Source: Erysipelotrichaceae bacterium (GTDB lineage Bacteria > Bacillota_I > Bacilli_A > Erysipelotrichales > Erysipelotrichaceae). Taken from it: a stretch of DNA of 64,000 nucleotides. Below are positions 1-64,000 of the stretch, in pieces (the first letter of the stretch is position 1; each line of letters starts with the position of its first letter). The DNA lies in assembly GCA_017404785.1 (NCBI GenBank), contig JAFRBQ010000019.1:1-64000 (forward strand). The letters are read 5' to 3'. The translations under genes and the position numbers were made by a program. A model generated the notes under the pieces. It made no database searches, was not told where the DNA came from, and saw only the letters and a program-made list of their open reading frames with translations.

Positions 1-2
1 AA

Positions 3-32
3 AGAAAGGCCCGTGAACAGCAGAAAAATTAA
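3..32 (+). CDS. 3' end of IS3 orfA (helix-turn-helix/leucine-zipper subunit), partial
   Basis: Reading from base 3 gives RKAREQQKN followed by TAA at 30-32, the basic Gln-rich tail usual for IS3-type orfA products. The N-terminal HTH part is outside the window. The orfB frame is -1 relative to this frame and is open from base 17 onward, so an OrfAB fusion by -1 slippage in the A-rich stretch at 24-28 is possible. Only ten codons are seen, so the assignment depends on context. Confidence 0.55.
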   Translation, partial: RKAREQQKN

Positions 33-34
33 AT

Positions 35-949
35 GTGATCGATGAACTGAGGCAGAAGTATACTCTTAAGAATCTTTTAAGAGTATCCGGCCTTTCAAAG
101 TCCACATATTCCTACTATCATTCAGTCAAACATATAAACGCCGTAAATAAGCGTAAAAGTGAAGACGACCGCATACTGGGAATCATCCTTCCCGTATTTG
201 AACATCATAAGTCAAGATACGGCTACAGACGCATAATACTGGCTCTGAATGATGAATTAAGAGGCATCAACCACAAGAAGATTCAGAGGATCATGTCTGA
301 TAATGATCTGAGAGGGAAACAGCCTAAGAATAAGTATCATTCCTACAAGGGAGACAATGGGCAATATAAGGAGAATCTCTTACTTTATAAGAAGATAGAT
401 GAAATAAATCACACCACTGAATACATAAGAGATTTCTCTACATCAGGATCCAATCAGAAATGGACCACTGATGTCTCTGAGTTTAAAGCTCCTGACGGCA
501 AGCTTTATCTCTCGCCGATCATGGACATCCATGATGGAGTTATAGTATCCCACGACATCTCAAGAAACCCTGACTTCGCTCAGACCAAGAGAATGATCGA
601 TAAAGCCTTTAAAGATAATCCTGATCTTAAAGGACTCATCTTCCATTCCGATCAGGGCTGGCAATACCAGATGAAACCTTATCAGACATGGTTAAATGAT
701 AGAGGCATTAAACAGTCTTTCTCCAGGAAAGGCAACTGTATGGATAACTCCTTAATGGAGAACTTCTTCGGGATAATGAAGAACGAGATGTATTACGGCT
801 ACACCTACAATTCGACAGAAGAACTAAGGAAAGCCATGGAGGAATACATCACTTACTACAATACAGAAAGAATAAGTATCAAAAGAAAAGGACTGTCACC
901 TTTAGAGTATAGGCAGCAGTCCTTAGCTCAGCTACAATTAAGTTATTAA
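35..949 (+). CDS. IS3-family transposase OrfB (DDE integrase domain)
   Basis: This 304-residue protein has the OrfB layout: an N-terminal HTH_21 region (about 40-100, with the KSRYGYRRI motif) followed by an rve integrase core. The catalytic triad is visible as TDVSEF (Asp), FHSDQGWQY (Asp) and NSLMENFFGIMKNE (Glu); the C-terminus YYNTERI is typical. It would cut and join the element ends. The first in-frame start is GTG at 35, but translation may instead come from -1 frameshifting out of orfA, since the frame is open upstream to base 17. No internal stops are present, so the gene looks intact. Confidence 0.9.
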   Translation: MIDELRQKYTLKNLLRVSGLSKSTYSYYHSVKHINAVNKRKSEDDRILGIILPVFEHHKSRYGYRRIILALNDELRGINHKKIQRIMSDNDLRGKQPKNKYHSYKGDNGQYKENLLLYKKIDEINHTTEYIRDFSTSGSNQKWTTDVSEFKAPDGKLYLSPIMDIHDGVIVSHDISRNPDFAQTKRMIDKAFKDNPDLKGLIFHSDQGWQYQMKPYQTWLNDRGIKQSFSRKGNCMDNSLMENFFGIMKNEMYYGYTYNSTEELRKAMEEYITYYNTERISIKRKGLSPLEYRQQSLAQLQLSY

Positions 950-968
950 GTCCAACTTTGAGGGGTCA
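950..968. repeat. Right terminal inverted repeat of the IS3-family element
   Basis: GTCCAACTTTGAGGGGTCA follows the orfB stop codon. It matches the usual IS3/IS150 end style, with a GGGGTCA-type terminus. The partner repeat and the target duplication cannot be checked because the left end is missing. Confidence 0.65.
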
Positions 969-973
969 CCTCA

Positions 974-1750
974 TCAGACATCCACTTTTTCATATTCAAT
1001 ATCTTTTATGATCATTTTCGATACTTTATCAAATCTTCTATCAAGATCAGTGGTAAAGTATTTTCTTTCCGGCTCTTTGTCTTCCTTGATGTTGAGTTCA
1101 TTGAACACCTCATCGATGACGCATCTTGAAGAAGAGACGATCTTCAATTGAGGATACATGTCATTGAGTATATCCATCAGAACATCATAGTGTGTGCAGC
1201 CAAGGATCAGAGTATCGATGCCTTCTTCAAGTAATGGCTCAATATATCCTTTGAGCGTTTCCTTCATCACCTGATCATCATTGCCGAATCTGCCGTTTTC
1301 GATCATCGGAACAAGTTCGGGACATTCTATCGCAAAAATCTGAGCCTTTTCATCCAATTCTTTGAGTGTTGTCTCGTATTTCCCCGATCTGACCGTCATA
1401 CTGGTCGCAAACAAGCCGATCTTTTTGTTTTGGCTGGCCTTGAGCGCTGCTTTGACAGCGGGTCTTATGACGCCATATACCGGAACATTGACATTTTCTT
1501 CAATGATGTCACGGGCATTTGATTCGGAAGTGTTGCAGGCAACGATCAGTGCTTTCAGATCAAAACGGTTGAGAAAATTGGTATTGTTGTAAGTAAAAAC
1601 TCTGATCTCTTCTCTGGTCTTTGAACCGTAAGGGACATTCTTGTTGTCCGCAAGAAAAACGACATTTTCATGAGGCATCTGCTTGATAAGTTCTCTTACA
1701 CAGGTAAGACCGCCTAAACCGGAATCAAATACACCGATATATGACTTCAT
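974..1750 (-). CDS. murI: Glutamate racemase
   Basis: Interconverts L- and D-glutamate in the cytoplasm, supplying D-Glu for peptidoglycan. The 258-residue protein has the FDSGLGGLT N-terminus, the catalytic Cys in ACNTSES (about residue 70) and the second catalytic Cys in LGCTHY (about 183), so both active-site cysteines are present. Length is normal for MurI. It overlaps the 3' end of murD by 4 bp, so the two are probably co-transcribed and translationally coupled; MurD adds the D-Glu that MurI makes. An IS3 element sits just past its stop codon. Confidence 0.95.
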   Translation of the reverse strand: MKSYIGVFDSGLGGLTCVRELIKQMPHENVVFLADNKNVPYGSKTREEIRVFTYNNTNFLNRFDLKALIVACNTSESNARDIIEENVNVPVYGVIRPAVKAALKASQNKKIGLFATSMTVRSGKYETTLKELDEKAQIFAIECPELVPMIENGRFGNDDQVMKETLKGYIEPLLEEGIDTLILGCTHYDVLMDILNDMYPQLKIVSSSRCVIDEVFNELNIKEDKEPERKYFTTDLDRRFDKVSKMIIKDIEYEKVDV

Positions 1751-3093
1751 AGCGAATTCACTATCTCCTTGAAATGTCTTCCTCTTTCTTCATAGCCGCT
1801 ATACTGGTCAAAGCTTGAAGTAGTAGGGGAAAGCAGGATGACATCACCGCTCATAGCGATCCTGTTTGCTTCAGCAACGGCTTCATTGAGGGTTGTGACG
1901 ACGATCGGATCTTCCACCAGATCGCCGGCGATCCTTCTTCCGGCCACACCATAGCCGATGACTTTCTTGACCGGTTTGAGATATTTGCGCATTTCGCTCA
2001 TATCCAGACCTTTTTCATATCCTCCTACGAGCAGAATGACATTACTGTCAAAAGCCTTCAAAGCTGTGATCGTCGCATCGGTATTCGTACCTTTGGAATC
2101 GTTGTAGTATTTTATGCCGTTAAGTTCTCTGACAAATTCGATTCGATGTTCCACACCTTTGAATTCATCGATCGTCTCATTGATATCTTCGTTGCTTATG
2201 CCAAGGGCCTTGGCAGCCATGATCGAGATCATGACATTCTGGATGTTGTGCTTGCCGACAAGATGGATCTTGTCCAAAGGCAGAACCTTCTCATCATTGA
2301 TGCAGATACAGTTATCCCTGATGCAGGCATAGGTATCTTCCTTTTCAAGCGAGAAAGTCTCGATCCTGCATCCGATCGGGTATTTTTCTGCATATTCCTT
2401 AAGAACTTCATCGTCGGCGTTATAGATGAAGATATCATCATCTTTCATATTGCGGTAGACTTCAGTCTTGGACTTGTAGTAGGCATCCAAAGAACCCATC
2501 GTTTCCAGATGGTCAGGTGTCAGATTGATGATCGTAGCTATTTCAGGCCTGAAGTTGACGATATCTACAAGCTGGTGATTGGAGATCTCCAGTGAGATAT
2601 AATGACCTTCTTCTTCCATGAGATCGTGTTCCAGAACCAGTTCACAAAGCGGCGTGCCGATATTGCCGCCGACATGAGCCTTCTCCTTGAAGGCTTTTGT
2701 TAAAAGTTCATAGACGATCGTTGTCGTCGTGGTCTTGCCATTGGTGCCGGTGATAGCAACATAATGCTGAGGCTTGCTCACATCATAGGCCAGTTCGATC
2801 TCCGTAATGATCGGAATATTCCTTTCATTGAGCCTTTTGACGATCGGCGATACGGGAGGAACACCCGGATTCTTGATCACCAGGTCATAATCCTTTTCAA
2901 AAACCGACATATCCTGATCATAAACAGTTACGCCTATGGATTCCAGATAGTCCTTATCCTTCTTATCAGGTTCATTTCTTTCTGAAAGGTATATTCTGGC
3001 GCCCAGTTTCTTAAGCACCTTTATTGCAGCCATTCCCGATCTGGCCAATCCGATGACCAGAACTTTTTTATCCTTATATTCCATACCACTCAT
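1747..3093 (-). CDS. murD: UDP-N-acetylmuramoyl-L-alanine--D-glutamate ligase
   Basis: Cytoplasmic Mur ligase adding D-glutamate to UDP-MurNAc-L-Ala. Of 448 residues, the N-terminal Rossmann domain shows VLVIGLARSGMAA (about 10-22), the ATPase domain the P-loop GTNGKTTTT (about 117) and the C-terminal domain the YNDSKGTNTDA motif (about 310). It is followed directly by murI. The ATG at 3093 is chosen because a -10-like TATGAT (3100-3105) ends 6 nt upstream, implying a leaderless transcript; an internal ATG three codons on is the alternative. No Shine-Dalgarno is visible. Confidence 0.95.
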   Translation of the reverse strand: MSGMEYKDKKVLVIGLARSGMAAIKVLKKLGARIYLSERNEPDKKDKDYLESIGVTVYDQDMSVFEKDYDLVIKNPGVPPVSPIVKRLNERNIPIITEIELAYDVSKPQHYVAITGTNGKTTTTTIVYELLTKAFKEKAHVGGNIGTPLCELVLEHDLMEEEGHYISLEISNHQLVDIVNFRPEIATIINLTPDHLETMGSLDAYYKSKTEVYRNMKDDDIFIYNADDEVLKEYAEKYPIGCRIETFSLEKEDTYACIRDNCICINDEKVLPLDKIHLVGKHNIQNVMISIMAAKALGISNEDINETIDEFKGVEHRIEFVRELNGIKYYNDSKGTNTDATITALKAFDSNVILLVGGYEKGLDMSEMRKYLKPVKKVIGYGVAGRRIAGDLVEDPIVVTTLNEAVAEANRIAMSGDVILLSPTTSSFDQYSGYEERGRHFKEIVNSL

Positions 3094-3099
3094 TTTATC

Positions 3100-3105
3100 A
3101 TCATA
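3100..3105 (-). promoter_or_regulatory. -10 element of murD, leaderless type
   Basis: TATGAT on the minus strand with a 6-nt discriminator (GATAAA) before the murD ATG. There is no room for a ribosome binding site between it and the start. Confidence 0.5.
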
Positions 3106-3143
3106 TTTGACTTATTAAAATGAATAACGTATATTTATAGCCT

Positions 3144-3482
3144 ATGAATGCACTGGTGACACTTAAGAATCCTGCCCAGAATTATTATGAAGAAACTGCT
3201 GTTGAAGATATCGGAAACAGAGCGTGTTTCAGCTATACAGATAAGCAGGGCGTACAGTGTGAAATCTGCATTTATGATGATGGCATTTGTATGTTCAGAC
3301 AAACAAATGAATACCTGATCGAACTGCATTTATTAGGTCAGCCATACGCAAAAATCACCAGTGCCGAAGGAATTATAAGAATTGATGTAAAAGTCCTTGA
3401 TTTTAGTATAAATAGTGATATATTAATTATGATTTACCTCATTGATGATGAGGAAAGAATCATCGAAATAAAGTATTATTAG
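3144..3482 (+). CDS. DUF1934 family protein (YwiB-like)
   Basis: A 112-residue, beta-rich protein without signal peptide or membrane segment. Length and position immediately before rpoE match the DUF1934/YwiB family, which lies next to rpoE in many Firmicutes and is predicted to form a small lipocalin-like barrel; its biochemical role is not known. It opens the strand divergently from murD. TATATT at 3130-3135 lies 8 nt before the ATG, again leaving little or no leader. Its stop codon is followed at once by the rpoE AGGAG site, so the two genes form one unit. Confidence 0.7.
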   Translation: MNALVTLKNPAQNYYEETAVEDIGNRACFSYTDKQGVQCEICIYDDGICMFRQTNEYLIELHLLGQPYAKITSAEGIIRIDVKVLDFSINSDILIMIYLIDDEERIIEIKYY

Positions 3483-3497
3483 GAGTATAGCAGTATT

Positions 3498-3812
3498 ATG
3501 GCCAGTGCAAAGTCTATGATGGATGTCGCATATGATGTCATCGTAAAGAAGAAACGTGCAATTCCTTTCACTAAGCTGTGGGAAGAAGTTTCTAAGACTT
3601 ACGGTGTATCAAACGACAAAATCGCACAGTTCTATTCAGATTTGACTCTTGATTCAAGATTTGTTTCACTCAAGGAAAACAAGTGGGATCTCATCGAGCG
3701 CAGAAAGTTTGAAGAATCTCATGTTGACCTGTCAGCGATCGAACTTGATGAAGATGAGCCTGAAGAGATCGAAGATGAACAGGACATCATTATTGATAAG
3801 GACGAATATTAA
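3498..3812 (+). CDS. rpoE: DNA-directed RNA polymerase delta subunit
   Basis: Delta is the Gram-positive accessory subunit that helps recycle RNA polymerase and lowers non-specific DNA binding. The 104-residue protein has the N-terminal HARE-HTH fold (about 1-70; KRAIPFTKLWEEV) and an acidic, low-complexity tail rich in Asp/Glu (about 76-104), as in known delta subunits, though the tail is shorter than in Bacillus. AGGAG at 3482-3486 provides a good ribosome binding site. A rho-independent terminator follows. Confidence 0.93.
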   Translation: MASAKSMMDVAYDVIVKKKRAIPFTKLWEEVSKTYGVSNDKIAQFYSDLTLDSRFVSLKENKWDLIERRKFEESHVDLSAIELDEDEPEEIEDEQDIIIDKDEY

Positions 3813-3823
3813 TCTGTACATGT

Positions 3824-3850
3824 AAAGAAGCAAGACAATTGCTTCTTTTT
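3824..3850 (+). terminator. Rho-independent terminator after rpoE
   Basis: A 10-bp stem (AAAGAAGCAA / TTGCTTCTTT) with loop GACAA, followed by a T run. Confidence 0.85.
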
Positions 3851-3854
3851 ATAT

Positions 3855-3860
3855 TAAAAT
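3855..3860 (+). promoter_or_regulatory. -10 element of the HAD phosphatase gene, leaderless type
   Basis: TAAAAT, then six bases (TTGGAT), then ATG at 3867. It lies directly behind the rpoE terminator. Confidence 0.5.
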
Positions 3861-3866
3861 TTGGAT

Positions 3867-4490
3867 ATGAAATACGTGATATTTGATTTCAACGGCACTG
3901 TTCTTGATGATGTGGATGTGTGTCTCAAGGCAGAGAACTATACAATCGAACACTTCGGCTTGAAACGCGAGCCTCTGACCATGGACGAGTATCTGCATAT
4001 CTTTACTTTTCCGGTCAAAGACTATTATGAGAAGGTCGGCTTCAGATGGGACGAATTCTCCTATGAAGAAGTTGGCCGATACTGGTTTGACTGGTATTGT
4101 GCTCTGAAACCGGAATACAGGCTTCACGATGGCGTTATCGAACTGCTTGAAGAAAACAGAAGAAAAGGTCTGAAAAATATTTTACTTAGTGCTTCAAGTC
4201 TCGTGGAGCTTAAAAAACAGCTGCAGGAACTTGATATCGCCGATTATTTTGATGAAGTGCTTGGCTTAGGCGATATCTATGCCGGCTCAAAGGAAGATAT
4301 CGCGCTTGAATGGATCAAAGACAAAAACAGAGATGAATGCATAATGCTGGGGGATTCGCTTCACGATCTTGATGTAGCCAATGCCATGGGCGTTAGATGC
4401 ATCCTGGTCGCCAATGGCCATCAGGCCAAGGATATACTTGTAAAGAACTGGGATAATGTCGTTGATGATATCAGAGAGGTAAAAATATGA
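3867..4490 (+). CDS. HAD-family phosphatase (phosphoglycolate phosphatase-like)
   Basis: A 207-residue haloacid-dehalogenase hydrolase with a helical cap inserted after motif I. Motif I reads [10 protein letters not shown]: the nucleophile Asp is kept, but the second, acid/base Asp of DxDGT is Asn. Motif II is LLSASS (about 107-112) and motif [12 protein letters not shown] (about 155). The substrate cannot be read from sequence. The ATG at 3867 is preferred over an upstream TTG because of the promoter spacing. It overlaps ispF by 4 bp (ATGA), indicating coupling. Confidence 0.8.
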
Positions 4491-4960
4491 GGATAGGACA
4501 GTCTAAAGATATACATAAACTCGTTGAAGGAAGAGATCTTATCATCGGGGGAGTAAAGATCCCTTATGAGAAAGGCCTGCTTGGCCATTCCGATGCGGAT
4601 GTTCTGCTTCATGCGATCATCGAATCGCTGATCGGAGCCATGGGCTTAAAGGATATCGGCACCCATTTTCCGGATACCGATCCCAAATACAAGGGCATTT
4701 CATCACTGTTGCTTCTTGATCACACCTATGAAATGCTTGAAGAGAATGGCTACAGGGTGGTCAATATCGATTCACTGATAAATATTGAAAAGCCAAAGAT
4801 GGCACCATATATCGATCAGATGCGAAAGAATATCGCTGAACACCTTCATATCGACGTTTCACAGATCAACGTCAAAGCCACCAGAGGTGAAGGCCTGGGC
4901 TTTGTCGGCAGAGGCGAAGGCGTCATCGCCGAGAGCGTGTGCCTTATTGAAGAGATCTAA
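4487..4960 (+). CDS. ispF: 2-C-methyl-D-erythritol 2,4-cyclodiphosphate synthase
   Basis: Fifth step of the MEP isoprenoid pathway, forming the cyclodiphosphate in the cytoplasm. The 157-residue length and motifs fit Isp[13 protein letters not shown] with the metal-binding Dx[23 protein letters not shown] and the C-terminal [12 protein letters not shown]. It is translationally coupled to the upstream HAD gene. It shows that the organism has the non-mevalonate route, at least in part; no other MEP genes are in the window. A bidirectional terminator separates it from convergent fba. Confidence 0.95.
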
Positions 4961-4967
4961 GTAAAAG

Positions 4968-4998
4968 AAAAGCCAGTTCATCAGTGAACTGGCTTTTT
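4968..4998. terminator. Bidirectional terminator between ispF and fba
   Basis: Perfect 13-bp stem (arms 4968-4980 and 4985-4997) with loop TCAG. It is flanked by A and T runs and so serves both convergent genes. Confidence 0.9.
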
Positions 4999-5007
4999 GA
5001 ATGTTGA

Positions 5008-5976
5008 TTATTCAGCTTTACCGTTACAGCCAAGAACATCGACGATCTTGTGTTTGACAAGCTGCTTGATGTTTTCTCTTGCAGGCTTCAGATATTCTCT
5101 TGGGTCAAACTTTTCTGGATGTTCATTGAAGAACTGACGGATCGTACCGGTCATAGCCAGACGGAGGTCTGAGTCGATGTTGATCTTGCAGACAGCCATC
5201 TTGGAAGCCTGTCTCAACTGATCCTCTGGAACACCAACTGCATCAGGCATCTTGCCGCCGTTTTCGTTGATGATCTTTACCCATTCCTGTGGAACAGATG
5301 AAGCACCGTGTAAAACGATTGGGAAGCCTGGAAGTCTTCTGGAAACTTCTTCAAGGATGTCGAATCTTAGTGGAGGTGGAACCAGGATGCCTTCTTCATT
5401 TCTGGTGCACTGTTCCGGTTTGAACTTGTAGGCACCATGAGAAGTACCGATAGCAATAGCTAATGAGTCACAGCCTGTTCTTCTGACGAATTCTTCAACA
5501 TCTTCAGGTCTTGTGTATGATGAATCTTCTGCAGAAACAGAAACTTCATCTTCAACACCTGCGAGTGTACCTAATTCAGCTTCAACAACAACACCGTGTG
5601 CATGAGCATATTCAACGACCTGTCTTGTGATCTCGATGTTCTCTTCGAATGGTTTTGATGAAGCATCGATCATTACGGAAGTGAAACCATCATCGATACA
5701 AGACTTGCAGGTCTCGAATGTGTCACCATGGTCGAGGTGCAGGACGATTGGAAGACCGGTTTCGATGCAGGCAGCTTCTACCAGCTTAACAAGATATGTT
5801 CTGTTGGCATAAGCTCTGGCACCTTTGGAAACCTGGAGGATGACCGGAGCATTGCATTCTTTTGCAGCTTCAGTGATACCCTGAATGATCTCCATATTGT
5901 TTACGTTGAAAGCACCAATGGCATATCCGCCATCATATGCTTTCTTAAACATTTCTTTGGATGTTACTAATGGCAT
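5008..5976 (-). CDS. fba: Class II fructose-1,6-bisphosphate aldolase
   Basis: Zinc-dependent cleavage of fructose-1,6-bisphosphate in glycolysis. The 322-residue protein carries VLHLDHGDTFE (catalytic Asp and metal His), the VEAELGTLAGVED metal-binding Glu region and VLHGASSVP. It belongs to the longer class II type with an insertion around DAVGVPEDQLRQ. The start at 5976 (MPLVTSKEMFKKAY) is chosen because AAGGAG lies about 9 nt upstream; a further ATG at 6000 is in frame but has no ribosome binding site. It is probably transcribed alone, and its regular codon use fits high expression. Confidence 0.95.
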   Translation of the reverse strand: MPLVTSKEMFKKAYDGGYAIGAFNVNNMEIIQGITEAAKECNAPVILQVSKGARAYANRTYLVKLVEAACIETGLPIVLHLDHGDTFETCKSCIDDGFTSVMIDASSKPFEENIEITRQVVEYAHAHGVVVEAELGTLAGVEDEVSVSAEDSSYTRPEDVEEFVRRTGCDSLAIAIGTSHGAYKFKPEQCTRNEEGILVPPPLRFDILEEVSRRLPGFPIVLHGASSVPQEWVKIINENGGKMPDAVGVPEDQLRQASKMAVCKINIDSDLRLAMTGTIRQFFNEHPEKFDPREYLKPARENIKQLVKHKIVDVLGCNGKAE

Positions 5977-6037
5977 ATTTAAATTCTCCTTATCTACCAT
6001 ATATTATAAACTAAAAACAAATATATAGATTTAAATG

Positions 6038-6043
6038 TATAAT
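6038..6043 (+). promoter_or_regulatory. -10 element of the DUF1893 gene, leaderless type
   Basis: A consensus TATAAT with discriminator GAATTT ends directly at the ATG at 6050. It lies inside the longest possible reading frame, whose earlier ATG at 6035 would be upstream of the transcription start. Confidence 0.6.
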
Positions 6044-6049
6044 GAATTT

Positions 6050-6445
6050 ATGAATCTAAAAGAAATACTGGAAGATAAAAACTGCTCGATCGTTGCCAGC
6101 AACGGCTACATTTCCTTTGACCCAGGTATCAGACCGGTGATCGACAGGCTGAACGAGGATCTTTACTACTTCAAAGATCTGAGCGTTGCCGACAAGATCA
6201 TCGGCAAGGCCAGTGCCATGCTTCTTAGTTTATCGGGAGTAAAGGAAGCCTATGCTGCTGTCTTGTCCAAAGCCGGACAGGAGATCTTTGAGAAGTATGG
6301 CGTCACTTATCAGTATGGGAAGCTTGTCGATTATATTATCAACCGCAATGGTGATGGCATGTGTCCGATGGAGATGACAGTCAAGGATATCGATGATCTT
6401 AAGGAAGCATACGAAGCATTAAATCGCAAGATAACATTGCATTAG
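6050..6445 (+). CDS. DUF1893 domain protein
   Basis: A 131-residue soluble protein resembling the DUF1893 (TM1506-like) family, which adopts a cytidine-deaminase-like fold and has no established activity. Conserved features here include SNGYISFDPGIRPV, the DKIIGKASAML helix and an internal Cys-Pro (GMCPME) near the C-terminus. The ATG at 6050 is preferred to that at 6035 because a TATAAT box occupies 6038-6043. The stop codon lies inside the terminator hairpin. It precedes the ECF transporter genes, but the terminator and a separate -10 box argue for independent transcription. Confidence 0.7.
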   Translation: MNLKEILEDKNCSIVASNGYISFDPGIRPVIDRLNEDLYYFKDLSVADKIIGKASAMLLSLSGVKEAYAAVLSKAGQEIFEKYGVTYQYGKLVDYIINRNGDGMCPMEMTVKDIDDLKEAYEALNRKITLH

Positions 6446-6456
6446 CAATGTTTTTC
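6433..6456 (+). terminator. Terminator overlapping the DUF1893 stop codon
   Basis: Stem ACATTGC / GCAATGT with loop ATTA, followed by five T. The TAG stop (6443-6445) is within the loop and the first base of the 3' arm. Confidence 0.75.
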
Positions 6457-6483
6457 TTTGACTTTGTTGTATAATCTAAAGGT

Positions 6484-7314
6484 ATGAGTTTAATAGAGAT
6501 CAGGGACTTAAGCTATTCCTATAACGAATCAAAGAAAGCCGTCGATGGCATTTCTTTGAATATTGAAAAAGGTTCCTACACGACCATCATCGGTCATAAC
6601 GGTTCAGGAAAATCGACTCTGGCCAAACTGATCGCCGGACTTCTTCCTATCAAGCAGGGCGAAGTGATCGTCAACGGCCTGAAGATGAGTGAAGAGAATC
6701 TTCCTGAAATACGCAAGGAACTGGGCATCGTTTTCCAGAATCCGGATAACCAGTTTATCGGTTCAACTGTCAAGGATGATATCGCTTTTGGTCTGGAAAA
6801 CAAGAGAGTCAGATCCGAAGATATGGAGCCGATCATTGAAGAATACGCAAACAAGGTCGGATTAAGCGCCTTCCTTGATCATGAACCGCAGAATCTTTCA
6901 GGCGGTCAGAAACAGCGTGTTGCGATCGCCGGAATCCTCGCCATGCATCCGAATATCATCATCTTTGATGAAGCAACTTCGATGCTGGACCCGAAAGGCA
7001 AGAAAGAGATCAAGAAACTGATGTATGATCTGGCCGATGATGAGGCCAACGAGATCACGATCATTTCGATCACTCACGATATAGAAGAAGTACTGCAGTC
7101 TGATGACTGTGTGGTTCTGAATAAAGGAAAACTTTTCATGCATGATAAGCCTGAAAAGGTTTTTGAAGATGCTGAAAAGTTAAGACAGATCGATCTGGAT
7201 GTGCCTTTTATCGAACAGATAAGAGAAGTATTCAGGAAGCAGCATATTAAGCTTAAAGCTCATGATATGGAAGGAATGGTGGATGAATTATGGCGATTCG
7301 CTTCAAATCATTAA
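6484..7314 (+). CDS. ecfA1: Energy-coupling factor transporter ATPase EcfA1
   Basis: One of two ABC ATPases powering group II ECF vitamin/metal uptake. In 276 residues: Walker A GHNGSGKST (about 38), Q-loop FQNPDNQF, signature LSGGQ (about 138), Walker B IIIFDEATSMLD (about 158) and the switch His in SITHD. FDEATSMLD is typical of EcfA1. A TATAAT at 6470-6475 sits 8 nt before the ATG, so the leader is very short. It overlaps ecfA2 by 25 bp, and the order ecfA1-ecfA2-ecfT-truA is the standard Firmicutes operon. Confidence 0.95.
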   Translation: MSLIEIRDLSYSYNESKKAVDGISLNIEKGSYTTIIGHNGSGKSTLAKLIAGLLPIKQGEVIVNGLKMSEENLPEIRKELGIVFQNPDNQFIGSTVKDDIAFGLENKRVRSEDMEPIIEEYANKVGLSAFLDHEPQNLSGGQKQRVAIAGILAMHPNIIIFDEATSMLDPKGKKEIKKLMYDLADDEANEITIISITHDIEEVLQSDDCVVLNKGKLFMHDKPEKVFEDAEKLRQIDLDVPFIEQIREVFRKQHIKLKAHDMEGMVDELWRFASNH

Positions 7315-8144
7315 GCTATATCTATGACAAGGATATGCCTTATGCTCATAAGGCTTTGGATAATATCGATCTGGAGATCAAGGAAGGTATCATCACCGCG
7401 ATAATCGGTGAGACGGGTTCAGGCAAATCAACACTGGTCGAACACCTGAATGCCTTACTGCTTCCAAGTGAAGGAAGTCTGGAGATCCTTGACTACAACC
7501 TGGTGGCCAATCAGAAGATCAAGTTCCTCAAACCTCTAAGAAAGGATGTAGGACTGGTCTTCCAGTTTTCGGAATATCAGCTGTTTGAAGAGACAGTCAT
7601 CAAGGATGTTGCTTTTGGACCTTTGAACTTCGGTTTTTCTCTTGAAGAAGCCATTGCCAGAGCCAAGGAAGCTCTTAAGCTTGTGAAGATCGATGAATCG
7701 CTGTTTGAAACATCACCACTTGAATTGTCAGGTGGTCAGAAACGAAGAGTAGCGATCGCGGGTATACTTGCCTGTGATCCAAAGATCATCGTTCTTGATG
7801 AACCGACAGCCGGCCTTGACCCTAAGGGCGCCAAAGAAATAATCAACCTGTTTGTTTCATTGAACAGGCAGTCCCATAAGACGATCATCATCGTCTCACA
7901 TGACAACGAAATGGTCTACAACTGTTGTGAAGAGACAGTCGTCCTTTCGCATGGTCAGATAAAATATCACGGTCCGACTCTGGATCTTTTTGCGGATGAA
8001 AAGATACTCAAGGAATATGATCTGCTGGAACCGCAGATCGTGACCTTCAAGAATCTTCTGGCCAAAAAGGGAATCAAAGTCTCAAAACAGGCCAGAACCA
8101 TTGAAATGATCGCTAAGGAAGTAGCGGGGCAGGTGAAAAGATGA
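7290..8144 (+). CDS. ecfA2: Energy-coupling factor transporter ATPase EcfA2
   Basis: Second ABC ATPase of the ECF module, pairing with EcfA1 under EcfT. The 284-residue protein has Walker A GETGSGKST (about 39), Q-loop FQFSEYQLF, signature LSGGQ, Walker B IIVLDEPTAGLD and switch His in VSHDNEM. Its C-terminal region (about 235-284) is the extension seen in this subfamily. The ATG at 7290 lies within ecfA1, and the end overlaps ecfT by 4 bp, so the three proteins are likely made in step. Confidence 0.95.
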   Translation: MAIRFKSLSYIYDKDMPYAHKALDNIDLEIKEGIITAIIGETGSGKSTLVEHLNALLLPSEGSLEILDYNLVANQKIKFLKPLRKDVGLVFQFSEYQLFEETVIKDVAFGPLNFGFSLEEAIARAKEALKLVKIDESLFETSPLELSGGQKRRVAIAGILACDPKIIVLDEPTAGLDPKGAKEIINLFVSLNRQSHKTIIIVSHDNEMVYNCCEETVVLSHGQIKYHGPTLDLFADEKILKEYDLLEPQIVTFKNLLAKKGIKVSKQARTIEMIAKEVAGQVKR

Positions 8145-8941
8145 ATAACCTGGTTTTCGGTAAATACATTCCAATCGATTCTCTGATACACAGGATCGAT
8201 CCTAGAGCGAAGCTGATCGGTCTTTTCCTGATGATCGCCGCAGTCTTCATTCCCAAGTCCTGGATCGTTTTCGGTGTCATTGCTCTGTTTATTGCCATAG
8301 GGCTCATTCTGGCCAAGATCGGCATCAAGATGATCGTTCAGTCTTTCAAGCCGATGATCATGATGATGATCTTCCTGCTTGTGATCAATTCACTCACCAT
8401 AAAGACTGGTGAAGTCCTGTTTACGATCGGGACATTCGAGATATATTCCGATGCGATATTCAATACACTGTTTGTCATCGTGAGACTTCTATTGATGATC
8501 TCGATCACAACATTGCTAACAGCTACGACCAAGCCTCTTGATCTGACGATGGGTATCGAATGGATGCTCAAACCATTACAGATCCTTCACTTTCCGACTC
8601 ATGAAGTGGCCATGATGGTATCGATCGCCCTGCGTTTTATTCCAACGATCATTGAAGAGACGATCAGGATCATGAACGCACAGAAATCGCGTGGTGTCGA
8701 TTTTGAAAACGGCAAACTGGGTGAGAAGATCACAGCGATTTTGGCTTTGATCGTGCCGTTATTCTCTGTCGCCTTTGAAAGAGCCTATGAACTTGCGGAT
8801 GCCATGGAAGCCAGAGGCTATGTGCCTGGAGCTGAAAGGACCAGATATCATGTCCTGAAGTTCGAATTCCTGGATTTCCTGTTCATCATCATCTGCGCAG
8901 CGATCCTGGCTTTCTCGATCGCCAGCCGGTTCTATCTATGA
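8141..8941 (+). CDS. ecfT: Energy-coupling factor transporter transmembrane protein EcfT
   Basis: Integral membrane scaffold that links the two ATPases to exchangeable substrate-binding S components. It has 266 residues with about six hydrophobic segments (roughly 27-70, 65-90, 105-130, 150-170, 195-220, 240-263). The two cytoplasmic coupling motifs are KSRGVDF (about 186) and EARGYVPG (about 227), the X-R-G signatures that sit in the ATPase grooves. No S component gene is in the window, as expected where a shared module serves several S proteins elsewhere. It overlaps truA by 4 bp. Confidence 0.95.
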   Translation: MNNLVFGKYIPIDSLIHRIDPRAKLIGLFLMIAAVFIPKSWIVFGVIALFIAIGLILAKIGIKMIVQSFKPMIMMMIFLLVINSLTIKTGEVLFTIGTFEIYSDAIFNTLFVIVRLLLMISITTLLTATTKPLDLTMGIEWMLKPLQILHFPTHEVAMMVSIALRFIPTIIEETIRIMNAQKSRGVDFENGKLGEKITAILALIVPLFSVAFERAYELADAMEARGYVPGAERTRYHVLKFEFLDFLFIIICAAILAFSIASRFYL

Positions 8942-9669
8942 GATATAAAGTCAATATGGCCTATGATGGCCGTAATTACGCAGGTTTTCAATCGCAGATC
9001 AATGCGGTAGCGATACAGGATGTGATCGAAGAAGCCCTGTTTAGGATCTTTGGTGAAAAGATAAGAATAATCATGTCTTCCAGAACTGATGCAGGCGTTC
9101 ATGCCTATGATCAGGTCTTTCATTTTGATACAGATAAGAAAAAGGAACCGGGAAAACTCAAGTTTTCCATGAATTCTCTGATCCCAAAGGATATGCATAT
9201 AAACAAGGTGGAGATCGTTTCGGAAGATTTCCATGCCCGTTTTTCCGTTAAGAAAAAGACCTATGAATACCTTATCAACATCGGTGAATATGATCCGTTC
9301 CTGGTCGGTAGAGCCTATCAGTGTTTCTATAAACTTGATATCGATCTGATGAAGAAGGGTGCTGAACTGCTTAAAGGCAAACACGACTTTTCTTCCTTCA
9401 ATACTTCCAGTCTCAAGGAATACCCAAATCAGGTAAAGGATATAACCGAATTCAGGATCACCATAAAAAAGGATATCCTGAAGATAACAGTCACCAGTTC
9501 CGGATTTCTAAGAAACATGGTCAGGATCATGGTAGGTACTCTGATCGATCTGGGCAGAGGATTGAAGACTCTGAATGATATCGAGGATATGCTCAATCAC
9601 CCGAACAAATCGACCAGAAGATACAACGCCGACCCCAATGGTCTTTATTTGAAGAAGATTTTCTATTAG
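8938..9669 (+). CDS. truA: tRNA pseudouridine(38-40) synthase
   Basis: Isomerises uridines in the anticodon stem-loop of many tRNAs. The 243-residue protein has the catalytic Asp in SSRTDAGVHA (about 50), the N-terminal YDGRNYAGFQ motif and the C-terminal FLRNMVRIMVGTL. Length and motifs fit TruA. It is translationally coupled to ecfT by an ATGA overlap; the linkage with the ECF module is common in Firmicutes and has no known functional reason. Confidence 0.95.
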   Translation: MRYKVNMAYDGRNYAGFQSQINAVAIQDVIEEALFRIFGEKIRIIMSSRTDAGVHAYDQVFHFDTDKKKEPGKLKFSMNSLIPKDMHINKVEIVSEDFHARFSVKKKTYEYLINIGEYDPFLVGRAYQCFYKLDIDLMKKGAELLKGKHDFSSFNTSSLKEYPNQVKDITEFRITIKKDILKITVTSSGFLRNMVRIMVGTLIDLGRGLKTLNDIEDMLNHPNKSTRRYNADPNGLYLKKIFY

Positions 9670-9681
9670 AATTTAATTGTT

Positions 9682-10095
9682 ATGAGACGAAATATCGTAA
9701 AAGCTATCTGTGTTGCTGAACTGCTGATCGCGATCGTGATGTATTTTGTCGTGGCTTATCAGTTCGATCATGATGCGATCATCAACGATATGCTTCCTTC
9801 AACGGATTTTGAAGCCAATCTGCTGCGTCTTTCGATCTACATCATTCCTGGACTGAATATCGTTTCAGGAGTCTTTGGCATCACTTTCTGTACCAGAGGT
9901 ATCCTGGCCTTTGCAGGCCTTCTTGAAGTACTGGCTGGTTTTATCACGCTTCACTATAAAGGCAACAACGATTTCATGAATTTCATGGGTTATCTGATGA
10001 TCGTCATGGGAGTGATCTTCATCATCTGTATCCTCACGATCAAAGAACTTGATATAAAGAAGAAAAACAATACGGAAAAAAAGAATGAAAAATAA
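9682..10095 (+). CDS. Small membrane protein of unknown function
   Basis: A 137-residue protein with four predicted membrane spans (about 5-24, 46-68, 71-92 and 97-117) and a strongly charged Lys/Asn/Glu tail after about 120 that should be cytoplasmic. I recognise no family. It begins 12 nt after truA without a clear ribosome binding site; TAGAAT at the truA stop lies 9 nt before the ATG, so it may have its own promoter or be read with the ecf-truA operon. A terminator follows it. Confidence 0.6.
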   Translation: MRRNIVKAICVAELLIAIVMYFVVAYQFDHDAIINDMLPSTDFEANLLRLSIYIIPGLNIVSGVFGITFCTRGILAFAGLLEVLAGFITLHYKGNNDFMNFMGYLMIVMGVIFIICILTIKELDIKKKNNTEKKNEK

Positions 10096-10120
10096 AAAAG
10101 CCAGAATGAACTGGCTTTTG
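10096..10120 (+). terminator. Terminator after the small membrane protein
   Basis: Stem AAAAGCCAG / CTGGCTTTT with loop AATGAA, followed by GTTTT. It can also end transcripts that come from the tRNA-Thr gene on the other strand. Confidence 0.85.
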
Positions 10121-10129
10121 TTTTATAAA

Positions 10130-10205
10130 TGGTGCCAACTATAGGACTTGAACCTACCACCTACGCGTTACGAGTGCGTTGCTCTACCTGATGAGCTAAG
10201 TTGGC
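10130..10205 (-). tRNA. tRNA-Thr (anticodon CGU)
   Basis: A 76-nt cloverleaf with encoded CCA. The acceptor stem GCCAACU/AGUUGGC, D-arm AGCUCAUCAGGUAGAGC and T-arm with GGUUCAAGUCC are clear. The seven-base anticodon loop CUCGUAA gives anticodon CGU, decoding ACG. The loop-closing pair 31-39 would be A·C, while the other four anticodon-stem pairs are canonical. The CCA-adding enzyme gene lies immediately upstream on the same strand, although this tRNA already encodes CCA. Confidence 0.92.
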
Positions 10206-10214
10206 GCTACTCTA

Positions 10215-11345
10215 TTATTCTACAACATTTTCCTTCAAATATTTATTTAAAGCGTAAGAGGTATTGTTTATCTTCTTATGATGTATAAGATCTAGCAGTT
10301 TATGTTTGACTTTACTGATCTCGCTTTTGGCATATCCATAAAATACTATTTCTTCACCAGTGATCTTTAATTCTCTAAACGTGACCATATATCTTTTCAG
10401 TTTTCCGAATCTTTCTTTGAGATCCTTGCGATGATATTCTTCAAGATAAGTCAGGATCTGTTTCTGATAAATGGAAGATAGAGTCTCGATGAATTCAAAG
10501 TCATTATTTATATCGATGTTGGAAGCTTCCTTGAAAATATTAACGAGATGTATCTCGTTTTTTGAATATTTGAGTTTCTTAAGATCTGTATCTTTATCTT
10601 TAAGCAGATATGCAAGGGCATACAGTGGCTCGGAGAAATTGTTTATCTTGCGTTTCGGGACGTCAAAAGGCATGAAGGTATTGAAGACATCAAGATATTC
10701 CCTGATGGCTTTAAAGGCCTGTCTGCTGCTTAAGATCCTCAAAAGCTCCTCTCTTTTTCTTTCTTCAGAGATGTAATTGAGAAGATCTCGGTTTTTATGG
10801 ATGCTTATGGAGGTCCTGTCTTCAATTGAGAAATCGAGTTTCGTCATGAATCTGATCGCTCTTAGAATCCTTAAACCGTCTTCATCAAAACGCTTATCGG
10901 GATCGCCGATGCACCTTATAAGCCTGTTTTTAAGATCTTCAGTTCCGCCAAACATATCGATGATGTTTGAATCCTTATCAAGACACATCGCATTGATCGT
11001 GAAATCTCTTCTAGAAAGATCTTCCTTGAGTTCGGATGAAAAGCTTATAAGTTCAGGATGACGGTGATCACGGTACTTGTCTTCTTTGCGATAGGGGGTG
11101 ATATCGATCTTATCCCTGTCGATCAGAACAGTTACCGTTCCGTATTTTATGCCCGCTTCATATTTTGTGTAATCCTCAAATACCATCTTTATGGCATTAG
11201 GATCGGCATTGGTCGTGATGTCGTAGTCATAGACATCCTTGTTCAGCAGCAGATCTCTGACAGCTCCGCCCACGACAAAAGCCTGATATCCTTTATCATT
11301 TAATGCCTGCAGGGCTATAAGGGCCGATTTATTGAGCTTTTTCAT
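10215..11345 (-). CDS. cca: CCA-adding tRNA nucleotidyltransferase
   Basis: Adds or repairs the 3' CCA of tRNAs. The 376-residue class II enzyme has the N-terminal nucleotidyltransferase core VGGAVRDLLL and DYDITTNADP with the two catalytic Asp (about 20-47), the RRDFTINAM motif (about 110) and RILRAIRF (about 160), followed by a helical body with little conservation. It is shorter than the Bacillus enzyme and shows no obvious HD domain. TATAAT lies 7 nt upstream of the ATG at 11345, suggesting a leaderless transcript divergent from pnp. tRNA-Thr follows within 10 nt. Confidence 0.9.
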   Translation of the reverse strand: MKKLNKSALIALQALNDKGYQAFVVGGAVRDLLLNKDVYDYDITTNADPNAIKMVFEDYTKYEAGIKYGTVTVLIDRDKIDITPYRKEDKYRDHRHPELISFSSELKEDLSRRDFTINAMCLDKDSNIIDMFGGTEDLKNRLIRCIGDPDKRFDEDGLRILRAIRFMTKLDFSIEDRTSISIHKNRDLLNYISEERKREELLRILSSRQAFKAIREYLDVFNTFMPFDVPKRKINNFSEPLYALAYLLKDKDTDLKKLKYSKNEIHLVNIFKEASNIDINNDFEFIETLSSIYQKQILTYLEEYHRKDLKERFGKLKRYMVTFRELKITGEEIVFYGYAKSEISKVKHKLLDLIHHKKINNTSYALNKYLKENVVE

Positions 11346-11352
11346 TAACTTA

Positions 11353-11358
11353 ATTATA
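11353..11358 (-). promoter_or_regulatory. -10 element of cca
   Basis: TATAAT on the minus strand, 7 nt before the cca ATG, with no ribosome binding site between. Confidence 0.55.
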
Positions 11359-11390
11359 GAGGATATTGTCTTTTTATCAGTATATTATGG

Positions 11391-11396
11391 TAGAAT
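11391..11396 (+). promoter_or_regulatory. -10 element of pnp
   Basis: TAGAAT in the cca-pnp divergent interval, about 36 nt before the pnp ATG, leaving room for a purine-rich leader with AAGAAGAG. This contrasts with the leaderless layout of the divergent cca gene. Confidence 0.4.
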
Positions 11397-11432
11397 TATA
11401 ACGTTTGAAAAGAAAGAAGAGAAATTGAAAGA

Positions 11433-13640
11433 ATGAAAGAAGTATTCGATTTTGACTTCTACGGTCGTAAGTTAAGCGTCGAGACCGGTGAAGTCGCAAA
11501 ACAGGCTGGAGGGTCTGTTCTGGTAAGGTACAACGATACGGTAACATTATCTACCGCATGTGCCTCAAGTGTCGCAAAGGACACAGACTTTTTCCCATTG
11601 ACAGTATCGTTTGAGGAAAAATTATATTCTGTAGGAAAGATCCCTGGAGGATTCTTAAGAAGAGAAGGAAGACCTTCAGAACACGCTACATTGACTGCAA
11701 GACTGATCGACAGACCGATCCGTCCGTTATTCGCTGAAGGTTTCAGAAACGAAGTACAGGTCGTAAATACCGTACTTTCGACCGATACAGACTGTTCTCC
11801 GGAAATGGCTGCCATGTTTGGTGCCTCTTTGGCATTGTGCATCTCCAATATTCCGTTTGACGGTCCGATCGCCGGCGTCAAAGTCGGTTATGTTGATGGA
11901 CAGTTCGTCGTCAACCCGACGGTTGAACAGCTGTCAAGATCACTTATCGATCTGACTGTTGCCGGAACCAAGGAAGCTTTGAACATGGTTGAAGCCGGTG
12001 CTCATGAAGTATCAGAAGAACTGATGCTCGATGCATTGATGTTCGGTCATGACAGAGTCAAGGAACTCTGCGAGATGCAGGAAGGCATCATCGCCAAGGT
12101 CGGCAAGGAAAAGATGGAGGTCGTCCTCTACGAGATCGACCAGAGAGTCAAGGATTATGTCAACGAAAACGGCAAGGCCAGACTGGAAGCTGCTGTTTCG
12201 ATCCATGACAAGCTTGAATCATATGCTGCACAGGAAAACATCACCAACGAGATGAAGGAACATTTCGCCAATGATGAAACAATGAGTGAAAAGGAAGCTG
12301 ACAAGCTGGTCAAGCAGACCAATGAATACTGCACTGAGATCATCGCCAACGAAGTCAGAAGACTGATCTCTGATGAAAAGATCAGACCTGATGGACGTGC
12401 TCTTGACGAGATCAGACCACTCGACTCCCAGGTCGACCTGCTGCCTAGAGTTCACGGTTCAGCTTTATTTACCAGAGGTCAGACTCAGGTATTATCTGTA
12501 ACGACATTAGGGCCATTAGGCGACAATCAGATCATCGACGATCTGACTGAAGTCGAATCAAAGAGATTCATGCATCAGTACAACTTCCCGCCATACTGTG
12601 TCGGTGAAGTAGGCAGAATGGGTTCTCCTGGCCGTCGTGAGATCGGCCATGGTGCCCTTGGTGAAAGAGCTCTCTTACAGGTCATCCCATCTGAAGAGGA
12701 ATTCCCATATGCGATCAGAACGGTCGCCGAAGTTCTTGAATCCAACGGTTCAAGCTCACAGGCTTCGATCTGTGCCGGTACGATGTCTTTGATGGCAGCC
12801 GGTGTTCCGATCAAGGCTCCTGTTGCCGGTGTGGCAATGGGTCTTATCACAACTGGTGAAAACTATTCCATTCTGACTGATATTCAGGGTATGGAAGACC
12901 ACTATGGCGATATGGACTTCAAGGTCGCCGGTACAAGAGACGGTATCACTGCCTTGCAGATGGATATCAAGTGTAAAGGAATCACAAGAGAGATCTTCCA
13001 GGAAGCTTTAGCTCAGGCTCATAAGGGCAGAATGGAGATTCTTGACAACATGGCTACCGCTATTGAAAAACCACGTGAGGAAGTATCTGAATACGCTCCT
13101 AAGATGGTCACCTTCACGATCCCTGTAGACAAGATCAGAGAAGTCATCGGCACCGGTGGCAAAGTGATCAACGAGATCATTGAGAAGTGCGATGACGTCA
13201 AGATCGACATCGATGATGACGGCAAGGTCGTAATCTACCATACATCAAAAGAAGCTATTCAGAAGGCCAAGGATATGATCGATGAGATCACCAGAGAAGC
13301 CAAGATCGGTGAGATCTATGATGCCAAAGTCGTAAGAATGGAAAAATTCGGCTGTTTCGTTGAGCTGTTCAAGGGTCAGGATGCGCTCTTACATGTATCC
13401 AAGATCAAACATGAAAGAGTAAACAAGCCGGAAGATGTCCTCAAGATCGGTGATATCATCAAGGTCAAAGTCATGGAGATCGACGAGAAGGGCAGAGTCA
13501 ATGTTTCTGCCAAGGAACTGCTTCCAAAACCGGAAAAGAAAGCCAAGGAAAACAGGAAGGAAGCAGAAGAAAAACAAGAAACTGAAGAAGTCAAGGAAGA
13601 AAAACACCTTGGTGAGATCAGATTCTTCGGAAAGAAATAA
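11433..13640 (+). CDS. pnp: Polyribonucleotide nucleotidyltransferase (PNPase)
   Basis: Phosphorolytic 3'-5' exoribonuclease in mRNA decay. The 735-residue protein has two RNase PH domains (about 1-220 and 310-540) separated by a helical linker, then a KH domain with [12 protein letters not shown] (about 570) and an S1 domain (about 625-695). [15 protein letters not shown] (about 400) marks the active second PH core. The C-terminal tail after about 700 is Lys/Glu-rich and disordered, ending in GEIRFFGKK. It is transcribed alone between its own promoter and a strong terminator. Confidence 0.96.
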
Positions 13641-13646
13641 TAACTG

Positions 13647-13677
13647 AAAAACCATAACTTGAAGTTATGGTTTTTTT
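13647..13677. terminator. Terminator between pnp and the GGDEF gene
   Basis: Stem AACCATAAC / GTTATGGTT around TTGAA, with flanking A and T runs, so it can act on both convergent transcripts. Confidence 0.88.
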
Positions 13678-13688
13678 GTTGAACATTA

Positions 13689-14939
13689 TCAGAAGGAATA
13701 GGTTCCCTTGGCGCTTTCTTTGACTTTATATAAGGCTTTATCAGCTATCGAATACATGTTTTCAAAGGACAGATCCTGATCATCACAGATGGCGATGCCG
13801 ATGGAAGCGGAGACATCTTTTCCATATTCCTTATCCGCAAAGCCTTCCTTTATCGTGTCGATGATCTTCTTTGAAACTCTGATGGCGCTGTCCTTATCGG
13901 TGTTGCTGCAAAGGAAGGCTATGAATTCATCACCGCCCATCCTGCCGACGATATCAGAACCGCGGACTGAGGCTTTGATGATCCTGGCAACTTTCATCAG
14001 CACATCATCGCCGATGCCATGTCCATAAGTATCGTTGATATGCTTGAAGTTGTCGATATCGATCATCAGCATCGTACCTCTGTTAAAAAGACTTAGCTGT
14101 CTTGCGATCTCCTCCTGGCAGGCTCTGCGGTTCATGACTCCTGTAAGGAAATCGGTCGTTGAGCGCTTCTCCAGTTCTTTCTTGATCGTCTGTTTCTCGG
14201 TGACATCATTGATCAGAGCGATTATACCTGTTACGTTGCCGTTTTCATCGTGTGTCGGCATCTTTATCAGTTCGAGATATTCCTTTACTCCATCGTTGTT
14301 TTCTTCGATGATATAGGATGTGCCTTTATCGTTTTTGATGATATCCAGATCTGACTGATAGGCTTTGAGGGCATTTTCCTTGTCTTTTCTGACATCGAGA
14401 TCGGTCTTGCCTCTGATCGTCCAGTTAGGCTCATCTCCGACTTTCACATGATGCCAGAGATGGGTGACAAAGACATAGCGGGCATGGGTATCCTTGAAAT
14501 AGATGTTTGAAGGAAGCTCCTTGAGGATGTTTTCGATTTCGCCAAATGTTGTCGAGTCCTTGGAACGGATCGCATTTCTGATCCTCAGCAGCGTCAGTTC
14601 CCTGTCAAAAGGAGCGGCAATATATTCATTGATATTGTTTTCTATGCAGCTGATGATCTCATCGTGGTCTTTCTTTAAAGATACGGCAATTGCCGTGATC
14701 TCAACGAAACGTTTGTCTTCTTCAATACTTTTAGTAAAGGAGAAATCATCGGCGATGGCTCTTGCTGCCTCAAAAACGAGGCCAACGATCCTTTCGGAGT
14801 CATTATGTATCAGCTCTCTGGCTTTTTCCTTGTCGGAAATCTCCAGAAGTTCATACTCTTCCGAGAGTATCTTCTTCAGCTTATCAAAAGTCTCGTTTTC
14901 TCTTAGAATGACGATTATCTTCTTTTTATTCATATTCAT
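13689..14939 (-). CDS. Diguanylate cyclase with receiver-like, PAS and GGDEF domains
   Basis: Predicted to make cyclic di-GMP. Of about 416 residues, 1-125 resemble a response-regulator receiver fold but lack the phosphate-accepting Asp at the expected end of strand three (VGLVFEAA). Residues 135-250 form a PAS domain (IYFKDTHARYVFV, ending in DVTEK) and 255-416 a GGDEF domain. The active site GGDEF is intact and RGSD five residues before it is the inhibitory I-site. No membrane segment is seen. The ATG at 14939 is chosen over 14978 because TATAAT occupies 14950-14955 between them. No partner kinase or EAL protein is nearby. Confidence 0.85.
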   Translation of the reverse strand: MNMNKKKIIVILRENETFDKLKKILSEEYELLEISDKEKARELIHNDSERIVGLVFEAARAIADDFSFTKSIEEDKRFVEITAIAVSLKKDHDEIISCIENNINEYIAAPFDRELTLLRIRNAIRSKDSTTFGEIENILKELPSNIYFKDTHARYVFVTHLWHHVKVGDEPNWTIRGKTDLDVRKDKENALKAYQSDLDIIKNDKGTSYIIEENNDGVKEYLELIKMPTHDENGNVTGIIALINDVTEKQTIKKELEKRSTTDFLTGVMNRRACQEEIARQLSLFNRGTMLMIDIDNFKHINDTYGHGIGDDVLMKVARIIKASVRGSDIVGRMGGDEFIAFLCSNTDKDSAIRVSKKIIDTIKEGFADKEYGKDVSASIGIAICDDQDLSFENMYSIADKALYKVKESAKGTYSF

Positions 14940-14949
14940 TTCACTTCCA

Positions 14950-14955
14950 ATTATA
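14950..14955 (-). promoter_or_regulatory. -10 element of the GGDEF gene
   Basis: TATAAT on the minus strand, 10 nt before the ATG at 14939, implying a leader of only a few bases. Confidence 0.45.
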
Positions 14956-14985
14956 AGTTGGATAAAATGATCAGTCAAAAACTGA

Positions 14986-15013
14986 TAAAAAAGATAGATC
15001 TTTCTGATCTATC
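14986..15013 (-). terminator. Terminator overlapping the M24 peptidase stop codon
   Basis: Stem GATAGATC / GATCTATC with loop AGAAA on the minus strand, followed by six T. The peptidase TAG stop lies in the 5' arm. Confidence 0.8.
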
Positions 15014-16076
15014 CGATTACTTCGATATCATGTGGATATTTGTTCAGTACTTCGCAACCTTCATCAGTGACGATGACAAGATCTTCAATGCGGCAGCCCA
15101 TCGTATCAGGATCGTAGATGCCCGGTTCGATGGAGAAGACATTATCCGTCTCTGTCAGATCCTTGAAAGAGCTTGAAACATCGCCATATTCGTGATCTTC
15201 AATACCGATGAAATGACCCAGACGGTGAGTGAAATATCGGCCATATCCGCCGTTTTCGATAACATCTCTGGCTGTCTTGTCGATATCGCAGAGTCTCACG
15301 CCTTTTCTGACATAGTTCTCCGCATCTTCGTTGGCTTTTCTGACCAGATTGTATACTTCTTCCTGTACTTTATCTGGCCCTTTTTTGTAGAAGAAGGTCC
15401 TGGTCATATCGGAACAGTAGCCTTTATAGGTACAGCCCACATCAAACAGTACGACATCGCCATACTTGAGTTTTGTATCGTCAGGCATGTGATGAGGATC
15501 GGCTGCATTCTTGCCGAAAGCGACGATCGGTTCAAAAGAGAAGCCTTCAGCGCCCAGACTGTTATAGATGCCAAGCAGCTGATCGGCGATCTGTTTCTCG
15601 CTGATATCGTCTTTGACCAGCGTCTTTAGAATAGCCATAGCCTGATCGTTTATCTCTGATGACTTTCTCATCAGCTGTTTTTCGTTTTCATCTTTTACAG
15701 CTCTGGTCTTATCTACCGCCAGGGAGCCGTTGATGAATCTTCTGGCGATCTTGTTTTCCTGCATCGGCAGAAGGAATCTTGCCTGCAGAGTCTTGTCGAC
15801 ACCCAGGCAAGAATCTTTATCGATGTATCTGCTCAATACATCAGTCAGCACATCGGTATCGCTGATCGAAATGATATCGACACCTTCGATCTTCTCACTT
15901 GGAAACAGGACATTAAGAAACAGTTTCGGTGTCATGTCTTTCTTTATCAGTAAGCCCAGAAATCTCTCGCCGGGATAGAATCTTTTATTTATAAGGTAAA
16001 ATATAGCTATCGGATCGCTGATCAGCAGTTCATCAGCTTCGCTTCTGTTTAATACATTTTCAATTCTTTTATTCAT
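15009..16076 (-). CDS. M24 family aminopeptidase (Xaa-Pro peptidase type)
   Basis: A 355-residue cytoplasmic metallopeptidase with a creatinase-like N-terminal domain (about 1-130) and a pita-bread catalytic domain (about 135-350). The metal ligands are visible: Asp in LFDVGCTYKGYCSD (two), His in HRLGHFIGIEDHE, Glu in FSIEPGIYDP and Glu in CRIEDLVIV. It probably removes N-terminal residues before proline or cleaves X-Pro dipeptides; which of the two cannot be decided. GGAGG lies 9 nt before the ATG, so this gene has a conventional leader. It is monocistronic. Confidence 0.88.
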   Translation of the reverse strand: MNKRIENVLNRSEADELLISDPIAIFYLINKRFYPGERFLGLLIKKDMTPKLFLNVLFPSEKIEGVDIISISDTDVLTDVLSRYIDKDSCLGVDKTLQARFLLPMQENKIARRFINGSLAVDKTRAVKDENEKQLMRKSSEINDQAMAILKTLVKDDISEKQIADQLLGIYNSLGAEGFSFEPIVAFGKNAADPHHMPDDTKLKYGDVVLFDVGCTYKGYCSDMTRTFFYKKGPDKVQEEVYNLVRKANEDAENYVRKGVRLCDIDKTARDVIENGGYGRYFTHRLGHFIGIEDHEYGDVSSSFKDLTETDNVFSIEPGIYDPDTMGCRIEDLVIVTDEGCEVLNKYPHDIEVIG

Positions 16077-16140
16077 TTTTCATATCCTCCAGTAATATTC
16101 TAATCCGATTTTAAATAAGAAATTAAATTACTATTCGTAG

Positions 16141-16146
16141 TAAAAT
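16141..16146 (+). promoter_or_regulatory. -10 element of trmB, leaderless type
   Basis: TAAAAT, six bases (AGTTGT), then ATG at 16153; no ribosome binding site. Confidence 0.55.
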
Positions 16147-16152
16147 AGTTGT

Positions 16153-16764
16153 ATGCGTATGCGAAAGAAGAAATGGGTCTCACCGTTTCTGGAAAATGAA
16201 GACCGCTATCTGATCGATACTTTTAAAACTGAAAAGATCGACAAGCCGGTATATATCGAGATCGGTATGGGCATGGGCGATTTCATCTGTGAATCGGCTT
16301 TTCTCAATCCAGGGATATTCTATATCGGACTTGAAAGAGAAGAGACCTGTGTCGCCAGAGCGATCAAGAAAGCTCAGGAGAAGGAGCTGGAGAATTTCAG
16401 AGTCATGCTGAAGGACGCAGATCTTTTGGAAGAGCTTTTTGATCAAAACAGCGTCGATCTGATCTACCTGCATTTTTCTGATCCATGGCCTAAAAAGAGA
16501 AATCACAAGCGTCGTCTTACCTATATGCCTTTTCTAAAGAAATATGAAAAGATCCTCAAGGATCAGGGCATAATCGTCTTCAAGACCGATAATGAAGCAT
16601 TCTATGACGATTCTCTGGAGTATTTCAGCCAGTCTTCCTTCAGACTTCTTGAAGCAGACCGCAACTATTATGTGGAAGGTGAGCCGATGACAGCCTATCA
16701 GGAAAAATTTGTTGCCGAAGGCAAGCCCATCTTCTATGCGAAATATAAAATTGATAAGGTATAA
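16153..16764 (+). CDS. trmB: tRNA (guanine-N7-)-methyltransferase
   Basis: Methylates G46 in the variable loop of tRNAs. The 203-residue protein has the SAM-binding IEIGMGMGDFI (about 36-46), YIGLEREE, and the diagnostic LHFSDPWPKKRNHKRR motif (about 112-127). Length and motifs are typical. A second ATG two codons in could also serve as start, but the 6-nt spacing from TAAAAT favours 16153. The next gene, a lipoprotein, begins 12 nt later. Confidence 0.94.
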   Translation: MRMRKKKWVSPFLENEDRYLIDTFKTEKIDKPVYIEIGMGMGDFICESAFLNPGIFYIGLEREETCVARAIKKAQEKELENFRVMLKDADLLEELFDQNSVDLIYLHFSDPWPKKRNHKRRLTYMPFLKKYEKILKDQGIIVFKTDNEAFYDDSLEYFSQSSFRLLEADRNYYVEGEPMTAYQEKFVAEGKPIFYAKYKIDKV

Positions 16765-16775
16765 TTGTATTTGAT

Positions 16776-17792
16776 ATGAAGATTTTCAAGAAAATGTTCG
16801 CTCTGCTTTCAGTTCTCATGATCCTGTGCGGCTGCAGCAGTGCCAAGAGATATACAGCCTATACGATCTATCCGATCGGATATCTTTTAAACAGGATCGG
16901 TGGCAATCGAATCGAACCGATCACCATTCAGGATCGCTCAATGGTCCAGATCGCCAATCTGGTCCCTAATTATGACGAGATCCTTTCCGATTCACTGGTA
17001 CTGTTCCATATCGGTGATCTTGAACCTTATATGGATCTTTACAAGGATGAGATCAGCTCTTATGTCGATATGGCAGCAGGTGATCTTTCGATCCTGAACT
17101 GTCTTTATGAATACAAGCGTTATACGCCGGTCGTCGTTGACAGCAAGCTTTCCTTTGTTGAAGGAGCTTACTATGAAGGCGATATCTTTGATGAGATAGA
17201 TACTTATGATCTTGACCCGTTCATCTGGCTTTCTCCAAGCGGCATGTATTGCATGGCCAAGGATGTCTATGTCTATCTTTCCAGCAACTACGTAGAACAG
17301 TCGGCCTATTTCTCCGATAACTATGAACAGGTCGCTGATGAACTGATCGCTCTGGATGCATCATATCAGGCTCTGGCGAATAAACTGATCAAGGAAAACA
17401 AGTCGATCAAGTTTGTCTCCATGACGGGATCATTCGGCTGCTGGCAGAAGGACTTCGGTTTCCAGGTCTATCCGGTCTGCCTTTCAAAATACGGCGCCGT
17501 TCCTAGTTCAGCTCAGCTTGAAGCGATCAAAAACAGGATCAAAAATGACCATGTGCAGTATATAGCCTATGAACAGAATCTGCCGGAAGACATGCTGGAA
17601 GTGTTTGTGCAGCTGGAAGAAGAACTGGGTCTCAAGAGGATAACTCTTCACAACATCTCTTCTTTGACACCGACACAGATCGAATCGGGAAAGGATTATC
17701 TTTCCCTGATGTATGAAAATCTCAGTGTGCTGGAAAGTATCGCAACATTAAACAGTCCTTATACACAGAATGATACCGATGAAGGTGAATAA
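16776..17792 (+). CDS. ZnuA-like solute-binding lipoprotein with altered metal site
   Basis: A 338-residue secreted lipoprotein: signal peptide with lipobox ILCGC (Cys at about 21), then a two-lobed cluster A-I binding protein. Family hallmarks are YPIGYLLNRIGGN (about 32-44), FHIGDLEPYM (about 87) and DPFIWLSP (about 148), which corresponds to the metal-binding DPHxWLDP of ZnuA/MntC but has Phe instead of His. No His-rich loop is present. No ABC permease or ATPase is next to it, so metal uptake is uncertain. TATAAT lies 10 nt before the ATG. Its stop overlaps the polA ATG. Confidence 0.7.
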   Translation: MKIFKKMFALLSVLMILCGCSSAKRYTAYTIYPIGYLLNRIGGNRIEPITIQDRSMVQIANLVPNYDEILSDSLVLFHIGDLEPYMDLYKDEISSYVDMAAGDLSILNCLYEYKRYTPVVVDSKLSFVEGAYYEGDIFDEIDTYDLDPFIWLSPSGMYCMAKDVYVYLSSNYVEQSAYFSDNYEQVADELIALDASYQALANKLIKENKSIKFVSMTGSFGCWQKDFGFQVYPVCLSKYGAVPSSAQLEAIKNRIKNDHVQYIAYEQNLPEDMLEVFVQLEEELGLKRITLHNISSLTPTQIESGKDYLSLMYENLSVLESIATLNSPYTQNDTDEGE

Positions 17793-20368
17793 TGAAACTA
17801 CTACTTATTGACGGCAATTCCGTGCTGTTCCGCGGCTATTATGCCACCTGTTATGGAAATATAATGAAGACTTCAAAAGGTGTATATACCAATGGTATAT
17901 ACGCTTTTGCGAATATGCTAAACAAGGCCATCAAAACGATCGAACCCGATTACTGCGTGGTGGCTTTTGATAAGGCCAAACACACCTTCAGACATGACAT
18001 CGCTCCGGACTACAAGGGCGGCCGAAAGGAAACACCCGAAGAACTGGTAATGCAGTTTCCTCTGGTCAGGGAAATGCTGGAGGCCTACAATATCCCTTAT
18101 CTTGAATACGATACGATCGAGGCTGATGACATCATCGGTTCTCTGGCCAAGAAATATGATTTTGAGACCAGCATCCTGTCAAGTGACAGAGATATGCTGC
18201 AGCTGATCGATGATACTACCAATGTTCTGGTGATGCGTAAAGGCATGTCGGATATCGCCAGGATGGATGAAGCAGCTTTAAAGGAAGAATATGGTCTCAA
18301 GCCTTATCAGATAATCGACTACAAGGGACTGGCAGGCGATAAGTCCGACAACATCAAAGGCGTTGAAGGTGTTGGCGACAAGACAGCTGTCAAGCTTCTC
18401 AATGATTACGATACCTGTGAAGGCATCTATGAGAATATCGATAAGATCAAAGGCAAACTGCAGGAAAAGCTGATCCTGGGCAAGGATTCATGTTTCCTGT
18501 CCAAAACACTGGCCACGATCAAGACCGATGTGGATATCGATCATGATCTCGATGAGTTCAGACTGAATATAAACGAAGAAGAAAGGAATGCCTTCTTTGA
18601 GAAATATGAGATGTATTCTCTGATCCGTATCAGCAATACAAACAGGAAAAAAACACCAGTAAAGGAATACAAGATCGTCAAAAAGATCTCGGATAAACTG
18701 CTTGATGAAGCCTTCATCTATTTTGTTTCCGATGAGTTTTCCTATTTTGAAAGAAAGATATATGGCGCATGTTTCTGCAAGGAAGATGATCTTGAATATA
18801 TAGCTTTTGAAGATCTAAGGAAAGACAAGGAAGCACTCAAGTATCTTGCTTCCAAAAAGAAGAAAGTCGTCTTTGATTTGAAACCGATCCTTCATGCGAT
18901 GGATCATAACGGCATCACCATAGCCGGAGATATCGATGATATCTATCTGATGTGTTTCCTTTCAAATAACTACAATTCCGATCTCTCAACGATTATCGTC
19001 AATTACGGTTATGGCCAGATCGCTGAGGCAAAAGATATTTTTGGTACCGAGAAAAAACCGTTGTCACCTGATGAGAAGACCCTGAGCAGTTATGGCGGTC
19101 AGATCGCTTCGGCCTTGTCAAAGATCTATCCTAAGGTCTTGAAAGAGATCAAAGACAAGGAGATGGACTATCTGTATCGTGAGATCGAACTTCCATTGGT
19201 ATATGTGCTTTATGATATGGAAAAAACAGGTGTCATCTGTGACGAGAAGGAACTTGATGAGATCGCCATGCACACAAAGGGCAAGATCGATATTCTGGAA
19301 AAGAGGATCTATGAAAGTGTGGGCCACGAGTTCAATATCGGCTCGCCTAAACAGCTCTCGGAAGTCCTTTATGATGAACTTGATCTTCCAGATCTCAAGA
19401 AGGGTTCTACGAATGCCGATGTTTTGTCCAAACTGGTCAACTACCATCCGATCATTTCCGATATCCTGGAATATCGTAAATATACCAAGCTTTATTCGAC
19501 TTATGCCGAAGGATTGAAGAAATACATCAGAGAAGATGGCAAGATCCATACGATCTTCTCGCAGATGATCACCCAGACGGGCCGCTTATCAAGCTATGAT
19601 CCTAATCTGCAGAACATCTCGGTCAGAGATGATGAGGGCAGAGAGATCAGAAAAGCTTTCAAGCCTTCTGATGGCAATGTACTGATCAGTTCCGACTATT
19701 CACAGGTCGAACTGCGCGTCCTTTCTTCTCTGGCAAATGAGCCCAAGATGATCGAGGCGTTCAACAGCGGTATCGATATCCATACCAAGACAGCCATGGA
19801 TATCTTTGGTTTACAAAAGGATGAAGTGAGTGACCTTGACAGAAGACATGCCAAGGCGATCAACTTTGGTGTCGTATACGGCATATCCGATTTCGGACTT
19901 TCCAATCAGACGCAGCTCACGATCAAGAATGCCAAGAAGTTCATCGAAGACTACTTTGTGACTTATCCTAATATAAAAACATATCTTGACTCACAGGTCG
20001 AATTCTGCAAGGACAACGGCTATGTCAGGACGATGCTCAATCGCCGAAGATATATAAATGAAATAAATGATCGCAACTACATGATGAGAGAATTCGGCAA
20101 GAGGGCAGCCATGAATGCGACGATCCAGGGCTCAGCGGCCGACCTTATCAAGATCGCCATGGTCAGAGCCAATAACGCAATCAGAAAGGAAAAACTTAAG
20201 ACCAAGCTGATCCTGCAGGTTCACGATGAACTGATCTTCGATGTGCCTGTTGATGAAGTGGAAAAAATGAAAGAACTGATACCGGATATAATGGCCAATG
20301 CCTATAAGATGAAGACAAGACTGGACTTCTCTTTGGTCGTTGGCAAGGACTGGTACGAGGCCAAATAA
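17792..20368 (+). CDS. polA: DNA polymerase I
   Basis: Repair and Okazaki-fragment polymerase. Of 858 residues, 1-290 form the 5'-3' exonuclease (DGNSVLFRGYY, EADDIIGSLA, GDKSDNIKGVEGVGDKTA). About 310-460 is the vestigial 3'-5' exonuclease domain without a clear DEDD set, as in Bacillus and Thermus enzymes. The C-terminal half is the polymerase: motif A DYSQVELRVLSSLA, motif B RRHAKAINFGVVYG and motif C QVHDELIFDV. It starts at the last base of the preceding lipoprotein gene and ends on the first base of mutM, so the operon is tightly packed. Confidence 0.97.
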   Translation: MKLLLIDGNSVLFRGYYATCYGNIMKTSKGVYTNGIYAFANMLNKAIKTIEPDYCVVAFDKAKHTFRHDIAPDYKGGRKETPEELVMQFPLVREMLEAYNIPYLEYDTIEADDIIGSLAKKYDFETSILSSDRDMLQLIDDTTNVLVMRKGMSDIARMDEAALKEEYGLKPYQIIDYKGLAGDKSDNIKGVEGVGDKTAVKLLNDYDTCEGIYENIDKIKGKLQEKLILGKDSCFLSKTLATIKTDVDIDHDLDEFRLNINEEERNAFFEKYEMYSLIRISNTNRKKTPVKEYKIVKKISDKLLDEAFIYFVSDEFSYFERKIYGACFCKEDDLEYIAFEDLRKDKEALKYLASKKKKVVFDLKPILHAMDHNGITIAGDIDDIYLMCFLSNNYNSDLSTIIVNYGYGQIAEAKDIFGTEKKPLSPDEKTLSSYGGQIASALSKIYPKVLKEIKDKEMDYLYREIELPLVYVLYDMEKTGVICDEKELDEIAMHTKGKIDILEKRIYESVGHEFNIGSPKQLSEVLYDELDLPDLKKGSTNADVLSKLVNYHPIISDILEYRKYTKLYSTYAEGLKKYIREDGKIHTIFSQMITQTGRLSSYDPNLQNISVRDDEGREIRKAFKPSDGNVLISSDYSQVELRVLSSLANEPKMIEAFNSGIDIHTKTAMDIFGLQKDEVSDLDRRHAKAINFGVVYGISDFGLSNQTQLTIKNAKKFIEDYFVTYPNIKTYLDSQVEFCKDNGYVRTMLNRRRYINEINDRNYMMREFGKRAAMNATIQGSAADLIKIAMVRANNAIRKEKLKTKLILQVHDELIFDVPVDEVEKMKELIPDIMANAYKMKTRLDFSLVVGKDWYEAK

Positions 20369-21180
20369 TGCCTGAACTTCCAGAAGTACAGACTGTTCTT
20401 GATACCCTTGAAACAAGGATCAAAGACAGAGAAATAGTCGATATAAGGATTCTCTATGAACCGATAATCGAATGTTCAAAAAGGACTTTCAGAAAAAAGC
20501 TGATCGGTCAGCATTTTCGCAGTTTCAGAAGAAGAGGAAAATACCTGCTTTTTGAGATGGACGATCTGACTCTGGTATCGCATCTTCGCATGGAGGGGAA
20601 GTACTTTATCGTCGATGAAGACTATCCTTTAAGCAAGCACGATCATGTGATCTTCTGTCTGGATGACGGAAAACAGCTGCGCTATAACGATGTCAGAAAA
20701 TTCGGCAGGATGGAACTGATCGAGAAGAAGGAAGAATATGAGGATTTCCATGGTCTTGGTCCGGAACCTTTTTCCGACAGGTTCAATGTTTCTTATTGCG
20801 AAGAATATCTCAGCAAAAAGAAACTGCCGATCAAGCAGGTCCTGCTTGATCAGAGTTTTGTAGCCGGTATCGGCAACATCTATGCTGATGAGATCCTGTT
20901 TGCGATAAGAGTAAATCCAAAGACCAGAGCTGACATACTTGATGAGCAAGATATCAGAAATCTTATAAAGGAGACAAGAAAGATCCTTAAGAAGGCCATA
21001 AAAGCCGGAGGAACAACGATCAGATCATATACCTCATCGCTTGGCGTTACAGGCAGATTCCAGCTGTCCTTGAATGTTCACACGATGGAAAAATGTCCGA
21101 TCTGCGGGAACGATATAAAAAAGATCACCGTTGGCGGAAGAGGCACATACTATTGTGAAAAGTGCCAGGTAGAAAAATGA
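20368..21180 (+). CDS. mutM: Formamidopyrimidine-DNA glycosylase
   Basis: Excises oxidised purines such as 8-oxoguanine and nicks the DNA. The 270-residue protein begins with the catalytic PELPEV after Met removal, has the beta-hairpin Lys in LRMEGKYF (about 74), DQSFVAGIGNIYADE (about 165) and a C-terminal zinc finger with CPICG and CEKC (about 243-266) plus the GRGTYYC Arg. It lies between polA and coaE, the usual Firmicutes order, and overlaps both. Confidence 0.96.
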   Translation: MPELPEVQTVLDTLETRIKDREIVDIRILYEPIIECSKRTFRKKLIGQHFRSFRRRGKYLLFEMDDLTLVSHLRMEGKYFIVDEDYPLSKHDHVIFCLDDGKQLRYNDVRKFGRMELIEKKEEYEDFHGLGPEPFSDRFNVSYCEEYLSKKKLPIKQVLLDQSFVAGIGNIYADEILFAIRVNPKTRADILDEQDIRNLIKETRKILKKAIKAGGTTIRSYTSSLGVTGRFQLSLNVHTMEKCPICGNDIKKITVGGRGTYYCEKCQVEK

Positions 21181-21734
21181 AGATCGCCATAAGCGGGACC
21201 ATCGGTTCAGGAAAAAGTGAATTCTGCAATTATCTGCGTCAGAAGGGCTACGATGTTTTCGACTGCGACAAAGAAAACCGCAGGCTTCTCTATAAAGGCC
21301 ATAAAGGCTATCGTCGAGTTGTTAAAGCTTTTCCGGAAGCACTCGGTGAAAATGGCCTTGATAAGGCTAAGCTGTCAAGGATCGTCTTCAGCAATGAAAC
21401 AAAAAGACTTCAGCTGGAGTCCATCATGCATCCATTGATCCTTGAAGAACTTAGTAAAAGAAGCGATGATCCTCTGATCGCTGAAGTTCCGCTTCTTTTT
21501 GAGGTCAACTGGGATCGTTACTTTGATCTCAATGTCCTGATCGTCGCAGATGAAAAACAGGTATACGATAGACTGCTTCTCAGAGGCCTTGATGATCAGC
21601 AGATCAGAGGCAGGATCGCTGCCCAGATGGATGTAGAGGAAAAAATAAAAAGGGCTGATAAAATCATATATAATAATGGTAGTCTAAGTGAGCTTTACGA
21701 AGCTGCCGATCAGCTGTTAAAAGAAGTATTATGA
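21177..21734 (+). CDS. coaE: Dephospho-CoA kinase
   Basis: Last step of coenzyme A synthesis, phosphorylating the ribose 3'-OH. The 185-residue P-loop kinase has SGTIGSGKSEF (about 5-15), the DCDKENR substrate motif (about 32) and EVPLLFE (about 103). The ATG at 21177 (overlapping the mutM TGA) gives the expected length; an upstream GTG at 21162 would only add five residues. It overlaps dnaB by 4 bp. coaD, the preceding pathway step, is also in this window at 28827. Confidence 0.95.
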   Translation: MKIAISGTIGSGKSEFCNYLRQKGYDVFDCDKENRRLLYKGHKGYRRVVKAFPEALGENGLDKAKLSRIVFSNETKRLQLESIMHPLILEELSKRSDDPLIAEVPLLFEVNWDRYFDLNVLIVADEKQVYDRLLLRGLDDQQIRGRIAAQMDVEEKIKRADKIIYNNGSLSELYEAADQLLKEVL

Positions 21735-22861
21735 TAGGCAATGATTACTACAAGGTCGATGTGAATTTTGAACTGGCGAACGATAGATTGAGATCGCTGG
21801 TTTTATTCTATGGACCGCTTATCGGTAATGATGCCCTGGCACTTTATGAATATCTGCTTATAAATGGAAGCACAGCTGGTTTTGAAAGGCTCAATGATCT
21901 GCTCAATACTTTGAACATCTCGGTCGATGCTTTTGAGAAACAGTGCGAGAAGCTCAATGAATACAGACTTCTCAGAACTCTGAACAGGGATGATCGTTAT
22001 GTCTTTATCGTGATGGAACCTCTGTCGATGAAACAGTTCATCAAGGATGACATCCTGGTCAGAGATTTCATCTTAAGGACTTCCGGAGCCCGCTATCAGA
22101 AGATCGCCTCCGAGATTTATGAAGAAAACAGATACCTCGACTTTGTTGATATTTCCAAGCAGCTTCCGGTGGACAATCTGAATGACTGGAGCGCCGATGA
22201 TGAGTCTTATCTGAAGACAAGAAAGAAAAAGACCTACGATTTCAATACCCGTTTCGATATCAACAGGTTTCTTAAGGATATCTCTACGACGATGCTTCCA
22301 AGCAGATTCCGCAGTGAGGAAAACATGAAAGAGGTTGCCCTGCTGGCGGATCTGTACAACATATCCTATGACAGTATGCGCACCTATGTAGCCCGTACGA
22401 CCAATTCCAGCATGGAACAGTTCGATCTCAAGGGGCTCAAGGATCTCTGTCTTTCCTCACAGAGTTCCTATCAGAAGATCGGCGAAGATGAATATGACAT
22501 GCCAAGTATCACTTATCTGATGTCCTTGCAGGATGGCAAGGATGTGACAAGATACGACAGGCAGATCATCTACAACCTGGCACATGACTATAATCTCAAT
22601 GTGCCGGTAATAAATGTGCTGCTTAAGCATACCCTGGATAACTGCGACAACAGATTATATGAGAAATATCTGTACGGTATTGCCGCTGATCTGCACCGCA
22701 ATGATATAAAGACAGCTGAAGAGGCGATAAAATTCTTAAGCAGGGAGCGTCAGCCAAAGAAGACTTCAGCTGATGCGCTTCCTAAATATGATTCCAGCAG
22801 GAATGCGATCCTAAGCAAGGATGAGGAAGAAGAAATACTAAGACTGATGGGCAAAAAATGA
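21731..22861 (+). CDS. dnaB: DnaB-type replication initiation/membrane attachment protein
   Basis: Firmicutes DnaB (not the helicase) works with DnaD and DnaI to load the replicative helicase. The 376-residue protein has an N-terminal winged-helix-like region (about 1-120) and a C-terminal DnaD/DnaB2-type helical domain (about 265-345; YNLNVPVINVLLKHTLDN, then the YLYGIAADLHRND helix). Identification rests on this architecture and on position between coaE and dnaI, the Bacillus order; nrdR, often inserted here, is absent. It overlaps dnaI by 4 bp. Confidence 0.85.
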   Translation: MIGNDYYKVDVNFELANDRLRSLVLFYGPLIGNDALALYEYLLINGSTAGFERLNDLLNTLNISVDAFEKQCEKLNEYRLLRTLNRDDRYVFIVMEPLSMKQFIKDDILVRDFILRTSGARYQKIASEIYEENRYLDFVDISKQLPVDNLNDWSADDESYLKTRKKKTYDFNTRFDINRFLKDISTTMLPSRFRSEENMKEVALLADLYNISYDSMRTYVARTTNSSMEQFDLKGLKDLCLSSQSSYQKIGEDEYDMPSITYLMSLQDGKDVTRYDRQIIYNLAHDYNLNVPVINVLLKHTLDNCDNRLYEKYLYGIAADLHRNDIKTAEEAIKFLSRERQPKKTSADALPKYDSSRNAILSKDEEEEILRLMGKK

Positions 22862-23712
22862 AAGATCTGAAACTGATTAAAAACGATGAATATCTTAATT
22901 CAATAATAACTGAAAGTAAACTTCCGGATTTTTTTCTTGAAGAAAACTACAGCAGTTTTATAAGAGTACTAAATTCAAGAAAGCTCTGTGAAGGATGTAA
23001 TGGTCTGGATGAATGCCGCCAGGCTTCAAAAGGGGAGAGACTCTCCCTGGAATATGATGGAGTCCTGATGCAGGAGATCGAATACTGTGATTATGCCCTG
23101 AATAAAAAAAGCAGGGAGAACCTTTTATCAAAATATGTATACTGCGACATTGCCAGAAATCTTGTCGATCTTGATCTGAACAATGTCAGATATACGGAAG
23201 ATCAGAAACAGCTCTATCTGCTTATGGCAGCTCTGTTTCATGGCAAAAGAGAAAAAGGCATCTACATCAGTGGCGACCTTGGAGTAGGCAAGACATATCT
23301 TTGTACAGCATTGGCCAATTCGCTGGTTAAAGCGGGAAAGAAAGTGGCTTTTGTGAAGGTCTCCAACTTCTTCAATGAGATGCGTTCAGCTATCGGCAGC
23401 AATCCCGAGCTGATCGATAAGAATATAAACAAGCTGAAGAATGCGGAATACCTGTTTCTGGATGATATCGGGGCTGAATCGGTCTCGGAATTCGTCAGGG
23501 ATGATATCCTGTTCAGGATCCTTGATCATCGTCTGGAGAACAGATTTGTTACAGTGTTTACTTCAAATCTGAATAAGGAAGATCTGCTGAAACACTATCA
23601 GTATGACCGTAAAGAGAAAGCAAATCTGATGAACGCGAAGCGTTTATTGGAAAGAATAGATATCCTGACAGACGACTTTGTCCTGACAGGCAGTAATTTA
23701 AGGAGGAAATAA
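22858..23712 (+). CDS. dnaI: Primosomal protein DnaI (helicase loader)
   Basis: AAA+ ATPase that loads the replicative helicase. In 284 residues, the N-terminal domain has a Cys cluster (CEGCNGLDEC at about 42-51, plus CDY at about 79) that probably binds zinc as in Bacillus DnaI. The C-terminal AAA+ core shows Walker A GDLGVGKTYL (about 138), Walker B LFLDDIGAE (about 200) and sensor-1 TSN (about 238). It is the last of the polA-mutM-coaE-dnaB-dnaI run. pfkA begins 3 nt later behind an AGGAGG site located within the end of dnaI. Confidence 0.92.
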   Translation: MKDLKLIKNDEYLNSIITESKLPDFFLEENYSSFIRVLNSRKLCEGCNGLDECRQASKGERLSLEYDGVLMQEIEYCDYALNKKSRENLLSKYVYCDIARNLVDLDLNNVRYTEDQKQLYLLMAALFHGKREKGIYISGDLGVGKTYLCTALANSLVKAGKKVAFVKVSNFFNEMRSAIGSNPELIDKNINKLKNAEYLFLDDIGAESVSEFVRDDILFRILDHRLENRFVTVFTSNLNKEDLLKHYQYDRKEKANLMNAKRLLERIDILTDDFVLTGSNLRRK

Positions 23713-23714
23713 CA

Positions 23715-24674
23715 ATGCTTAGAAAGATCGGTATTTTGACTTCCGGCGGTGACTCACCGGGAATGAATGCAGCAATCAGAGCTACGACCAGAGCTGCTTT
23801 AGCCAGCGGAATCGAAGTCGTAGGAATCAAGGATGGCTACAGAGGACTGGTAAAGGGACAGTTCATTCCTTTCACAGCCAAATCAGTCTCAGAAACGATC
23901 GCCAAGGGCGGCACAATTTTAGGCAGTGCCAGACTTCCGGAATTCAAGGATGAGGAAGTTCAGCTCAAAGCAATTGAAAACATGAAAGCCAATGATATTG
24001 ATGCCCTGGTCGTCATCGGTGGCGATGGAACCTATCGAGGTGCCGATGCTTTATGCAAGAAAGGCATCAACTGTATCGGTTTGCCGGGTACGATCGATAA
24101 CGACGTTGAAGGAACAGACTATACGATCGGTTTTGATACCGCTTTATCAACGATCGTTGAATGTGTAGATAAACTCAGAGATACTTCCAATTCGCACCAC
24201 CGCTGCTCGATCGTTGAAGTTATGGGCAACCGCTGTGGTGACCTGGCGATCTATTCCGGCATTTCCTGCGGCGCCGAGATCCTGATCACACCGGAAACAG
24301 GCTATGATGAAGAGGCGGTTCTGGAAAAGCTGAAACACCTGGAAGCTCAGGGCAAGAATCATGCGATCGTCATCGTTTCCGAAAACGTCTGCGACGTCAA
24401 GGCACTTTCCGATAAGGTCTCAAGAGTGACAGGTTTCTCCGGCACGGCTACGATCCTCGGTCATATTCAAAGAGGTGGTTCACCGACTGCTTCTGACCGT
24501 GTACTGGCTTCAAGAATGGGTGCCAAGGCGATCGAACTGCTTGTTGCGGGTGTAGTTGGTCATTGTGTAGGCATCAAAAACAACGAGATCATCTCCTATC
24601 CGCTTGATGAATGTGTCAATATGACGAGATCTTCAAGAAAAGCTTTCTACAGATTATTTGCTAAACTGGTGTAA
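23715..24674 (+). CDS. pfkA: 6-phosphofructokinase
   Basis: ATP-dependent committed step of glycolysis. The 319-residue protein has GGDSPGMNAAIR (about 10-21), GGDGTYRGAD (about 102) and PGTIDNDVEGTDYTIGFDTA (about 122-141), with catalytic Asp in TIDND. The Gly at GGDG favours ATP rather than PPi. A strong AAGGAGG ribosome binding site just inside the end of dnaI suits high expression. Being attached to replication genes rather than pyk is unusual, but transcription may be continuous. Confidence 0.96.
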   Translation: MLRKIGILTSGGDSPGMNAAIRATTRAALASGIEVVGIKDGYRGLVKGQFIPFTAKSVSETIAKGGTILGSARLPEFKDEEVQLKAIENMKANDIDALVVIGGDGTYRGADALCKKGINCIGLPGTIDNDVEGTDYTIGFDTALSTIVECVDKLRDTSNSHHRCSIVEVMGNRCGDLAIYSGISCGAEILITPETGYDEEAVLEKLKHLEAQGKNHAIVIVSENVCDVKALSDKVSRVTGFSGTATILGHIQRGGSPTASDRVLASRMGAKAIELLVAGVVGHCVGIKNNEIISYPLDECVNMTRSSRKAFYRLFAKLV

Positions 24675-24711
24675 AAAAACTGCTGCGTTATTTCGCAGCA
24701 GTATCTTTTTT
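24673..24711. terminator. Bidirectional terminator between pfkA and rnj
   Basis: Nine-bp stem ACTGCTGCG / CGCAGCAGT flanked by A and T runs. The TAA stop of rnj lies in its loop. Confidence 0.88.
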
Positions 24712-26457
24712 CATGGCGTCAACGTGGTTTAATATGACCGGTATGACGATCGGGTTGCGGTTGGTCTTCTCATAAAGGAACGGTTCAAGCGTGTTTTTGA
24801 TACAGTTCTTGAGATCGCCAAACGTGACTTTTTGTTTCATGGCGTTCTTAAGTGCATCATAGACCAGTCCTTCAGCTTCCTTGATCATGGTCTGCGATTC
24901 CTTGAGATAGACAAAACCTCTTGAGACGATACCCGGCTTGCAAAGGATCTTGTTGGAACGGGAGTCGATACAGACGACTACAGCCACCAGACCATTATCA
25001 GCCAGGATCTTTCGATCCTTAAGGACGGAAGTCGAAAGACCGGAGATATCGTTGCCGTCAACATAGATCGCATCAGTCTGAATACGTGTGTTGGAACGAT
25101 AGACTTCGCCATCATGCAGGACTAGAGCGTCGCCATTGGCACAGATGAAGCAGTTTTCTCTAGGAATGCCGGTTTCCACAGCGGAATCTGCATGAAGCTT
25201 GAGCATCTTGTATTCACCATGCATAGGCATGAAGTATTTCGGTTTGATCAGCTGCAGCATCAGCTTCTGTTCTTCTTTGGAAGCGTGTCCTGTAGTATGC
25301 AAGGATGATAGGGCAGAGTTTTCAAGAACTCTGGCACCGTTTCTCATCAGCTGATTGACGATGCCGCCGATATTGAGGGCATTGCCCGGGATGGCGCTTG
25401 AAGAGAAGACGACAGTATCGCCTGGAATGATTTTGACGTATTTGTGTGAACCGTTGGCGATCCTGGAAAGGGCAGCCAGAGCCTCGCCTTGCGAGCCCGT
25501 GCAGACGATACAGAGCTTTTCAGGCGGATACTGATTGACCAGTTCCGGAGAAAGGAAGGTATCTTCAGGTACATCGATCGTCTTCATCTGCATGCCTATA
25601 TCAACGACATTTTCCATTGAGCGGCCAAAGACGACGACCTTGCGTTCACATTTCTTGGCGGCCTTGATGATCTGGGCCAGCCTGTTGACATTTGAAGCAA
25701 AGGTGGAGATCAGTATTCTACCACTGGTCTTCTTCATGATGTCATTGATCGCCTGAGCGACCTGCTTTTCGGAGATCGAGAAACCATCGACTTCGGCATT
25801 AGTGGAATCGGACATCAGCAGGGTAACACCGGCAGCACCGATATAGGCCATCTTCTGATAGTCGGAGTTCTGGCCGACCGGGGTCAGGTCGAACTTGAAG
25901 TCGCCGGTCTCGACGATCCTGCCGTTAGGCGTATTGATCAGCACACCTAAAGAATCCGGGATCGAGTGGACAGTATTGAAGAAACCGATCCGGAAATGAT
26001 CAGTCTGGATCGCTGAATCACCATTTATCTCTATGACTTCCGTATTCGCAAGTCTTTTTCTTTCCGAAAGTTTCTTTTCAATCAGGGCTTTCGCAAAACG
26101 CGGAGCATAGATCTTCTTGATCGGACATGCCAGCAACAGGAAAGGGATACCGCCGATGTGGTCTTCATGACCGTGAGTTATGATCAGAGCTTTGACCTTT
26201 TCCTTGTTTTTGATCAGATGTGTATAGTCAGGTATGACATAATCGACACCCAGCAGTTCATCATCAGGAAATTTGACTCCGGCATCCACAACGATGATCT
26301 CATCGTCATGTTCAAAACAATACATGTTTTTGCCTACTTCGCCTAATCCGCCGAGCGCGTAGACCAATGTATCTTTCGCAGGATCATAATTTGTACCACT
26401 GTATCCACGGGAAGCAGAATTTTCTCCTGGATAAAAATGAGTGTGTAAATATTCCAT
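24688..26457 (-). CDS. rnj: Ribonuclease J
   Basis: Metallo-beta-lactamase/beta-CASP nuclease with 5'-3' exo- and endonuclease activity in RNA decay. The 589-residue protein has THGHEDHIGG (about 94, HxHxDH metal motif), the SDSTNAEV motif, beta-CASP residues and a C-terminal domain. An N-terminal extension of about 25 residues (HFYPGENSASRGYSG) precedes the catalytic domain. AGGGAGA lies 4 nt before the ATG, a conventional start. Only one RNase J is in the window, so J1 versus J2 cannot be assigned. Confidence 0.94.
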   Translation of the reverse strand: MEYLHTHFYPGENSASRGYSGTNYDPAKDTLVYALGGLGEVGKNMYCFEHDDEIIVVDAGVKFPDDELLGVDYVIPDYTHLIKNKEKVKALIITHGHEDHIGGIPFLLLACPIKKIYAPRFAKALIEKKLSERKRLANTEVIEINGDSAIQTDHFRIGFFNTVHSIPDSLGVLINTPNGRIVETGDFKFDLTPVGQNSDYQKMAYIGAAGVTLLMSDSTNAEVDGFSISEKQVAQAINDIMKKTSGRILISTFASNVNRLAQIIKAAKKCERKVVVFGRSMENVVDIGMQMKTIDVPEDTFLSPELVNQYPPEKLCIVCTGSQGEALAALSRIANGSHKYVKIIPGDTVVFSSSAIPGNALNIGGIVNQLMRNGARVLENSALSSLHTTGHASKEEQKLMLQLIKPKYFMPMHGEYKMLKLHADSAVETGIPRENCFICANGDALVLHDGEVYRSNTRIQTDAIYVDGNDISGLSTSVLKDRKILADNGLVAVVVCIDSRSNKILCKPGIVSRGFVYLKESQTMIKEAEGLVYDALKNAMKQKVTFGDLKNCIKNTLEPFLYEKTNRNPIVIPVILNHVDAMKKDTAAK

Positions 26458-26528
26458 AAGTCTCCCTAAAAATTTTGATTATGTTTCAAATTATTAATCT
26501 TTAATATATTTTAAAATATTAGAAAAGT

Positions 26529-27089
26529 TTATTCAATGATCTGGGCAGCAGGATCCTGATAAAAAGGATCTTTCTGATTTATATGATCATAGAAAAGAAC
26601 GCCTTTGAAATGATCGAGTTCATGCTGAAGAACGATCGCCAGATAGCCATCAGCCTTGATGAGGATCTCTTTTTCCTGAAGCAGATCATAGGCTTTGACT
26701 TTCACTCTGGCTGAACGGTAGACATAACCTTCATGTTTCTCGGCTACCGAAAGACATCCTTCGCCGGTATCAAGATATGCTTTTTCGATCGAATTGGAGA
26801 TCATCTTGGGATTGACCAGCGCATATTCAACGACTTTGTTTCCTTCTTCGTCCTTGAGTATTACAGCGGTCATTTTCTTCGGTACACCGACCTGGATGGC
26901 ACTTATACCGACAGCAGGCTGAAGTTTCTTTTCTTCGGCGATCTCCGGGATCGTTGACTCGTCGACATATTTGAGCATATCCATCAGAAGCTGCCTGTCT
27001 TCATCTGAAACAGGTAATTCAACATCGACCGATCTTCTTCTGATCAGCTCGTCTGTATCTTTGATTATTGTCTCCGAATTAATAAGCAT
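26529..27089 (-). CDS. def: Peptide deformylase
   Basis: Removes the formyl group from nascent proteins. The 186-residue type II-like enzyme has motif 1 GISAIQVGVPK (about 65), motif 2 EGCLSV (about 116, Cys ligand) and motif 3 QHELDH (about 160, two His ligands and catalytic Glu). It is transcribed divergently from ftsW. TATAAT at 27096-27101 ends 6 nt before the ATG with no ribosome binding site, so the mRNA is probably leaderless. Confidence 0.95.
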   Translation of the reverse strand: MLINSETIIKDTDELIRRRSVDVELPVSDEDRQLLMDMLKYVDESTIPEIAEEKKLQPAVGISAIQVGVPKKMTAVILKDEEGNKVVEYALVNPKMISNSIEKAYLDTGEGCLSVAEKHEGYVYRSARVKVKAYDLLQEKEILIKADGYLAIVLQHELDHFKGVLFYDHINQKDPFYQDPAAQIIE

Positions 27090-27095
27090 AACAAT

Positions 27096-27101
27096 ATTAT
27101 A
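27096..27101 (-). promoter_or_regulatory. -10 element of def, leaderless type
   Basis: TATAAT, discriminator ATTGTT, then ATG. Shares a 42-bp interval with the divergent ftsW promoter. Confidence 0.6.
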
Positions 27102-27119
27102 ATACCATAACTACTGTGT

Positions 27120-27125
27120 TAAAAT
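27120..27125 (+). promoter_or_regulatory. -10 element of ftsW, leaderless type
   Basis: TAAAAT, discriminator GTTTTT, then GTG at 27132. TTATAA 17 nt upstream is a weak -35 candidate and overlaps the def -10 box. Confidence 0.5.
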
Positions 27126-27131
27126 GTTTTT

Positions 27132-28310
27132 GTGCATAAGAAAATTAAGCTCACTTTAGGTGACAGACTGGTAAGTTTTTCTGCGCTGGCTCTTGTTATC
27201 TTCGGTTCGCTGATGATCGCATCAGCCGAAATGGGAAACAGTGCCGGTGATACATCATATCTTACATCAATCATTATCCGACAGCTGATCTATGCGATCC
27301 TGGGCATTGCTGTATATTTTATTCTGGTCAATTTCCGAGTGCTGCGTCTGAGCAGATATATCTATTTTGTCGGATATGGACTGATGTTTCTGCTTCTGAT
27401 GAGTACGCGTTTTTTCGGTGAGATCGGTGGTGCCTATGCCTGGATAACGATCGGCAAATCCATCACCATCCAGCCATCGGAATTTGCCAAGGTCTTTCTG
27501 ATCGCTCTGGCAGCCAAAATGCTCAATCGTGATGAACATGAAAAGAACATACGCAATCTCATCAGGTATGGAGTTCTTTCGTTTGTTTTTGTGCTTATCG
27601 TCATGGTCTATCAGCACGACTTTGGTTCCGGTGTCGTCATGTTCATAATCTGTTACTGCTGCGCACTTATTCCTCCATACAGGGAATACACCAAAGTTCA
27701 TATATGGATGTTTGGCTTGATCTTTCTTGCCATAGGTGGAATAGGTCTGATCATGAGCCCTCCGGTCAATGAATTCTTCAGAAATCATGCGGATTCCTAT
27801 ATGATCGGCCGTTTTCTGGCTGCCAATGATCCGTTTATGTATCAGTATGATATCGGCTATCACGTCATCATGTCGCTTGTCTCTTTCGCCAATGGCGGGA
27901 TCATCGGCCTGGGATATGGCAATTCCATTCATAAATACATGAATTTCCCGAACCCTTCAAACGACTTCATCCTTCCGGTCATCGTGGAAGAATTGGGCTT
28001 TGTAGGCTTTATGATCCTGGTCATACTCTATGCACTGATGCTTTATCCGATAGTCAGAGGCTCTTTAAGATGCAAGAGGATCTCGGGCAAGATCGTAATG
28101 CTCGGTGTATTCGTCTATTTTGTGACGCACTTTATCCTCAATGTCGGGGGAGTAGGCGGTCTGATCCCGTTGACCGGAGTACCGCTACTGATGATAAGTT
28201 CCGGCGGATCATCCTTGATGGCTGCTCTGGCATCCCTTGGTCTGGCACAGAATGAACTTGTTACAATGAAGAAGGCAGAAACAAATGAGAATAATAGCGG
28301 GAAAGTATAA
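27132..28310 (+). CDS. ftsW: SEDS family peptidoglycan glycosyltransferase (FtsW-like)
   Basis: Membrane glycosyltransferase polymerising lipid II. The 392-residue protein has about ten membrane spans and SEDS signatures: AYAWITIG and QPSEFAKV (about 98-118), and FPNPSNDFILPVIVEELG (about 275-292). The position next to rsmD-coaD and the PNPSNDFI loop favour FtsW over RodA, but no division gene is adjacent. GTG at 27132 is the start; a -10 box ends 6 nt before it. Its end overlaps rsmD by 26 bp. Confidence 0.85.
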   Translation: MHKKIKLTLGDRLVSFSALALVIFGSLMIASAEMGNSAGDTSYLTSIIIRQLIYAILGIAVYFILVNFRVLRLSRYIYFVGYGLMFLLLMSTRFFGEIGGAYAWITIGKSITIQPSEFAKVFLIALAAKMLNRDEHEKNIRNLIRYGVLSFVFVLIVMVYQHDFGSGVVMFIICYCCALIPPYREYTKVHIWMFGLIFLAIGGIGLIMSPPVNEFFRNHADSYMIGRFLAANDPFMYQYDIGYHVIMSLVSFANGGIIGLGYGNSIHKYMNFPNPSNDFILPVIVEELGFVGFMILVILYALMLYPIVRGSLRCKRISGKIVMLGVFVYFVTHFILNVGGVGGLIPLTGVPLLMISSGGSSLMAALASLGLAQNELVTMKKAETNENNSGKV

Positions 28311-28830
28311 GAAGACACCGATCCTGACTCTGCAGGGAGAAGACATAACAAGGCCGACCAGGGATATGGTCAAGGAAGCGCTTTTTTCTTCGATCACCAT
28401 CTATTCCGATACTTCCTTTCTTGATCTTTTTTCCGGTTCCGGATCGATCGGTCTTGAAGCTTTATCCAGAGGCGCTGAAAGGGTCGTCTTCAACGATATA
28501 AACAAGGAAGCAGTAAAGATAATAAGGAAGAATCTTGAGAAGGTCCATGAAGAAAGAGATGTCTACAATCTTGACTATCAGGAGTGCCTGAAGAGACTTG
28601 AAAACGGAGATTTCGATTATATCTATGTTGATCCGCCTTACAAATTCATGACTTATGAAGACACCTTCTACTATGTAAGCAGGTACAATGTTTTAAGCAA
28701 AACGGGTATAATGATATTTGAAGTTGAAAAGAATACACAATTGAATGACGAATATCTTGAATTCCTTAAATTCAAGGAAAAAAGATATGGAATCAATAAA
28801 CTTTTATATTACAGAAGAGGAAGATTATGA
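28285..28830 (+). CDS. rsmD: 16S rRNA (guanine(966)-N(2))-methyltransferase
   Basis: Methylates G966 of 16S rRNA. The 181-residue protein has RIIAGKYKKTPI at the N-terminus, TRPTRDMVKEALF (about 22), the SAM motif FLDLFSGSGSIGLEALSRGA (about 45-64) and catalytic DPPYKF (about 115). The ATG lies within the end of ftsW, giving coupling, and the stop overlaps the coaD ATG by 4 bp. The rsmD-coaD pair is conserved in many bacteria. Confidence 0.94.
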   Translation: MRIIAGKYKKTPILTLQGEDITRPTRDMVKEALFSSITIYSDTSFLDLFSGSGSIGLEALSRGAERVVFNDINKEAVKIIRKNLEKVHEERDVYNLDYQECLKRLENGDFDYIYVDPPYKFMTYEDTFYYVSRYNVLSKTGIMIFEVEKNTQLNDEYLEFLKFKEKRYGINKLLYYRRGRL

Positions 28831-29306
28831 TCAAAGCAATCTATCCGGGAACTTTTGATCCCATCACTGTAGGACATCTGGATGTCATTGAAAGAGCAGC
28901 AAAGATCTATGACAAGCTCATCATTGCAGTCATGGAGAATCGCAGCAAGACCTGTACCTTCACCAAGGAAGAAAGAAAGGCAATGATCGAGAAATGCTGC
29001 GAAAAGATCCCTAATGTCAAAGTCGTCATCGGTGAAGGACTCACTGTCGATCTGGCTGCAAAACATAACTGCAAGATCATCATACGAGGCATCAGAGCGG
29101 TATCCGATTATGAATCAGAACTGGCTCTGGCAACGGCCAACCTGACTTTGAACAACACGATCGAAACGGTACTGATGGTAGCTAAACCTGAACTCTCGTT
29201 TCTGTCATCATCGATCGCCAAGGAGATCGCTTCCTTCGGTGGCAGTATCAAGGAATACATACCTGCTCCGATAATCAGGGAAGTATCCAAGAAGCTTTAT
29301 AAGTAG
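28827..29306 (+). CDS. coaD: Phosphopantetheine adenylyltransferase
   Basis: Fourth step of CoA synthesis, adenylating 4'-phosphopantetheine. The 159-residue nucleotidyltransferase shows GTFDPITVGHLDVIERA (about 8-24) with the HxGH-type TVGH site, IRGIRAVSDYESELA (about 87) and FLSSSIAKEIA (about 128). Length is typical. It ends the ftsW-rsmD-coaD operon; two inverted repeats lie in the following interval. Confidence 0.95.
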   Translation: MIKAIYPGTFDPITVGHLDVIERAAKIYDKLIIAVMENRSKTCTFTKEERKAMIEKCCEKIPNVKVVIGEGLTVDLAAKHNCKIIIRGIRAVSDYESELALATANLTLNNTIETVLMVAKPELSFLSSSIAKEIASFGGSIKEYIPAPIIREVSKKLYK

Positions 29307-29324
29307 TCGGCATATTGACGATTG

Positions 29325-29385
29325 TTTGAAAGGAAAGTGGCGGTGTGGGCCTTATTTTTTCAAACATATAAAAGTATACTTTTTG
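29325..29385 (+). other. Two inverted repeats between coaD and the next gene
   Basis: The first pairs GTTTGA (29325-29330) with TCAAAC (29361-29366), with inner AAGG/CCTT and a GC-rich loop. The second is the self-complementary AAAAGTATACTTTT at about 29371-29384, followed by T. The pair could end coaD transcription, but neither is a textbook terminator. Confidence 0.4.
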
Positions 29386-29403
29386 TGTACCCATTTTTAA
29401 AAG

Positions 29404-29409
29404 TAAGAT
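29404..29409 (+). promoter_or_regulatory. -10 element of the 83-residue gene, leaderless type
   Basis: TAAGAT, discriminator AAGAAC, then ATG at 29416. Confidence 0.45.
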
Positions 29410-29415
29410 AAGAAC

Positions 29416-29667
29416 ATGCAGAAGCTGAGTGATATAAATGAAGCCCTGAGTTATTTAAGGGAAGGTGACATCATTACCGGGAATGGCAAGGATCTTTTCG
29501 TGATGAAAAATGACAGGATCTACAGATACAATGAAGGAAGCTGCTTCGGATTAAGTATCAAGGATTTCGTGGAACTGTATAATAAAAACACTTTCTATCT
29601 GTATGAAGAAAGTGTTGAGATCGATGAGAGCAAGGATGAAGCTTATTATCGTTATTACCGCAAATAA
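29416..29667 (+). CDS. Small conserved-looking protein of unknown function
   Basis: An 83-residue acidic, soluble protein without signal peptide or membrane span. It has a helical start (KLSDINEALSYL), a beta-rich middle (GDIITGNGKDLFVMKNDRIYRY) and a Tyr-rich end (DEAYYRYYRK). I recognise no family. Base composition and the 6-nt -10 spacing match real genes here, supporting translation. It stands alone, convergent with the rhomboid gene 7 bp away. Confidence 0.55.
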   Translation: MQKLSDINEALSYLREGDIITGNGKDLFVMKNDRIYRYNEGSCFGLSIKDFVELYNKNTFYLYEESVEIDESKDEAYYRYYRK

Positions 29668-29674
29668 GCTTTTT

Positions 29675-30235
29675 TTATCTCTTCTTGAAAAACATGCCCA
29701 TGATCGCTCCGGAAACTCCACCGATGATATGGGTGAGCTGTGAGATGTTGTCGGCCGATGTAAAACCGGTATAGAATTCCTGGCCCAGCCACAATAAAGC
29801 GACCAGGATGAGCGTGATCGGGATGCCCTGTTCCTTGCCGGTAATGGAAGCCAGAAGGATGAACGCAAAGACCACACCGCTGGCACCTAGAAGCAGGATG
29901 TTAGGCTGGATCAGGTTGTGGACGATGCCGGTGATGATGGCAGTTACAGTAATGACGGCCATCAGTCTGTCGTGATATTTTTCTTCCAGCATCGGACCAA
30001 GCAACAGTATATAAAGCATATTTGAGATCAGATGATTTATTCCACCATGGCCGAAGACGTGACACAGAAGTCTTACATAGGTCATGGGATTGAACCATGA
30101 AGAACCATAGGTCGAAAACACCATGACAGTCGATTTTCCGTTGGTAAGATAATCAAGACCCAAGGCAATGATACAGATGGAGACAAAGGCCATTGTCAAA
30201 GGCGCATTGAGATAGATAGTGAATTTTTTTCTCAT
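29675..30235 (-). CDS. Rhomboid family intramembrane serine protease
   Basis: A 186-residue six-span membrane protease. The catalytic Ser lies in GASGVVFAF (about 116) and the His in LTHIIGGVSGAIMGM (about 169); the HGGINHLISNM motif with the structural His (about 64) is present. It has no extra domains, so it is the minimal rhomboid core, and its substrate is unknown. AATAAT (30242-30247) ends 6 nt before the ATG. It is divergent from the patatin gene. Confidence 0.9.
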   Translation of the reverse strand: MRKKFTIYLNAPLTMAFVSICIIALGLDYLTNGKSTVMVFSTYGSSWFNPMTYVRLLCHVFGHGGINHLISNMLYILLLGPMLEEKYHDRLMAVITVTAIITGIVHNLIQPNILLLGASGVVFAFILLASITGKEQGIPITLILVALLWLGQEFYTGFTSADNISQLTHIIGGVSGAIMGMFFKKR

Positions 30236-30241
30236 GTCCTA

Positions 30242-30247
30242 ATTATT
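30242..30247 (-). promoter_or_regulatory. -10-like element of the rhomboid gene, leaderless type
   Basis: AATAAT, discriminator TAGGAC, then ATG on the minus strand. Weaker hexamer than the others. Confidence 0.4.
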
Positions 30248-30268
30248 GCACAAAAAAAACATAAATAA

Positions 30269-30274
30269 TAAAAT
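30269..30274 (+). promoter_or_regulatory. -10 element of the patatin gene, leaderless type
   Basis: TAAAAT, discriminator GAAATC, then ATG at 30281. Confidence 0.5.
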
Positions 30275-30280
30275 GAAATC

Positions 30281-31135
30281 ATGTTAGACAAGAAGATCGC
30301 TTTAGTCATGGAAGGCGGCGGAATGCGCGGTGCCTATACGGCTGGAGCACTGACATGGTTGATCGATAACGGGATAGATTTTTCCAGCAGCTATGGTATT
30401 TCATCAGGTGCTTTTTATTTGTGCGGATATTTGATGCACAACAGAGATTTTCTTTATGACTGTTCAACCAACGGCGTAACCGATAAACGTTATCTGTTTT
30501 TGCCAGGTCTGCTCCGTTCAGGCAAGGTCGTAGATTACGACTTTCTGTTCAATCAGATCCTGGTCAAGGAAAAACACATGGATCTTAGTCCTTTGAAGGA
30601 TCTTGATCGTGAAGGTTTTATCGGTCTGTATGATCTGACTATAGGAAAGACCATCTATGTAAGTACCAGAGATATCGATGTCGATCTGCTTAAAGCAGCA
30701 GCTTCTTTACCGATCCTGGGCAAGCTCGTCAAATATGGTGACAAAGAGTATTTTGACGGCGGCATAACAAAGATGATCCCGATCGAAAAGGCCGTTGAGG
30801 ATGGCTGTGAGAAGTTCCTCATCATTACGACCAAACCGGAGAACTATGTCCGCAAACCTGCCAAGAAGCCGATCATTCAGCTGATGAAGGTCATGTATCC
30901 GCAATGCCCGCAGATCTCCAAGGACTACGCGGTAAGACATATCAACTACAACAGACAGATCGAACTGATAAAGAGTCTTGCACAGGAAAAGAAAGCCGTT
31001 TTCTGCTTCCCGACCAAGGAATCCAAGGTCACGAGGATCGGCGGCACTTTTGAACAATTGGACGATCTGTTCAAACTCGGCTATTCCGATATGGAACAGC
31101 GCAAGGAAAGCTTCTTTGAACTTATCAATGATTAA
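30281..31135 (+). CDS. Patatin-like phospholipase family protein
   Basis: A 284-residue serine lipase/acyl hydrolase with the oxyanion motif GGGMRGAYTAGAL (about 11-23), nucleophile GISSGAF (about 40, GxSxG) and the dyad Asp in DGGITKM (about 160). There is no signal peptide, so it should act on lipids at the cytoplasmic face; the real substrate is unknown. It resembles the bacterial YqhO/RssA-type proteins. Its last 8 bp overlap the start of the following lipoprotein gene, implying co-expression. Confidence 0.88.
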   Translation: MLDKKIALVMEGGGMRGAYTAGALTWLIDNGIDFSSSYGISSGAFYLCGYLMHNRDFLYDCSTNGVTDKRYLFLPGLLRSGKVVDYDFLFNQILVKEKHMDLSPLKDLDREGFIGLYDLTIGKTIYVSTRDIDVDLLKAAASLPILGKLVKYGDKEYFDGGITKMIPIEKAVEDGCEKFLIITTKPENYVRKPAKKPIIQLMKVMYPQCPQISKDYAVRHINYNRQIELIKSLAQEKKAVFCFPTKESKVTRIGGTFEQLDDLFKLGYSDMEQRKESFFELIND

Positions 31136-32369
31136 AAAACTGATCATTTTACTGATGGTTTTCCTGCTTGCGGGCTGCAGTCAAAATCAGGAAGAAATAG
31201 AAGAAGATATTGAATACATAGATCCTGTAAAGGATATTTTTATTTTTTCTGCACTGAATGAAAAAACGCAGAACAGGATCAGAAGAGCCAATAGCAATAA
31301 AGACTACAGCAACTATCAGTTCAAGATGCTGTTCAAGGATGCCTATGAAGGAAAAGTTCAGGATATAGAAGGAAATACAATAGATCTTACTGAAAGTGAA
31401 AAACTGATCCTGGAAGTCGTTTCTGTTGACTGTGCTCATTGTAAGAAACAGAACGAACTGATAAATGAATTCGTCGAATATTTTGATGGAACTTTTATTC
31501 AATACTTCAATGTCGGAACAAAAGAAGAAATAATGGAATTCTATGGTGATATGCAGATACCTGAAGATCTCATCATCGTTGAAAGAGATGAGGAACTCAA
31601 GGAATATCTTCTTCATGAACTTGGCATAAAAAAGTATCCAACTACTCTTGGGTATTATGAAGGAAAGCTTAGTTTCATGAATGATGGCGAATGTGATCTG
31701 ATCGGTTTCAGGGAATTCTGTGATATTTCGTTTGATAAAAGGCTTGGTGAAGATGATTTCCTTGATGAAAACGGAGATGATCTTTTGAATGTCAACAGAA
31801 CGATCGATGATGTGAAGAACGATCTCAGTAAAGCCAATCAGGAACTTATACAAGAGCTTGATAACGATGACTATACTGAAGAACTGACATATTCTCTGAT
31901 GTCTCAGAAAGTCGATTTTACCAAGATCAGCAACAGAAAAAGCGATGTCTATATCAATGAGATCGATGATTTTTCTGTGTATGAAAATGATGAGCTGGTC
32001 CTCTTGTATACCTTTTTAAGGGACAATTCGCAGGTGGACAGAGTAGATTTCATCAATGGTCTTATTGAAGACAATCCCGATCTGAAATTCATCGTCGTCC
32101 TCATTGAAGGGGCGGAGTCTTCTTCAGCAGCCTTGAAGAATATGCCTATGAAGTTCAGATGTCCGGTCGTATCGGTGCTGGGCTATATCCCTGAAGATTT
32201 CTTCAGATTCGCCATAGCTGCCTATCCTACGGCGGTGTTTGTGAATAAAGGGGTATTTACCGGGGGTTATTCAAATATCCTGGATAAACAGACATTTAAA
32301 AAGGCAAGCACGATCTTTCTTGGTGAAGGATGTGTTGCCTATAAACATAACAATCAGACTAACGGGTAA
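31128..32369 (+). CDS. Lipoprotein with thioredoxin-like domains
   Basis: A 413-residue secreted lipoprotein. The signal peptide ends in LLAGC (Cys at about 16), followed by a Glu/Gln/Asp-rich linker. A first thioredoxin-like domain (about 85-205) contains VDCAHCKKQ, a CxxC redox site, and the cis-Pro region KKYPTT. A second similar segment (about 290-400; ends AAYPTAVFVNKGVFTGGY) has the cis-Pro but no CxxC. It may act in extracellular disulfide exchange; no partner is visible. The start at 31128 is chosen for the signal peptide and its overlap with the patatin gene. Confidence 0.7.
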   Translation: MIKKLIILLMVFLLAGCSQNQEEIEEDIEYIDPVKDIFIFSALNEKTQNRIRRANSNKDYSNYQFKMLFKDAYEGKVQDIEGNTIDLTESEKLILEVVSVDCAHCKKQNELINEFVEYFDGTFIQYFNVGTKEEIMEFYGDMQIPEDLIIVERDEELKEYLLHELGIKKYPTTLGYYEGKLSFMNDGECDLIGFREFCDISFDKRLGEDDFLDENGDDLLNVNRTIDDVKNDLSKANQELIQELDNDDYTEELTYSLMSQKVDFTKISNRKSDVYINEIDDFSVYENDELVLLYTFLRDNSQVDRVDFINGLIEDNPDLKFIVVLIEGAESSSAALKNMPMKFRCPVVSVLGYIPEDFFRFAIAAYPTAVFVNKGVFTGGYSNILDKQTFKKASTIFLGEGCVAYKHNNQTNG

Positions 32370-33019
32370 CGATCAGGTCTACTTTCAAAGACAAGAAGTT
32401 CATTACTGATGGGGTGCCTGAATTCGATCCTTGAAGCATGCAAGGCGATCTGCTGTCCTTTGACAGCATTTTTATTGTAGCGCTGATCTCCCCACAGCGG
32501 ATGATTCCTGGAGGAGAACTGAACTCTGATCTGGTGGGATCTTCCGGTCTTCAGCATAATCCTTACGATCGCCAGGTCATCTCTTCTTTCAAGCACTTCA
32601 TAGTCAAGGATCGCGATCTTGCCTTTAGGATCGACTCTGACGGTATTGGTCCTGCTGTCTTTTAAGAGATAGTCTTCAAAATGTCCATGGTCTTTCAAGC
32701 CGTTGTCTTCAACGGCAGCAATGTATTCTTTTTTAAAGGTGTGATCGCTTATCTGCTTAGAGATCCTCCCGGCAGCTTTTGAAGTCCTGGCAAAGACGCA
32801 GACACCGCTGACAGGGCGATCGAGACGATGCAGAAGCCCAAGATAGACATCACCGGGTTTATTGCATTTTTCCTTTATGTAGGCCTTTGCCATGCTTAAA
32901 AGATCTTCATCTTTTGAAGAATCTTCCTGCATCGGTATGTTTATGGGTTTGTCGACGACCAGCAGATGGTTGTCTTCGTAGATCACTTTCAAATCGACCA
33001 CCTGGTGCTTTGACCGCAT
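32354..33019 (-). CDS. RluA-family pseudouridine synthase
   Basis: A 221-residue enzyme converting uridine to pseudouridine in rRNA or tRNA. The catalytic Asp lies in LLHRLDRPVSGV (about 64), and GRSHQIRVQF (about 160) is the second family motif. It lacks the N-terminal S4 domain of RluD, so it belongs to the short RluA/YlyB-like group; the target base is not predictable. Its start overlaps the end of the methyltransferase gene by 31 bp, suggesting an RNA-modification operon. It overlaps the convergent lipoprotein gene by 16 bp. Confidence 0.88.
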   Translation of the reverse strand: MRSKHQVVDLKVIYEDNHLLVVDKPINIPMQEDSSKDEDLLSMAKAYIKEKCNKPGDVYLGLLHRLDRPVSGVCVFARTSKAAGRISKQISDHTFKKEYIAAVEDNGLKDHGHFEDYLLKDSRTNTVRVDPKGKIAILDYEVLERRDDLAIVRIMLKTGRSHQIRVQFSSRNHPLWGDQRYNKNAVKGQQIALHASRIEFRHPISNELLVFESRPDRYPLV

Positions 33020-33852
33020 GGCAGTACATAATCCGAATCCTTGATCTTTATCCCGATCTCATCGGACATGACTTTGCCACCTAAACTGCTCTCTTCTACA
33101 TATCTGTTGAGTGTGTTGAACATCACGCTGGAAGAATAACCGGTCGTATAGGTATTGATGATGAGAAACAGCGGATCATCGCTTAAAAGCTGCAGACAGT
33201 TGATGATCAGCGGATTGATCTTTTCTTCAAACTTGAACAGTTCATTATCGGGACCTCTTCCATAAGAAGGAGGGTCCATGATTATGCCATCGTATTTTCT
33301 TCCTCTTCTGATCTCCCGGCTTGTGAATTTCAAGGCGTCATCGACGATGAATCTGATCGTTTTATCCTGAAGCTTAGAAAGTTTCATATTTTCCTTGGCC
33401 CATTCATTAATGCCTTTGGAGGCATCAAGATGGACGACTTCTGCAGCCCCGGCCGCGGCAGCAGCCATGGTGGCAGCTCCGGTATAGGCAAAAAGATTTA
33501 GGATCCTGGCATCCTTTTTCCTGCTGATCTTTTCATAGATGAAATCCCAGTTGGCACTCTGTTCAGGAAAAAGGCCGGTATGTTTGAATCCGGTAGGTGA
33601 GACCTTGAAAGTGAGGTCTTTATATTGAACATTCCATGATTCCGGCAGTTTCTTATTGAATTGCCAGTGTCCGCCTCCTTTATTGGAACGGATATAGAAT
33701 GCATCAGGTTCATTCCACAGCTCAGGTCTTATTTTTGGCCATAAAGCCATCGGGTCAGGTCTTCTCAGAACTATACCTTTCCAGCTTTCAAGCTTCTCCT
33801 TGTCTCCGGCATCAAGCAGGATATAATCTTTAAAAGTATTGCTTGTAATCAT
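32989..33852 (-). CDS. Class I SAM-dependent methyltransferase (RlmI/RlmK-like core)
   Basis: A 287-residue methyltransferase with the SAM motif LNLFAYTGAATMAAAAAGA (about 123-141), HLDASKG (about 147) and catalytic DPPSYGRG (about 200), which points to a nucleic-acid target. The N-terminus (about 1-110) is beta-rich and lacks the PUA domain of RlmI. Its co-transcription with an RluA-type synthase supports an rRNA role, but the position is unknown. TAAAAT at 33859-33864 ends 6 nt before the ATG; the gene is divergent from the NUDIX gene. Confidence 0.85.
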   Translation of the reverse strand: MITSNTFKDYILLDAGDKEKLESWKGIVLRRPDPMALWPKIRPELWNEPDAFYIRSNKGGGHWQFNKKLPESWNVQYKDLTFKVSPTGFKHTGLFPEQSANWDFIYEKISRKKDARILNLFAYTGAATMAAAAAGAAEVVHLDASKGINEWAKENMKLSKLQDKTIRFIVDDALKFTSREIRRGRKYDGIIMDPPSYGRGPDNELFKFEEKINPLIINCLQLLSDDPLFLIINTYTTGYSSSVMFNTLNRYVEESSLGGKVMSDEIGIKIKDSDYVLPCGQSTRWSI

Positions 33853-33858
33853 ACCTAA

Positions 33859-33864
33859 ATTTTA
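33859..33864 (-). promoter_or_regulatory. -10 element of the methyltransferase gene, leaderless type
   Basis: TAAAAT, discriminator TTAGGT, then ATG on the minus strand. Confidence 0.55.
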
Positions 33865-33877
33865 GCATTCTTTGTTG

Positions 33878-33883
33878 TAAAAT
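33878..33883 (+). promoter_or_regulatory. -10 element of the NUDIX gene, leaderless type
   Basis: TAAAAT, discriminator GATTAT, then GTG at 33890. It lies 13 bp from the divergent methyltransferase -10 box, so the two promoters must compete. Confidence 0.55.
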
Positions 33884-33889
33884 GATTAT

Positions 33890-34462
33890 GTGAGTATCAA
33901 GGAAGATATCGTTAATTACAGGCCTTTCAACATTCAGGAAGAGAAGGATAAAAGGATCATCCTGCAGTTTCTGGAAGAGCATGATGATGCCTTTTTCAGA
34001 AGCAATGAACTGGGACATATGACCGCCTCAGCCTGGGTCGTCAACAAAGACAGAACAAAGGTATTGATGGCCTATCATAAGATCTATGATTCCTGGGCCT
34101 GGCTCGGTGGACATTGCGATGGCGATGAAGACTGCCTGGCTGTTGCGCTTAAGGAAGTAAGAGAAGAAGCCGGGGTGAAAAGTGTCGTTCCCGTCAGCAG
34201 GGATATTTTCTCTTTGGAAATACTGTCTGTTGATTCTCACTACAAGAGGGGGAACTATGTTCCTACCCATCTGCACCTCAACGTGACTTATCTACTTGAG
34301 GCAGACGAAAATGAAGAACTCTTTGTCAAAGAAGATGAAAACAGCGGTGTAGCGTGGTTTGAAAAAGATGAAGCAATCGCCAGATCAAATGAAAAATGGT
34401 TTAAAGAGAATATATACAAGAAATTGAATCAGAAACTTAAGGAGCTTTATGAAGACAATTAA
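33890..34462 (+). CDS. NUDIX hydrolase
   Basis: A 190-residue Mg-dependent hydrolase of nucleoside-diphosphate-linked compounds. The NUDIX box is GGHCDGDEDCLAVALKEV followed by REEAGV (about 79-102), with the REUxEE glutamates intact. The N-terminal 45 residues form an extra helical segment. Substrate unknown; a housecleaning pyrophosphatase is a reasonable guess. The GTG start is supported by promoter spacing. It overlaps the next gene by 14 bp, starting a NUDIX-AAA-pcrA operon. Confidence 0.85.
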   Translation: MSIKEDIVNYRPFNIQEEKDKRIILQFLEEHDDAFFRSNELGHMTASAWVVNKDRTKVLMAYHKIYDSWAWLGGHCDGDEDCLAVALKEVREEAGVKSVVPVSRDIFSLEILSVDSHYKRGNYVPTHLHLNVTYLLEADENEELFVKEDENSGVAWFEKDEAIARSNEKWFKENIYKKLNQKLKELYEDN

Positions 34463-35552
34463 AAAGATCGTATTGACCGGTGGTCCATGTTCGGGAAAGA
34501 CAACTTTCACTTCCCGTGCCCAGCAGGTATTCACGGAAAGAGGATACCGCGTCATCATAGATAATGAATCAGCTACCGATTTGATCACCGGTGGCATTTC
34601 TCCGGCATCATTAGGCATGTATGAATTCCAGAAATACTGTGTAGCTTTGCAGCTAAAGAAGGAAGAACTGTGCTATCAGGCTGCTCAGGAGATCGAAGGA
34701 AACAAGGTCCTGATCATCATTGACAGAGGTATCTTTGACGATATGGCCTATGTTGGCGAAGAGGCCTTCAGAAAGATCCTTGAGGGCTTTGACATGAAGC
34801 TTGAAGATATCAATGGACGTTATGATATGGTGCTTCATCTTGTAACCTCCGCAAAAGGCAAGGAAGAAGCCTACACCTACGCAAACAACGCTGCCAGATA
34901 TGAGACGATCGATCAGGCCAGAGTCATGGATGACATGGCTTTGAAAGCCTGGGAGAGCCATCCCAACAGAGTCATCATCGGCAATGAAGACGAATTTGAA
35001 GTCAAGATGATCAAGGCTATCCAGTCAGTCTTCAAGTTCCTGGGCGATGGTACGCCGGTTGAGAAATTCAAGAGATATCTGATCGAAGTCAATGACGATC
35101 TGCTGCAGAAATTCGCAAGTGAGGCAAACTACTCTACTTCGCATATAATCCAGCACTATCTGCGTCCGGAGAACGGCCATGAAAGAAGGATCAGAAGCAG
35201 ACAGACCGGTGATGTCGTGATGTATTCCTACTCTGATGCCAAGTATCTTTCGACAAACGAGAGGATCAAGACCGACAGCGTCCTGACGCAAAGACAGTAC
35301 AACGACTATCTTTCACAGGTCGACAAGAACCTGAATGTTCTGGACAAGACCCGTTATTCATTCATAGATGAGGACAATTTCTATAAAGTTGAAGTTTTCA
35401 ATTTCGACAAGACCAAGGGCATCCTGGCCGTGGAGATCCCGGTCGATGGATCGGAAGTCAAGATCCCTGATTACATCAACGTCATAAGGGACGTCACCGA
35501 TGATGTCAATTTCAAGAATTACTACCTCGCAAGTTCGCAGAGATTTCTTTAA
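34449..35552 (+). CDS. AAA ATPase/kinase-like protein with C-terminal CYTH-like domain
   Basis: A 367-residue cytoplasmic protein. The N-terminal half is a P-loop domain of the AAA_28/nucleotide-kinase type: TGGPCSGKTTF (about 9-19), NESATDLITGG (about 38) and IIIDRGIFDD (about 88) as Walker B. The C-terminal half (about 195-360) starts with KRYLIEVND, has ERRIRSRQ and ends in beta strands with VEIPVDG, resembling a CYTH/triphosphate-tunnel fold. The same order occurs in animal TTD14 proteins. Function is unknown; it probably senses or processes a nucleotide or polyphosphate. It shares one base with pcrA. Confidence 0.65.
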   Translation: MKTIKKIVLTGGPCSGKTTFTSRAQQVFTERGYRVIIDNESATDLITGGISPASLGMYEFQKYCVALQLKKEELCYQAAQEIEGNKVLIIIDRGIFDDMAYVGEEAFRKILEGFDMKLEDINGRYDMVLHLVTSAKGKEEAYTYANNAARYETIDQARVMDDMALKAWESHPNRVIIGNEDEFEVKMIKAIQSVFKFLGDGTPVEKFKRYLIEVNDDLLQKFASEANYSTSHIIQHYLRPENGHERRIRSRQTGDVVMYSYSDAKYLSTNERIKTDSVLTQRQYNDYLSQVDKNLNVLDKTRYSFIDEDNFYKVEVFNFDKTKGILAVEIPVDGSEVKIPDYINVIRDVTDDVNFKNYYLASSQRFL

Positions 35553-37696
35553 TGATCACATTTTCACAGCTTAATGAAAATCAGAAACAAGCCGTAACTG
35601 ATGAAGCTAATCATTTACGCATAATCGCGGGTGCCGGTTCCGGTAAGACCCGCGTTTTAACGATGCGCATTGCCTATCTGATCGAAAAGAAAGGAGTACG
35701 TCCTTCAAACATCCTGGCGATTACCTTCACCAACAAGGCCGCCAAGGAAATGAGAAACAGGATCAACGACATGCTGGGGGATGCGGGGACCGGTTGCCAT
35801 ATCTCTACGATCCACTCGCTGTGCATGAGGATCCTCTATGAAGATATCGTAGCTCTGAATTATCCGAAAAACTTCACGGTCGTCGATGCGGATGATCAAA
35901 AGCAGGTCTTGAAGGAAGCCTACAAACAGCTTGGTATCGATAAGAAGGAATATCCGTATGGAGGGATGCTCGACTATATCGCCAACAATAAATACATGGC
36001 CGTCGATCCTAAGAAAGCGATGGAGTTTGCCTATGGTGAACCAAAGCTCATCAACAGAGCCAAGGTCTATGAATACTATGACAGCCGTTTAAGACAGATG
36101 TATGCCCTGGATTTTGATGATCTGATCCTTTTCACTACGAAGATCTTTGAAATGTATCCGAATATCAGGGAAAAGTGGTCAGGAAAGTATCACTACATTC
36201 ATGTCGACGAGTTCCAGGATGTCGATAAGGAACAGTATAAGCTGATCAAGTATCTTACTACCGTGCACGATAACCTCTATGTCGTAGGTGATCCGGATCA
36301 GACGATCTTCACCTGGAGGGGAGCTGATGTCAACATCATCATCAATATGGATAAGGATTTCAAGGATCTCAAGACGATCATTCTGAATCAGAACTATCGT
36401 TCCACCAACAACATCCTTTCCGGAGCCAACTCCATCATCCGCAACAACAAGGCCAGAGTCGACAAGGAACTCTTTTCCAAGAACGGCGATGGTGCCAAGA
36501 TCATCCACAAATCGTGCATGAGTGAACTCGGAGAGGCCAACTATGTGGCCAATCAGATCCTGAAGCTTCATGGCGATGGTTATAACTACAGAGATATTGC
36601 CGTCCTTTATCGGGCCAACTATCTTTCCCGTGATATTGAAAAAGTACTGATTGAAAACAGGATCGCCTATGTGCTCTACGGCGGTATCAGATTCTATGAG
36701 CGCATGGAAGTAAAGGACATACTCTCGTATCTGAGAATGATCACAAGAGCTGATGATCTGGCTTTCATCAGGATCATCAATACACCTAGAAGAAATATCG
36801 GTCCTAAAACTCTTGATGCGATCCAGACGATCGCCTTCGAAAAAAACATGTCGATGTACGAAGTGATAAAAAGCGGTCTGTATCCGAAGAATAAGGAAAC
36901 TTTTGAGTCTTTTGTCAGAATGGTCGAGAAATGGAGAGATGATCTTAAGGAGAATGATCTCGAGAAGCTTCTTGAGGAAGTCCTTGATGATTCAGGCTAC
37001 CGCACCATGCTGGAAAAGGACAATGAGACTGAAAGACTTGAGAACGTCAAATCGCTTCTCGACGATATAAAACAGTATTCGGAAAACTATCCTGATTCTT
37101 CACTTGATGAATACCTGCAGATGATCGCTCTATATACCGACAGAGCTTCGGAAGAAGTAGGGGATGCTGTCAATCTGTGTACGATCCACTCTGCCAAAGG
37201 TCTCGAGTTTGATGTCGTCTTTGTGGTCGGCCTTTCGGAAGGAATATTCCCGTCGGAAAGATCGATGGCCGAAGGACAGAAAGGTCTTGAAGAAGAAAGA
37301 AGACTGGCCTATGTCGCCTATACCAGAGCCAAGAAACTGCTGTATTTAAGTGAATCAAACAGTTTTTCCTATGTCCTGCAGTCGTCAAAGATGGCTTCGC
37401 GTTTCATAAAGGAAGTCGATGAACCATATATTGAACATGTCGATGAAAAACCTAAGATAAATCAGTCATCTATTTTTGATGAAGACATCCTGATCTCTGA
37501 TCGCAAGAAGGAAAAACCTAAAGATACGATGTACCGCAATGGCGATCGTGTCATCCATAAGATCTATGGAGAAGGCATAGTCATCGCAAATGATTCGGGA
37601 GTTCTGCAGATCGCATTCTCTCATCCTCATGGCGTTAAAAAAATCCTTGCCTCACATCCATCTATCAGGAAGAAAGGCAAGGAAGATTACAGCTAA
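35552..37696 (+). CDS. pcrA: ATP-dependent DNA helicase PcrA
   Basis: UvrD/Rep superfamily 1A 3'-5' helicase in repair and plasmid replication. The 714-residue protein has Walker A AGAGSGKTR (about 27), HVDEFQDVDKEQY (about 217), GDPDQTIFTWRGA (about 250), the LNQNYRS motif and TIHSAKGLEFDVVF (about 548). The C-terminal Tudor-like domain GDRVIHKIYGEGIV (about 664) is the RNA-polymerase-binding region of PcrA and separates it from Rep. It is slightly shorter than Bacillus PcrA. It overlaps the convergent hypothetical gene by 4 bp. Confidence 0.94.
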   Translation: MITFSQLNENQKQAVTDEANHLRIIAGAGSGKTRVLTMRIAYLIEKKGVRPSNILAITFTNKAAKEMRNRINDMLGDAGTGCHISTIHSLCMRILYEDIVALNYPKNFTVVDADDQKQVLKEAYKQLGIDKKEYPYGGMLDYIANNKYMAVDPKKAMEFAYGEPKLINRAKVYEYYDSRLRQMYALDFDDLILFTTKIFEMYPNIREKWSGKYHYIHVDEFQDVDKEQYKLIKYLTTVHDNLYVVGDPDQTIFTWRGADVNIIINMDKDFKDLKTIILNQNYRSTNNILSGANSIIRNNKARVDKELFSKNGDGAKIIHKSCMSELGEANYVANQILKLHGDGYNYRDIAVLYRANYLSRDIEKVLIENRIAYVLYGGIRFYERMEVKDILSYLRMITRADDLAFIRIINTPRRNIGPKTLDAIQTIAFEKNMSMYEVIKSGLYPKNKETFESFVRMVEKWRDDLKENDLEKLLEEVLDDSGYRTMLEKDNETERLENVKSLLDDIKQYSENYPDSSLDEYLQMIALYTDRASEEVGDAVNLCTIHSAKGLEFDVVFVVGLSEGIFPSERSMAEGQKGLEEERRLAYVAYTRAKKLLYLSESNSFSYVLQSSKMASRFIKEVDEPYIEHVDEKPKINQSSIFDEDILISDRKKEKPKDTMYRNGDRVIHKIYGEGIVIANDSGVLQIAFSHPHGVKKILASHPSIRKKGKEDYS

Positions 37697-38127
37697 TTCT
37701 TAACATTCATCTGTTCAAGTTTTACGATACCGTCTAGATTTGATAGACGGTATTCTTTTGAATCGTGAGTATAGAGATCTATCAGAACATCAGCTTCGTG
37801 ATTATAGTACATCAGAAGTTCCTGCAGGTAGTTTGATGTGTTTTCATAATTGAACAATGAATACAGTTCAAAGATCGTGACTACTTTTTCCTGACCGGAA
37901 TTGCGTCCGTCAAAATCATAGAAGATCGTCTTATTAAGATCCTTGAAGTAGTACGACATGTTTTCATCTTTAAAAAGGTATCTGATGAAATCGTAATTGG
38001 TGTTTTTGTCTGAAGAAACGATACTGGCCTTGATATAGACGACGACATCCAGGGGTAACATTGCCATGTCCGCATCGTCGGGCCTGAATTCGATCATTTT
38101 TCTTAATGACATATTATTAGTAATCAT
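37693..38127 (-). CDS. Protein of unknown function
   Basis: A 144-residue acidic soluble protein, rich in Tyr, Asn and Asp, with no signal peptide or membrane span. Features seen are FRPDDADMAMLPLDVVVYIKA near the start in two parts (RPDD then LPLDVVVY) and a helical middle (YLQELLMYYN). I recognise no family. TATTAT at 38134-38139 ends 6 nt before the first ATG; another ATG five codons on is possible. It is divergent from the DUF885 lipoprotein gene. Confidence 0.5.
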   Translation of the reverse strand: MITNNMSLRKMIEFRPDDADMAMLPLDVVVYIKASIVSSDKNTNYDFIRYLFKDENMSYYFKDLNKTIFYDFDGRNSGQEKVVTIFELYSLFNYENTSNYLQELLMYYNHEADVLIDLYTHDSKEYRLSNLDGIVKLEQMNVKN

Positions 38128-38133
38128 AACAAT

Positions 38134-38139
38134 ATAATA
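38134..38139 (-). promoter_or_regulatory. -10 element of the 144-residue gene, leaderless type
   Basis: TATTAT, discriminator ATTGTT (identical to that of def), then ATG. The same AT-rich block holds TATAAT boxes for the divergent gene. Confidence 0.45.
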
Positions 38140-38161
38140 TAATATTAACGAGGTCTAAAGT

Positions 38162-40006
38162 ATGAAAAAATTCCTGATAATATTACTGGTCTTATTGATG
38201 CTCAGTGGCTGCAAGAAAGTCCCTGTCAATAATGATCCGAAAGAAACTGAAAATGGCGTAAGCTGTGAAGGCAGACACTATGTTGAACTGATGAGAAACT
38301 ATAAAGTCGGTGACAAGAAAGTTTCAGCCGACTGCGACAATGAAGATTTTGAACAGTTCTTGAATGATATCTTCTCGGAAATGATAACATCCGACTTCCT
38401 GGATATGCATTTTCTGGTGATTGATTATAAAGCCATGGGTCTGGAGAAGCCTGAACCTAAGCTTCGCAGTATTTCATACTCTTTGAATACCGATATGCTG
38501 GATTACTATGATGGAATCCTGGAAGACCTTCATACTTTTGATTATCAGAAACTCTCAAAAAGGCAGCAGTATGATTACGATACTCTTGAATATTACTGTT
38601 ACTCATCCATGGCCAAGACCTGTTTCTATCGCTATGAATTTATCATTGGTGAAAGACACAACGAGATCGAAGATCTGGCCAGTTATTTTACCGATTATAC
38701 TTTCTATGATGAGGAATCAGTCGACGATTATCTGATGCTGGTAAGTGATATCGACCGTTTTTTTGATGACATCCTTGTCTATGTAGATGATATGGCCAAA
38801 GCCGGTTATCCGATGACTGATGATTGGATAAACTACACGCAGGACATCTGCAAGAACTTCAACAACAGAATCGACAACAATGTCCTGATCGTAACTTTTG
38901 ATAGAGCCATAGATGCTCTGGATTTCCTGAGTGAAGAGAAAAAGGCCGAAGTAAAGAAACAGAATAAGGAACTGATCATTAACGAAGTCATTCCTGCCTA
39001 TAAAAAAGTCGCAGAAGAACTGGAAAAGTATCGCGGCAAAGCCAAGAATGAAGACTATGCCTTATACAAACTTGATAAGGACTATGCCGATTATCTGTTC
39101 ATGTCTACATCCAGCTCAAACAAGACCGTTGATGAACTTTTCCAGGATATTTCCGATGCCTACTCACTTCTTCAGGCTGAATTTGTATCCTGCTATTATG
39201 ATAAGGAAGCCTGGCAGGAGGCTTTGAATATTGTAGGCGGCGGTAACCAGACATTCATTCTGGAAGGCAGGGATTGTCTTGAATACATGAGATCGAAAAT
39301 TCCGGTATGTCTTCCTGATTTAGGCGAAGTCGAATATACCGTTGAAGAACTCGATCCTGATGTAGCGCCGGAGAATGTAAAAGCCTATTATTGGCCTAAC
39401 CCAATCGATAATTTCAATCAGAACATCATCCGTACCAATCCAGCCAATCTGCGCGATTATATTGACCGCTACTCAACCTTGGCTCATGAAGGTATGACCG
39501 GGCATATGTTCCAGAGCGTCTTCTATTCAAAGACAAATCATAATAATGTGCGAATATATCTCGACTTTATCGGGTATACGGAAGGATGGGCTGTTTATTC
39601 ATCATATCTGTCATTTGTGATGGCTGAACTCGGTTATGAATATCTTCCATCAGTACTTTTCTATGAGACGAATTATTATTTCCTCGAGTATTCATTGATC
39701 GATATCATGACGAATTATTACGGTTACAATGCCGACAAGATATACGATTACTTTGATGAAAACTCACTATTGGTGAAAGAACGTGATGAGATCGAAGCGA
39801 TCAGAGGATTCATGCTGGAAATGCCATGTGCATATACGCCATACGGTTTAGGCTATTCAGAGATTATCGACCTGCGGGAAAACGTCAAACTGAAGATGAA
39901 AGATGATTTCGATCTTGTCGATTTCAATGAATCATTGCTGATCAATGGCAAGATGCCGTTCAACATCCTGGAAACATATATAAATGATCGTTACGGTATC
40001 AGCTGA
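38162..40006 (+). CDS. DUF885 family lipoprotein, predicted zinc peptidase
   Basis: A 614-residue secreted lipoprotein: signal peptide with lipobox LLMLSGC (Cys about 18), then a long helical DUF885 fold. The metallopeptidase signature is LAHEGMTGHMFQ (about 440, HExxxGH), with a second conserved Glu in YTEGWAVYSSY (about 472). DUF885 proteins are gluzincin-like carboxy- or oligopeptidases; outside the membrane it would cleave peptides for uptake. GAGG lies 8 nt before the ATG, so it has a normal leader and TATAAT farther upstream. It overlaps the convergent BspA-like gene by 8 bp. Confidence 0.82.
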   Translation: MKKFLIILLVLLMLSGCKKVPVNNDPKETENGVSCEGRHYVELMRNYKVGDKKVSADCDNEDFEQFLNDIFSEMITSDFLDMHFLVIDYKAMGLEKPEPKLRSISYSLNTDMLDYYDGILEDLHTFDYQKLSKRQQYDYDTLEYYCYSSMAKTCFYRYEFIIGERHNEIEDLASYFTDYTFYDEESVDDYLMLVSDIDRFFDDILVYVDDMAKAGYPMTDDWINYTQDICKNFNNRIDNNVLIVTFDRAIDALDFLSEEKKAEVKKQNKELIINEVIPAYKKVAEELEKYRGKAKNEDYALYKLDKDYADYLFMSTSSSNKTVDELFQDISDAYSLLQAEFVSCYYDKEAWQEALNIVGGGNQTFILEGRDCLEYMRSKIPVCLPDLGEVEYTVEELDPDVAPENVKAYYWPNPIDNFNQNIIRTNPANLRDYIDRYSTLAHEGMTGHMFQSVFYSKTNHNNVRIYLDFIGYTEGWAVYSSYLSFVMAELGYEYLPSVLFYETNYYFLEYSLIDIMTNYYGYNADKIYDYFDENSLLVKERDEIEAIRGFMLEMPCAYTPYGLGYSEIIDLRENVKLKMKDDFDLVDFNESLLINGKMPFNILETYINDRYGIS

Positions 40007-41858
40007 TATACCAGTCTGGTACAGCAGTTCCGCTGATTGAACCGGCATTGTCCGCAAAACAGTTACTCATATCTATGACACTGGAGACATTCCAGTGTTT
40101 TAGTTTGCCCAGATCCTGTCTGTAACAGCCACTGAAGGCATATGATATGTCTTCAAGACCATTAGTATCCCATGAAGAAAGGTCGACATTTACAAACCTG
40201 TTAAGCATGAACATTCTGCTTATATTCTTCAGAGAACTTATATCAAGATCTTCTATACCGTTTATTTCGCTGAGACGAGATTGTTCAATCACAGAGTTGT
40301 ATTCAAACATCCCTGAAGCATTCACAAGCTTTGAAGTATCCCATCCTGTAATATCAAGTGTTTCAAGACTCTTGCTTCCATAGAACATTCCTGCGGTCGT
40401 CGTTACATTACTTACATCCCAACCTGTCAGATCAAGATCCTGAGGGGCAATGAGTGCACTGTTATAAAACATCATGGAAAGATCATTACACTGATTACTA
40501 ACGTTCCAATACTGAATATCATCAAGATCTTGAAGATTCGGACAATCCCTGAACATGCTTTCAAAAGAAGTGACCTTTCCAACATTCCAGCCTGATATAT
40601 CTCCCAGATCGCTCAGATTCGTCTTATCAAACATCTTTGACATATTGAGGACATTTCCGGTTTCAAAACCGCTTATATCCATACTGTTCAGACCGATGCA
40701 TGAAGAAAACATCCCTGACATATCCTGTACATTTTCTGTATCAAGTAGTGAAAGTCCAATAATACTGGTCAGATTCTGTGATGATTCAAACATGGAAGCC
40801 ATGTTTTGGCATACTGTCGTATCCCAGGAAGACAGATCTAGATTTGCAAGTCTTCTAAGCTGAGAAAACATCCTGGACATATCCTTTACTTTGGAAACAT
40901 CCCAGCTGCTCAGATCAAGACTTGTGAGCTGTCGGCATTGATAAAACATGCTGTTCATATCTTCAACATTTGAAGTATTCCAATCATATATGGAACTGAA
41001 ATCGCTGATATAGGAATTATTGAACATGTGGGACATATCCTTGACGTTAGAGACTTCCCAGTCGCTAAGATCGATTGTACGCAAACGGGTCGTTCCTTCG
41101 AAAAGATGTGACATATTCTCTATATTTGAAGTATCAAGATCACTCAGTCCGCTGATCGTGCTGACACGGTTGGCTCCTGAAAACATCTTTGAAATGTCAT
41201 CACATTCACTTAAATCAAGAAGATCGATATTCCTTATTTCAGTAACCGTAGTTATGTCCTTGAATAGTTCGGACATATCCTGATTGGCTTTTATTTTGAC
41301 AGGAACACCATTGGAGATAATGATCCTTTTTTCTGCATCGATCTCATAAAGCATCACCGAGCTGTCTTTTGCCAGTGATATGTCATAGGAACGATCACAG
41401 GTATCTATTACCTGATTGGAAAATTCGATACATGTGGGACCATAGGCGGTAAAATACTGGTTTAAGAGTTTACCACTTATAAGAATGTTGCCTGGACAGG
41501 TATTTTCAAGTCTGATGGAGAGACCCAAGTTTCCGCTCCATTCTCCAGCGGGGATCGGTAGAAGATGATAGCCGACTGTTTTTCCTGAAGTATCACCGGC
41601 TTCGATGATAATTGAAGAATCAGTGGTATAGCCACTGATGTCTTCCTTGCCATGAGAATCCGAGATCGTAAACGTCTGATCAAAGTCAATATACAGAGTT
41701 TCATACTGACTCAGATCATTTTCGACGACGTTTATATCAATGTATCCATCTTCAACGATACTTATATTATTGGGGATCTTGATGATGTAGGTATCTTTGC
41801 AGGGCCCTAGAAAAAGCATTGAAACAAGAAGTGAAAGGTTTAATAGAGAAGTCGCCAT
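39999..41858 (-). CDS. BspA-like leucine-rich-repeat (DUF285) protein with N-terminal beta module
   Basis: A 619-residue exported protein. Residues 1-20 are a hydrophobic, Lys-free signal segment. Residues 23-120 form a beta-rich module ending PAGEWSGNLGLSIRL that resembles the two small proteins upstream. Residues 190-600 hold about 15-16 repeats of 20-25 residues with the DUF285 pattern DLSxWDxSxVxDMSxMF. BspA-type proteins bind host matrix and other bacteria. No LPXTG or C-terminal membrane anchor is present. GGGAGG precedes the ATG, and the gene begins 1 nt after its upstream neighbour, so the cluster is an operon. Confidence 0.82.
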   Translation of the reverse strand: MATSLLNLSLLVSMLFLGPCKDTYIIKIPNNISIVEDGYIDINVVENDLSQYETLYIDFDQTFTISDSHGKEDISGYTTDSSIIIEAGDTSGKTVGYHLLPIPAGEWSGNLGLSIRLENTCPGNILISGKLLNQYFTAYGPTCIEFSNQVIDTCDRSYDISLAKDSSVMLYEIDAEKRIIISNGVPVKIKANQDMSELFKDITTVTEIRNIDLLDLSECDDISKMFSGANRVSTISGLSDLDTSNIENMSHLFEGTTRLRTIDLSDWEVSNVKDMSHMFNNSYISDFSSIYDWNTSNVEDMNSMFYQCRQLTSLDLSSWDVSKVKDMSRMFSQLRRLANLDLSSWDTTVCQNMASMFESSQNLTSIIGLSLLDTENVQDMSGMFSSCIGLNSMDISGFETGNVLNMSKMFDKTNLSDLGDISGWNVGKVTSFESMFRDCPNLQDLDDIQYWNVSNQCNDLSMMFYNSALIAPQDLDLTGWDVSNVTTTAGMFYGSKSLETLDITGWDTSKLVNASGMFEYNSVIEQSRLSEINGIEDLDISSLKNISRMFMLNRFVNVDLSSWDTNGLEDISYAFSGCYRQDLGKLKHWNVSSVIDMSNCFADNAGSISGTAVPDWYIS

Positions 41859-41859
41859 A

Positions 41860-42279
41860 TTAACTGCCTCCCTGCAAAGATATCGCTACATTCATGTATC
41901 CAAACCAGGTTCCAGCACTAAGCTTTGTATGGGAAATTGACACGCTGGAACGCATGTAATCTTCATTCAGTTCACTGCAGGTCCAGGAGTTTTTACTCTG
42001 GCTTACAGTAACGGGGATAGATCTGTCGTTGCATGAGATATAAGTATCGGCGAATACGATACTCAAGGTCTGATCGGCATAGATATCGCCCTTAACATAA
42101 AAATCCATAATTGTATTTTCATTTATGACATTTACTGTCTTGGGAAGCTTGACAGTATAACTTGGAGCTTTGGTGTATATCATTGAAACTGTATAGTTTC
42201 CTTCGTCGGTATAATCCTGAGCTGTGCAGACCATCGTGAACATATGAAACAGCAGTAATGAAAGAAGAACTTTTTTCAT
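41860..42279 (-). CDS. Small secreted beta-sandwich protein, paralogue of the next upstream gene
   Basis: A 139-residue protein with an N-terminal signal peptide (KKVLLSLLLFHMFTMVCTA, cut near residue 20). The mature part has VKLPKTVNVINEN, DFYVKGDIYADQTLSI, WTCSELNEDY and ends in LSAGTWFGYMNVAISL. The same string of elements, in the same order, occurs in the 42321-42770 product and in the N-terminus of the BspA-like protein. The ending is reminiscent of fimbrial or WxL-type beta-sandwich domains, but I cannot name a family. AAGGAA lies 6 nt before the ATG. Confidence 0.6.
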   Translation of the reverse strand: MKKVLLSLLLFHMFTMVCTAQDYTDEGNYTVSMIYTKAPSYTVKLPKTVNVINENTIMDFYVKGDIYADQTLSIVFADTYISCNDRSIPVTVSQSKNSWTCSELNEDYMRSSVSISHTKLSAGTWFGYMNVAISLQGGS

Positions 42280-42295
42280 ATATATTCCTTGATCA

Positions 42296-42318
42296 GGGAT
42301 GCAGGCCCTGACAATGGA
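42296..42318 (-). other. Intercistronic stem-loop in the surface cluster
   Basis: TCAGGG / CCCTGA arms around CCTGCAT lie between the two small secreted genes, just upstream of the second ribosome binding site. No T run follows, so an mRNA-stability or partial-termination role is more likely than full termination. Confidence 0.4.
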
Positions 42319-42320
42319 TC

Positions 42321-42770
42321 TTAAGAACCGGATGCGTTATCCAGACTTATCGTGATCGGGAGCGTACCACTGTATGTTCCGGCGCCCAGTGTGGCATGGG
42401 TGAGAGTGAAGGTTACGATGTCGCTGTTGTTGTATTCGGCTGGAAGTTCATCATAGGTGAACGGACCTCCTGAATGCGAGACATTTACAGTGACACTGCT
42501 TCTGCCCAGGGAATCGGAAAGGGTAGCTGTTTCACCGGAAGTGATATTTAGCTGCTTGTCGGCAGTGATATCGCCCTTTACCTTGACGATGAAATCAACA
42601 GAGTTGTTAAGTACATCGACGACAGTTGGGAGTGATGCGTAATATGTCGACGTTCTGGTAGCGATCAGAGCTACACTGGTATCTGCAGAGACTTCCTGAT
42701 CTTCGGCCGCAACTCTGTTAGGCACGATAAGCGCCAGAAGCATTACAGCCAAGACGATTAATTTCTTCAT
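42321..42770 (-). CDS. Small secreted beta-sandwich protein
   Basis: A 149-residue exported protein: signal peptide KKLIVLAVMLLALIVPN with a cut after AAA/RVAA (about 22). The mature part contains YYASLPTVVDVLNNS, DFIVKVKGDITADKQLNI, FTYDELPAEYNN and LGAGTYSGTLPITISLDN. There are no cysteines and no anchor. It is a paralogue of the downstream gene and matches the module fused to the BspA-like protein. The GTYSGTLPITISL end recalls strands in fimbrial or WxL domains. AGGAG lies 5 nt before the ATG. Confidence 0.6.
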   Translation of the reverse strand: MKKLIVLAVMLLALIVPNRVAAEDQEVSADTSVALIATRTSTYYASLPTVVDVLNNSVDFIVKVKGDITADKQLNITSGETATLSDSLGRSSVTVNVSHSGGPFTYDELPAEYNNSDIVTFTLTHATLGAGTYSGTLPITISLDNASGS

Positions 42771-42779
42771 ATGTTCTCC

Positions 42780-43271
42780 TTACTTTGTGATAGAAATTTC
42801 CTGTTTCTGTTTAATCCCGGACCACAATACCGTTTTATCATTCATGTCAAAGGAGGCGATCGAATAGGTCAGAGTATGTTTACCTGCATTTAAACATTCA
42901 TAGATATTGAACTCCTCCATCTTCCCCGGTTCTATGAGCTTGGAACTGTAAAGCATTTCTTCATTCTCATAGACATCAAAACTCAGATAGACCTCATTGC
43001 CTTCCGGATTAATCAGATAGATGAAGGGGAAATCCTTATCGATATCAAGACAGCCAAAACCCATAACTTCGGTGTATCCTTCTTCTTTGTGATGATGATT
43101 TGGATCAAAATCGATTGAGCTCTGAGTATCTGACACTTCTATGTCAGTTTTTATTGTTTTGCGATCAGAAAAATTAACTAAAAGCCAGATAATGAAGAGA
43201 CTCATGATGAGAATCAGAATAAACATCAGAATGATGATGAGTTTTCTTTTTGACTGTTTCTGTTTTTCCAT
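42780..43271 (-). CDS. Membrane-anchored extracellular domain protein, first gene of the surface cluster
   Basis: A 163-residue type II membrane protein: basic cytoplasmic start (KQKQSKRK), one membrane span (about 11-33) and an extracellular part with a His-rich patch (DPNHHHKEEG, about 56) and a beta-rich domain (YLINPEGNEVYLSFDVYEN, LIEPGKMEEFNIY, LNAGKHTLTYSI). The start at 43271 is preferred because the ATG at 43289 merely contains the AAGGAG ribosome binding site. It leads an operon with two secreted beta proteins and the BspA-like protein, and could anchor or receive them. No family recognised. Confidence 0.6.
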   Translation of the reverse strand: MEKQKQSKRKLIIILMFILILIMSLFIIWLLVNFSDRKTIKTDIEVSDTQSSIDFDPNHHHKEEGYTEVMGFGCLDIDKDFPFIYLINPEGNEVYLSFDVYENEEMLYSSKLIEPGKMEEFNIYECLNAGKHTLTYSIASFDMNDKTVLWSGIKQKQEISITK

Positions 43272-43342
43272 AAGAAATTTCTCCTTCATTCTTTATGAGC
43301 CGGAAAGTGGCGAAATTCCTACCTTAAATTTTAAAAAAACAT

Positions 43343-43368
43343 AAAAAAAGTCATTTTTTCAATGACTT
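43343..43368 (-). terminator. Terminator of alr
   Basis: Stem AAGTCATT / AATGACTT with loop GAAAA on the minus strand, followed by a run of T. It separates alr from the surface cluster. Confidence 0.82.
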
Positions 43369-43390
43369 CAGTTTCAGATCAAACTTTTTC

Positions 43391-44467
43391 CTATAATCTC
43401 TGATCTATTGTTTCAATGACCATTCCATCTTTGATATAGACCCGGCTCACTCGGTCAGTGATGTTTGTGAGCAGTTCATAAGTGATGGTGTTAAGCTCTT
43501 TGGCACGATCTTCTATAGAGATATGATCGCCGAAAAGTTCAACGATGGTGCCTGTTTCATAAGGTATTTCCGTATGTATCATCATCTGATCCATACATAT
43601 ACTGCCGGCAATCGTGGCATATTCCTTACCTATATATACCTGTTTACCGCTGTTGGCTCTGAAAAAGCCATCCCCGTATCCTACAGGCAGGGTGAGGATA
43701 TAGCCGCTGCCATCGCTTGTATAATGTCTTCCATAGGAAACGGTCTCGCCTTTATTAAGCTTTTTCACCATGACGACTTCACTGAACAGTCTGATCGCCG
43801 GTTTTACAGGCACGTTATAGGAACTGAATCCCAGTAAACCCAGTCCGATCCTCTGATGAGTACAGAAATCATCTTTGATGATGATGGCGGAGTCTGTCGC
43901 ATTCATGTGAATGCATGAAAAATCATAATGAAGAGATGTGACACAGTTTCTGAAAAGTTCATACTGCTTCAAGGAATATTCAGGGTCATTATCAGCACTG
44001 GATAGATGAGACATGATGCCTTCGATGTTTGCGCCTTTGCCTTTCAGAAGTTCCAGCACCTGTTTTGCGTCATCAGGATTGATACCAATCCTGTTCATTC
44101 CGGTATTTATCTTCATCTGAACATTGACATCTTTAAGATCGGCCTTCTGGACAAATTCCCTGCTTAGAGTGACTATACTGATATTCTTTTCTCTGATGAT
44201 ATCCATACTCTCAAGTGGAACATAACCCAGAACGACTATCTTGTCATCGATGCCGTGAGCTCTTAAACGCAAAGCTTCATCAAGACTCGATACAGCAAAA
44301 AAAGCTACACCGACTTCCTTTAGAGCCTTTGCTTCCATGTAGTCAATGGTGCCATATCCGTTGGCTTTAATGACACCGATTATCTTTTTTTCAGATCTGT
44401 TTCTGAAGAATTTTACGTTACTTTGTATGTTGTCCAAATTGACTTCAACATAGGTTTTTCTGAACAT
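43391..44467 (-). CDS. alr: Alanine racemase
   Basis: PLP-dependent L-/D-alanine interconversion for peptidoglycan. The 358-residue protein has the PLP lysine in GVIKANGYGT (about 32-41), SYGRHYTSDG (about 238), LPVGYGDGF with catalytic Tyr (about 256) and SICMDQMMI (about 290). Length is typical. It stands alone with its own terminator. TAAAAT at 44474-44479 ends 6 nt before the ATG, so the message is probably leaderless. Confidence 0.95.
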   Translation of the reverse strand: MFRKTYVEVNLDNIQSNVKFFRNRSEKKIIGVIKANGYGTIDYMEAKALKEVGVAFFAVSSLDEALRLRAHGIDDKIVVLGYVPLESMDIIREKNISIVTLSREFVQKADLKDVNVQMKINTGMNRIGINPDDAKQVLELLKGKGANIEGIMSHLSSADNDPEYSLKQYELFRNCVTSLHYDFSCIHMNATDSAIIIKDDFCTHQRIGLGLLGFSSYNVPVKPAIRLFSEVVMVKKLNKGETVSYGRHYTSDGSGYILTLPVGYGDGFFRANSGKQVYIGKEYATIAGSICMDQMMIHTEIPYETGTIVELFGDHISIEDRAKELNTITYELLTNITDRVSRVYIKDGMVIETIDQRL

Positions 44468-44473
44468 AGTTTT

Positions 44474-44479
44474 ATTTTA
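44474..44479 (-). promoter_or_regulatory. -10 element of alr, leaderless type
   Basis: TAAAAT, discriminator AAAACT, then ATG on the minus strand. Confidence 0.55.
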
Positions 44480-44531
44480 AAATCAATTGACTTAAAAAGA
44501 TAGTGCATGTTAGAATAATTAAGCGCAATGC

Positions 44532-44607
44532 GGAGGCTTAGCTCAGTTGGGAGAGCACCTGCCTTACAAGCAGGGGGTCACAGGTTCGAGCCCTGTAGCC
44601 TCCACCA
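44532..44607 (+). tRNA. tRNA-Val (anticodon UAC)
   Basis: A 76-nt cloverleaf with encoded CCA. The acceptor stem is GGAGGCU/AGCCUCC, the anticodon stem CCUGC/GCAGG closes loop CUUACAA (anticodon UAC), and the T-arm contains GGUUCGAGCCC. All stems are fully paired. TAGAAT at about 44511 is a likely -10 box, and tRNA-Thr follows 7 nt later in the same transcript. Confidence 0.96.
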
Positions 44608-44614
44608 TTGATTT

Positions 44615-44690
44615 GCCAACTTAGCGCAATAGGTAGAGCAACTGATTTGTAATCAGTAGGTTACGGGTTCAATTCCTGTAGTTGGCACCA
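44615..44690 (+). tRNA. tRNA-Thr (anticodon UGU)
   Basis: A 76-nt cloverleaf with encoded CCA. Acceptor GCCAACU/AGUUGGC, anticodon stem ACUGA/UCAGU with loop UUUGUAA (anticodon UGU) and T-arm GGUUCAAUUCC. The acceptor stem is the same as that of tRNA-Thr(CGU) at 10130-10205. A terminator follows. Confidence 0.95.
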
Positions 44691-44700
44691 TCTTAAAGAT

Positions 44701-44720
44701 TACCGCTTAAAGCGGTTTTT
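44701..44720 (+). terminator. Terminator after the tRNA pair
   Basis: Stem ACCGC / GCGGT with loop TTAAA and a T run. The stem is short but correctly placed. Confidence 0.75.
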
Positions 44721-44749
44721 ATTATAATTTAATAAGAAGAGTGTTATTT

Positions 44750-45049
44750 ATGAATAATAGAATTCTATCGTTTGAGGAAATACAGAAATTGATAAAGCCA
44801 ATTGCAGAAGAGAATGATCTGGAATCTGTATATCTTTTCGGTTCTTATGGAAGAGGAGATGCAGGAAAAGACAGCGATATAGATATTCTTTTTACGACAA
44901 AGGAAAAGACTCCTGGCCTTATTCAGATCTGTGATCTAAAGTTCAATTTTTCAAAGACATTAGGTAAAGATGTTGATATTTTCTTTGTTATAAACATCAA
45001 TGACAGCAAGTATGATCATTTCAGAAGGGATATCCGACAATTATGTTGA
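44750..45049 (+). CDS. Minimal nucleotidyltransferase (MNT) domain protein
   Basis: A 99-residue protein with the polymerase-beta-like core: YLFGSYGRGDAGKDSDIDILF (about 33-53; GSYGRG plus the DxD metal motif) and a third Asp in DVDIFF (about 82). Such MNT proteins usually act as antitoxins that AMPylate a HEPN RNase encoded next door. Here no HEPN gene follows, only a 25-codon frame overlapping its stop. The ATG at 44750 is preferred to GTG 44741 because AAGAAGAG lies upstream. TATAAT is at 44723-44728. It sits just behind a tRNA pair, a common site for acquired genes. Confidence 0.8.
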   Translation: MNNRILSFEEIQKLIKPIAEENDLESVYLFGSYGRGDAGKDSDIDILFTTKEKTPGLIQICDLKFNFSKTLGKDVDIFFVININDSKYDHFRRDIRQLC

Positions 45050-45120
45050 ATAATACCTTACATTTACAATCTGCAGTTATGTCTGAGAGGATTGTCATCT
45101 TTTTTGATCATTTAGGTTAG
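45043..45120 (+). pseudogene. Short frame downstream of MNT, possible HEPN remnant
   Basis: An ATG overlapping the MNT stop opens a 25-codon frame (MLNNTLHLQSAVMSERIV, then FFDHLG and a stop). HEPN partners start in just this position, often by overlap, but they are 100-140 residues long. No continuation was found in other frames up to the next gene. It is either a decayed HEPN start or non-coding; evidence is weak. Confidence 0.2.
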
Positions 45121-45184
45121 GATTCTATACAGTACGATCTGTATTGATAATGATAAAACTATGCTAAATCCAAGTTTCTTCAGT

Positions 45185-45616
45185 TTATAGTTTTTGTCTT
45201 TCGATCCAGGCGATCAATAGATTCACTATACGTTCCTGCTGATCTTCGCTTAATTCCTTGTGTAATGGGACCCTATACCATTTATTCAGACAGCCTCTGC
45301 AGCAGCAGGCTGTTGCGTGCATAGCCTTGAACACCGGATGGCCATGCATCGGCGTCTGTTTTCCATCGTTTTTGGGATCGGCAGCAGAAAGCTTGATCTT
45401 TACAAAATCCCTGGCATGACTTCTTATCGTTTCGATGCCTTTTTCTTCAAGATAGGCTTTTTCCTTCTTTGTCAGATAAAAACTTGACCTGAATTTTGAG
45501 TGTTCAAGTTTATCCAGTGCCTGTTCAATCGTCTGCATAACTTTCAAATATTTCTCACAACAAAAGATAATCTTTGTTTCCGCCTTTATCTTACTTCTTT
45601 TTGTCTGATTTGACAT
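45185..45616 (-). CDS. DUF4186 family protein
   Basis: A 143-residue protein matching the DUF4186 pattern: SKFRSSFYLTKKEKAYLEEKG (in two parts SKFRSSF and KKEKAYLEEKG), ETIRSHARDFVK, DGKQTPMHGHPVF and HATACCCRGCLNKW. The CCCRGC cluster with neighbouring His suggests a metal or Fe-S site. Function is unknown. The first 26 residues (before MQTIEQALDKLEHS) are extra relative to the family core, so translation may start at 45538; TTAGAT lies 5 nt before the longer ATG. Confidence 0.75.
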   Translation of the reverse strand: MSNQTKRSKIKAETKIIFCCEKYLKVMQTIEQALDKLEHSKFRSSFYLTKKEKAYLEEKGIETIRSHARDFVKIKLSAADPKNDGKQTPMHGHPVFKAMHATACCCRGCLNKWYRVPLHKELSEDQQERIVNLLIAWIERQKL

Positions 45617-45818
45617 TGATTATCTAAGAAAAGAGGGAATAAAAAAACATTTGATCGAGCATTTGAGACACTAAAGTATGCAACTATCGAATTATGCTCA
45701 GGCATTCATATCTTCCAGAATGTCATTTTTAGTCTTTGCTGAAAACTCCGACGTAGATTAAGCGGGTTAAATAAACATTCCGATCTTATATAATTTTATA
45801 TGGAAGGCAAGAATACAT

Positions 45819-46286
45819 ATGAGAGAAACCAAAGCAGACGAAGCACACAAACTTTATGAATGTCTGGAGTCGATGGGTGAACACCACAACAAGGTCTCTG
45901 TCTATTTCAAGGGGCATTATCCGACTATTACTTCAAAGCAGCTGATCGAGGATTTTATCAGGGAATTAAATGAAGGAAAAGGTTATATAGCAGTAGCTGA
46001 AGAAGATGGAAATATCGCTGGTTTCTGCGAGATCACCACTGAAGGAAAAGAAGGTGTCCTTGATTATCTGGCGGTGCTTGAAGATAGAAGAGGAAAAGGC
46101 TACGGTAAGAATCTTATTGAATGGTCATTTGAAAAATTCAGAGAACTTGGTGTAGAAAACATTGAAGTTAAAGTCGTATATGGAAATGGTGTGATCGAGC
46201 TGTATAAGAAATACGGATTCAGAGAAAAATCGATAATTCTGAGGACGAGTATCAAAGATCAGGACGAATTGCTGAATAACAGGTGA
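45819..46286 (+). CDS. GNAT family N-acetyltransferase
   Basis: A 155-residue acetyl-CoA-dependent acyltransferase. The core acetyl-CoA motif is VLEDRRGKGYGKNLIEWSF (about 86-104; RxxGxG/A), preceded by strand GFCEITTEGKEGVLDYLAV and followed by the VYGNGVIELYKKYGFRE motif (about 130). The substrate is not predictable. TATAAT at about 45789 and a GGAAGG site upstream of the ATG support a leadered message. It stands alone. Confidence 0.85.
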   Translation: MRETKADEAHKLYECLESMGEHHNKVSVYFKGHYPTITSKQLIEDFIRELNEGKGYIAVAEEDGNIAGFCEITTEGKEGVLDYLAVLEDRRGKGYGKNLIEWSFEKFRELGVENIEVKVVYGNGVIELYKKYGFREKSIILRTSIKDQDELLNNR

Positions 46287-46342
46287 CAATCTATAATTAA
46301 TCTTAAAGATCTGAATAAAAACAATATATATAAGGAGCTGAT

Positions 46343-46753
46343 ATGAAAAACATTATTAAAAAAGAACCTATAGTAATTGAGGACGTTGAAATTACGATCA
46401 GAAGGCCTGAAGCAGGCACTGTTATTACCTGCAAAGATCCTCAGGGATTGGACCAGACACCTGTTCCGGAAGTAATCAGTGAATCTGACAAGTATTCCAT
46501 AGGCAAGATAAGTGTCAATGGGGAAGAAAGAGATGAAGTATTCTTTAAGGACTATGCGCTTCTGATCTACTATTCGGATTTAAAAGTTGAAGAAGACAAG
46601 CCAGTCACCGTCTTTGGAAGGATCGTGGCCAGCCCCGGTTATATCTTCTATGATCCGGTAAATCTCTTCGTCAATGGCGAAGAACAGCCGATGGATGCAA
46701 CAGAAGATTATTCTCTGGAATCGAATGAATTTTATTTTTATGTCAACATTTAA
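46343..46753 (+). CDS. Protein of unknown function
   Basis: A 136-residue acidic protein, mostly predicted beta, with repeated short strands (KYSIGKISVNGEERDEVFF, VTVFGRIVASPGYIFYDPV in separate stretches). There is no signal peptide or membrane span and no cysteine pair apart from one Cys. I recognise no family. AAGGAG lies 6 nt before the ATG. It precedes the Na/phosphate transporter gene by 58 nt with no terminator, so they may be co-transcribed. Confidence 0.5.
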   Translation: MKNIIKKEPIVIEDVEITIRRPEAGTVITCKDPQGLDQTPVPEVISESDKYSIGKISVNGEERDEVFFKDYALLIYYSDLKVEEDKPVTVFGRIVASPGYIFYDPVNLFVNGEEQPMDATEDYSLESNEFYFYVNI

Positions 46754-46811
46754 AAACTGAAAATACTCTATTGAAGAATGTTTCTTAATTTTAAATCAGG
46801 AGAGTTTTTTA

Positions 46812-48491
46812 ATGAATTCGATTGAAATCATTACTCACATCATGGAACTTGTTGCAGGTGTCGGTGTCTATATGATCGCCTGCTCCATGATCAGTACCAA
46901 CCTTGAAGCCGTAAGCTCAGATCGTCTGAAGAAGCTGCTTTCAAAAGTCTCAAAAAACAAGCTTGTCGGAGTGGCGATCGGTGCCTTGGCTACCATCATC
47001 ATTCAGAGTTCCGGAGCGACGACCGTCATGACGATCGGTTTTGTCAATGCGGGGATCATCTCGCTTTCCCAGGCTGCAACCTTGATCTTCGGTGGTGAGA
47101 TTGGTACAACGATCACCGGCCAGATCGTAGCTTTGGGTCTGTTTAATGGCGGGATCATCGACATCACGATCCTGTTTTCCGCCATGGCTGGTATCGGTGT
47201 TTTCATCAACATGTTTGCCAAGAAAGACAACACCAGATACATTGGCGATATCATTTCCGGTTTTGGATTACTTTTCATCGGTTTGAGTATGATGTCTGAT
47301 TCAATGAATTCCTTTGCGATGATGCCAGAACTGAAGATGTTCCTGTCAAGGATCGACAACATTCTGATCCTGGTCATAGCTGGAGCTCTGATCACGGCAG
47401 CCATTCATTCATCGTCTGCCATGACTTCGATCGCCATAACGATGGTAGCTGCCAGACTCATATCTCTTGAACAGGGCATCTACATCACTTTAGGTGCAAA
47501 TATCGGGACCTGTTTTACCGGAGCACTTGCAGCGATGTCTTCTTCTGCCAACGCCAAACGAACTTCACTGATTCAGCTGATTTTCAATGCGGGTGGTGTT
47601 GTGTTGCTGCTTGTCAGTGATGTTGTAATCAAACTGGTCACCAATAATACATTCTCCTACGGCATCATGTTTGAAAGGATGTTTCCTGATACACCACAGA
47701 TCCAGCTGGCAATGTTTCACACCTTCTTCAATATCGCCTCAGTCCTGATCGTTCTGCCTTTGAGCGATCAGCTGGTAAAACTCTCTCAGAGACTGGTAGC
47801 TGATGATAAAGGTTCTGAGGAGACTGAAAGATTCCATTTTGTCGATGAACACATGTTGAGTACACCTTCAATAGCTGTAAGTCAGGTCAAAAAGGAAATT
47901 ATAAATATGGCTAAGATCGCCAATGACAACTTCAATATAGCCATCGATATCATCACAAGTCAGGATTATAAGTATCTTGAGAATTTCAGAAGTAATGAAA
48001 GAGAACTCAATTTCCTCAATCAGAATCTCGTTGATTTCATCGTCAGACTTTCCGGTATGAGCAATATCTCTCAGAAGGACTATCTGTATCTTTCTTCGAC
48101 CTATCGCAGTATCTCCGATTTTGAAAGGATCGGTGACTACAGTGAAAACATCGTTGAATATGCGGAAAACCTGAAGCAGCAGAAAGAAACGTTCTCCAAG
48201 GAAGCACTGAGTGAGATCGAACAGATCAGGGGATTTATTAACGATCTTTATAAGGTGACGATCGAGATCTATGAAAGCGGAAAGCGTTCCGGTTTCAAGA
48301 AAGCCAAGAAGATCGAAGAAAATATCGACGAACTTTCAAAACAGATGTCGGAGAACCATATCCAGAGACTCAATAAAGGCATCTGCAGCGCATTGGTAGG
48401 AGCTCAGTATCTTAAACTGTCAAGTGATGTTGAAAGAATCGGTGACCACCTCATCAACATCAATGACCATAATTACGAAATCTCTCATTAG
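46812..48491 (+). CDS. Na/Pi cotransporter family protein with PhoU-like domain
   Basis: A 559-residue membrane protein of the NptA/YjbB type. Two inverted repeats carry the QSS signatures: IQSSGATTVMTIGFVNAG (about 64) and HSSSAMTSIAITMVA (about 197), each followed by GxxIGT (GGEIGTTITG and GANIGTCFTG). About eight or nine spans end near 330; residues 370-559 form a cytoplasmic helical PhoU-like bundle (ERIGDYSENI, ERIGDHLINI). It moves phosphate with sodium; in YjbB-like proteins the direction may be export. AGGAGAG lies before the ATG. Confidence 0.9.
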   Translation: MNSIEIITHIMELVAGVGVYMIACSMISTNLEAVSSDRLKKLLSKVSKNKLVGVAIGALATIIIQSSGATTVMTIGFVNAGIISLSQAATLIFGGEIGTTITGQIVALGLFNGGIIDITILFSAMAGIGVFINMFAKKDNTRYIGDIISGFGLLFIGLSMMSDSMNSFAMMPELKMFLSRIDNILILVIAGALITAAIHSSSAMTSIAITMVAARLISLEQGIYITLGANIGTCFTGALAAMSSSANAKRTSLIQLIFNAGGVVLLLVSDVVIKLVTNNTFSYGIMFERMFPDTPQIQLAMFHTFFNIASVLIVLPLSDQLVKLSQRLVADDKGSEETERFHFVDEHMLSTPSIAVSQVKKEIINMAKIANDNFNIAIDIITSQDYKYLENFRSNERELNFLNQNLVDFIVRLSGMSNISQKDYLYLSSTYRSISDFERIGDYSENIVEYAENLKQQKETFSKEALSEIEQIRGFINDLYKVTIEIYESGKRSGFKKAKKIEENIDELSKQMSENHIQRLNKGICSALVGAQYLKLSSDVERIGDHLININDHNYEISH

Positions 48492-48499
48492 GAGCTATT

Positions 48500-48738
48500 A
48501 TGGCGAAACTATTATGGAAACAGGTCGATAAACTGAATATCGCCAAAAACATAAATACCGCATCTTCCTGCTCATCAATTCCGGTATCTATGCCTTGCTT
48601 GGCTACATTCTCTGGCTTTTCATCGGCAAGAATTTCTTAACCAACAGAGAACAGTGGATGCTGTGTTTCGTAGGCTATCCTGTTGTATTCTCCGGCTTCC
48701 TCATGGGCATGCTCATGCTGTATAAAATGAATCAATAA
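48500..48738 (+). pseudogene. Frameshifted small membrane protein gene
   Basis: An AGGAG site 7 nt after the transporter stop is followed by ATG at 48500, opening MAKLLWKQVDKL. About codon 12 the plausible reading moves to the next frame (EYRQKHKYRIFLLINSG, then two membrane spans) and runs to TAA at 48736-48738. The span is 239 nt, one base short of 80 codons, so a single-base deletion or a sequencing error explains it. Read together, it would be a 79-residue two-span protein with a basic N-terminus, co-transcribed with the phosphate transporter. Unframed, the ATG product stops after 46 residues. Confidence 0.6.
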
Positions 48739-48740
48739 GC

Positions 48741-48767
48741 AAAACACTGTCATTCGACAGTGTTTTT
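48741..48767 (+). terminator. Terminator after the phosphate transporter operon
   Basis: Eleven-bp stem AAAACACTGTC / GACAGTGTTTT, loop ATTC, T run. Confidence 0.88.
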
Positions 48768-48813
48768 AACTGATAGTAGAATAAAGTTGAGAAATCGGGA
48801 AAGGGGGAAATTC

Positions 48814-49611
48814 ATGACTCAAAGCGAAAGAATGGATTATCTGATCAGCTATCTTTCAAAAGAACAGGGAAGAGCAAAAGAGATCCTTTTTCCTGATGAT
48901 GAAGAAAGTCGCAGAAAACTTTTAAGATCACTGATGAACGTCAGGATGCCCAAAGATATATCTGAGGATTTCCTGAAGATCCAGGATGAATACCTGAAGA
49001 AGGAAATGGAAGAAAAGGGCATAACGGATCTTGATGATCTGAAACCGGTAAAAGATGACATCTATCTCTGGAAGGGCGATATTACGACTTTAAAGGCTGA
49101 TGCGATCGTCAATGCCGCCAATTCTGCCATGCTTGGGTGTTTTGTTCCGGGGCATAATTGTATCGATAACTGCATCCATACCTATGCCGGTGTGCAGCTA
49201 AGAAATGAGTGTAATCGAAAGATGGAGGAACTCAGAAGCCAGTATGGCGTGAATTATGTACAGCCGGCAGCTGTACCGTTGCTTACAGATGCCTATAATC
49301 TACCTGCAAAAAAGGTAATCCATATCGTCGGTCCGATCGTTGATGGAAAGCTTAACAGCGTCCATGAAGAACTGCTGGAAAAATGCTACAGATCATGTCT
49401 TGATATGGCAAAGGAAAATGAACTCAGATCGATTGCCTTCTGTTGTATTTCAACAGGCGTGTTCATGTTCCCTCAGGATAAAGCAGCAAAGATCGCGACA
49501 GATACAGTTAACAGATGGCTGAAAGAAAACGGCAGTATTAAAGTGGTTTTCAATGTATTTAATGACACCGACTTCAGAATATACCATGAGCTTTTGAATA
49601 AGCGATCATAA
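48814..49611 (+). CDS. Zinc-dependent macrodomain ADP-ribose hydrolase
   Basis: A 265-residue protein predicted to remove ADP-ribose from proteins. An N-terminal helical region (about 1-75) precedes a macrodomain with WKGDITTLKADAIVNAANS (about 80-98) and the Zn-Macro insert GCFVPGHNCIDNCIHTYAG (about 101-119), whose Cys/His residues bind zinc. CCISTGVFMFPQ (about 220) completes the ADP-ribose pocket. Zn-macrodomains normally sit beside a SirTM sirtuin and a GcvH-like carrier; none is present here. The start at 48814 follows AAGGGGG. Confidence 0.88.
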   Translation: MTQSERMDYLISYLSKEQGRAKEILFPDDEESRRKLLRSLMNVRMPKDISEDFLKIQDEYLKKEMEEKGITDLDDLKPVKDDIYLWKGDITTLKADAIVNAANSAMLGCFVPGHNCIDNCIHTYAGVQLRNECNRKMEELRSQYGVNYVQPAAVPLLTDAYNLPAKKVIHIVGPIVDGKLNSVHEELLEKCYRSCLDMAKENELRSIAFCCISTGVFMFPQDKAAKIATDTVNRWLKENGSIKVVFNVFNDTDFRIYHELLNKRS

Positions 49612-49851
49612 AGACATGGGATCAGTTTCAACACACCGTTTATTATTAGAAATCTTCTTTATCTATCTAACATAAAGGAACGATAAGGCTGTTTTTGTGT
49701 GTCTTTATTACGCGATACATTTAATATTTAGAAATCGATAAATAAACGATATCGTGGATGATATCGTTTTCAGGATCAAAAAGGATATTCAATGTTATAA
49801 TAAAATACGTTAGATAAAACTAACTAGTATAGTGTTCAACAGGAGATCAGA
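49612..49851 (+). other. 240-nt intergenic interval with hairpin, promoter and inverted repeat
   Basis: No gene seen. It holds a stem-loop at 49746-49772 (AAACGATATC / GATATCGTTT, loop about GTGGAT), a TATAAT at 49796-49801 likely to drive the next gene, and the inverted repeat GTTAG-ATAAAA-CTAAC (49809-49824) in the start-site region, which looks like an operator. Confidence 0.45.
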
Positions 49852-50685
49852 ATGGATAAATATCATATTGAGAATAATACGATTCAGGAAACACTGATCA
49901 TTCCACTCTATGCCAGAGCAGTCTGTTCAAGATACTATCCTGATCTTTTATTTGATGAGGAAGCGGAAAAGATCTGCGGTAGTCTGGATTATGATTTTGC
50001 GATCAAAGGCAAAGCGATGGAAACACTAGCTGGCAGATTCGGGGCAATAGAGGTGGCACAGTGTCATTATGACCTCATATGTGAGATAAATGAGTATCTT
50101 AAAGATCATCCTTATGCCTCTGTAGTAAATCTTGGCTGTGGTCTTGATGACACTTTTTCCAAAGTTGATAACGGCATGTGCCACGGCTACAATATCGATT
50201 TTGAAGATGTCATAAAGATAAGAGAAAAAATACTGGGTACAAAAGAAAGAGAAGAAAATCTTGCGTATGATCTGAATGATGAAAGATGGATGAAGCACAT
50301 CGTCAAAGATAATGGCGTGATCTTCTTTGCCTCGGGAGTTTTCTATTATCTTAAGTCTGAAGAAGTCAGGACCATGATCAGAAAGATGGCTGAAGTTTTT
50401 CCATCATCTGTACTGGTCTTTGATTGCTGCAACAGACTTGGTGTACAGATGATGACGAAGACCTGGCTCAGTAAAGCCGGCATAAGTGATGTAGGAGCTT
50501 ATTTCTATCTTGATGATCCCTTGGTGATCGAAAAGTGGGATGAAAAAATAGAAAGTGTCAGTGCAAAGAGCTACATGCGCGGATATCGTGATATCTATGA
50601 TGAAGTTGATTTTTTCTATAAATTGATGATCGGTTTCTGTGACAGACTGGTCAAAATGAAGATCGTAAAGATCTTTTTCCGATAG
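49852..50685 (+). CDS. Class I SAM-dependent O-methyltransferase of the LCM/TcmP type
   Basis: A 277-residue protein resembling leucine carboxyl methyltransferase/TcmP enzymes. Features are LIIPLYARAVCSRYYPDLLFD at the start (in two parts), VVNLGCGLDDTFSKVD (about 91-106, SAM motif I), IDFEDVIKIRE (about 115) and a VIFFASGVFYYL strand (about 157). Members methylate carboxyl or hydroxyl groups of small molecules; this substrate is unknown. AGGAG lies 7 nt before the ATG. An HMA-domain gene follows by 32 nt and may be co-transcribed. Confidence 0.78.
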   Translation: MDKYHIENNTIQETLIIPLYARAVCSRYYPDLLFDEEAEKICGSLDYDFAIKGKAMETLAGRFGAIEVAQCHYDLICEINEYLKDHPYASVVNLGCGLDDTFSKVDNGMCHGYNIDFEDVIKIREKILGTKEREENLAYDLNDERWMKHIVKDNGVIFFASGVFYYLKSEEVRTMIRKMAEVFPSSVLVFDCCNRLGVQMMTKTWLSKAGISDVGAYFYLDDPLVIEKWDEKIESVSAKSYMRGYRDIYDEVDFFYKLMIGFCDRLVKMKIVKIFFR

Positions 50686-50717
50686 AAGTCAAGTATTGAA
50701 AATGGAGAGTATGTGAA

Positions 50718-50966
50718 ATGTATAGAGTGACGATGAAGATCGAGGGAATGATGTGCGGCATGTGCGAAGCTCATATCAACGATGTCATAAGAAGAAATAT
50801 AAAAGATGCTAAGAAGGTCAGTTCCTCACATAAGAAAGGTGAATCTTTATTTATCTGTGAAAACATTCCGGATCTGAAGATACTTAAAGAAAAGATCAAA
50901 GAGACAGGTTATGAAGTCAGAGATATAAGTTGTGAAACTTATGAGAAAAGAGGATTGTTTAAATAA
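50718..50966 (+). CDS. Heavy-metal-associated (HMA) domain protein
   Basis: An 82-residue single-domain protein with a CopZ-like beta-alpha-beta fold. The metal site is GMMCGMCEAH (about 10-19): the CxxC is shifted in style (MxCxxC) but intact. The C-terminus has a further Cys (ISCETYE, about 72). It could carry copper(I) or another thiophilic metal, but no ATPase or CsoR-type regulator is near. GGAGAG precedes the ATG. Confidence 0.75.
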   Translation: MYRVTMKIEGMMCGMCEAHINDVIRRNIKDAKKVSSSHKKGESLFICENIPDLKILKEKIKETGYEVRDISCETYEKRGLFK

Positions 50967-51023
50967 GAGTCAGCATCAGGTGTAAAATGAAGAAGTGTAT
51001 TCTGTATCCAAGGGGGAACAAAG

Positions 51024-51599
51024 ATGACAAAATTTCATTTCGCAGGAAGATATAACGATGACCCAAAAAGTCTGATCACCCATGAGCACGAACCTGGATA
51101 TGTTCCATTCAAGGAAGCACCGACCATGAACAAGCTGGCTGTAGTCATGAACAGCATCGCGGTCGTGATCGCATTTGTTGTATTGGCGATCTATTTTGTT
51201 CTGGCCAGGGCACCTTTGAATATGCTTGGCACATTGGCATCCATCATTGCGCTGGTACCTCATGAGTTCCTGCATGCCATCTGTTTTGAAGGCGATGTAT
51301 ATATGTATGAGAATCTGAAGAAAGGCATGCTGTTTGTGGTGGGACCTGGAACCTTCTCAAAATTCGGATTTATATTCATGTCCATGCTTCCGAATATCGT
51401 CTTTGGCTTTATTCCTTTCATCATTTTCCTGTTTGATCACTCCAATACCTTCATGGGAACATTGGGTGCAATATCCATAGCTTCAGGGGCTGGCGATTAC
51501 TACAATGCCTACAATGCTCTGACCCAGATGCCTGATAATGCCAGAACCTATCTTAACGGCATAAACAACTACTGGTATATTCCATCAGACAGCAAGTAA
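51024..51599 (+). CDS. DUF3267 zincin-like membrane protein
   Basis: A 191-residue membrane protein with the zincin motif HEFLHAICF (about 76-84, HExxH) between hydrophobic spans (about 43-72, 110-143, 145-160). DUF3267 proteins are putative intramembrane metalloproteases of unknown substrate. The soluble N-terminus (about 1-35) is His-rich (ITHEHEPGYVPF). AAGGGGG precedes the ATG. Confidence 0.8.
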   Translation: MTKFHFAGRYNDDPKSLITHEHEPGYVPFKEAPTMNKLAVVMNSIAVVIAFVVLAIYFVLARAPLNMLGTLASIIALVPHEFLHAICFEGDVYMYENLKKGMLFVVGPGTFSKFGFIFMSMLPNIVFGFIPFIIFLFDHSNTFMGTLGAISIASGAGDYYNAYNALTQMPDNARTYLNGINNYWYIPSDSK

Positions 51600-51630
51600 A
51601 GATAAGCTGTGAAAAATAGCTCTAATATAT

Positions 51631-51636
51631 TAGAAT
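51631..51636 (+). promoter_or_regulatory. -10 element of the T-box transcript
   Basis: TAGAAT, about 20 nt before the first Stem I bases of the T-box leader. Confidence 0.4.
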
Positions 51637-51639
51637 AGA

Positions 51640-51860
51640 TTTAAATACTTTGAAGTGAAGCAGTAACTGAAGATAAATATCACAGAGAGATCACATGGCT
51701 GAGAAATGATCATATGGACTTCAGTGAATTCATCACGGAGTAGAACTTTGAAACAAGTAGAAGTCTCCGGTTTTCTTCCGTTAGTAGAATCAAGGCTTTT
51801 TATAAGCGAATTAAGGTGGTAACACGACAGGTCGTCCTTTAGGGATGACTTTTAGTTTTA
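51640..51860 (+). promoter_or_regulatory. T-box riboswitch controlling the amino-acid permease gene
   Basis: The leader has an AGTA box (51662-51665), a Stem I helix ACTGAAG (51666-51672) with CTTCAGT (51719-51725), a GA-rich AGAGAGA segment and the conserved T-box AAGGTGGTAACACG (51813-51826). The antiterminator partner CGTCCTT overlaps a terminator stem GTCGTCC / GGATGAC followed by T. Uncharged tRNA would permit read-through into the permease and trmD. Opposite AGTA, GAA is followed by UUC then A, suggesting Phe; AUC (Ile) three bases on is also followed by A, so the specifier is not settled. Confidence 0.88.
51831..51859 (+). terminator. Regulated terminator of the T-box leader
   Basis: Seven-bp stem GTCGTCC / GGATGAC (with one G-T pair), loop TTTAG, then TTTTAGTTTT. 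Its 5' arm competes with the antiterminator. Confidence 0.8.
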
Positions 51861-51874
51861 TGGGGGGGTACGAT

Positions 51875-53257
51875 ATGAAAAAGGAAAACAGCATGGAAAA
51901 ACGCTATGGCTTTCCGACAGCACTTTCGATGGTCATCGGCATCGTCATCGGCTCAGGTATCTTCTTCAAGGCAGTCAAACTGCTGAAGCTGACAGGCGGA
52001 TCGATGAGAGATGCATTGCTGGTCATCGGCATCGTTGGAGCTATCTGCATCATCTGTTCACTGTTTTTTGCCAAGATGGGCAGAGAATACGTGCACTGCA
52101 ATGGTCTGGTGGATTATGCTGAAGCCATCATTGGCGAAAAGTATGCATACTTTATCGGCTGGTTTACGGCGATATTCTATAATCCGATCATCGGTTCTAC
52201 CCTGTGCTATATCGGCGCTTCATATGTCTCTTTGCTGATGGGGAAGGAGATGTATGGCTATAATACACTAGGCTTTGCCATCCTGTTTCTGATCATGCTC
52301 TCAGTTCTGAATATGATCTCACCGAAACTGGCAGGTAAATTCCAGGTTTCAACGACTGTGATCAAATGCATTCCTCTGGTCCTGATGGCGATCGTCGGTA
52401 TTTTCATCGGCATCAGAAACGGCAACTGTGCTGCAGCACTGAGCCATGTGGCTGATAATGCAGCAGGCGGCATCCTTCCTGGCGTGTGTGCCTTTGCCTT
52501 CTCCTATGAGGGCTGGATCGCTTCAACGACGATCAATTCCGAACTCAAGAATTCCAAAAGAGATCTTCCTTTGGCTCTGATCATCGGCTGTATTTTCTGT
52601 ACAGTCCTTTATATGGCTTATGTAATGTCCATGTCGGCAACCTTAAGTGTTGAAGAAATAGTAGCGGCTGGAGATCAGTTACCGATGGTTGCTTTCTCCA
52701 ATGTCTTTGGAAGTGCCTTCTCGACAATTATTCTGGTTCTGATTATCATTTCCTGTCTTGGCACAGCCAATGGCATGGTCCTTTGTTCAATGAGAAGCAT
52801 CTACGGTCTGGCGATCAGAGGTCTGGGACCTGATCCTGAAGCCATGGCGGATATCGATAAAGATACAGGCATGCCTTTAAAAAGCAGTATCTTTGGCCTG
52901 GCTATGATGGGCTTCTGGCTTTTCCAGACCGCTGTCCTGTTCTTCCAGGGTCCTCTGGCTTTCAACGGCACCGGAAATCCTGAATGGCTGCTGGCCTGGG
53001 AAGCCGATGAGATCTGTATCATCACATTGTATGCTCTGTATGTTCCAATGTTCATCATGACGATGATCAGAAAGAAAAACTACAATTTCTTCGATCGCTT
53101 TATCCTGCCGTTTCTGGCTGCCATATCGTCACTGTTCATGTGCTACTGTTGCTATGTGAGCTATGGTTTTAAGCAGGTAGTCTATTATCTGGTCTTCTTT
53201 GGCATCGTTATGGCTATCGGCATGTATTACATGAATTCTTCCAAACGTCAGAAATGA
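51875..53257 (+). CDS. APC-family amino-acid permease
   Basis: A 460-residue transporter with about 12 membrane spans. The first span contains IGIVIGSGIFFK (about 19-30), the substrate-carboxylate-binding motif of the LAT/APC group; GYNTLGFAIL and AFSYEGWIASTTIN (about 208-221, span 6) fit the same fold. It imports or exchanges amino acids; the T-box leader implies that its substrate is the cognate amino acid of the sensed tRNA. The ATG at 51875 is chosen for the run of seven G at 51862-51868. It overlaps trmD by 4 bp. Confidence 0.88.
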   Translation: MKKENSMEKRYGFPTALSMVIGIVIGSGIFFKAVKLLKLTGGSMRDALLVIGIVGAICIICSLFFAKMGREYVHCNGLVDYAEAIIGEKYAYFIGWFTAIFYNPIIGSTLCYIGASYVSLLMGKEMYGYNTLGFAILFLIMLSVLNMISPKLAGKFQVSTTVIKCIPLVLMAIVGIFIGIRNGNCAAALSHVADNAAGGILPGVCAFAFSYEGWIASTTINSELKNSKRDLPLALIIGCIFCTVLYMAYVMSMSATLSVEEIVAAGDQLPMVAFSNVFGSAFSTIILVLIIISCLGTANGMVLCSMRSIYGLAIRGLGPDPEAMADIDKDTGMPLKSSIFGLAMMGFWLFQTAVLFFQGPLAFNGTGNPEWLLAWEADEICIITLYALYVPMFIMTMIRKKNYNFFDRFILPFLAAISSLFMCYCCYVSYGFKQVVYYLVFFGIVMAIGMYYMNSSKRQK

Positions 53258-53928
53258 TCATCAAGATACTTACGATCGCACCTGAAGAATTTACGGCATT
53301 TCTTAAGACACCGCTGATCAGAAGGAATGTCGAATCAGGTCTGCTGGATATGCAGATCATCGACATGCGCGATTATGTCAAGGGTTCTTTCCGCAAGATC
53401 GATGATTCACCTTATGGCGGGGGAGCAGGCATGATCTTAAGGTGCGAACCTGTAGTAAACGCCCTGAAGGCCAACAGAAGTGAAAAAAGTCATGTGCTGA
53501 TCATGGATCCGATCGGAAAGAAGTTCGATCAGAAGAAAGCCCATGAACTTTCAAACAGGGAAGAGCTGATCATCATCTGCGGCCATTTTGAGGGCTTTGA
53601 CGCGAGGATCTACGACTACGCTGACGAGATCATCTCGATCGGCGATTATATCTTAAGAGGCGGCGAATTGTCTGCCATGGTCGTCTGTGAAGCTACGATG
53701 CGTCTGGTCGATGGAAGCATGAAAAAGGAAAGTGTTCTTCAAGAATCCTTTGAAAACGGGATCCTGGAATATCCCCGTTACACTAGACCTAACGAATTCG
53801 ATGGCAAGAAAGTTCCGGAAGTTCTGCTTTCAGGAAATGAAAAAAATATAAATGAGTGGCGAAAAACCGAAGCAGAGAAACTGACTGAAAAATATCGCCC
53901 GGATCTATTTAATAGAGTAAAAAAATAA
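53254..53928 (+). CDS. trmD: tRNA (guanine(37)-N1)-methyltransferase
   Basis: Forms m1G37 next to the anticodon, preventing frameshifting. The 224-residue SPOUT enzyme has DDSPYGGGAGMILR (about 51-64), CGHFEGFDARI (about 111) and the knot motif SIGDYILRGGELSAM (about 128-142) with the catalytic Asp region. It is slightly short but complete. Unusually it is not with rpsP-rimM-rplS but translationally coupled (ATGA) to a T-box-regulated amino-acid permease, so its supply may vary with tRNA charging. Confidence 0.95.
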   Translation: MIIKILTIAPEEFTAFLKTPLIRRNVESGLLDMQIIDMRDYVKGSFRKIDDSPYGGGAGMILRCEPVVNALKANRSEKSHVLIMDPIGKKFDQKKAHELSNREELIIICGHFEGFDARIYDYADEIISIGDYILRGGELSAMVVCEATMRLVDGSMKKESVLQESFENGILEYPRYTRPNEFDGKKVPEVLLSGNEKNINEWRKTEAEKLTEKYRPDLFNRVKK

Positions 53929-53951
53929 AAAGTGGCAACGCCACTTTTTGT
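53927..53951. terminator. Terminator after trmD
   Basis: Ten-bp stem AAAAAGTGGC / GCCACTTTTT with loop AAC. Symmetric A/T flanks also suit the convergent gene. Confidence 0.9.
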
Positions 53952-53973
53952 CTCTGATAATGGATAGGATAGC

Positions 53974-54246
53974 TTATTTGGTTGAGAATGATACCCAGGT
54001 ACCATCATTGGCGATCCACATGTTTTCAGAAATACGATACCAGATATAACCCTGATTCTGTACGATCTCATAGACATAATACTTGGTTGGAGCATTTGTC
54101 TGGCCCAAATTTTCTGAGTTCTTATCTGGCTTTCTTCTGATATTGAGATTGTTTGTAATAACGGTTGCAGTGCCGATAACGGTCATATTGGCTACACCAC
54201 CAGCTACTTCTGATAAAATTTCATCATTTAAAACTTTTTCTTCCAT
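53974..54246 (-). CDS. Double-glycine leader peptide fused to an SH3b domain
   Basis: A 90-residue protein. Residues 1-17 (MEEKVLNDEILSEVAGG) match the leader of peptides exported and cleaved by peptidase-containing ABC transporters: hydrophobic residues at the usual spacing and Gly-Gly at 16-17. The rest, about 73 residues, is a bacterial SH3 domain (NLNIRRKPDKNSENLG, then YYVYEIVQ, GYIWYRISENMWIAND), a fold that binds cell-wall peptides. There is no Cys, so lantibiotic-type rings are excluded. GGAGG lies 7 nt before the ATG. No matching transporter is in the window. Confidence 0.7.
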   Translation of the reverse strand: MEEKVLNDEILSEVAGGVANMTVIGTATVITNNLNIRRKPDKNSENLGQTNAPTKYYVYEIVQNQGYIWYRISENMWIANDGTWVSFSTK

Positions 54247-54310
54247 TTGTTTTCCTCCATACTATTTATACGATGAATTTTCAAAATCGGCAATCGTTGG
54301 CCCTATAATT

Positions 54311-54826
54311 TTAAACATCAAAGAATTCATAACCTTTTATCTTCGTTCCGATCGCGTAGCTGTTTATACTTACAGGAAAGCTAGGAAGAGAAAGGGAAAG
54401 TCTATTTTCCATCACATCCATATTTTCAGGATCGCCTTTATGAAAGATCGTGATATGGGGAAGATAAATCCTGTCAAAGGTATCTATTGGCACACCGTAT
54501 TTATCATTCAATAATCTGTCGAGCTGATCGTGAATTTTCCTCAGCTTTTCATCATAATCCATGATCAGCCAAAGCATATCCCTGTTTCTTTTAAGGTGAG
54601 TATTGCCACAGAAGATCTTTCCTTCCTTGATCAGGACCTGTCTTACATCATCCTTCATTTTTTCAAATTCATCGCAAAGAAAGGTCCTTTTCATCGAAAT
54701 ATGCAGATTGAATCTGAAAAATCTCTCTGACAGTTTCAGATCTTCATTTTCCTTAAGACATATCTCCTTAATCTTTTTATTGATGTCTTCCGGTATTATT
54801 CCGCAGATCGAAATGAACTCTTTCAT
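54311..54826 (-). CDS. 2H phosphoesterase superfamily protein
   Basis: A 171-residue protein with the two HxT/S motifs of 2H phosphoesterases: NLHISMK (about 40) and LPHITIF (about 123). The family includes 2'-5' RNA ligases and cyclic phosphodiesterases; the spacing and length suit a small bacterial member acting on 2',3'-cyclic or oligoadenylate ends. TACAAT ends 6 nt before the ATG at 54826, without ribosome binding site. It is divergent from the GH3 gene. Confidence 0.78.
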   Translation of the reverse strand: MKEFISICGIIPEDINKKIKEICLKENEDLKLSERFFRFNLHISMKRTFLCDEFEKMKDDVRQVLIKEGKIFCGNTHLKRNRDMLWLIMDYDEKLRKIHDQLDRLLNDKYGVPIDTFDRIYLPHITIFHKGDPENMDVMENRLSLSLPSFPVSINSYAIGTKIKGYEFFDV

Positions 54827-54832
54827 GATTTA

Positions 54833-54838
54833 ATTGTA
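54833..54838 (-). promoter_or_regulatory. -10 element of the 2H gene, leaderless type
   Basis: TACAAT, discriminator TAAATC, then ATG on the minus strand. Confidence 0.5.
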
Positions 54839-54869
54839 CATAGTCTTTGACAAAGAGATATGAAGAAGC

Positions 54870-54875
54870 GAAAAT
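54870..54875 (+). promoter_or_regulatory. -10-like element of the GH3 gene, leaderless type
   Basis: GAAAAT, discriminator TTAGGT, then ATG at 54882. The discriminator is identical to that of the gene at 33852. The hexamer is the weakest of the set. Confidence 0.35.
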
Positions 54876-54881
54876 TTAGGT

Positions 54882-56777
54882 ATGAAAAGATTGATCATTT
54901 TATTACTTACGTTATTTATATTTATCTTGAGCGGCTGCAGTATCGACAGCAAGATCGATAAGCAGATAAAGAAGATGAGCCTTCAGGATAAGGTTTCCCA
55001 GATGCTGATGCCATGTCTCAGATACAGCTTCTTTGAAGTTGTGACAGATGAAAACGGCAATGAGAAGAGAAACAGAGAACCTCTGGAGGAGCTGGATGAA
55101 AGATATACAGCTTTGCTTAACGAATACAAATTTGGCGGGATCATACTGTTTGCCGAAAATCTGAAAAGTTCAGCCAAGAGCTTTGAACTCATCAGAAAGA
55201 TAAAGGAAGCTCATGGAGTCGATGGGATTCCTTTGTTTATCTCTGCCGATCAGGAAGGGGGTTCCGTCAAAAGGATAGGATTCGGCACGTCCATGCCTGG
55301 CAATATGGCTATAGTTGCCAGCAATGATCCGAACAATGCCTATGAATCAGCCAATATTATCGGAAGCGAGATGAAACTGCTTGGCCTTAATACCAACTTT
55401 GCGCCGGTCGTGGACATCAATTCCAATCCCAACAATCCCGTCATCGGCATAAGAGCTTTTTCTGATGACAGCGATTATGCCAGAGGATACATAGAGAAAA
55501 GTATCGAAGGATACCACAGTCAGAATATCCTGACATCTTTAAAACACTTTCCGGGCCATGGCGATACAGCTGTGGATTCCCATACCGGTCTGCCACAGGT
55601 CGACAAGACCTATGAAGAGATAAAGGAAAGCGAGCTTGAGGCATTTGAATACGGCATTGCAGCCGGTGCCGATATGATCATGAGTGCTCATATCATGTTC
55701 CCAAACATCGATAATTCACAATATATCGCCCTCAATGGCCAGAAAGTCTATTTACCGGCTACACTGTCAAAAAAGATCGTCGGTATCCTCAGAGAAGATC
55801 TCGGTTTTGAAGGCATAATCATCACTGATGCACTTTCGATGGATGCGATCACAAAATACTATAAGGTTGAAGATACGGCCAGATTTGCCATAAATGCCGG
55901 TGTAGACATGCTTCTGATCCCGGTCGACTACCATGAAAGTGTCGAGGTCTATATAAAGGAACTCAAGGAATATGTGGCCATGATCGTCAAGATGGTCGAA
56001 GACGGCGATATCGAAGAAAGCACCATCGATAATGCCGTAAGAAGGATCCTGAAAGTAAAATACGAAAATCATCTAAGCAACAAGACCAACGAAATTGAAA
56101 ATCTATCTGCACTGATAGGTTCCAAGGAGAATCATGATGAAGAACTCGAGATCACAAAAAAGGCGGTCACGATGGTCGAAAATGCGGGAATTTCTTTACC
56201 TTTAAACAAAGATGAAAAGACACTTTTCCTGGCTCCATATTCATCACAGGGCAACGCGATAGCTTTTGGTGGTGAATTATTGAAAGCCGAAGGACTGATC
56301 GATGATAACAGTATGGACTATTACGTCTTTACCAATGACGACAAAGACAGCTTTGATTATGAGATGATCAATGATTACGATAATGTCGTTACGATCTCAG
56401 CGATGTATGGCTTTGAAGACATCAATGATGATTATGCGGCGATAATTGAAAAAGTACTGAGCTTGTGCAAGGAAAAAGACAAGACAGGCATCCTTATCTC
56501 TTCGCAGCTTCCTTACGATCTGGACAGATTTGACGCTGATGTCAAACTGGCAGTCTATCTTGCGCCAGGTCCTTCAGTGATTCCTGGCGATTACACCAAG
56601 GATGTCGTGACATATCCGCCAAATCTCATTGCCGGAGTCATGCACCTTTATGAAAGCGGAAGCTATGATGGAAAACTGCCGGTGAATATCCCTGAACTGC
56701 TGTTTAATGAAGAAGATAGTACTTATTCCGCTTCCAGGGATATTGCCTATCCGCGCGGTTTCGGGCTTACAGAATAG
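54882..56777 (+). CDS. Glycoside hydrolase family 3 lipoprotein (beta-N-acetylhexosaminidase-like)
   Basis: A 631-residue secreted lipoprotein: lipobox ILSGC (Cys about 19), then a GH3 barrel (about 30-390). NagZ-type motifs are SADQEGGSVKRIG (about 121), LKHFPGHGDTAVDSHTGLP (about 220-238) with the catalytic His/Asp loop, and the nucleophile Asp in IITDALSMDAI (about 308). Residues 420-631 form a second alpha/beta domain as in longer GH3 enzymes. It probably trims N-acetylglucosamine from wall fragments or host glycans outside the membrane. A terminator follows. Confidence 0.9.
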   Translation: MKRLIILLLTLFIFILSGCSIDSKIDKQIKKMSLQDKVSQMLMPCLRYSFFEVVTDENGNEKRNREPLEELDERYTALLNEYKFGGIILFAENLKSSAKSFELIRKIKEAHGVDGIPLFISADQEGGSVKRIGFGTSMPGNMAIVASNDPNNAYESANIIGSEMKLLGLNTNFAPVVDINSNPNNPVIGIRAFSDDSDYARGYIEKSIEGYHSQNILTSLKHFPGHGDTAVDSHTGLPQVDKTYEEIKESELEAFEYGIAAGADMIMSAHIMFPNIDNSQYIALNGQKVYLPATLSKKIVGILREDLGFEGIIITDALSMDAITKYYKVEDTARFAINAGVDMLLIPVDYHESVEVYIKELKEYVAMIVKMVEDGDIEESTIDNAVRRILKVKYENHLSNKTNEIENLSALIGSKENHDEELEITKKAVTMVENAGISLPLNKDEKTLFLAPYSSQGNAIAFGGELLKAEGLIDDNSMDYYVFTNDDKDSFDYEMINDYDNVVTISAMYGFEDINDDYAAIIEKVLSLCKEKDKTGILISSQLPYDLDRFDADVKLAVYLAPGPSVIPGDYTKDVVTYPPNLIAGVMHLYESGSYDGKLPVNIPELLFNEEDSTYSASRDIAYPRGFGLTE

Positions 56778-56782
56778 AAAAT

Positions 56783-56813
56783 GAGCTGTTGTATGAAAAC
56801 AACAGCTTTTTTC
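56783..56813 (+). terminator. Terminator after the GH3 gene
   Basis: Stem AGCTGTTG / CAACAGCT, loop of about 8 nt, six T. Confidence 0.85.
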
Positions 56814-56856
56814 TTTAAAAGGTACTGCCAATTGTCAGGGAAAGTTCGTATAAAAT

Positions 56857-56928
56857 ATGACTGGAAAAAAGGATCCTGAGAAAATGACCAAAGTTAAACC
56901 GGGATCCTTTGTCTTAAAGCTTTTTTAG
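56857..56928 (+). other. Short unassigned ORF containing an inverted repeat
   Basis: A 23-codon frame (MTGKKDPEKMTKVKPGS, then FVLKLF) has no ribosome binding site. Within it AAAGGATCC (56868-56876) and GGATCCTTT (56902-56910) form a 9-bp inverted repeat, followed by a T-rich end (CTTTTTT). It may be a weak terminator, an RNA hairpin or a small peptide gene; none is established. Confidence 0.25.
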
Positions 56929-57022
56929 AATGGGAAGATCATTGGTTTGGTTTTCTGATCATTCTTACAAAAAAGCATTCATTTTTGGTCATATTTAGTA
57001 ATAAAATAGAGAAGGAGGAAAA

Positions 57023-57250
57023 ATGGGGAAATTCGAAAACAAGCTGACTAGTCTGTTCGATTACCAGCGCTTTGAACGAAACAAGGATTTGCAACGGGTC
57101 ATCAACAACGTTCAGGAACGTTATGATTCCGGAGCAGTTTTATTGAGTGAGACAGAACTGTCTTTTGCAGCAGGTGGTAAGACTCTCGATAAAATGCCAA
57201 AGAAGGAGGATAAAGTCTTAGCTGATGCCGATAAAACCCTCAATAGATGA
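57023..57250 (+). CDS. Small protein with double-glycine motif, overlapping an ECF sigma gene
   Basis: A 75-residue protein behind a strong AAGGAGG site. Residues 1-40 are charged and helical (RFERNKDLQRVINNVQERYD); residues 40-52 (LLSETELSFAAGG) match the consensus of a double-glycine export leader, leaving a 23-residue Lys/Asp-rich tail after Gly-Gly. No cysteine, no membrane span. Its end overlaps the sigma factor start by 26 bp, so both are expressed together. It could be a secreted signal peptide precursor or a cytoplasmic partner of the sigma factor; neither is shown. Confidence 0.55.
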   Translation: MGKFENKLTSLFDYQRFERNKDLQRVINNVQERYDSGAVLLSETELSFAAGGKTLDKMPKKEDKVLADADKTLNR

Positions 57251-57704
57251 AATTTATGAGGAGTATTATCAGAAAGTCTTCTCTTATATCAATTCACGTA
57301 TAAACAATTACCACGATTCTGAAGATTTATGTGAAGATGTTTTTACTAAGGTCTTCAGGAATCTGGAGAAGTTTGATGAAAGTAAATCAGCACTGTCGAC
57401 CTGGATATTCAACATTACGAAAAATACCCTGATTGACTTCTACCGCACCAGACATGACAGCTATGAACTGCTGGATAATTATGAATACGAAGAAGAGAAG
57501 GACGGCATAAGCGAGGCCGAACTGGCCGATCTGGCTGCAGCTTTGAACAAGCTCAGCGATGAAGAAAAAGATATCATAGTCCTGAAGTATTATGAGGGAT
57601 ACAGTCTTAAAGAGATCGGTGAAAAGATGTCACTGTCCTATGGTGTCGTAAAACTCAGACACAACAGTGCTTTGGATAAAATGAAAGGTTTCATGGGATA
57701 TTAA
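57225..57704 (+). CDS. ECF-type RNA polymerase sigma factor
   Basis: A 159-residue sigma-70 family protein with region 2 (about 8-78; DSEDLCEDVFTKVFRNL, then STWIFNITKNTLIDFYR) and region 4 (about 105-157; LNKLSDEEKDIIVLKYYEGYSLKEIGEKM split across the helix-turn-helix). The linker is acidic (YEYEEEKDG). No anti-sigma gene with a membrane span follows; a terminator does. The only linked gene is the small double-glycine-motif ORF upstream, from which it is probably translated by coupling because no good ribosome binding site lies close to its ATG. Confidence 0.85.
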   Translation: MPIKPSIDEIYEEYYQKVFSYINSRINNYHDSEDLCEDVFTKVFRNLEKFDESKSALSTWIFNITKNTLIDFYRTRHDSYELLDNYEYEEEKDGISEAELADLAAALNKLSDEEKDIIVLKYYEGYSLKEIGEKMSLSYGVVKLRHNSALDKMKGFMGY

Positions 57705-57705
57705 G

Positions 57706-57727
57706 AGATGGCTAGCCATCTTTTTTT
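57706..57727 (+). terminator. Terminator after the ECF sigma gene
   Basis: Stem AGATGG / CCATCT with loop CTAG and seven T. Confidence 0.85.
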
Positions 57728-57800
57728 ATTGGATTTGAGAATTAGTAAACAAAAATCAATTGCAGGTGTTCTATAATAAAGAAAAAAGAGGTATTTTATC

Positions 57801-58706
57801 ATGAATTATTACATTGGTATTGATTTAGGCGGCTCTAATGTACGTGTTGCCAAGATGGATGCGGAAGGAAGGATAGTTCAGGATGTTATCGCTCCTTCAC
57901 ATGGCAAGGAAGGCCCTGAGAAGATCGAAGCTAATATCCTTGGATTACTTGAACAGTTTGATCTCAGCGATGTCAGATCGATCGGGCTGGCCATTCCCGG
58001 ACCGGTAGACGCAGAAAAGAATGTCATCACGATGGCTACGAATATTCCGGGATGTGAAGGCTATCCGTTTGCCGCAAATATGGAGAAGATCACCAGCATT
58101 CCTGTCTTCCTGGACAATGATGCCAATGCAGCCGGTCTTGCGGAAGCACTTCTTGGCTCAGGAAAAGGCTACAATATCGTATATTTCATAACCCATTCGA
58201 CCGGCATTGGCGGTGGACTGATCATCAATGGCAAGATCATCTCCGGACACAAGGGCTATGCCGGAGAGATAGCGAATGTCATCGTCGATCCTGAGGCCAA
58301 GCAGTATCCGATCTACAAGCATCTCAATCGCGGTGGTGTAGAGACGATCGCTTCAGGAACAGCTATCGGTCTTATCGGCAATGATCTGATCGGACCGGAA
58401 GCCAACAGTGCCAGAAAGGTGTTCATCCTTGCTACCGAAGGAAATGAAAAGGCCAAAGCCATCCTCGACAAGATGTCAAAGGATCTCGCGACATGCATGG
58501 CTCAGATCTCTGCTATCGTCGCACCGGATTGCTTCGTCATCGGCGGAGGATGTGCAAAGTCATCAATGCTTTATTTTGACCAGCTAAAGGAATATTTCAA
58601 ATCAATGGCTCATGAAGGCATGAGAGAAGTACCGATTTTAAAGGCTGCATTGCAGGAACCTGGTGTTCTTGGCGCAGCTATGATAGGAAAGTCACGTTTA
58701 GATTAA
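57801..58706 (+). CDS. ROK family sugar kinase (glucokinase-like)
   Basis: A 301-residue cytoplasmic hexose kinase. ATP-binding IGIDLGGSNVRVAK (about 5-18), the catalytic Asp in FLDNDANAAGLAE (about 108) and STGIGGGLIINGKI (about 133) are clear. The ROK zinc motif CxCGxxGC, normally after the HxGYAGE region, is missing here (VDPEAKQYPIYKH instead), so this is a zinc-free ROK. It probably phosphorylates glucose or a related sugar. galK begins 1 nt after its stop, forming a two-gene operon with AGAGG and TATAAT upstream. Confidence 0.85.
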   Translation: MNYYIGIDLGGSNVRVAKMDAEGRIVQDVIAPSHGKEGPEKIEANILGLLEQFDLSDVRSIGLAIPGPVDAEKNVITMATNIPGCEGYPFAANMEKITSIPVFLDNDANAAGLAEALLGSGKGYNIVYFITHSTGIGGGLIINGKIISGHKGYAGEIANVIVDPEAKQYPIYKHLNRGGVETIASGTAIGLIGNDLIGPEANSARKVFILATEGNEKAKAILDKMSKDLATCMAQISAIVAPDCFVIGGGCAKSSMLYFDQLKEYFKSMAHEGMREVPILKAALQEPGVLGAAMIGKSRLD

Positions 58707-58707
58707 T

Positions 58708-59985
58708 ATGAATTATCTTGAATTAAAAGAATATATAAAATCAGAGCAGATCGACGAAATATTAAGCAAGATCATCTGCAGCGACAAGCTTGAAGAAGAG
58801 AAAAACAGATATCTCAAACTGCTTGATGAAGCACATGAATTATATGGAGATGGTGATTATCACATCATTTCTTCTCCAGGCAGAAGCGAGATAGGAGGTA
58901 ACCATACCGATCATCAGCACGGCCATGTTCTGGCTGCCAGTCTTAATATCGACAATATTGCCATTGTAAAACCCAATAATGACAATATCGTTCGTTACAA
59001 GGATGGTTCTTTTAAAACAAAACCGGTCGATCTTGATGACCTCAAGGTCCATGAAAATGAGCTCAATACTTCCGAATCTTTGATCAGAGGCATTGCCTAC
59101 AGGATCGATGAACTCGGCTATAAGATCGGTGGTTTCGACATGGCATGCAACTCAAAAGTTCTGGTCGGATCAGGTATATCGTCTTCGGCCTGTTTTGAAG
59201 TCATGATCGTTGAGGCATTCAATTGTCTGTATAATAACGAAAAGATCGAAGCAGCTGAAAGGGCCAAGATCGGTCAGTATGCGGAGAATTTCTATTTTGG
59301 AAAGCCAAGCGGTCTTTTGGATCAGACAGCGATCTCGGTCGGTGGCTTTGTAGCGATCGACTTCAGAGATCCGGAAAAACCGGAAATTGAAAACTATGAA
59401 TTTTCATTTGCCGATCACGGCTACGATCTGATCCTGGTCAATACCAAAGGCGATCATTCCGATCTGTCTCATGAATATGCAGCGGTCACGATCGAAATAA
59501 AAGAAGTGGCCAAACAGCTTGGGGTGAACTTCCTGGCAGATTCAAGTAAGCAGGAACTCTTTCAGAATCTTGCCAATATCCGCAAGGTGGTAAACAACGA
59601 CAGAGCCGTTCTCAGATCCATTCATTTCTTCAACGAAGATGAAAGAGCAGTACTGGAAAAAGAAGCCGTTAGAAATAACGATGTCGATTCACTGCTTAAA
59701 CTTATTAAGGAGTCAGGCAGATCTTCATTCGAATATCTGCAGAATGTCTATCCTGCATCGAGAGTCAACTCGCAATCTCTGGCTATAGCTTTAGCTGTTG
59801 CTGATACTTATCTGGGTGATAGGGGAGCATATCGTGTCCATGGTGGAGGATTTGAGGGCACGATCCAGGCTGTTGTACCTAAGGATATGACTCAAGGATT
59901 CAGGGAAGTAATGAAGTCAGTCTTTGGCGATGACTGTCTGCTGGAAGTTAAAGTCAGACCTTTTGGTACAAAGACAATTATTTAG
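58708..59985 (+). CDS. galK: Galactokinase family protein
   Basis: A 425-residue GHMP kinase phosphorylating galactose or a related sugar. Motif 1 is SSPGRSEIGGNHTDHQHGH (about 53-71, the GRxNxxGEHTDY signature with changes), motif 2 VGSGISSSACFE (about 152) and motif 3 RVHGGGFEGTIQA (about 374). The protein is about 30 residues longer than typical GalK at the N-terminus. galT and galE are not present. It is coupled to the ROK kinase and lies just before an Mgl-type transporter, which suits galactose use. Confidence 0.87.
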   Translation: MNYLELKEYIKSEQIDEILSKIICSDKLEEEKNRYLKLLDEAHELYGDGDYHIISSPGRSEIGGNHTDHQHGHVLAASLNIDNIAIVKPNNDNIVRYKDGSFKTKPVDLDDLKVHENELNTSESLIRGIAYRIDELGYKIGGFDMACNSKVLVGSGISSSACFEVMIVEAFNCLYNNEKIEAAERAKIGQYAENFYFGKPSGLLDQTAISVGGFVAIDFRDPEKPEIENYEFSFADHGYDLILVNTKGDHSDLSHEYAAVTIEIKEVAKQLGVNFLADSSKQELFQNLANIRKVVNNDRAVLRSIHFFNEDERAVLEKEAVRNNDVDSLLKLIKESGRSSFEYLQNVYPASRVNSQSLAIALAVADTYLGDRGAYRVHGGGFEGTIQAVVPKDMTQGFREVMKSVFGDDCLLEVKVRPFGTKTII

Positions 59986-60005
59986 AAAGAAAGCCTAATA
60001 ATCTG

Positions 60006-60038
60006 CGGCAGTTGAATTGAACTCAACTGCCGTTTTTA
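60006..60038 (+). terminator. Terminator after galK
   Basis: Ten-bp stem CGGCAGTTGA / TCAACTGCCG, loop ATTGAAC, T run. Confidence 0.9.
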
Positions 60039-60134
60039 TTTTGTTAGTATAGATTGATTTTTCATATAAAACATCTCATATTTAGCTTGACATGAAGAGT
60101 GTTTTATTATAGAAAACAAAATGAATTAATTTGA

Positions 60135-60163
60135 TTGAAATCGTTTACATTAATAGCTATAAT
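60135..60163 (+). promoter_or_regulatory. Promoter of mglBAC
   Basis: TTGAAA (60135-60140), a 17-bp spacer and TATAAT (60158-60163): close to the vegetative consensus. A cre-like operator overlaps it. Confidence 0.8.
60136..60149 (+). promoter_or_regulatory. cre-like operator (CcpA/LacI family) in the mgl promoter
   Basis: TGAAATCGTTTACA fits the catabolite-responsive element pattern TGWAANCGNTNWCA at every position. It covers the -35 box and spacer, so binding would block RNA polymerase. A GalR/LacI-type local regulator could use a similar palindrome. Confidence 0.75.
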
Positions 60164-60197
60164 TAACTATGGACGGATTTGTCCGAGGAGGAAACGA

Positions 60198-61202
60198 ATG
60201 AAAAAGCTTATTAGCATTTTATTGGTTGCTCTCATGGTTTTTGCTGTTGCAGGTTGCGGCAACAATAACGGTGGTGGTGAACAGCCAAAAGACGATGTCA
60301 AGACTTATGAAGTAGGTGTTGCTATTTATAAGTTCGATGACAACTTCATGACTCTGTATCGTAACGAGATTGTAAACTACTTCAAGACATTAGAAACTGA
60401 CACAGTCAAGTACAATGTTGAAGTTGTTGACAGCAAGAACGATATGGCTGAACAGTCAAACCAGATTGATACATTCATTACTCAGGGTAAAGATGTTATC
60501 ATCCTTAACTTAGTTCAGACTTCTTCTGCTGATGCAATCATCGACAAGGTAGTCGCTGCTGAAATCCCTCTAGTTCTTATCAACAGAGAACCATTAGGCC
60601 CTAACGGTGACGAATCTTACGAAGGAATCACAAAGAACCCTACAGTTTGCTACGTTGGTGCTGACGCTAGACAGTCTGGTACTTACCAGGGTGAAATCGT
60701 AGCTGAACTTGACAACCATGGTGATATCAATGGTGATGGTAAGATCTCTTACATCATGATCATTGGTGACCCAGAAAACCCAGATGCTCAGTACAGAACT
60801 GAATACTCTATCAAGGCTTTAACTGATGCAGGTTACGAAGTTGAAGAATTACTTGCTCAGGTTGGTAACTGGGATCAGGCTAAGGGTAATGAAATCTGTG
60901 CCGCTGCATTAAGCCAGTTTGGTGAGCAGATCGAAGTTGTATTCTGCAACAACGACGCTATGGCTTTAGGTGCTGCTGCTGCTATTACTGCTGCAGGCAG
61001 AAAAGTCGGTGAAGACATCTACTTATTAGGTGTTGACGCTCTTGATGAATGCCAGCAGATGGTTAAGAACGGCGAAATGACTGGTACAGTATTGAATGAC
61101 CATGTTGGTCAGTCACACACTGCAGTAGACGTTGCTGTCAAGGCTTTAAACGGTGAAGCTATGAACAACTACTACTGGGTTGACTATGTAAAAGTTAAAT
61201 AA
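60198..61202 (+). CDS. mglB: Galactose/methyl galactoside-type ABC transporter substrate-binding lipoprotein
   Basis: A 334-residue lipoprotein: signal peptide with lipobox VAGC (Cys about 20), a short Asn/Gly linker, then a periplasmic-binding-protein type I fold. MglB-like elements include VGVAIYKFDDNFM (about 43), VVDSKNDMAEQ (about 85), DGDGKISYIMI near an EF-like NGDGK calcium loop (about 180) and FCNNDAMALGA (about 255). The start follows a GAGGAGGA site. Codon use differs from neighbours (many UUA, GGU, GCU), fitting very high expression. It is followed by a terminator hairpin before mglA. Confidence 0.9.
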   Translation: MKKLISILLVALMVFAVAGCGNNNGGGEQPKDDVKTYEVGVAIYKFDDNFMTLYRNEIVNYFKTLETDTVKYNVEVVDSKNDMAEQSNQIDTFITQGKDVIILNLVQTSSADAIIDKVVAAEIPLVLINREPLGPNGDESYEGITKNPTVCYVGADARQSGTYQGEIVAELDNHGDINGDGKISYIMIIGDPENPDAQYRTEYSIKALTDAGYEVEELLAQVGNWDQAKGNEICAAALSQFGEQIEVVFCNNDAMALGAAAAITAAGRKVGEDIYLLGVDALDECQQMVKNGEMTGTVLNDHVGQSHTAVDVAVKALNGEAMNNYYWVDYVKVK

Positions 61203-61221
61203 TTAGTTTTTAACGCCTTAG

Positions 61222-61255
61222 AAAAGCGGGGCAAATAAACGATGCCCCGCTTTTT
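61222..61255 (+). terminator. Hairpin between mglB and mglA
   Basis: Eleven-bp GC-rich stem AAAAGCGGGGC / GCCCCGCTTTT followed by T. It should stop most transcripts after mglB and let a fraction continue to mglAC. Confidence 0.88.
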
Positions 61256-61302
61256 AACATAATATTGAATTTTAACTATTGATTTGTTAGGGGGACATTG
61301 CA

Positions 61303-62814
61303 ATGTCGGAATATGTACTTGAAATGAGAGATGTATATAAGGCTTTCCCTGGTGTCGTAGCTTTAAACAAAGTCCAACTGAAGCTGAAACCCGGTAAAGT
61401 CCATGCATTGATGGGAGAGAATGGTGCCGGAAAATCTACACTCATGAAGTGTATGTTTGGTATCTATACAATGGATGAGGGTGAAATACTCATTGATGGA
61501 GTAAAGACCGAGATCCACAACCCTAGTGATGCTCTTAAAAAAGGTATTGCCATGGTTCATCAGGAATTACAGCCAATACCTGCAAGAACAATTGCTGAAA
61601 ACATCTATCTTGGAAGATATCCAACAAAGAAGATCGGTCCAATAACTATTGTTGATCATAAGAAAATGTATGAAGATGCAGCAAAAGTTCTTAAAGAAGT
61701 CAACATGAATTTTGATCCTAGGACCAAAGTTGGCGATCTTAGCGTTTCACAGATGCAGTCTGTAGAAATAGCTAAAGCCGTTTCTGCAAACTGTCGAGTT
61801 CTTATTCTTGACGAGCCAACTTCTTCGCTCACTCAGCATGAAGTTGACGCCTTATTCAAGATCGTTGAAGATCTTAAGAGCAAGGGTGTTGCAATCGTCT
61901 ATATTTCACACAAGATGGATGAGATCCTGAGAATTTCCGATGAAGTCACGATCATGAGAGATGGTCAGTATATCGGAACCTGGAATGCGAATGAACTCAC
62001 AACTGATATGATCATCAGCAAGATGGTTGGCCGTGAACTCACAAACCTCTATCCTCCAACGGACAATGTGCCTGGAGAAGTTGTGTTTGAAGTTGAAAAC
62101 TTCACTTCTATCAACCCTAAATCATTCCGTAACGTCTCATTCAATCTTAGAAAAGGTGAGATTCTCGGTGTTGCGGGCCTTGTCGGTGCACAGCGTACTG
62201 AACTGATGGAAGGTCTTTTCGGAATCCGTTCAAAGATCTCCGGTACAGTTAAGTACAAAGGCAAAGAACTGAAAATCGATAGACCTAAGAATGCAATCGA
62301 TAATGGTATTGCGATGCTGACAGAAGACAGACGTGGTACAGGTATCATGGGTGTCCTTTCAGTTGCCGATAATATTTCCGTTGCATCACTTAATCAATAC
62401 TTAGATTTCGGCATTATGTTAAATGACAAGAAAATTGAAAATCTTGTAAAAGTCAACCAGGAGAAAATGAATATCAGAACTCCTTCAAGTAAAACGCCGA
62501 TCGCTTCATTATCTGGCGGTAACCAGCAGAAGGTTCTGGTAGGACGTTGGCTGGCTAACAATCCTGATGTTCTGATTCTTGATGAACCTACACGAGGAAT
62601 CGACGTCGGTGCCAAATACGAGATTTACTGCATCATTGCCGATCTGGCAAAAGAAGGCAAGAGTATCATCATGATCTCTTCTGAACTTGGTGAACTTATC
62701 GGTATGTCAGATCGTATCATGGTAATGTGTGATGGTAGAGTAACAGGATTTATAGATGGAAAAGATGCTACTCAGGAAAATATCATGGAGTTAGCTACAA
62801 AGTTTGAGTCTTAA
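61303..62814 (+). CDS. mglA: Sugar ABC transporter ATP-binding protein (two ATPase domains)
   Basis: A 503-residue MglA/RbsA-type ATPase with two fused nucleotide-binding domains. N-terminal half: Walker A GENGAGKST (about 37), signature LSVSQMQ, Walker B LILDEPTSSLT (about 166). C-terminal half: degenerate P-loop VAGLVGAQRTEL (about 288), signature LSGGNQQKV (about 405) and Walker B LILDEPTRGID (about 427). Asymmetric sites are normal for the family. AGGGGG precedes the ATG. It energises MglC. Confidence 0.94.
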   Translation: MSEYVLEMRDVYKAFPGVVALNKVQLKLKPGKVHALMGENGAGKSTLMKCMFGIYTMDEGEILIDGVKTEIHNPSDALKKGIAMVHQELQPIPARTIAENIYLGRYPTKKIGPITIVDHKKMYEDAAKVLKEVNMNFDPRTKVGDLSVSQMQSVEIAKAVSANCRVLILDEPTSSLTQHEVDALFKIVEDLKSKGVAIVYISHKMDEILRISDEVTIMRDGQYIGTWNANELTTDMIISKMVGRELTNLYPPTDNVPGEVVFEVENFTSINPKSFRNVSFNLRKGEILGVAGLVGAQRTELMEGLFGIRSKISGTVKYKGKELKIDRPKNAIDNGIAMLTEDRRGTGIMGVLSVADNISVASLNQYLDFGIMLNDKKIENLVKVNQEKMNIRTPSSKTPIASLSGGNQQKVLVGRWLANNPDVLILDEPTRGIDVGAKYEIYCIIADLAKEGKSIIMISSELGELIGMSDRIMVMCDGRVTGFIDGKDATQENIMELATKFES

Positions 62815-62825
62815 GGGGTGAAAAT

Positions 62826-63815
62826 ATGAAAAAAGTACTAAACTATTTAAAATCAAATCCAATTGTTGTTATGCTGGTAGCCGTATCTCTGATCGTCGGC
62901 TTAACAACGAAGAATTTCTTTTCTTGGGGTACTCTGAGCAGCTTGATTTCTAATACAACAATTAGATTCATAATTGCTTTGGGTGTTTCAGGATGTTTGA
63001 TCACAAAAGGAACAGACCTTTCAGCAGGCCGTCAGGTCGGTCTTGCTGCATGTCTGTCAGGTATTCTGGTTCAGGCTGCTGACTATTCCGGAAGATTATA
63101 TCCGAAACTCCCTGAAATGAATATGTTTGTAATCCTGATCGTCGTAATACTTGTAGGTATTCTGATCGGTTTTGTCAACGGTTTCATTATTGCGAAATTC
63201 AAAATTCCACCATTCATTACTACCTTAGGTACACAGACTATCATCTATGGTCTCTGCTTGATTCTTACAGATGCTCAGCCAATCGGTGGCTTCCAGAAGA
63301 TATATACATCTTTGATTACCGGAAGAATCGGCAGTGTTAAAGGTTTCCACTTGCCTTATCTGTTCTTTGTAGCTATTTTCTTTGGTCTGCTGTTCTGGTT
63401 CATCTACAACAAGACTCGTCACGGCAAATACATGTACGCAATCGGCGGCAATGAGATCGCTGCTGAGGTATCAGGTGTAAATACTGACAAATCCATCATT
63501 CTGATCTATGTCACTGCCGGCATCATGTATGCTATCGCTGGTTGGTTACTGGCTGCCAAATCAGGCGGAGCCAGTGCTGGTATGGGACAGGGTTACGAAC
63601 TTGAAGCTATCGCCGGATGTACAATCGGTGGTGTCTCAACTACCGGTGGTATCGGTACAGTTCCAGGCGTATTGATCGGTGTCCTCGTCTTCGAATTGCT
63701 CAAGATCGTATTACAGTTCTTAGGCGTCAACCCTTACTACAACTACATCGTTCAGGGTCTGGTTATCGTTGTCGCTGTTGGACTTGATATCAGAAAGCAT
63801 ATTAAGAAAAAATAA
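62826..63815 (+). CDS. mglC: Sugar ABC transporter permease
   Basis: A 329-residue permease of the RbsC/MglC type with about eight to ten membrane spans. Motifs include KGTDLSAGRQVGLAACL (about 61-77), VNGFIIAKFKIPPFITTLGTQ split across two segments (about 118-138) and the EAA-like GGNEIAAEVSGVN (about 208). It forms the channel with MglA below and MglB outside. It starts 11 nt after mglA behind GGGGTG. A terminator follows. Confidence 0.94.
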   Translation: MKKVLNYLKSNPIVVMLVAVSLIVGLTTKNFFSWGTLSSLISNTTIRFIIALGVSGCLITKGTDLSAGRQVGLAACLSGILVQAADYSGRLYPKLPEMNMFVILIVVILVGILIGFVNGFIIAKFKIPPFITTLGTQTIIYGLCLILTDAQPIGGFQKIYTSLITGRIGSVKGFHLPYLFFVAIFFGLLFWFIYNKTRHGKYMYAIGGNEIAAEVSGVNTDKSIILIYVTAGIMYAIAGWLLAAKSGGASAGMGQGYELEAIAGCTIGGVSTTGGIGTVPGVLIGVLVFELLKIVLQFLGVNPYYNYIVQGLVIVVAVGLDIRKHIKKK

Positions 63816-63825
63816 TCATTCATTC

Positions 63826-63854
63826 AAAGAGACTGAAAATCCAGTCTCTTTTTT
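63826..63854 (+). terminator. Terminator after mglC
   Basis: Ten-bp stem AAAGAGACTG / CAGTCTCTTT, loop AAAATC, T run. Confidence 0.9.
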
Positions 63855-63933
63855 GGTCTGAAATATTCTTTCAATAGCATTGAAAAAAATCTGGAAAAGT
63901 CTTCTGACTTTTCCTTTTTGGTACCAAAGTAAG

Positions 63934-63939
63934 GTATAA
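63934..63939 (+). promoter_or_regulatory. -10 element of the partial last gene
   Basis: TATAAT about 18 nt before the ATG at 63958, leaving room for AAGAGG as a ribosome binding site. Confidence 0.5.
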
Positions 63940-63957
63940 TATAGACAAGAGGTAGAT

Positions 63958-64000
63958 ATGTATCATATAAGTGATATAAAAAAGTTCCTGCGTTGCGAGC
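63958..64000 (+). CDS. Start of a gene cut by the window end
   Basis: Only 14 codons are visible (MYHISDIKKFLRCE). AGAGG lies before the ATG and TATAAT upstream. The opening resembles PD-(D/E)XK nuclease-type proteins that start with a short helix and Cys, but this is too little to assign a function. Confidence 0.45.
   Translation, partial: MYHISDIKKFLRCE

Follow-up and report, generated by a model that had tools for sequence, protein, structure and literature searches.

A cluster of four genes on the minus strand lies between alr and a gene for a DUF885 protein in the window, the stretch of 64,000 nucleotides that was analysed. The order is alr, TM, S1, S2 and a BspA-like gene, followed by the convergent DUF885 gene. 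Its features are as follows.

43391-44467: alr, flanking the cluster on the TM side
42780..43271, minus strand: TM, a one-span membrane protein of ~163 aa with a short cytoplasmic N-terminus; predicted anchor or holder
43176..43244, minus strand: transmembrane helix of TM, a hydrophobic run read from the sequence
42783..43064, minus strand: predicted extracellular Ig-like domain of TM, with conserved N-P-x-x-N and P-G; no Pfam name
42321..42770, minus strand: S1, a small secreted protein made of a signal peptide and one module
42654..42680, minus strand: N-terminal extension of S1, with alternating V33-L35-A37; candidate donor strand
42342..42644, minus strand: module of S1, a predicted incomplete Ig fold resembling chaperone-usher pilins
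41860..42279, minus strand: S2, a second small secreted module protein, found in about half of the loci
42169..42195, minus strand: N-terminal extension of S2, with alternating V31-M33-Y35
41875..42159, minus strand: module of S2
39999..41858, minus strand: BspA-like secreted protein of 619 aa, a presumed adhesin
41505..41798, minus strand: N-terminal module of the BspA-like protein, beginning directly after the signal peptide
40002..41273, minus strand: LRR region of the BspA-like protein, DUF285 / TIGR02167 (PARCEL)

The genes are tightly packed, with gaps of 9 bp between TM and S1, 41 bp between S1 and S2 and 1 bp between S2 and the BspA-like gene, and good ribosome binding sites precede S1, S2 and the BspA-like gene, in line with the original prediction of one operon. 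The TM start at 43271 is preferred over the longer open reading frame start at 43289 because an AAGGAG stands in front of it and because TM orthologues are ~162 aa long. A promoter and terminator scan of the cluster gave nothing better than the shuffled level.

The repeats encoded by the fourth gene clearly belong to the DUF285/PARCEL family, matching PF03382 (DUF285) in Pfam with an E-value of 1e-80 and TIGR02167 in NCBIfam over 10 stretches with an E-value of 1e-43. TM, S1 and S2 have no match above cut-off in Pfam or NCBIfam, and both the TM ectodomain and the module shared by the secreted proteins are families without a name in either database. Weak matches to choice-of-anchor, DUF4402, SCPU, FliL and Sigma_reg_N profiles were set aside, since they lay below threshold and varied from member to member. 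A sequence search of the PDB returned no significant full-length relative of the TM domain or the module; a Bap-type match (7dm0) covers only ~30 residues and was set aside. Neither the module nor TM is significantly linked by sequence to pilin or chaperone families; a profile of the diverged module lists CS17, CS20 and Caf1 weakly (E 0.2-8.5). A scan of genome contigs with S1 alone as query and a scan of viruses with TM as query gave no match.

One module is indeed common to S1, S2 and the N-terminus of the BspA-like protein, as originally proposed. In searches within the own genome, S1 and S2 share 32% identity (E 2.6e-14) and the match of S1 to the BspA N-terminus is weak (E 0.01); when orthologues are included, the profiles of S1/S2 and of the BspA N-terminus align over 95 columns with an hhalign probability of 99.0 and an E-value of 3.5e-18, and this alignment takes in the closing AGxWxGxLxxxIxL segment. 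The TM ectodomain profile scores a probability of 0.3 against the module and, judged by profile, is a different domain. The first gene product is, as originally described, a one-span membrane protein with an extracellular beta domain, and this domain is unrelated to the module.

Thirteen genus genomes keep the order TM-S1-(S2)-BspA, in most cases flanked by alr and the DUF885 gene, and S2 is absent from about half of the loci. The named records behind the genomes are metagenome assemblies of Erysipelotrichaceae and Solobacterium, many of them from the rumen or other ruminant gut. The module was found in 16 of 36 genus genomes and the close TM family in 15; a 17th module match, in G011, was dropped because the protein spans the membrane several times. 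With the diverged TM copies of G004 and G032 left out of the count, TM and module occur together in 15 genomes, the module alone in one and neither in 20 (Fisher p 2.9e-9). Homologues of the two thus regularly co-occur (15 of 16 module carriers have TM), and in the sole module-only genome, G032, the locus is cut by a contig end, so that TM is present in all intact module carriers of the genus. Inheritance of the operon as a unit contributes to this p-value, and the stronger evidence is therefore pairing at different places. G008 pairs TM with a 413-aa protein that ends in the module and has no LRRs, and G019 pairs it with module proteins of 132 aa and 376 aa, neither of which has LRRs.

The pairing extends beyond the genus. 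Seven other genomes of the order have a gene for a TM-type ectodomain directly adjoining a gene for a module protein, with E-values of ~1e-20 to 1e-3 computed on small ORF sets. The neighbours of TM include a 911-aa BspA-like protein together with a small module protein (G130), a 1938-aa repetitive secreted protein (G105), and module proteins in G128, G058, G039 and G088, a fusion of ubiquitin and module among them. A lipoprotein form replaces TM in G040, and some distant TM copies, such as that in G114, have no recognisable module neighbour. Using tblastn, TM homologues with 40-53% identity were found in Listeria monocytogenes, on plasmid pLDW-8 of Enterococcus mundtii, in E. raffinosus and on plasmid pRUMAL01 of Ruminococcus albus, and in all four the TM homologue is again paired with module proteins. 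In E. mundtii, BspA and TM are followed by three small module proteins and then a small LPXTG-like protein, genes annotated merely as 'BspA family' and 'hypothetical'. The Listeria locus has three large proteins with the module at their end, then TM, one small module protein and one LPXTG protein; the large module protein that was scanned is a PARCEL protein, and the small LPXTG protein scores 43.6 bits against a cut-off of 47 for NF053819 (EF2685/EF0750 family). The module therefore recurs beside BspA-type genes in other bacteria, G130 and E. mundtii included, and the cargo joined to it in distant relatives consists of BspA repeats, beta-helices or ubiquitin. Two nameless protein families are thus regularly encoded together, from Erysipelotrichales of the ruminant gut to Listeria and Enterococcus, while their cargo varies.

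The AlphaFold2 model of S1 (27-row alignment, pLDDT 88.5) has seven strands, and the first 18 mature residues of the monomer are in no strand; the TM model (15-row alignment) has a pLDDT of 84.4. In blind Foldseek searches against the PDB, the S1 model retrieved CfaB first (E 6e-4, prob 1.0), followed by top matches that include CS17, CsuE, FocH, Caf1, FimH and PapG. The TM model retrieved PapD first (E 6e-3, prob 0.99), and its top 50 also lists FimC, Caf1M, FaeE, SfaE and CupB2; the resemblance, to the N-terminal domain of PapD, lies in the predicted fold only. A second structure search (VIA) returned mostly chaperone-usher pilins in the top 50 for S1 (best Z 7.0) and a mixture of GbpA, glycosidase domains and cupredoxins for TM (best Z 7.3, to GbpA), both scores lying in the range that is usual in this tool for models without a clear match. 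The fold matches listed include neither TasA nor the solved WxL complex 9i25, an absence on which no weight is placed. Ig-like folds are widespread. It is striking, although Z values under 8 do not amount to proof, that two unrelated beta domains encoded by one operon should retrieve pilins and pilus chaperones, respectively.

Ahead of their module, S1 and S2 carry an extension in which hydrophobic and other residues alternate (V/I-x-L/M/V-x-A or similar) in 21/21 proteins of the genus. Counted from the tyrosine of the first strand, V or I stands at -10, L, M or V at -8 and, in most of the proteins, A or some other apolar residue at -6, and the mean beta moment of the extension is 1.82 vs 0.96 under joint permutation of positions (fraction 0.005). 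The BspA module starts directly behind the signal peptide and therefore has no N-terminal extension; none of the 13 genus BspA proteins has this extension, their first strand beginning no more than a few residues behind the signal peptide. Small proteins with the strand and a large one without it form the pattern expected if S1 and S2 donate a strand and the BspA-like protein only accepts one. Among the large proteins of other genera that have the module at the C-terminus, an extension-like strand is also seen before the module; the strand could therefore belong to the module in cis, and a cis role is possible.

The reading that we favour, with modest confidence, is that the four genes specify an assembly for surface display that needs no sortase, is held together by beta-strand complementation and is analogous to csc/WxL clusters, with TM as the anchor, S1 and S2 as subunits and the BspA-like protein as the adhesin. 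The originally suggested composition of a membrane anchor, two small subunits and a DUF285 adhesin is supported, and the fibre suggested with it is a possible form. The analysis itself establishes the shared module, the operon order, the co-occurrence of TM and module, the strand asymmetry and the lack of usher and WxL; the folds are predictions, and strand exchange, the order within the complex, the length of the chain and adhesion are inferred. All four proteins would be exported by the Sec route. TM would remain in the membrane, where its single Ig-like (PapD-type) domain may serve as a holder or chaperone, and S1 and S2 would act as pilin-like subunits, each with an incomplete Ig module and an N-terminal strand that fills the groove of the next subunit. 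Having a module and no strand, the BspA-like protein would accept but could not donate, so that it would terminate the chain and display its DUF285 repeats as an adhesin; from the cell outward, the presumed order is TM, S1, S2 and BspA. A broader version, that single-membrane Bacillota make usher-free donor-strand pili in which a membrane-tethered PapD-like domain starts a pilin-like chain with an exchangeable cargo end (BspA adhesin, beta-helix or ubiquitin), seems to us rather unlikely.

The products of these genes could instead form a static, WxL-type platform, in which the modules attach to both the cell wall and the TM ectodomain, each with one BspA adhesin and with no chain or fibre. The composition of the cluster parallels that of csc/WxL clusters (PMC1534035, PMC9772566), in which, by prediction, a strand of the WxL-interacting protein closes a gap in the WxL sandwich (PMC10599100). 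In many relatives each TM comes with one module protein, and the Listeria relatives have a small LPXTG protein of the type of EF0750 and EF2685, which are located in WxL loci of E. faecalis. Against this, sequence comparison revealed no relationship to WxL or DUF916, the predicted fold of the module comes closest to pilins, and a chain requires just such a difference in the N-terminal strand between small and large proteins; we regard the platform as possible but on the unlikely side. That the module is simply a common secreted beta-sandwich, and that four surface proteins with separate functions share an operon, would agree with the moderate structural scores, yet the TM-module pair persists across loci, genera and orders despite the change of cargo, and co-occurrence at the p-value given above makes this improbable. 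Least probable by far is that TM monitors the secreted proteins as a sensor or anti-sigma-like protein and reports on their state: its short cytoplasmic tail and a weak Sigma_reg_N match (E 0.06) would fit, but no regulator gene adjoins TM, and the G040 relative has a lipoprotein signal in place of the helix and therefore could not signal inward. If strand complementation is true, the favoured display assembly would account for the surface retention, in Gram-positive gut bacteria, of many BspA-type and other secreted proteins that lack LPXTG.

Sortase independence of the cluster in the genus is supported by gene content. As originally stated, LPXTG does not occur at the end of any of the four proteins, and no sortase match was found in the own genome (76% complete) or in the near-complete carriers G003, G008 and G029. 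The original view that no described system has such a composition was too strong, as csc/WxL clusters offer a parallel: they combine a TM-anchored Ig protein with small proteins of one domain and a large one that joins the same domain to adhesive domains, sometimes LRRs (PMC1534035, PMC9772566, PMC10599100). In both, small and large secreted proteins with a common domain stand beside a TM-anchored beta domain, and strand insertion between partners is predicted. The protein families are not the same. The WxL domain PF13731 has no match in the 36 genus genomes, the WxL motif is absent from S1, S2 and the BspA module, and profile comparison gave 5.7% and 0.1% with WxL and 0.06% for DUF916 against TM; homology to either was not found. 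Unlike csc/WxL, the cluster has no WxL and no DUF916/DUF3324, a single Ig domain sits behind an N-terminal helix, and the BspA module is N-terminal. A small LPXTG protein, frequent but not obligatory in csc/WxL, is absent from the window cluster and the genus and present in the Listeria relative.

The likeness to chaperone-usher systems (CFA/I, Csu, type 1, P) lies in the nearest predicted folds by Foldseek rank, pilins for S1 and PapD-type for TM, and in the extension, which is found on the subunits and not on the presumed tip protein. Unlike these systems, the cluster has no usher (PF00577 has no match in the 36 genomes, with a positive E. coli control) and no outer membrane, and its adhesin domain is C-terminal to the module. 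TM also differs from PapD, a soluble protein of two domains, in being a membrane-tethered protein with a single extracellular domain and no Pfam chaperone match. TasA and TapA of Bacillus subtilis form Gram-positive donor-strand fibres with a chaperone-like Ig partner (PMC9674648, PMC10151520); S1, S2 and TM have no Pfam or NCBIfam match to the TasA/camelysin family, and the cluster, unlike TasA/TapA, has an LRR adhesin and a membrane-anchored partner. The BspA/PARCEL family is defined by its repeats only, and the attached module and the partners TM, S1 and S2 were not found in the available part of its description (PMC2996958). A prior description of the TM/module pair was not found in the open-access literature; one elsewhere is possible. 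The proposed assembly would work in the manner of a csc/WxL cluster and, in principle, of TapA/TasA and chaperone-usher pili, but the cluster belongs to none of these, having no WxL domain, no usher and no sortase or camelysin match. If strand complementation is true, it would offer a testable principle common to WxL clusters, TasA and chaperone-usher pili.

The four-gene cluster comprises a one-span membrane protein (TM) and three proteins that share one beta module: two small secreted proteins and a BspA-like protein. A DUF885 gene accompanies it at almost every related locus that is not truncated; in the window, this gene has an 8-bp overlap with the end of the BspA-like gene.

Features of the window and of related loci
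Window, 38162-40006, convergent with the BspA-like gene: DUF885 lipoprotein-like gene
L105, 4864-5589: ubiquitin-like/module secreted protein (PF00240, E 1e-22)
L103, 3480-4160: ubiquitin-like/module secreted protein
L136, 10361-11101: ubiquitin-like/module secreted protein
L135, 3973-8145 and 10131-12116: cluster on plasmid pLDW-8

Two species are probably mixed in the window's own assembly, since the end of its contig C4 (L007, 170000-180958) is 99.97% identical across 10,959 bp to G014, the genome of another species, and holds a second copy of alr (the gene adjoining the cluster on the TM side), the cluster and pcrA.

In genome G032 (L133, 470-5432), a diverged TM-like protein of 268 aa has as neighbours three small secreted beta proteins, encoded in tandem, with closing segments resembling AGxYxDTLTYTAAI; the locus, which also encodes a 612-aa secreted protein, is probably a further variant of the TM/module system. 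G114 (L102, 6063-7598) encodes two TM-like proteins side by side that have an additional cytoplasmic domain; no module is recognisable in their neighbours.

Two Erysipelotrichales genomes and the Ruminococcus albus plasmid pRUMAL01 encode, beside TM homologues, secreted proteins in which a ubiquitin-like domain is fused to the module at the C-terminus. The conjugative plasmid pLDW-8 of Enterococcus mundtii bears the cluster with two BspA genes, and the cluster can therefore move between strains.
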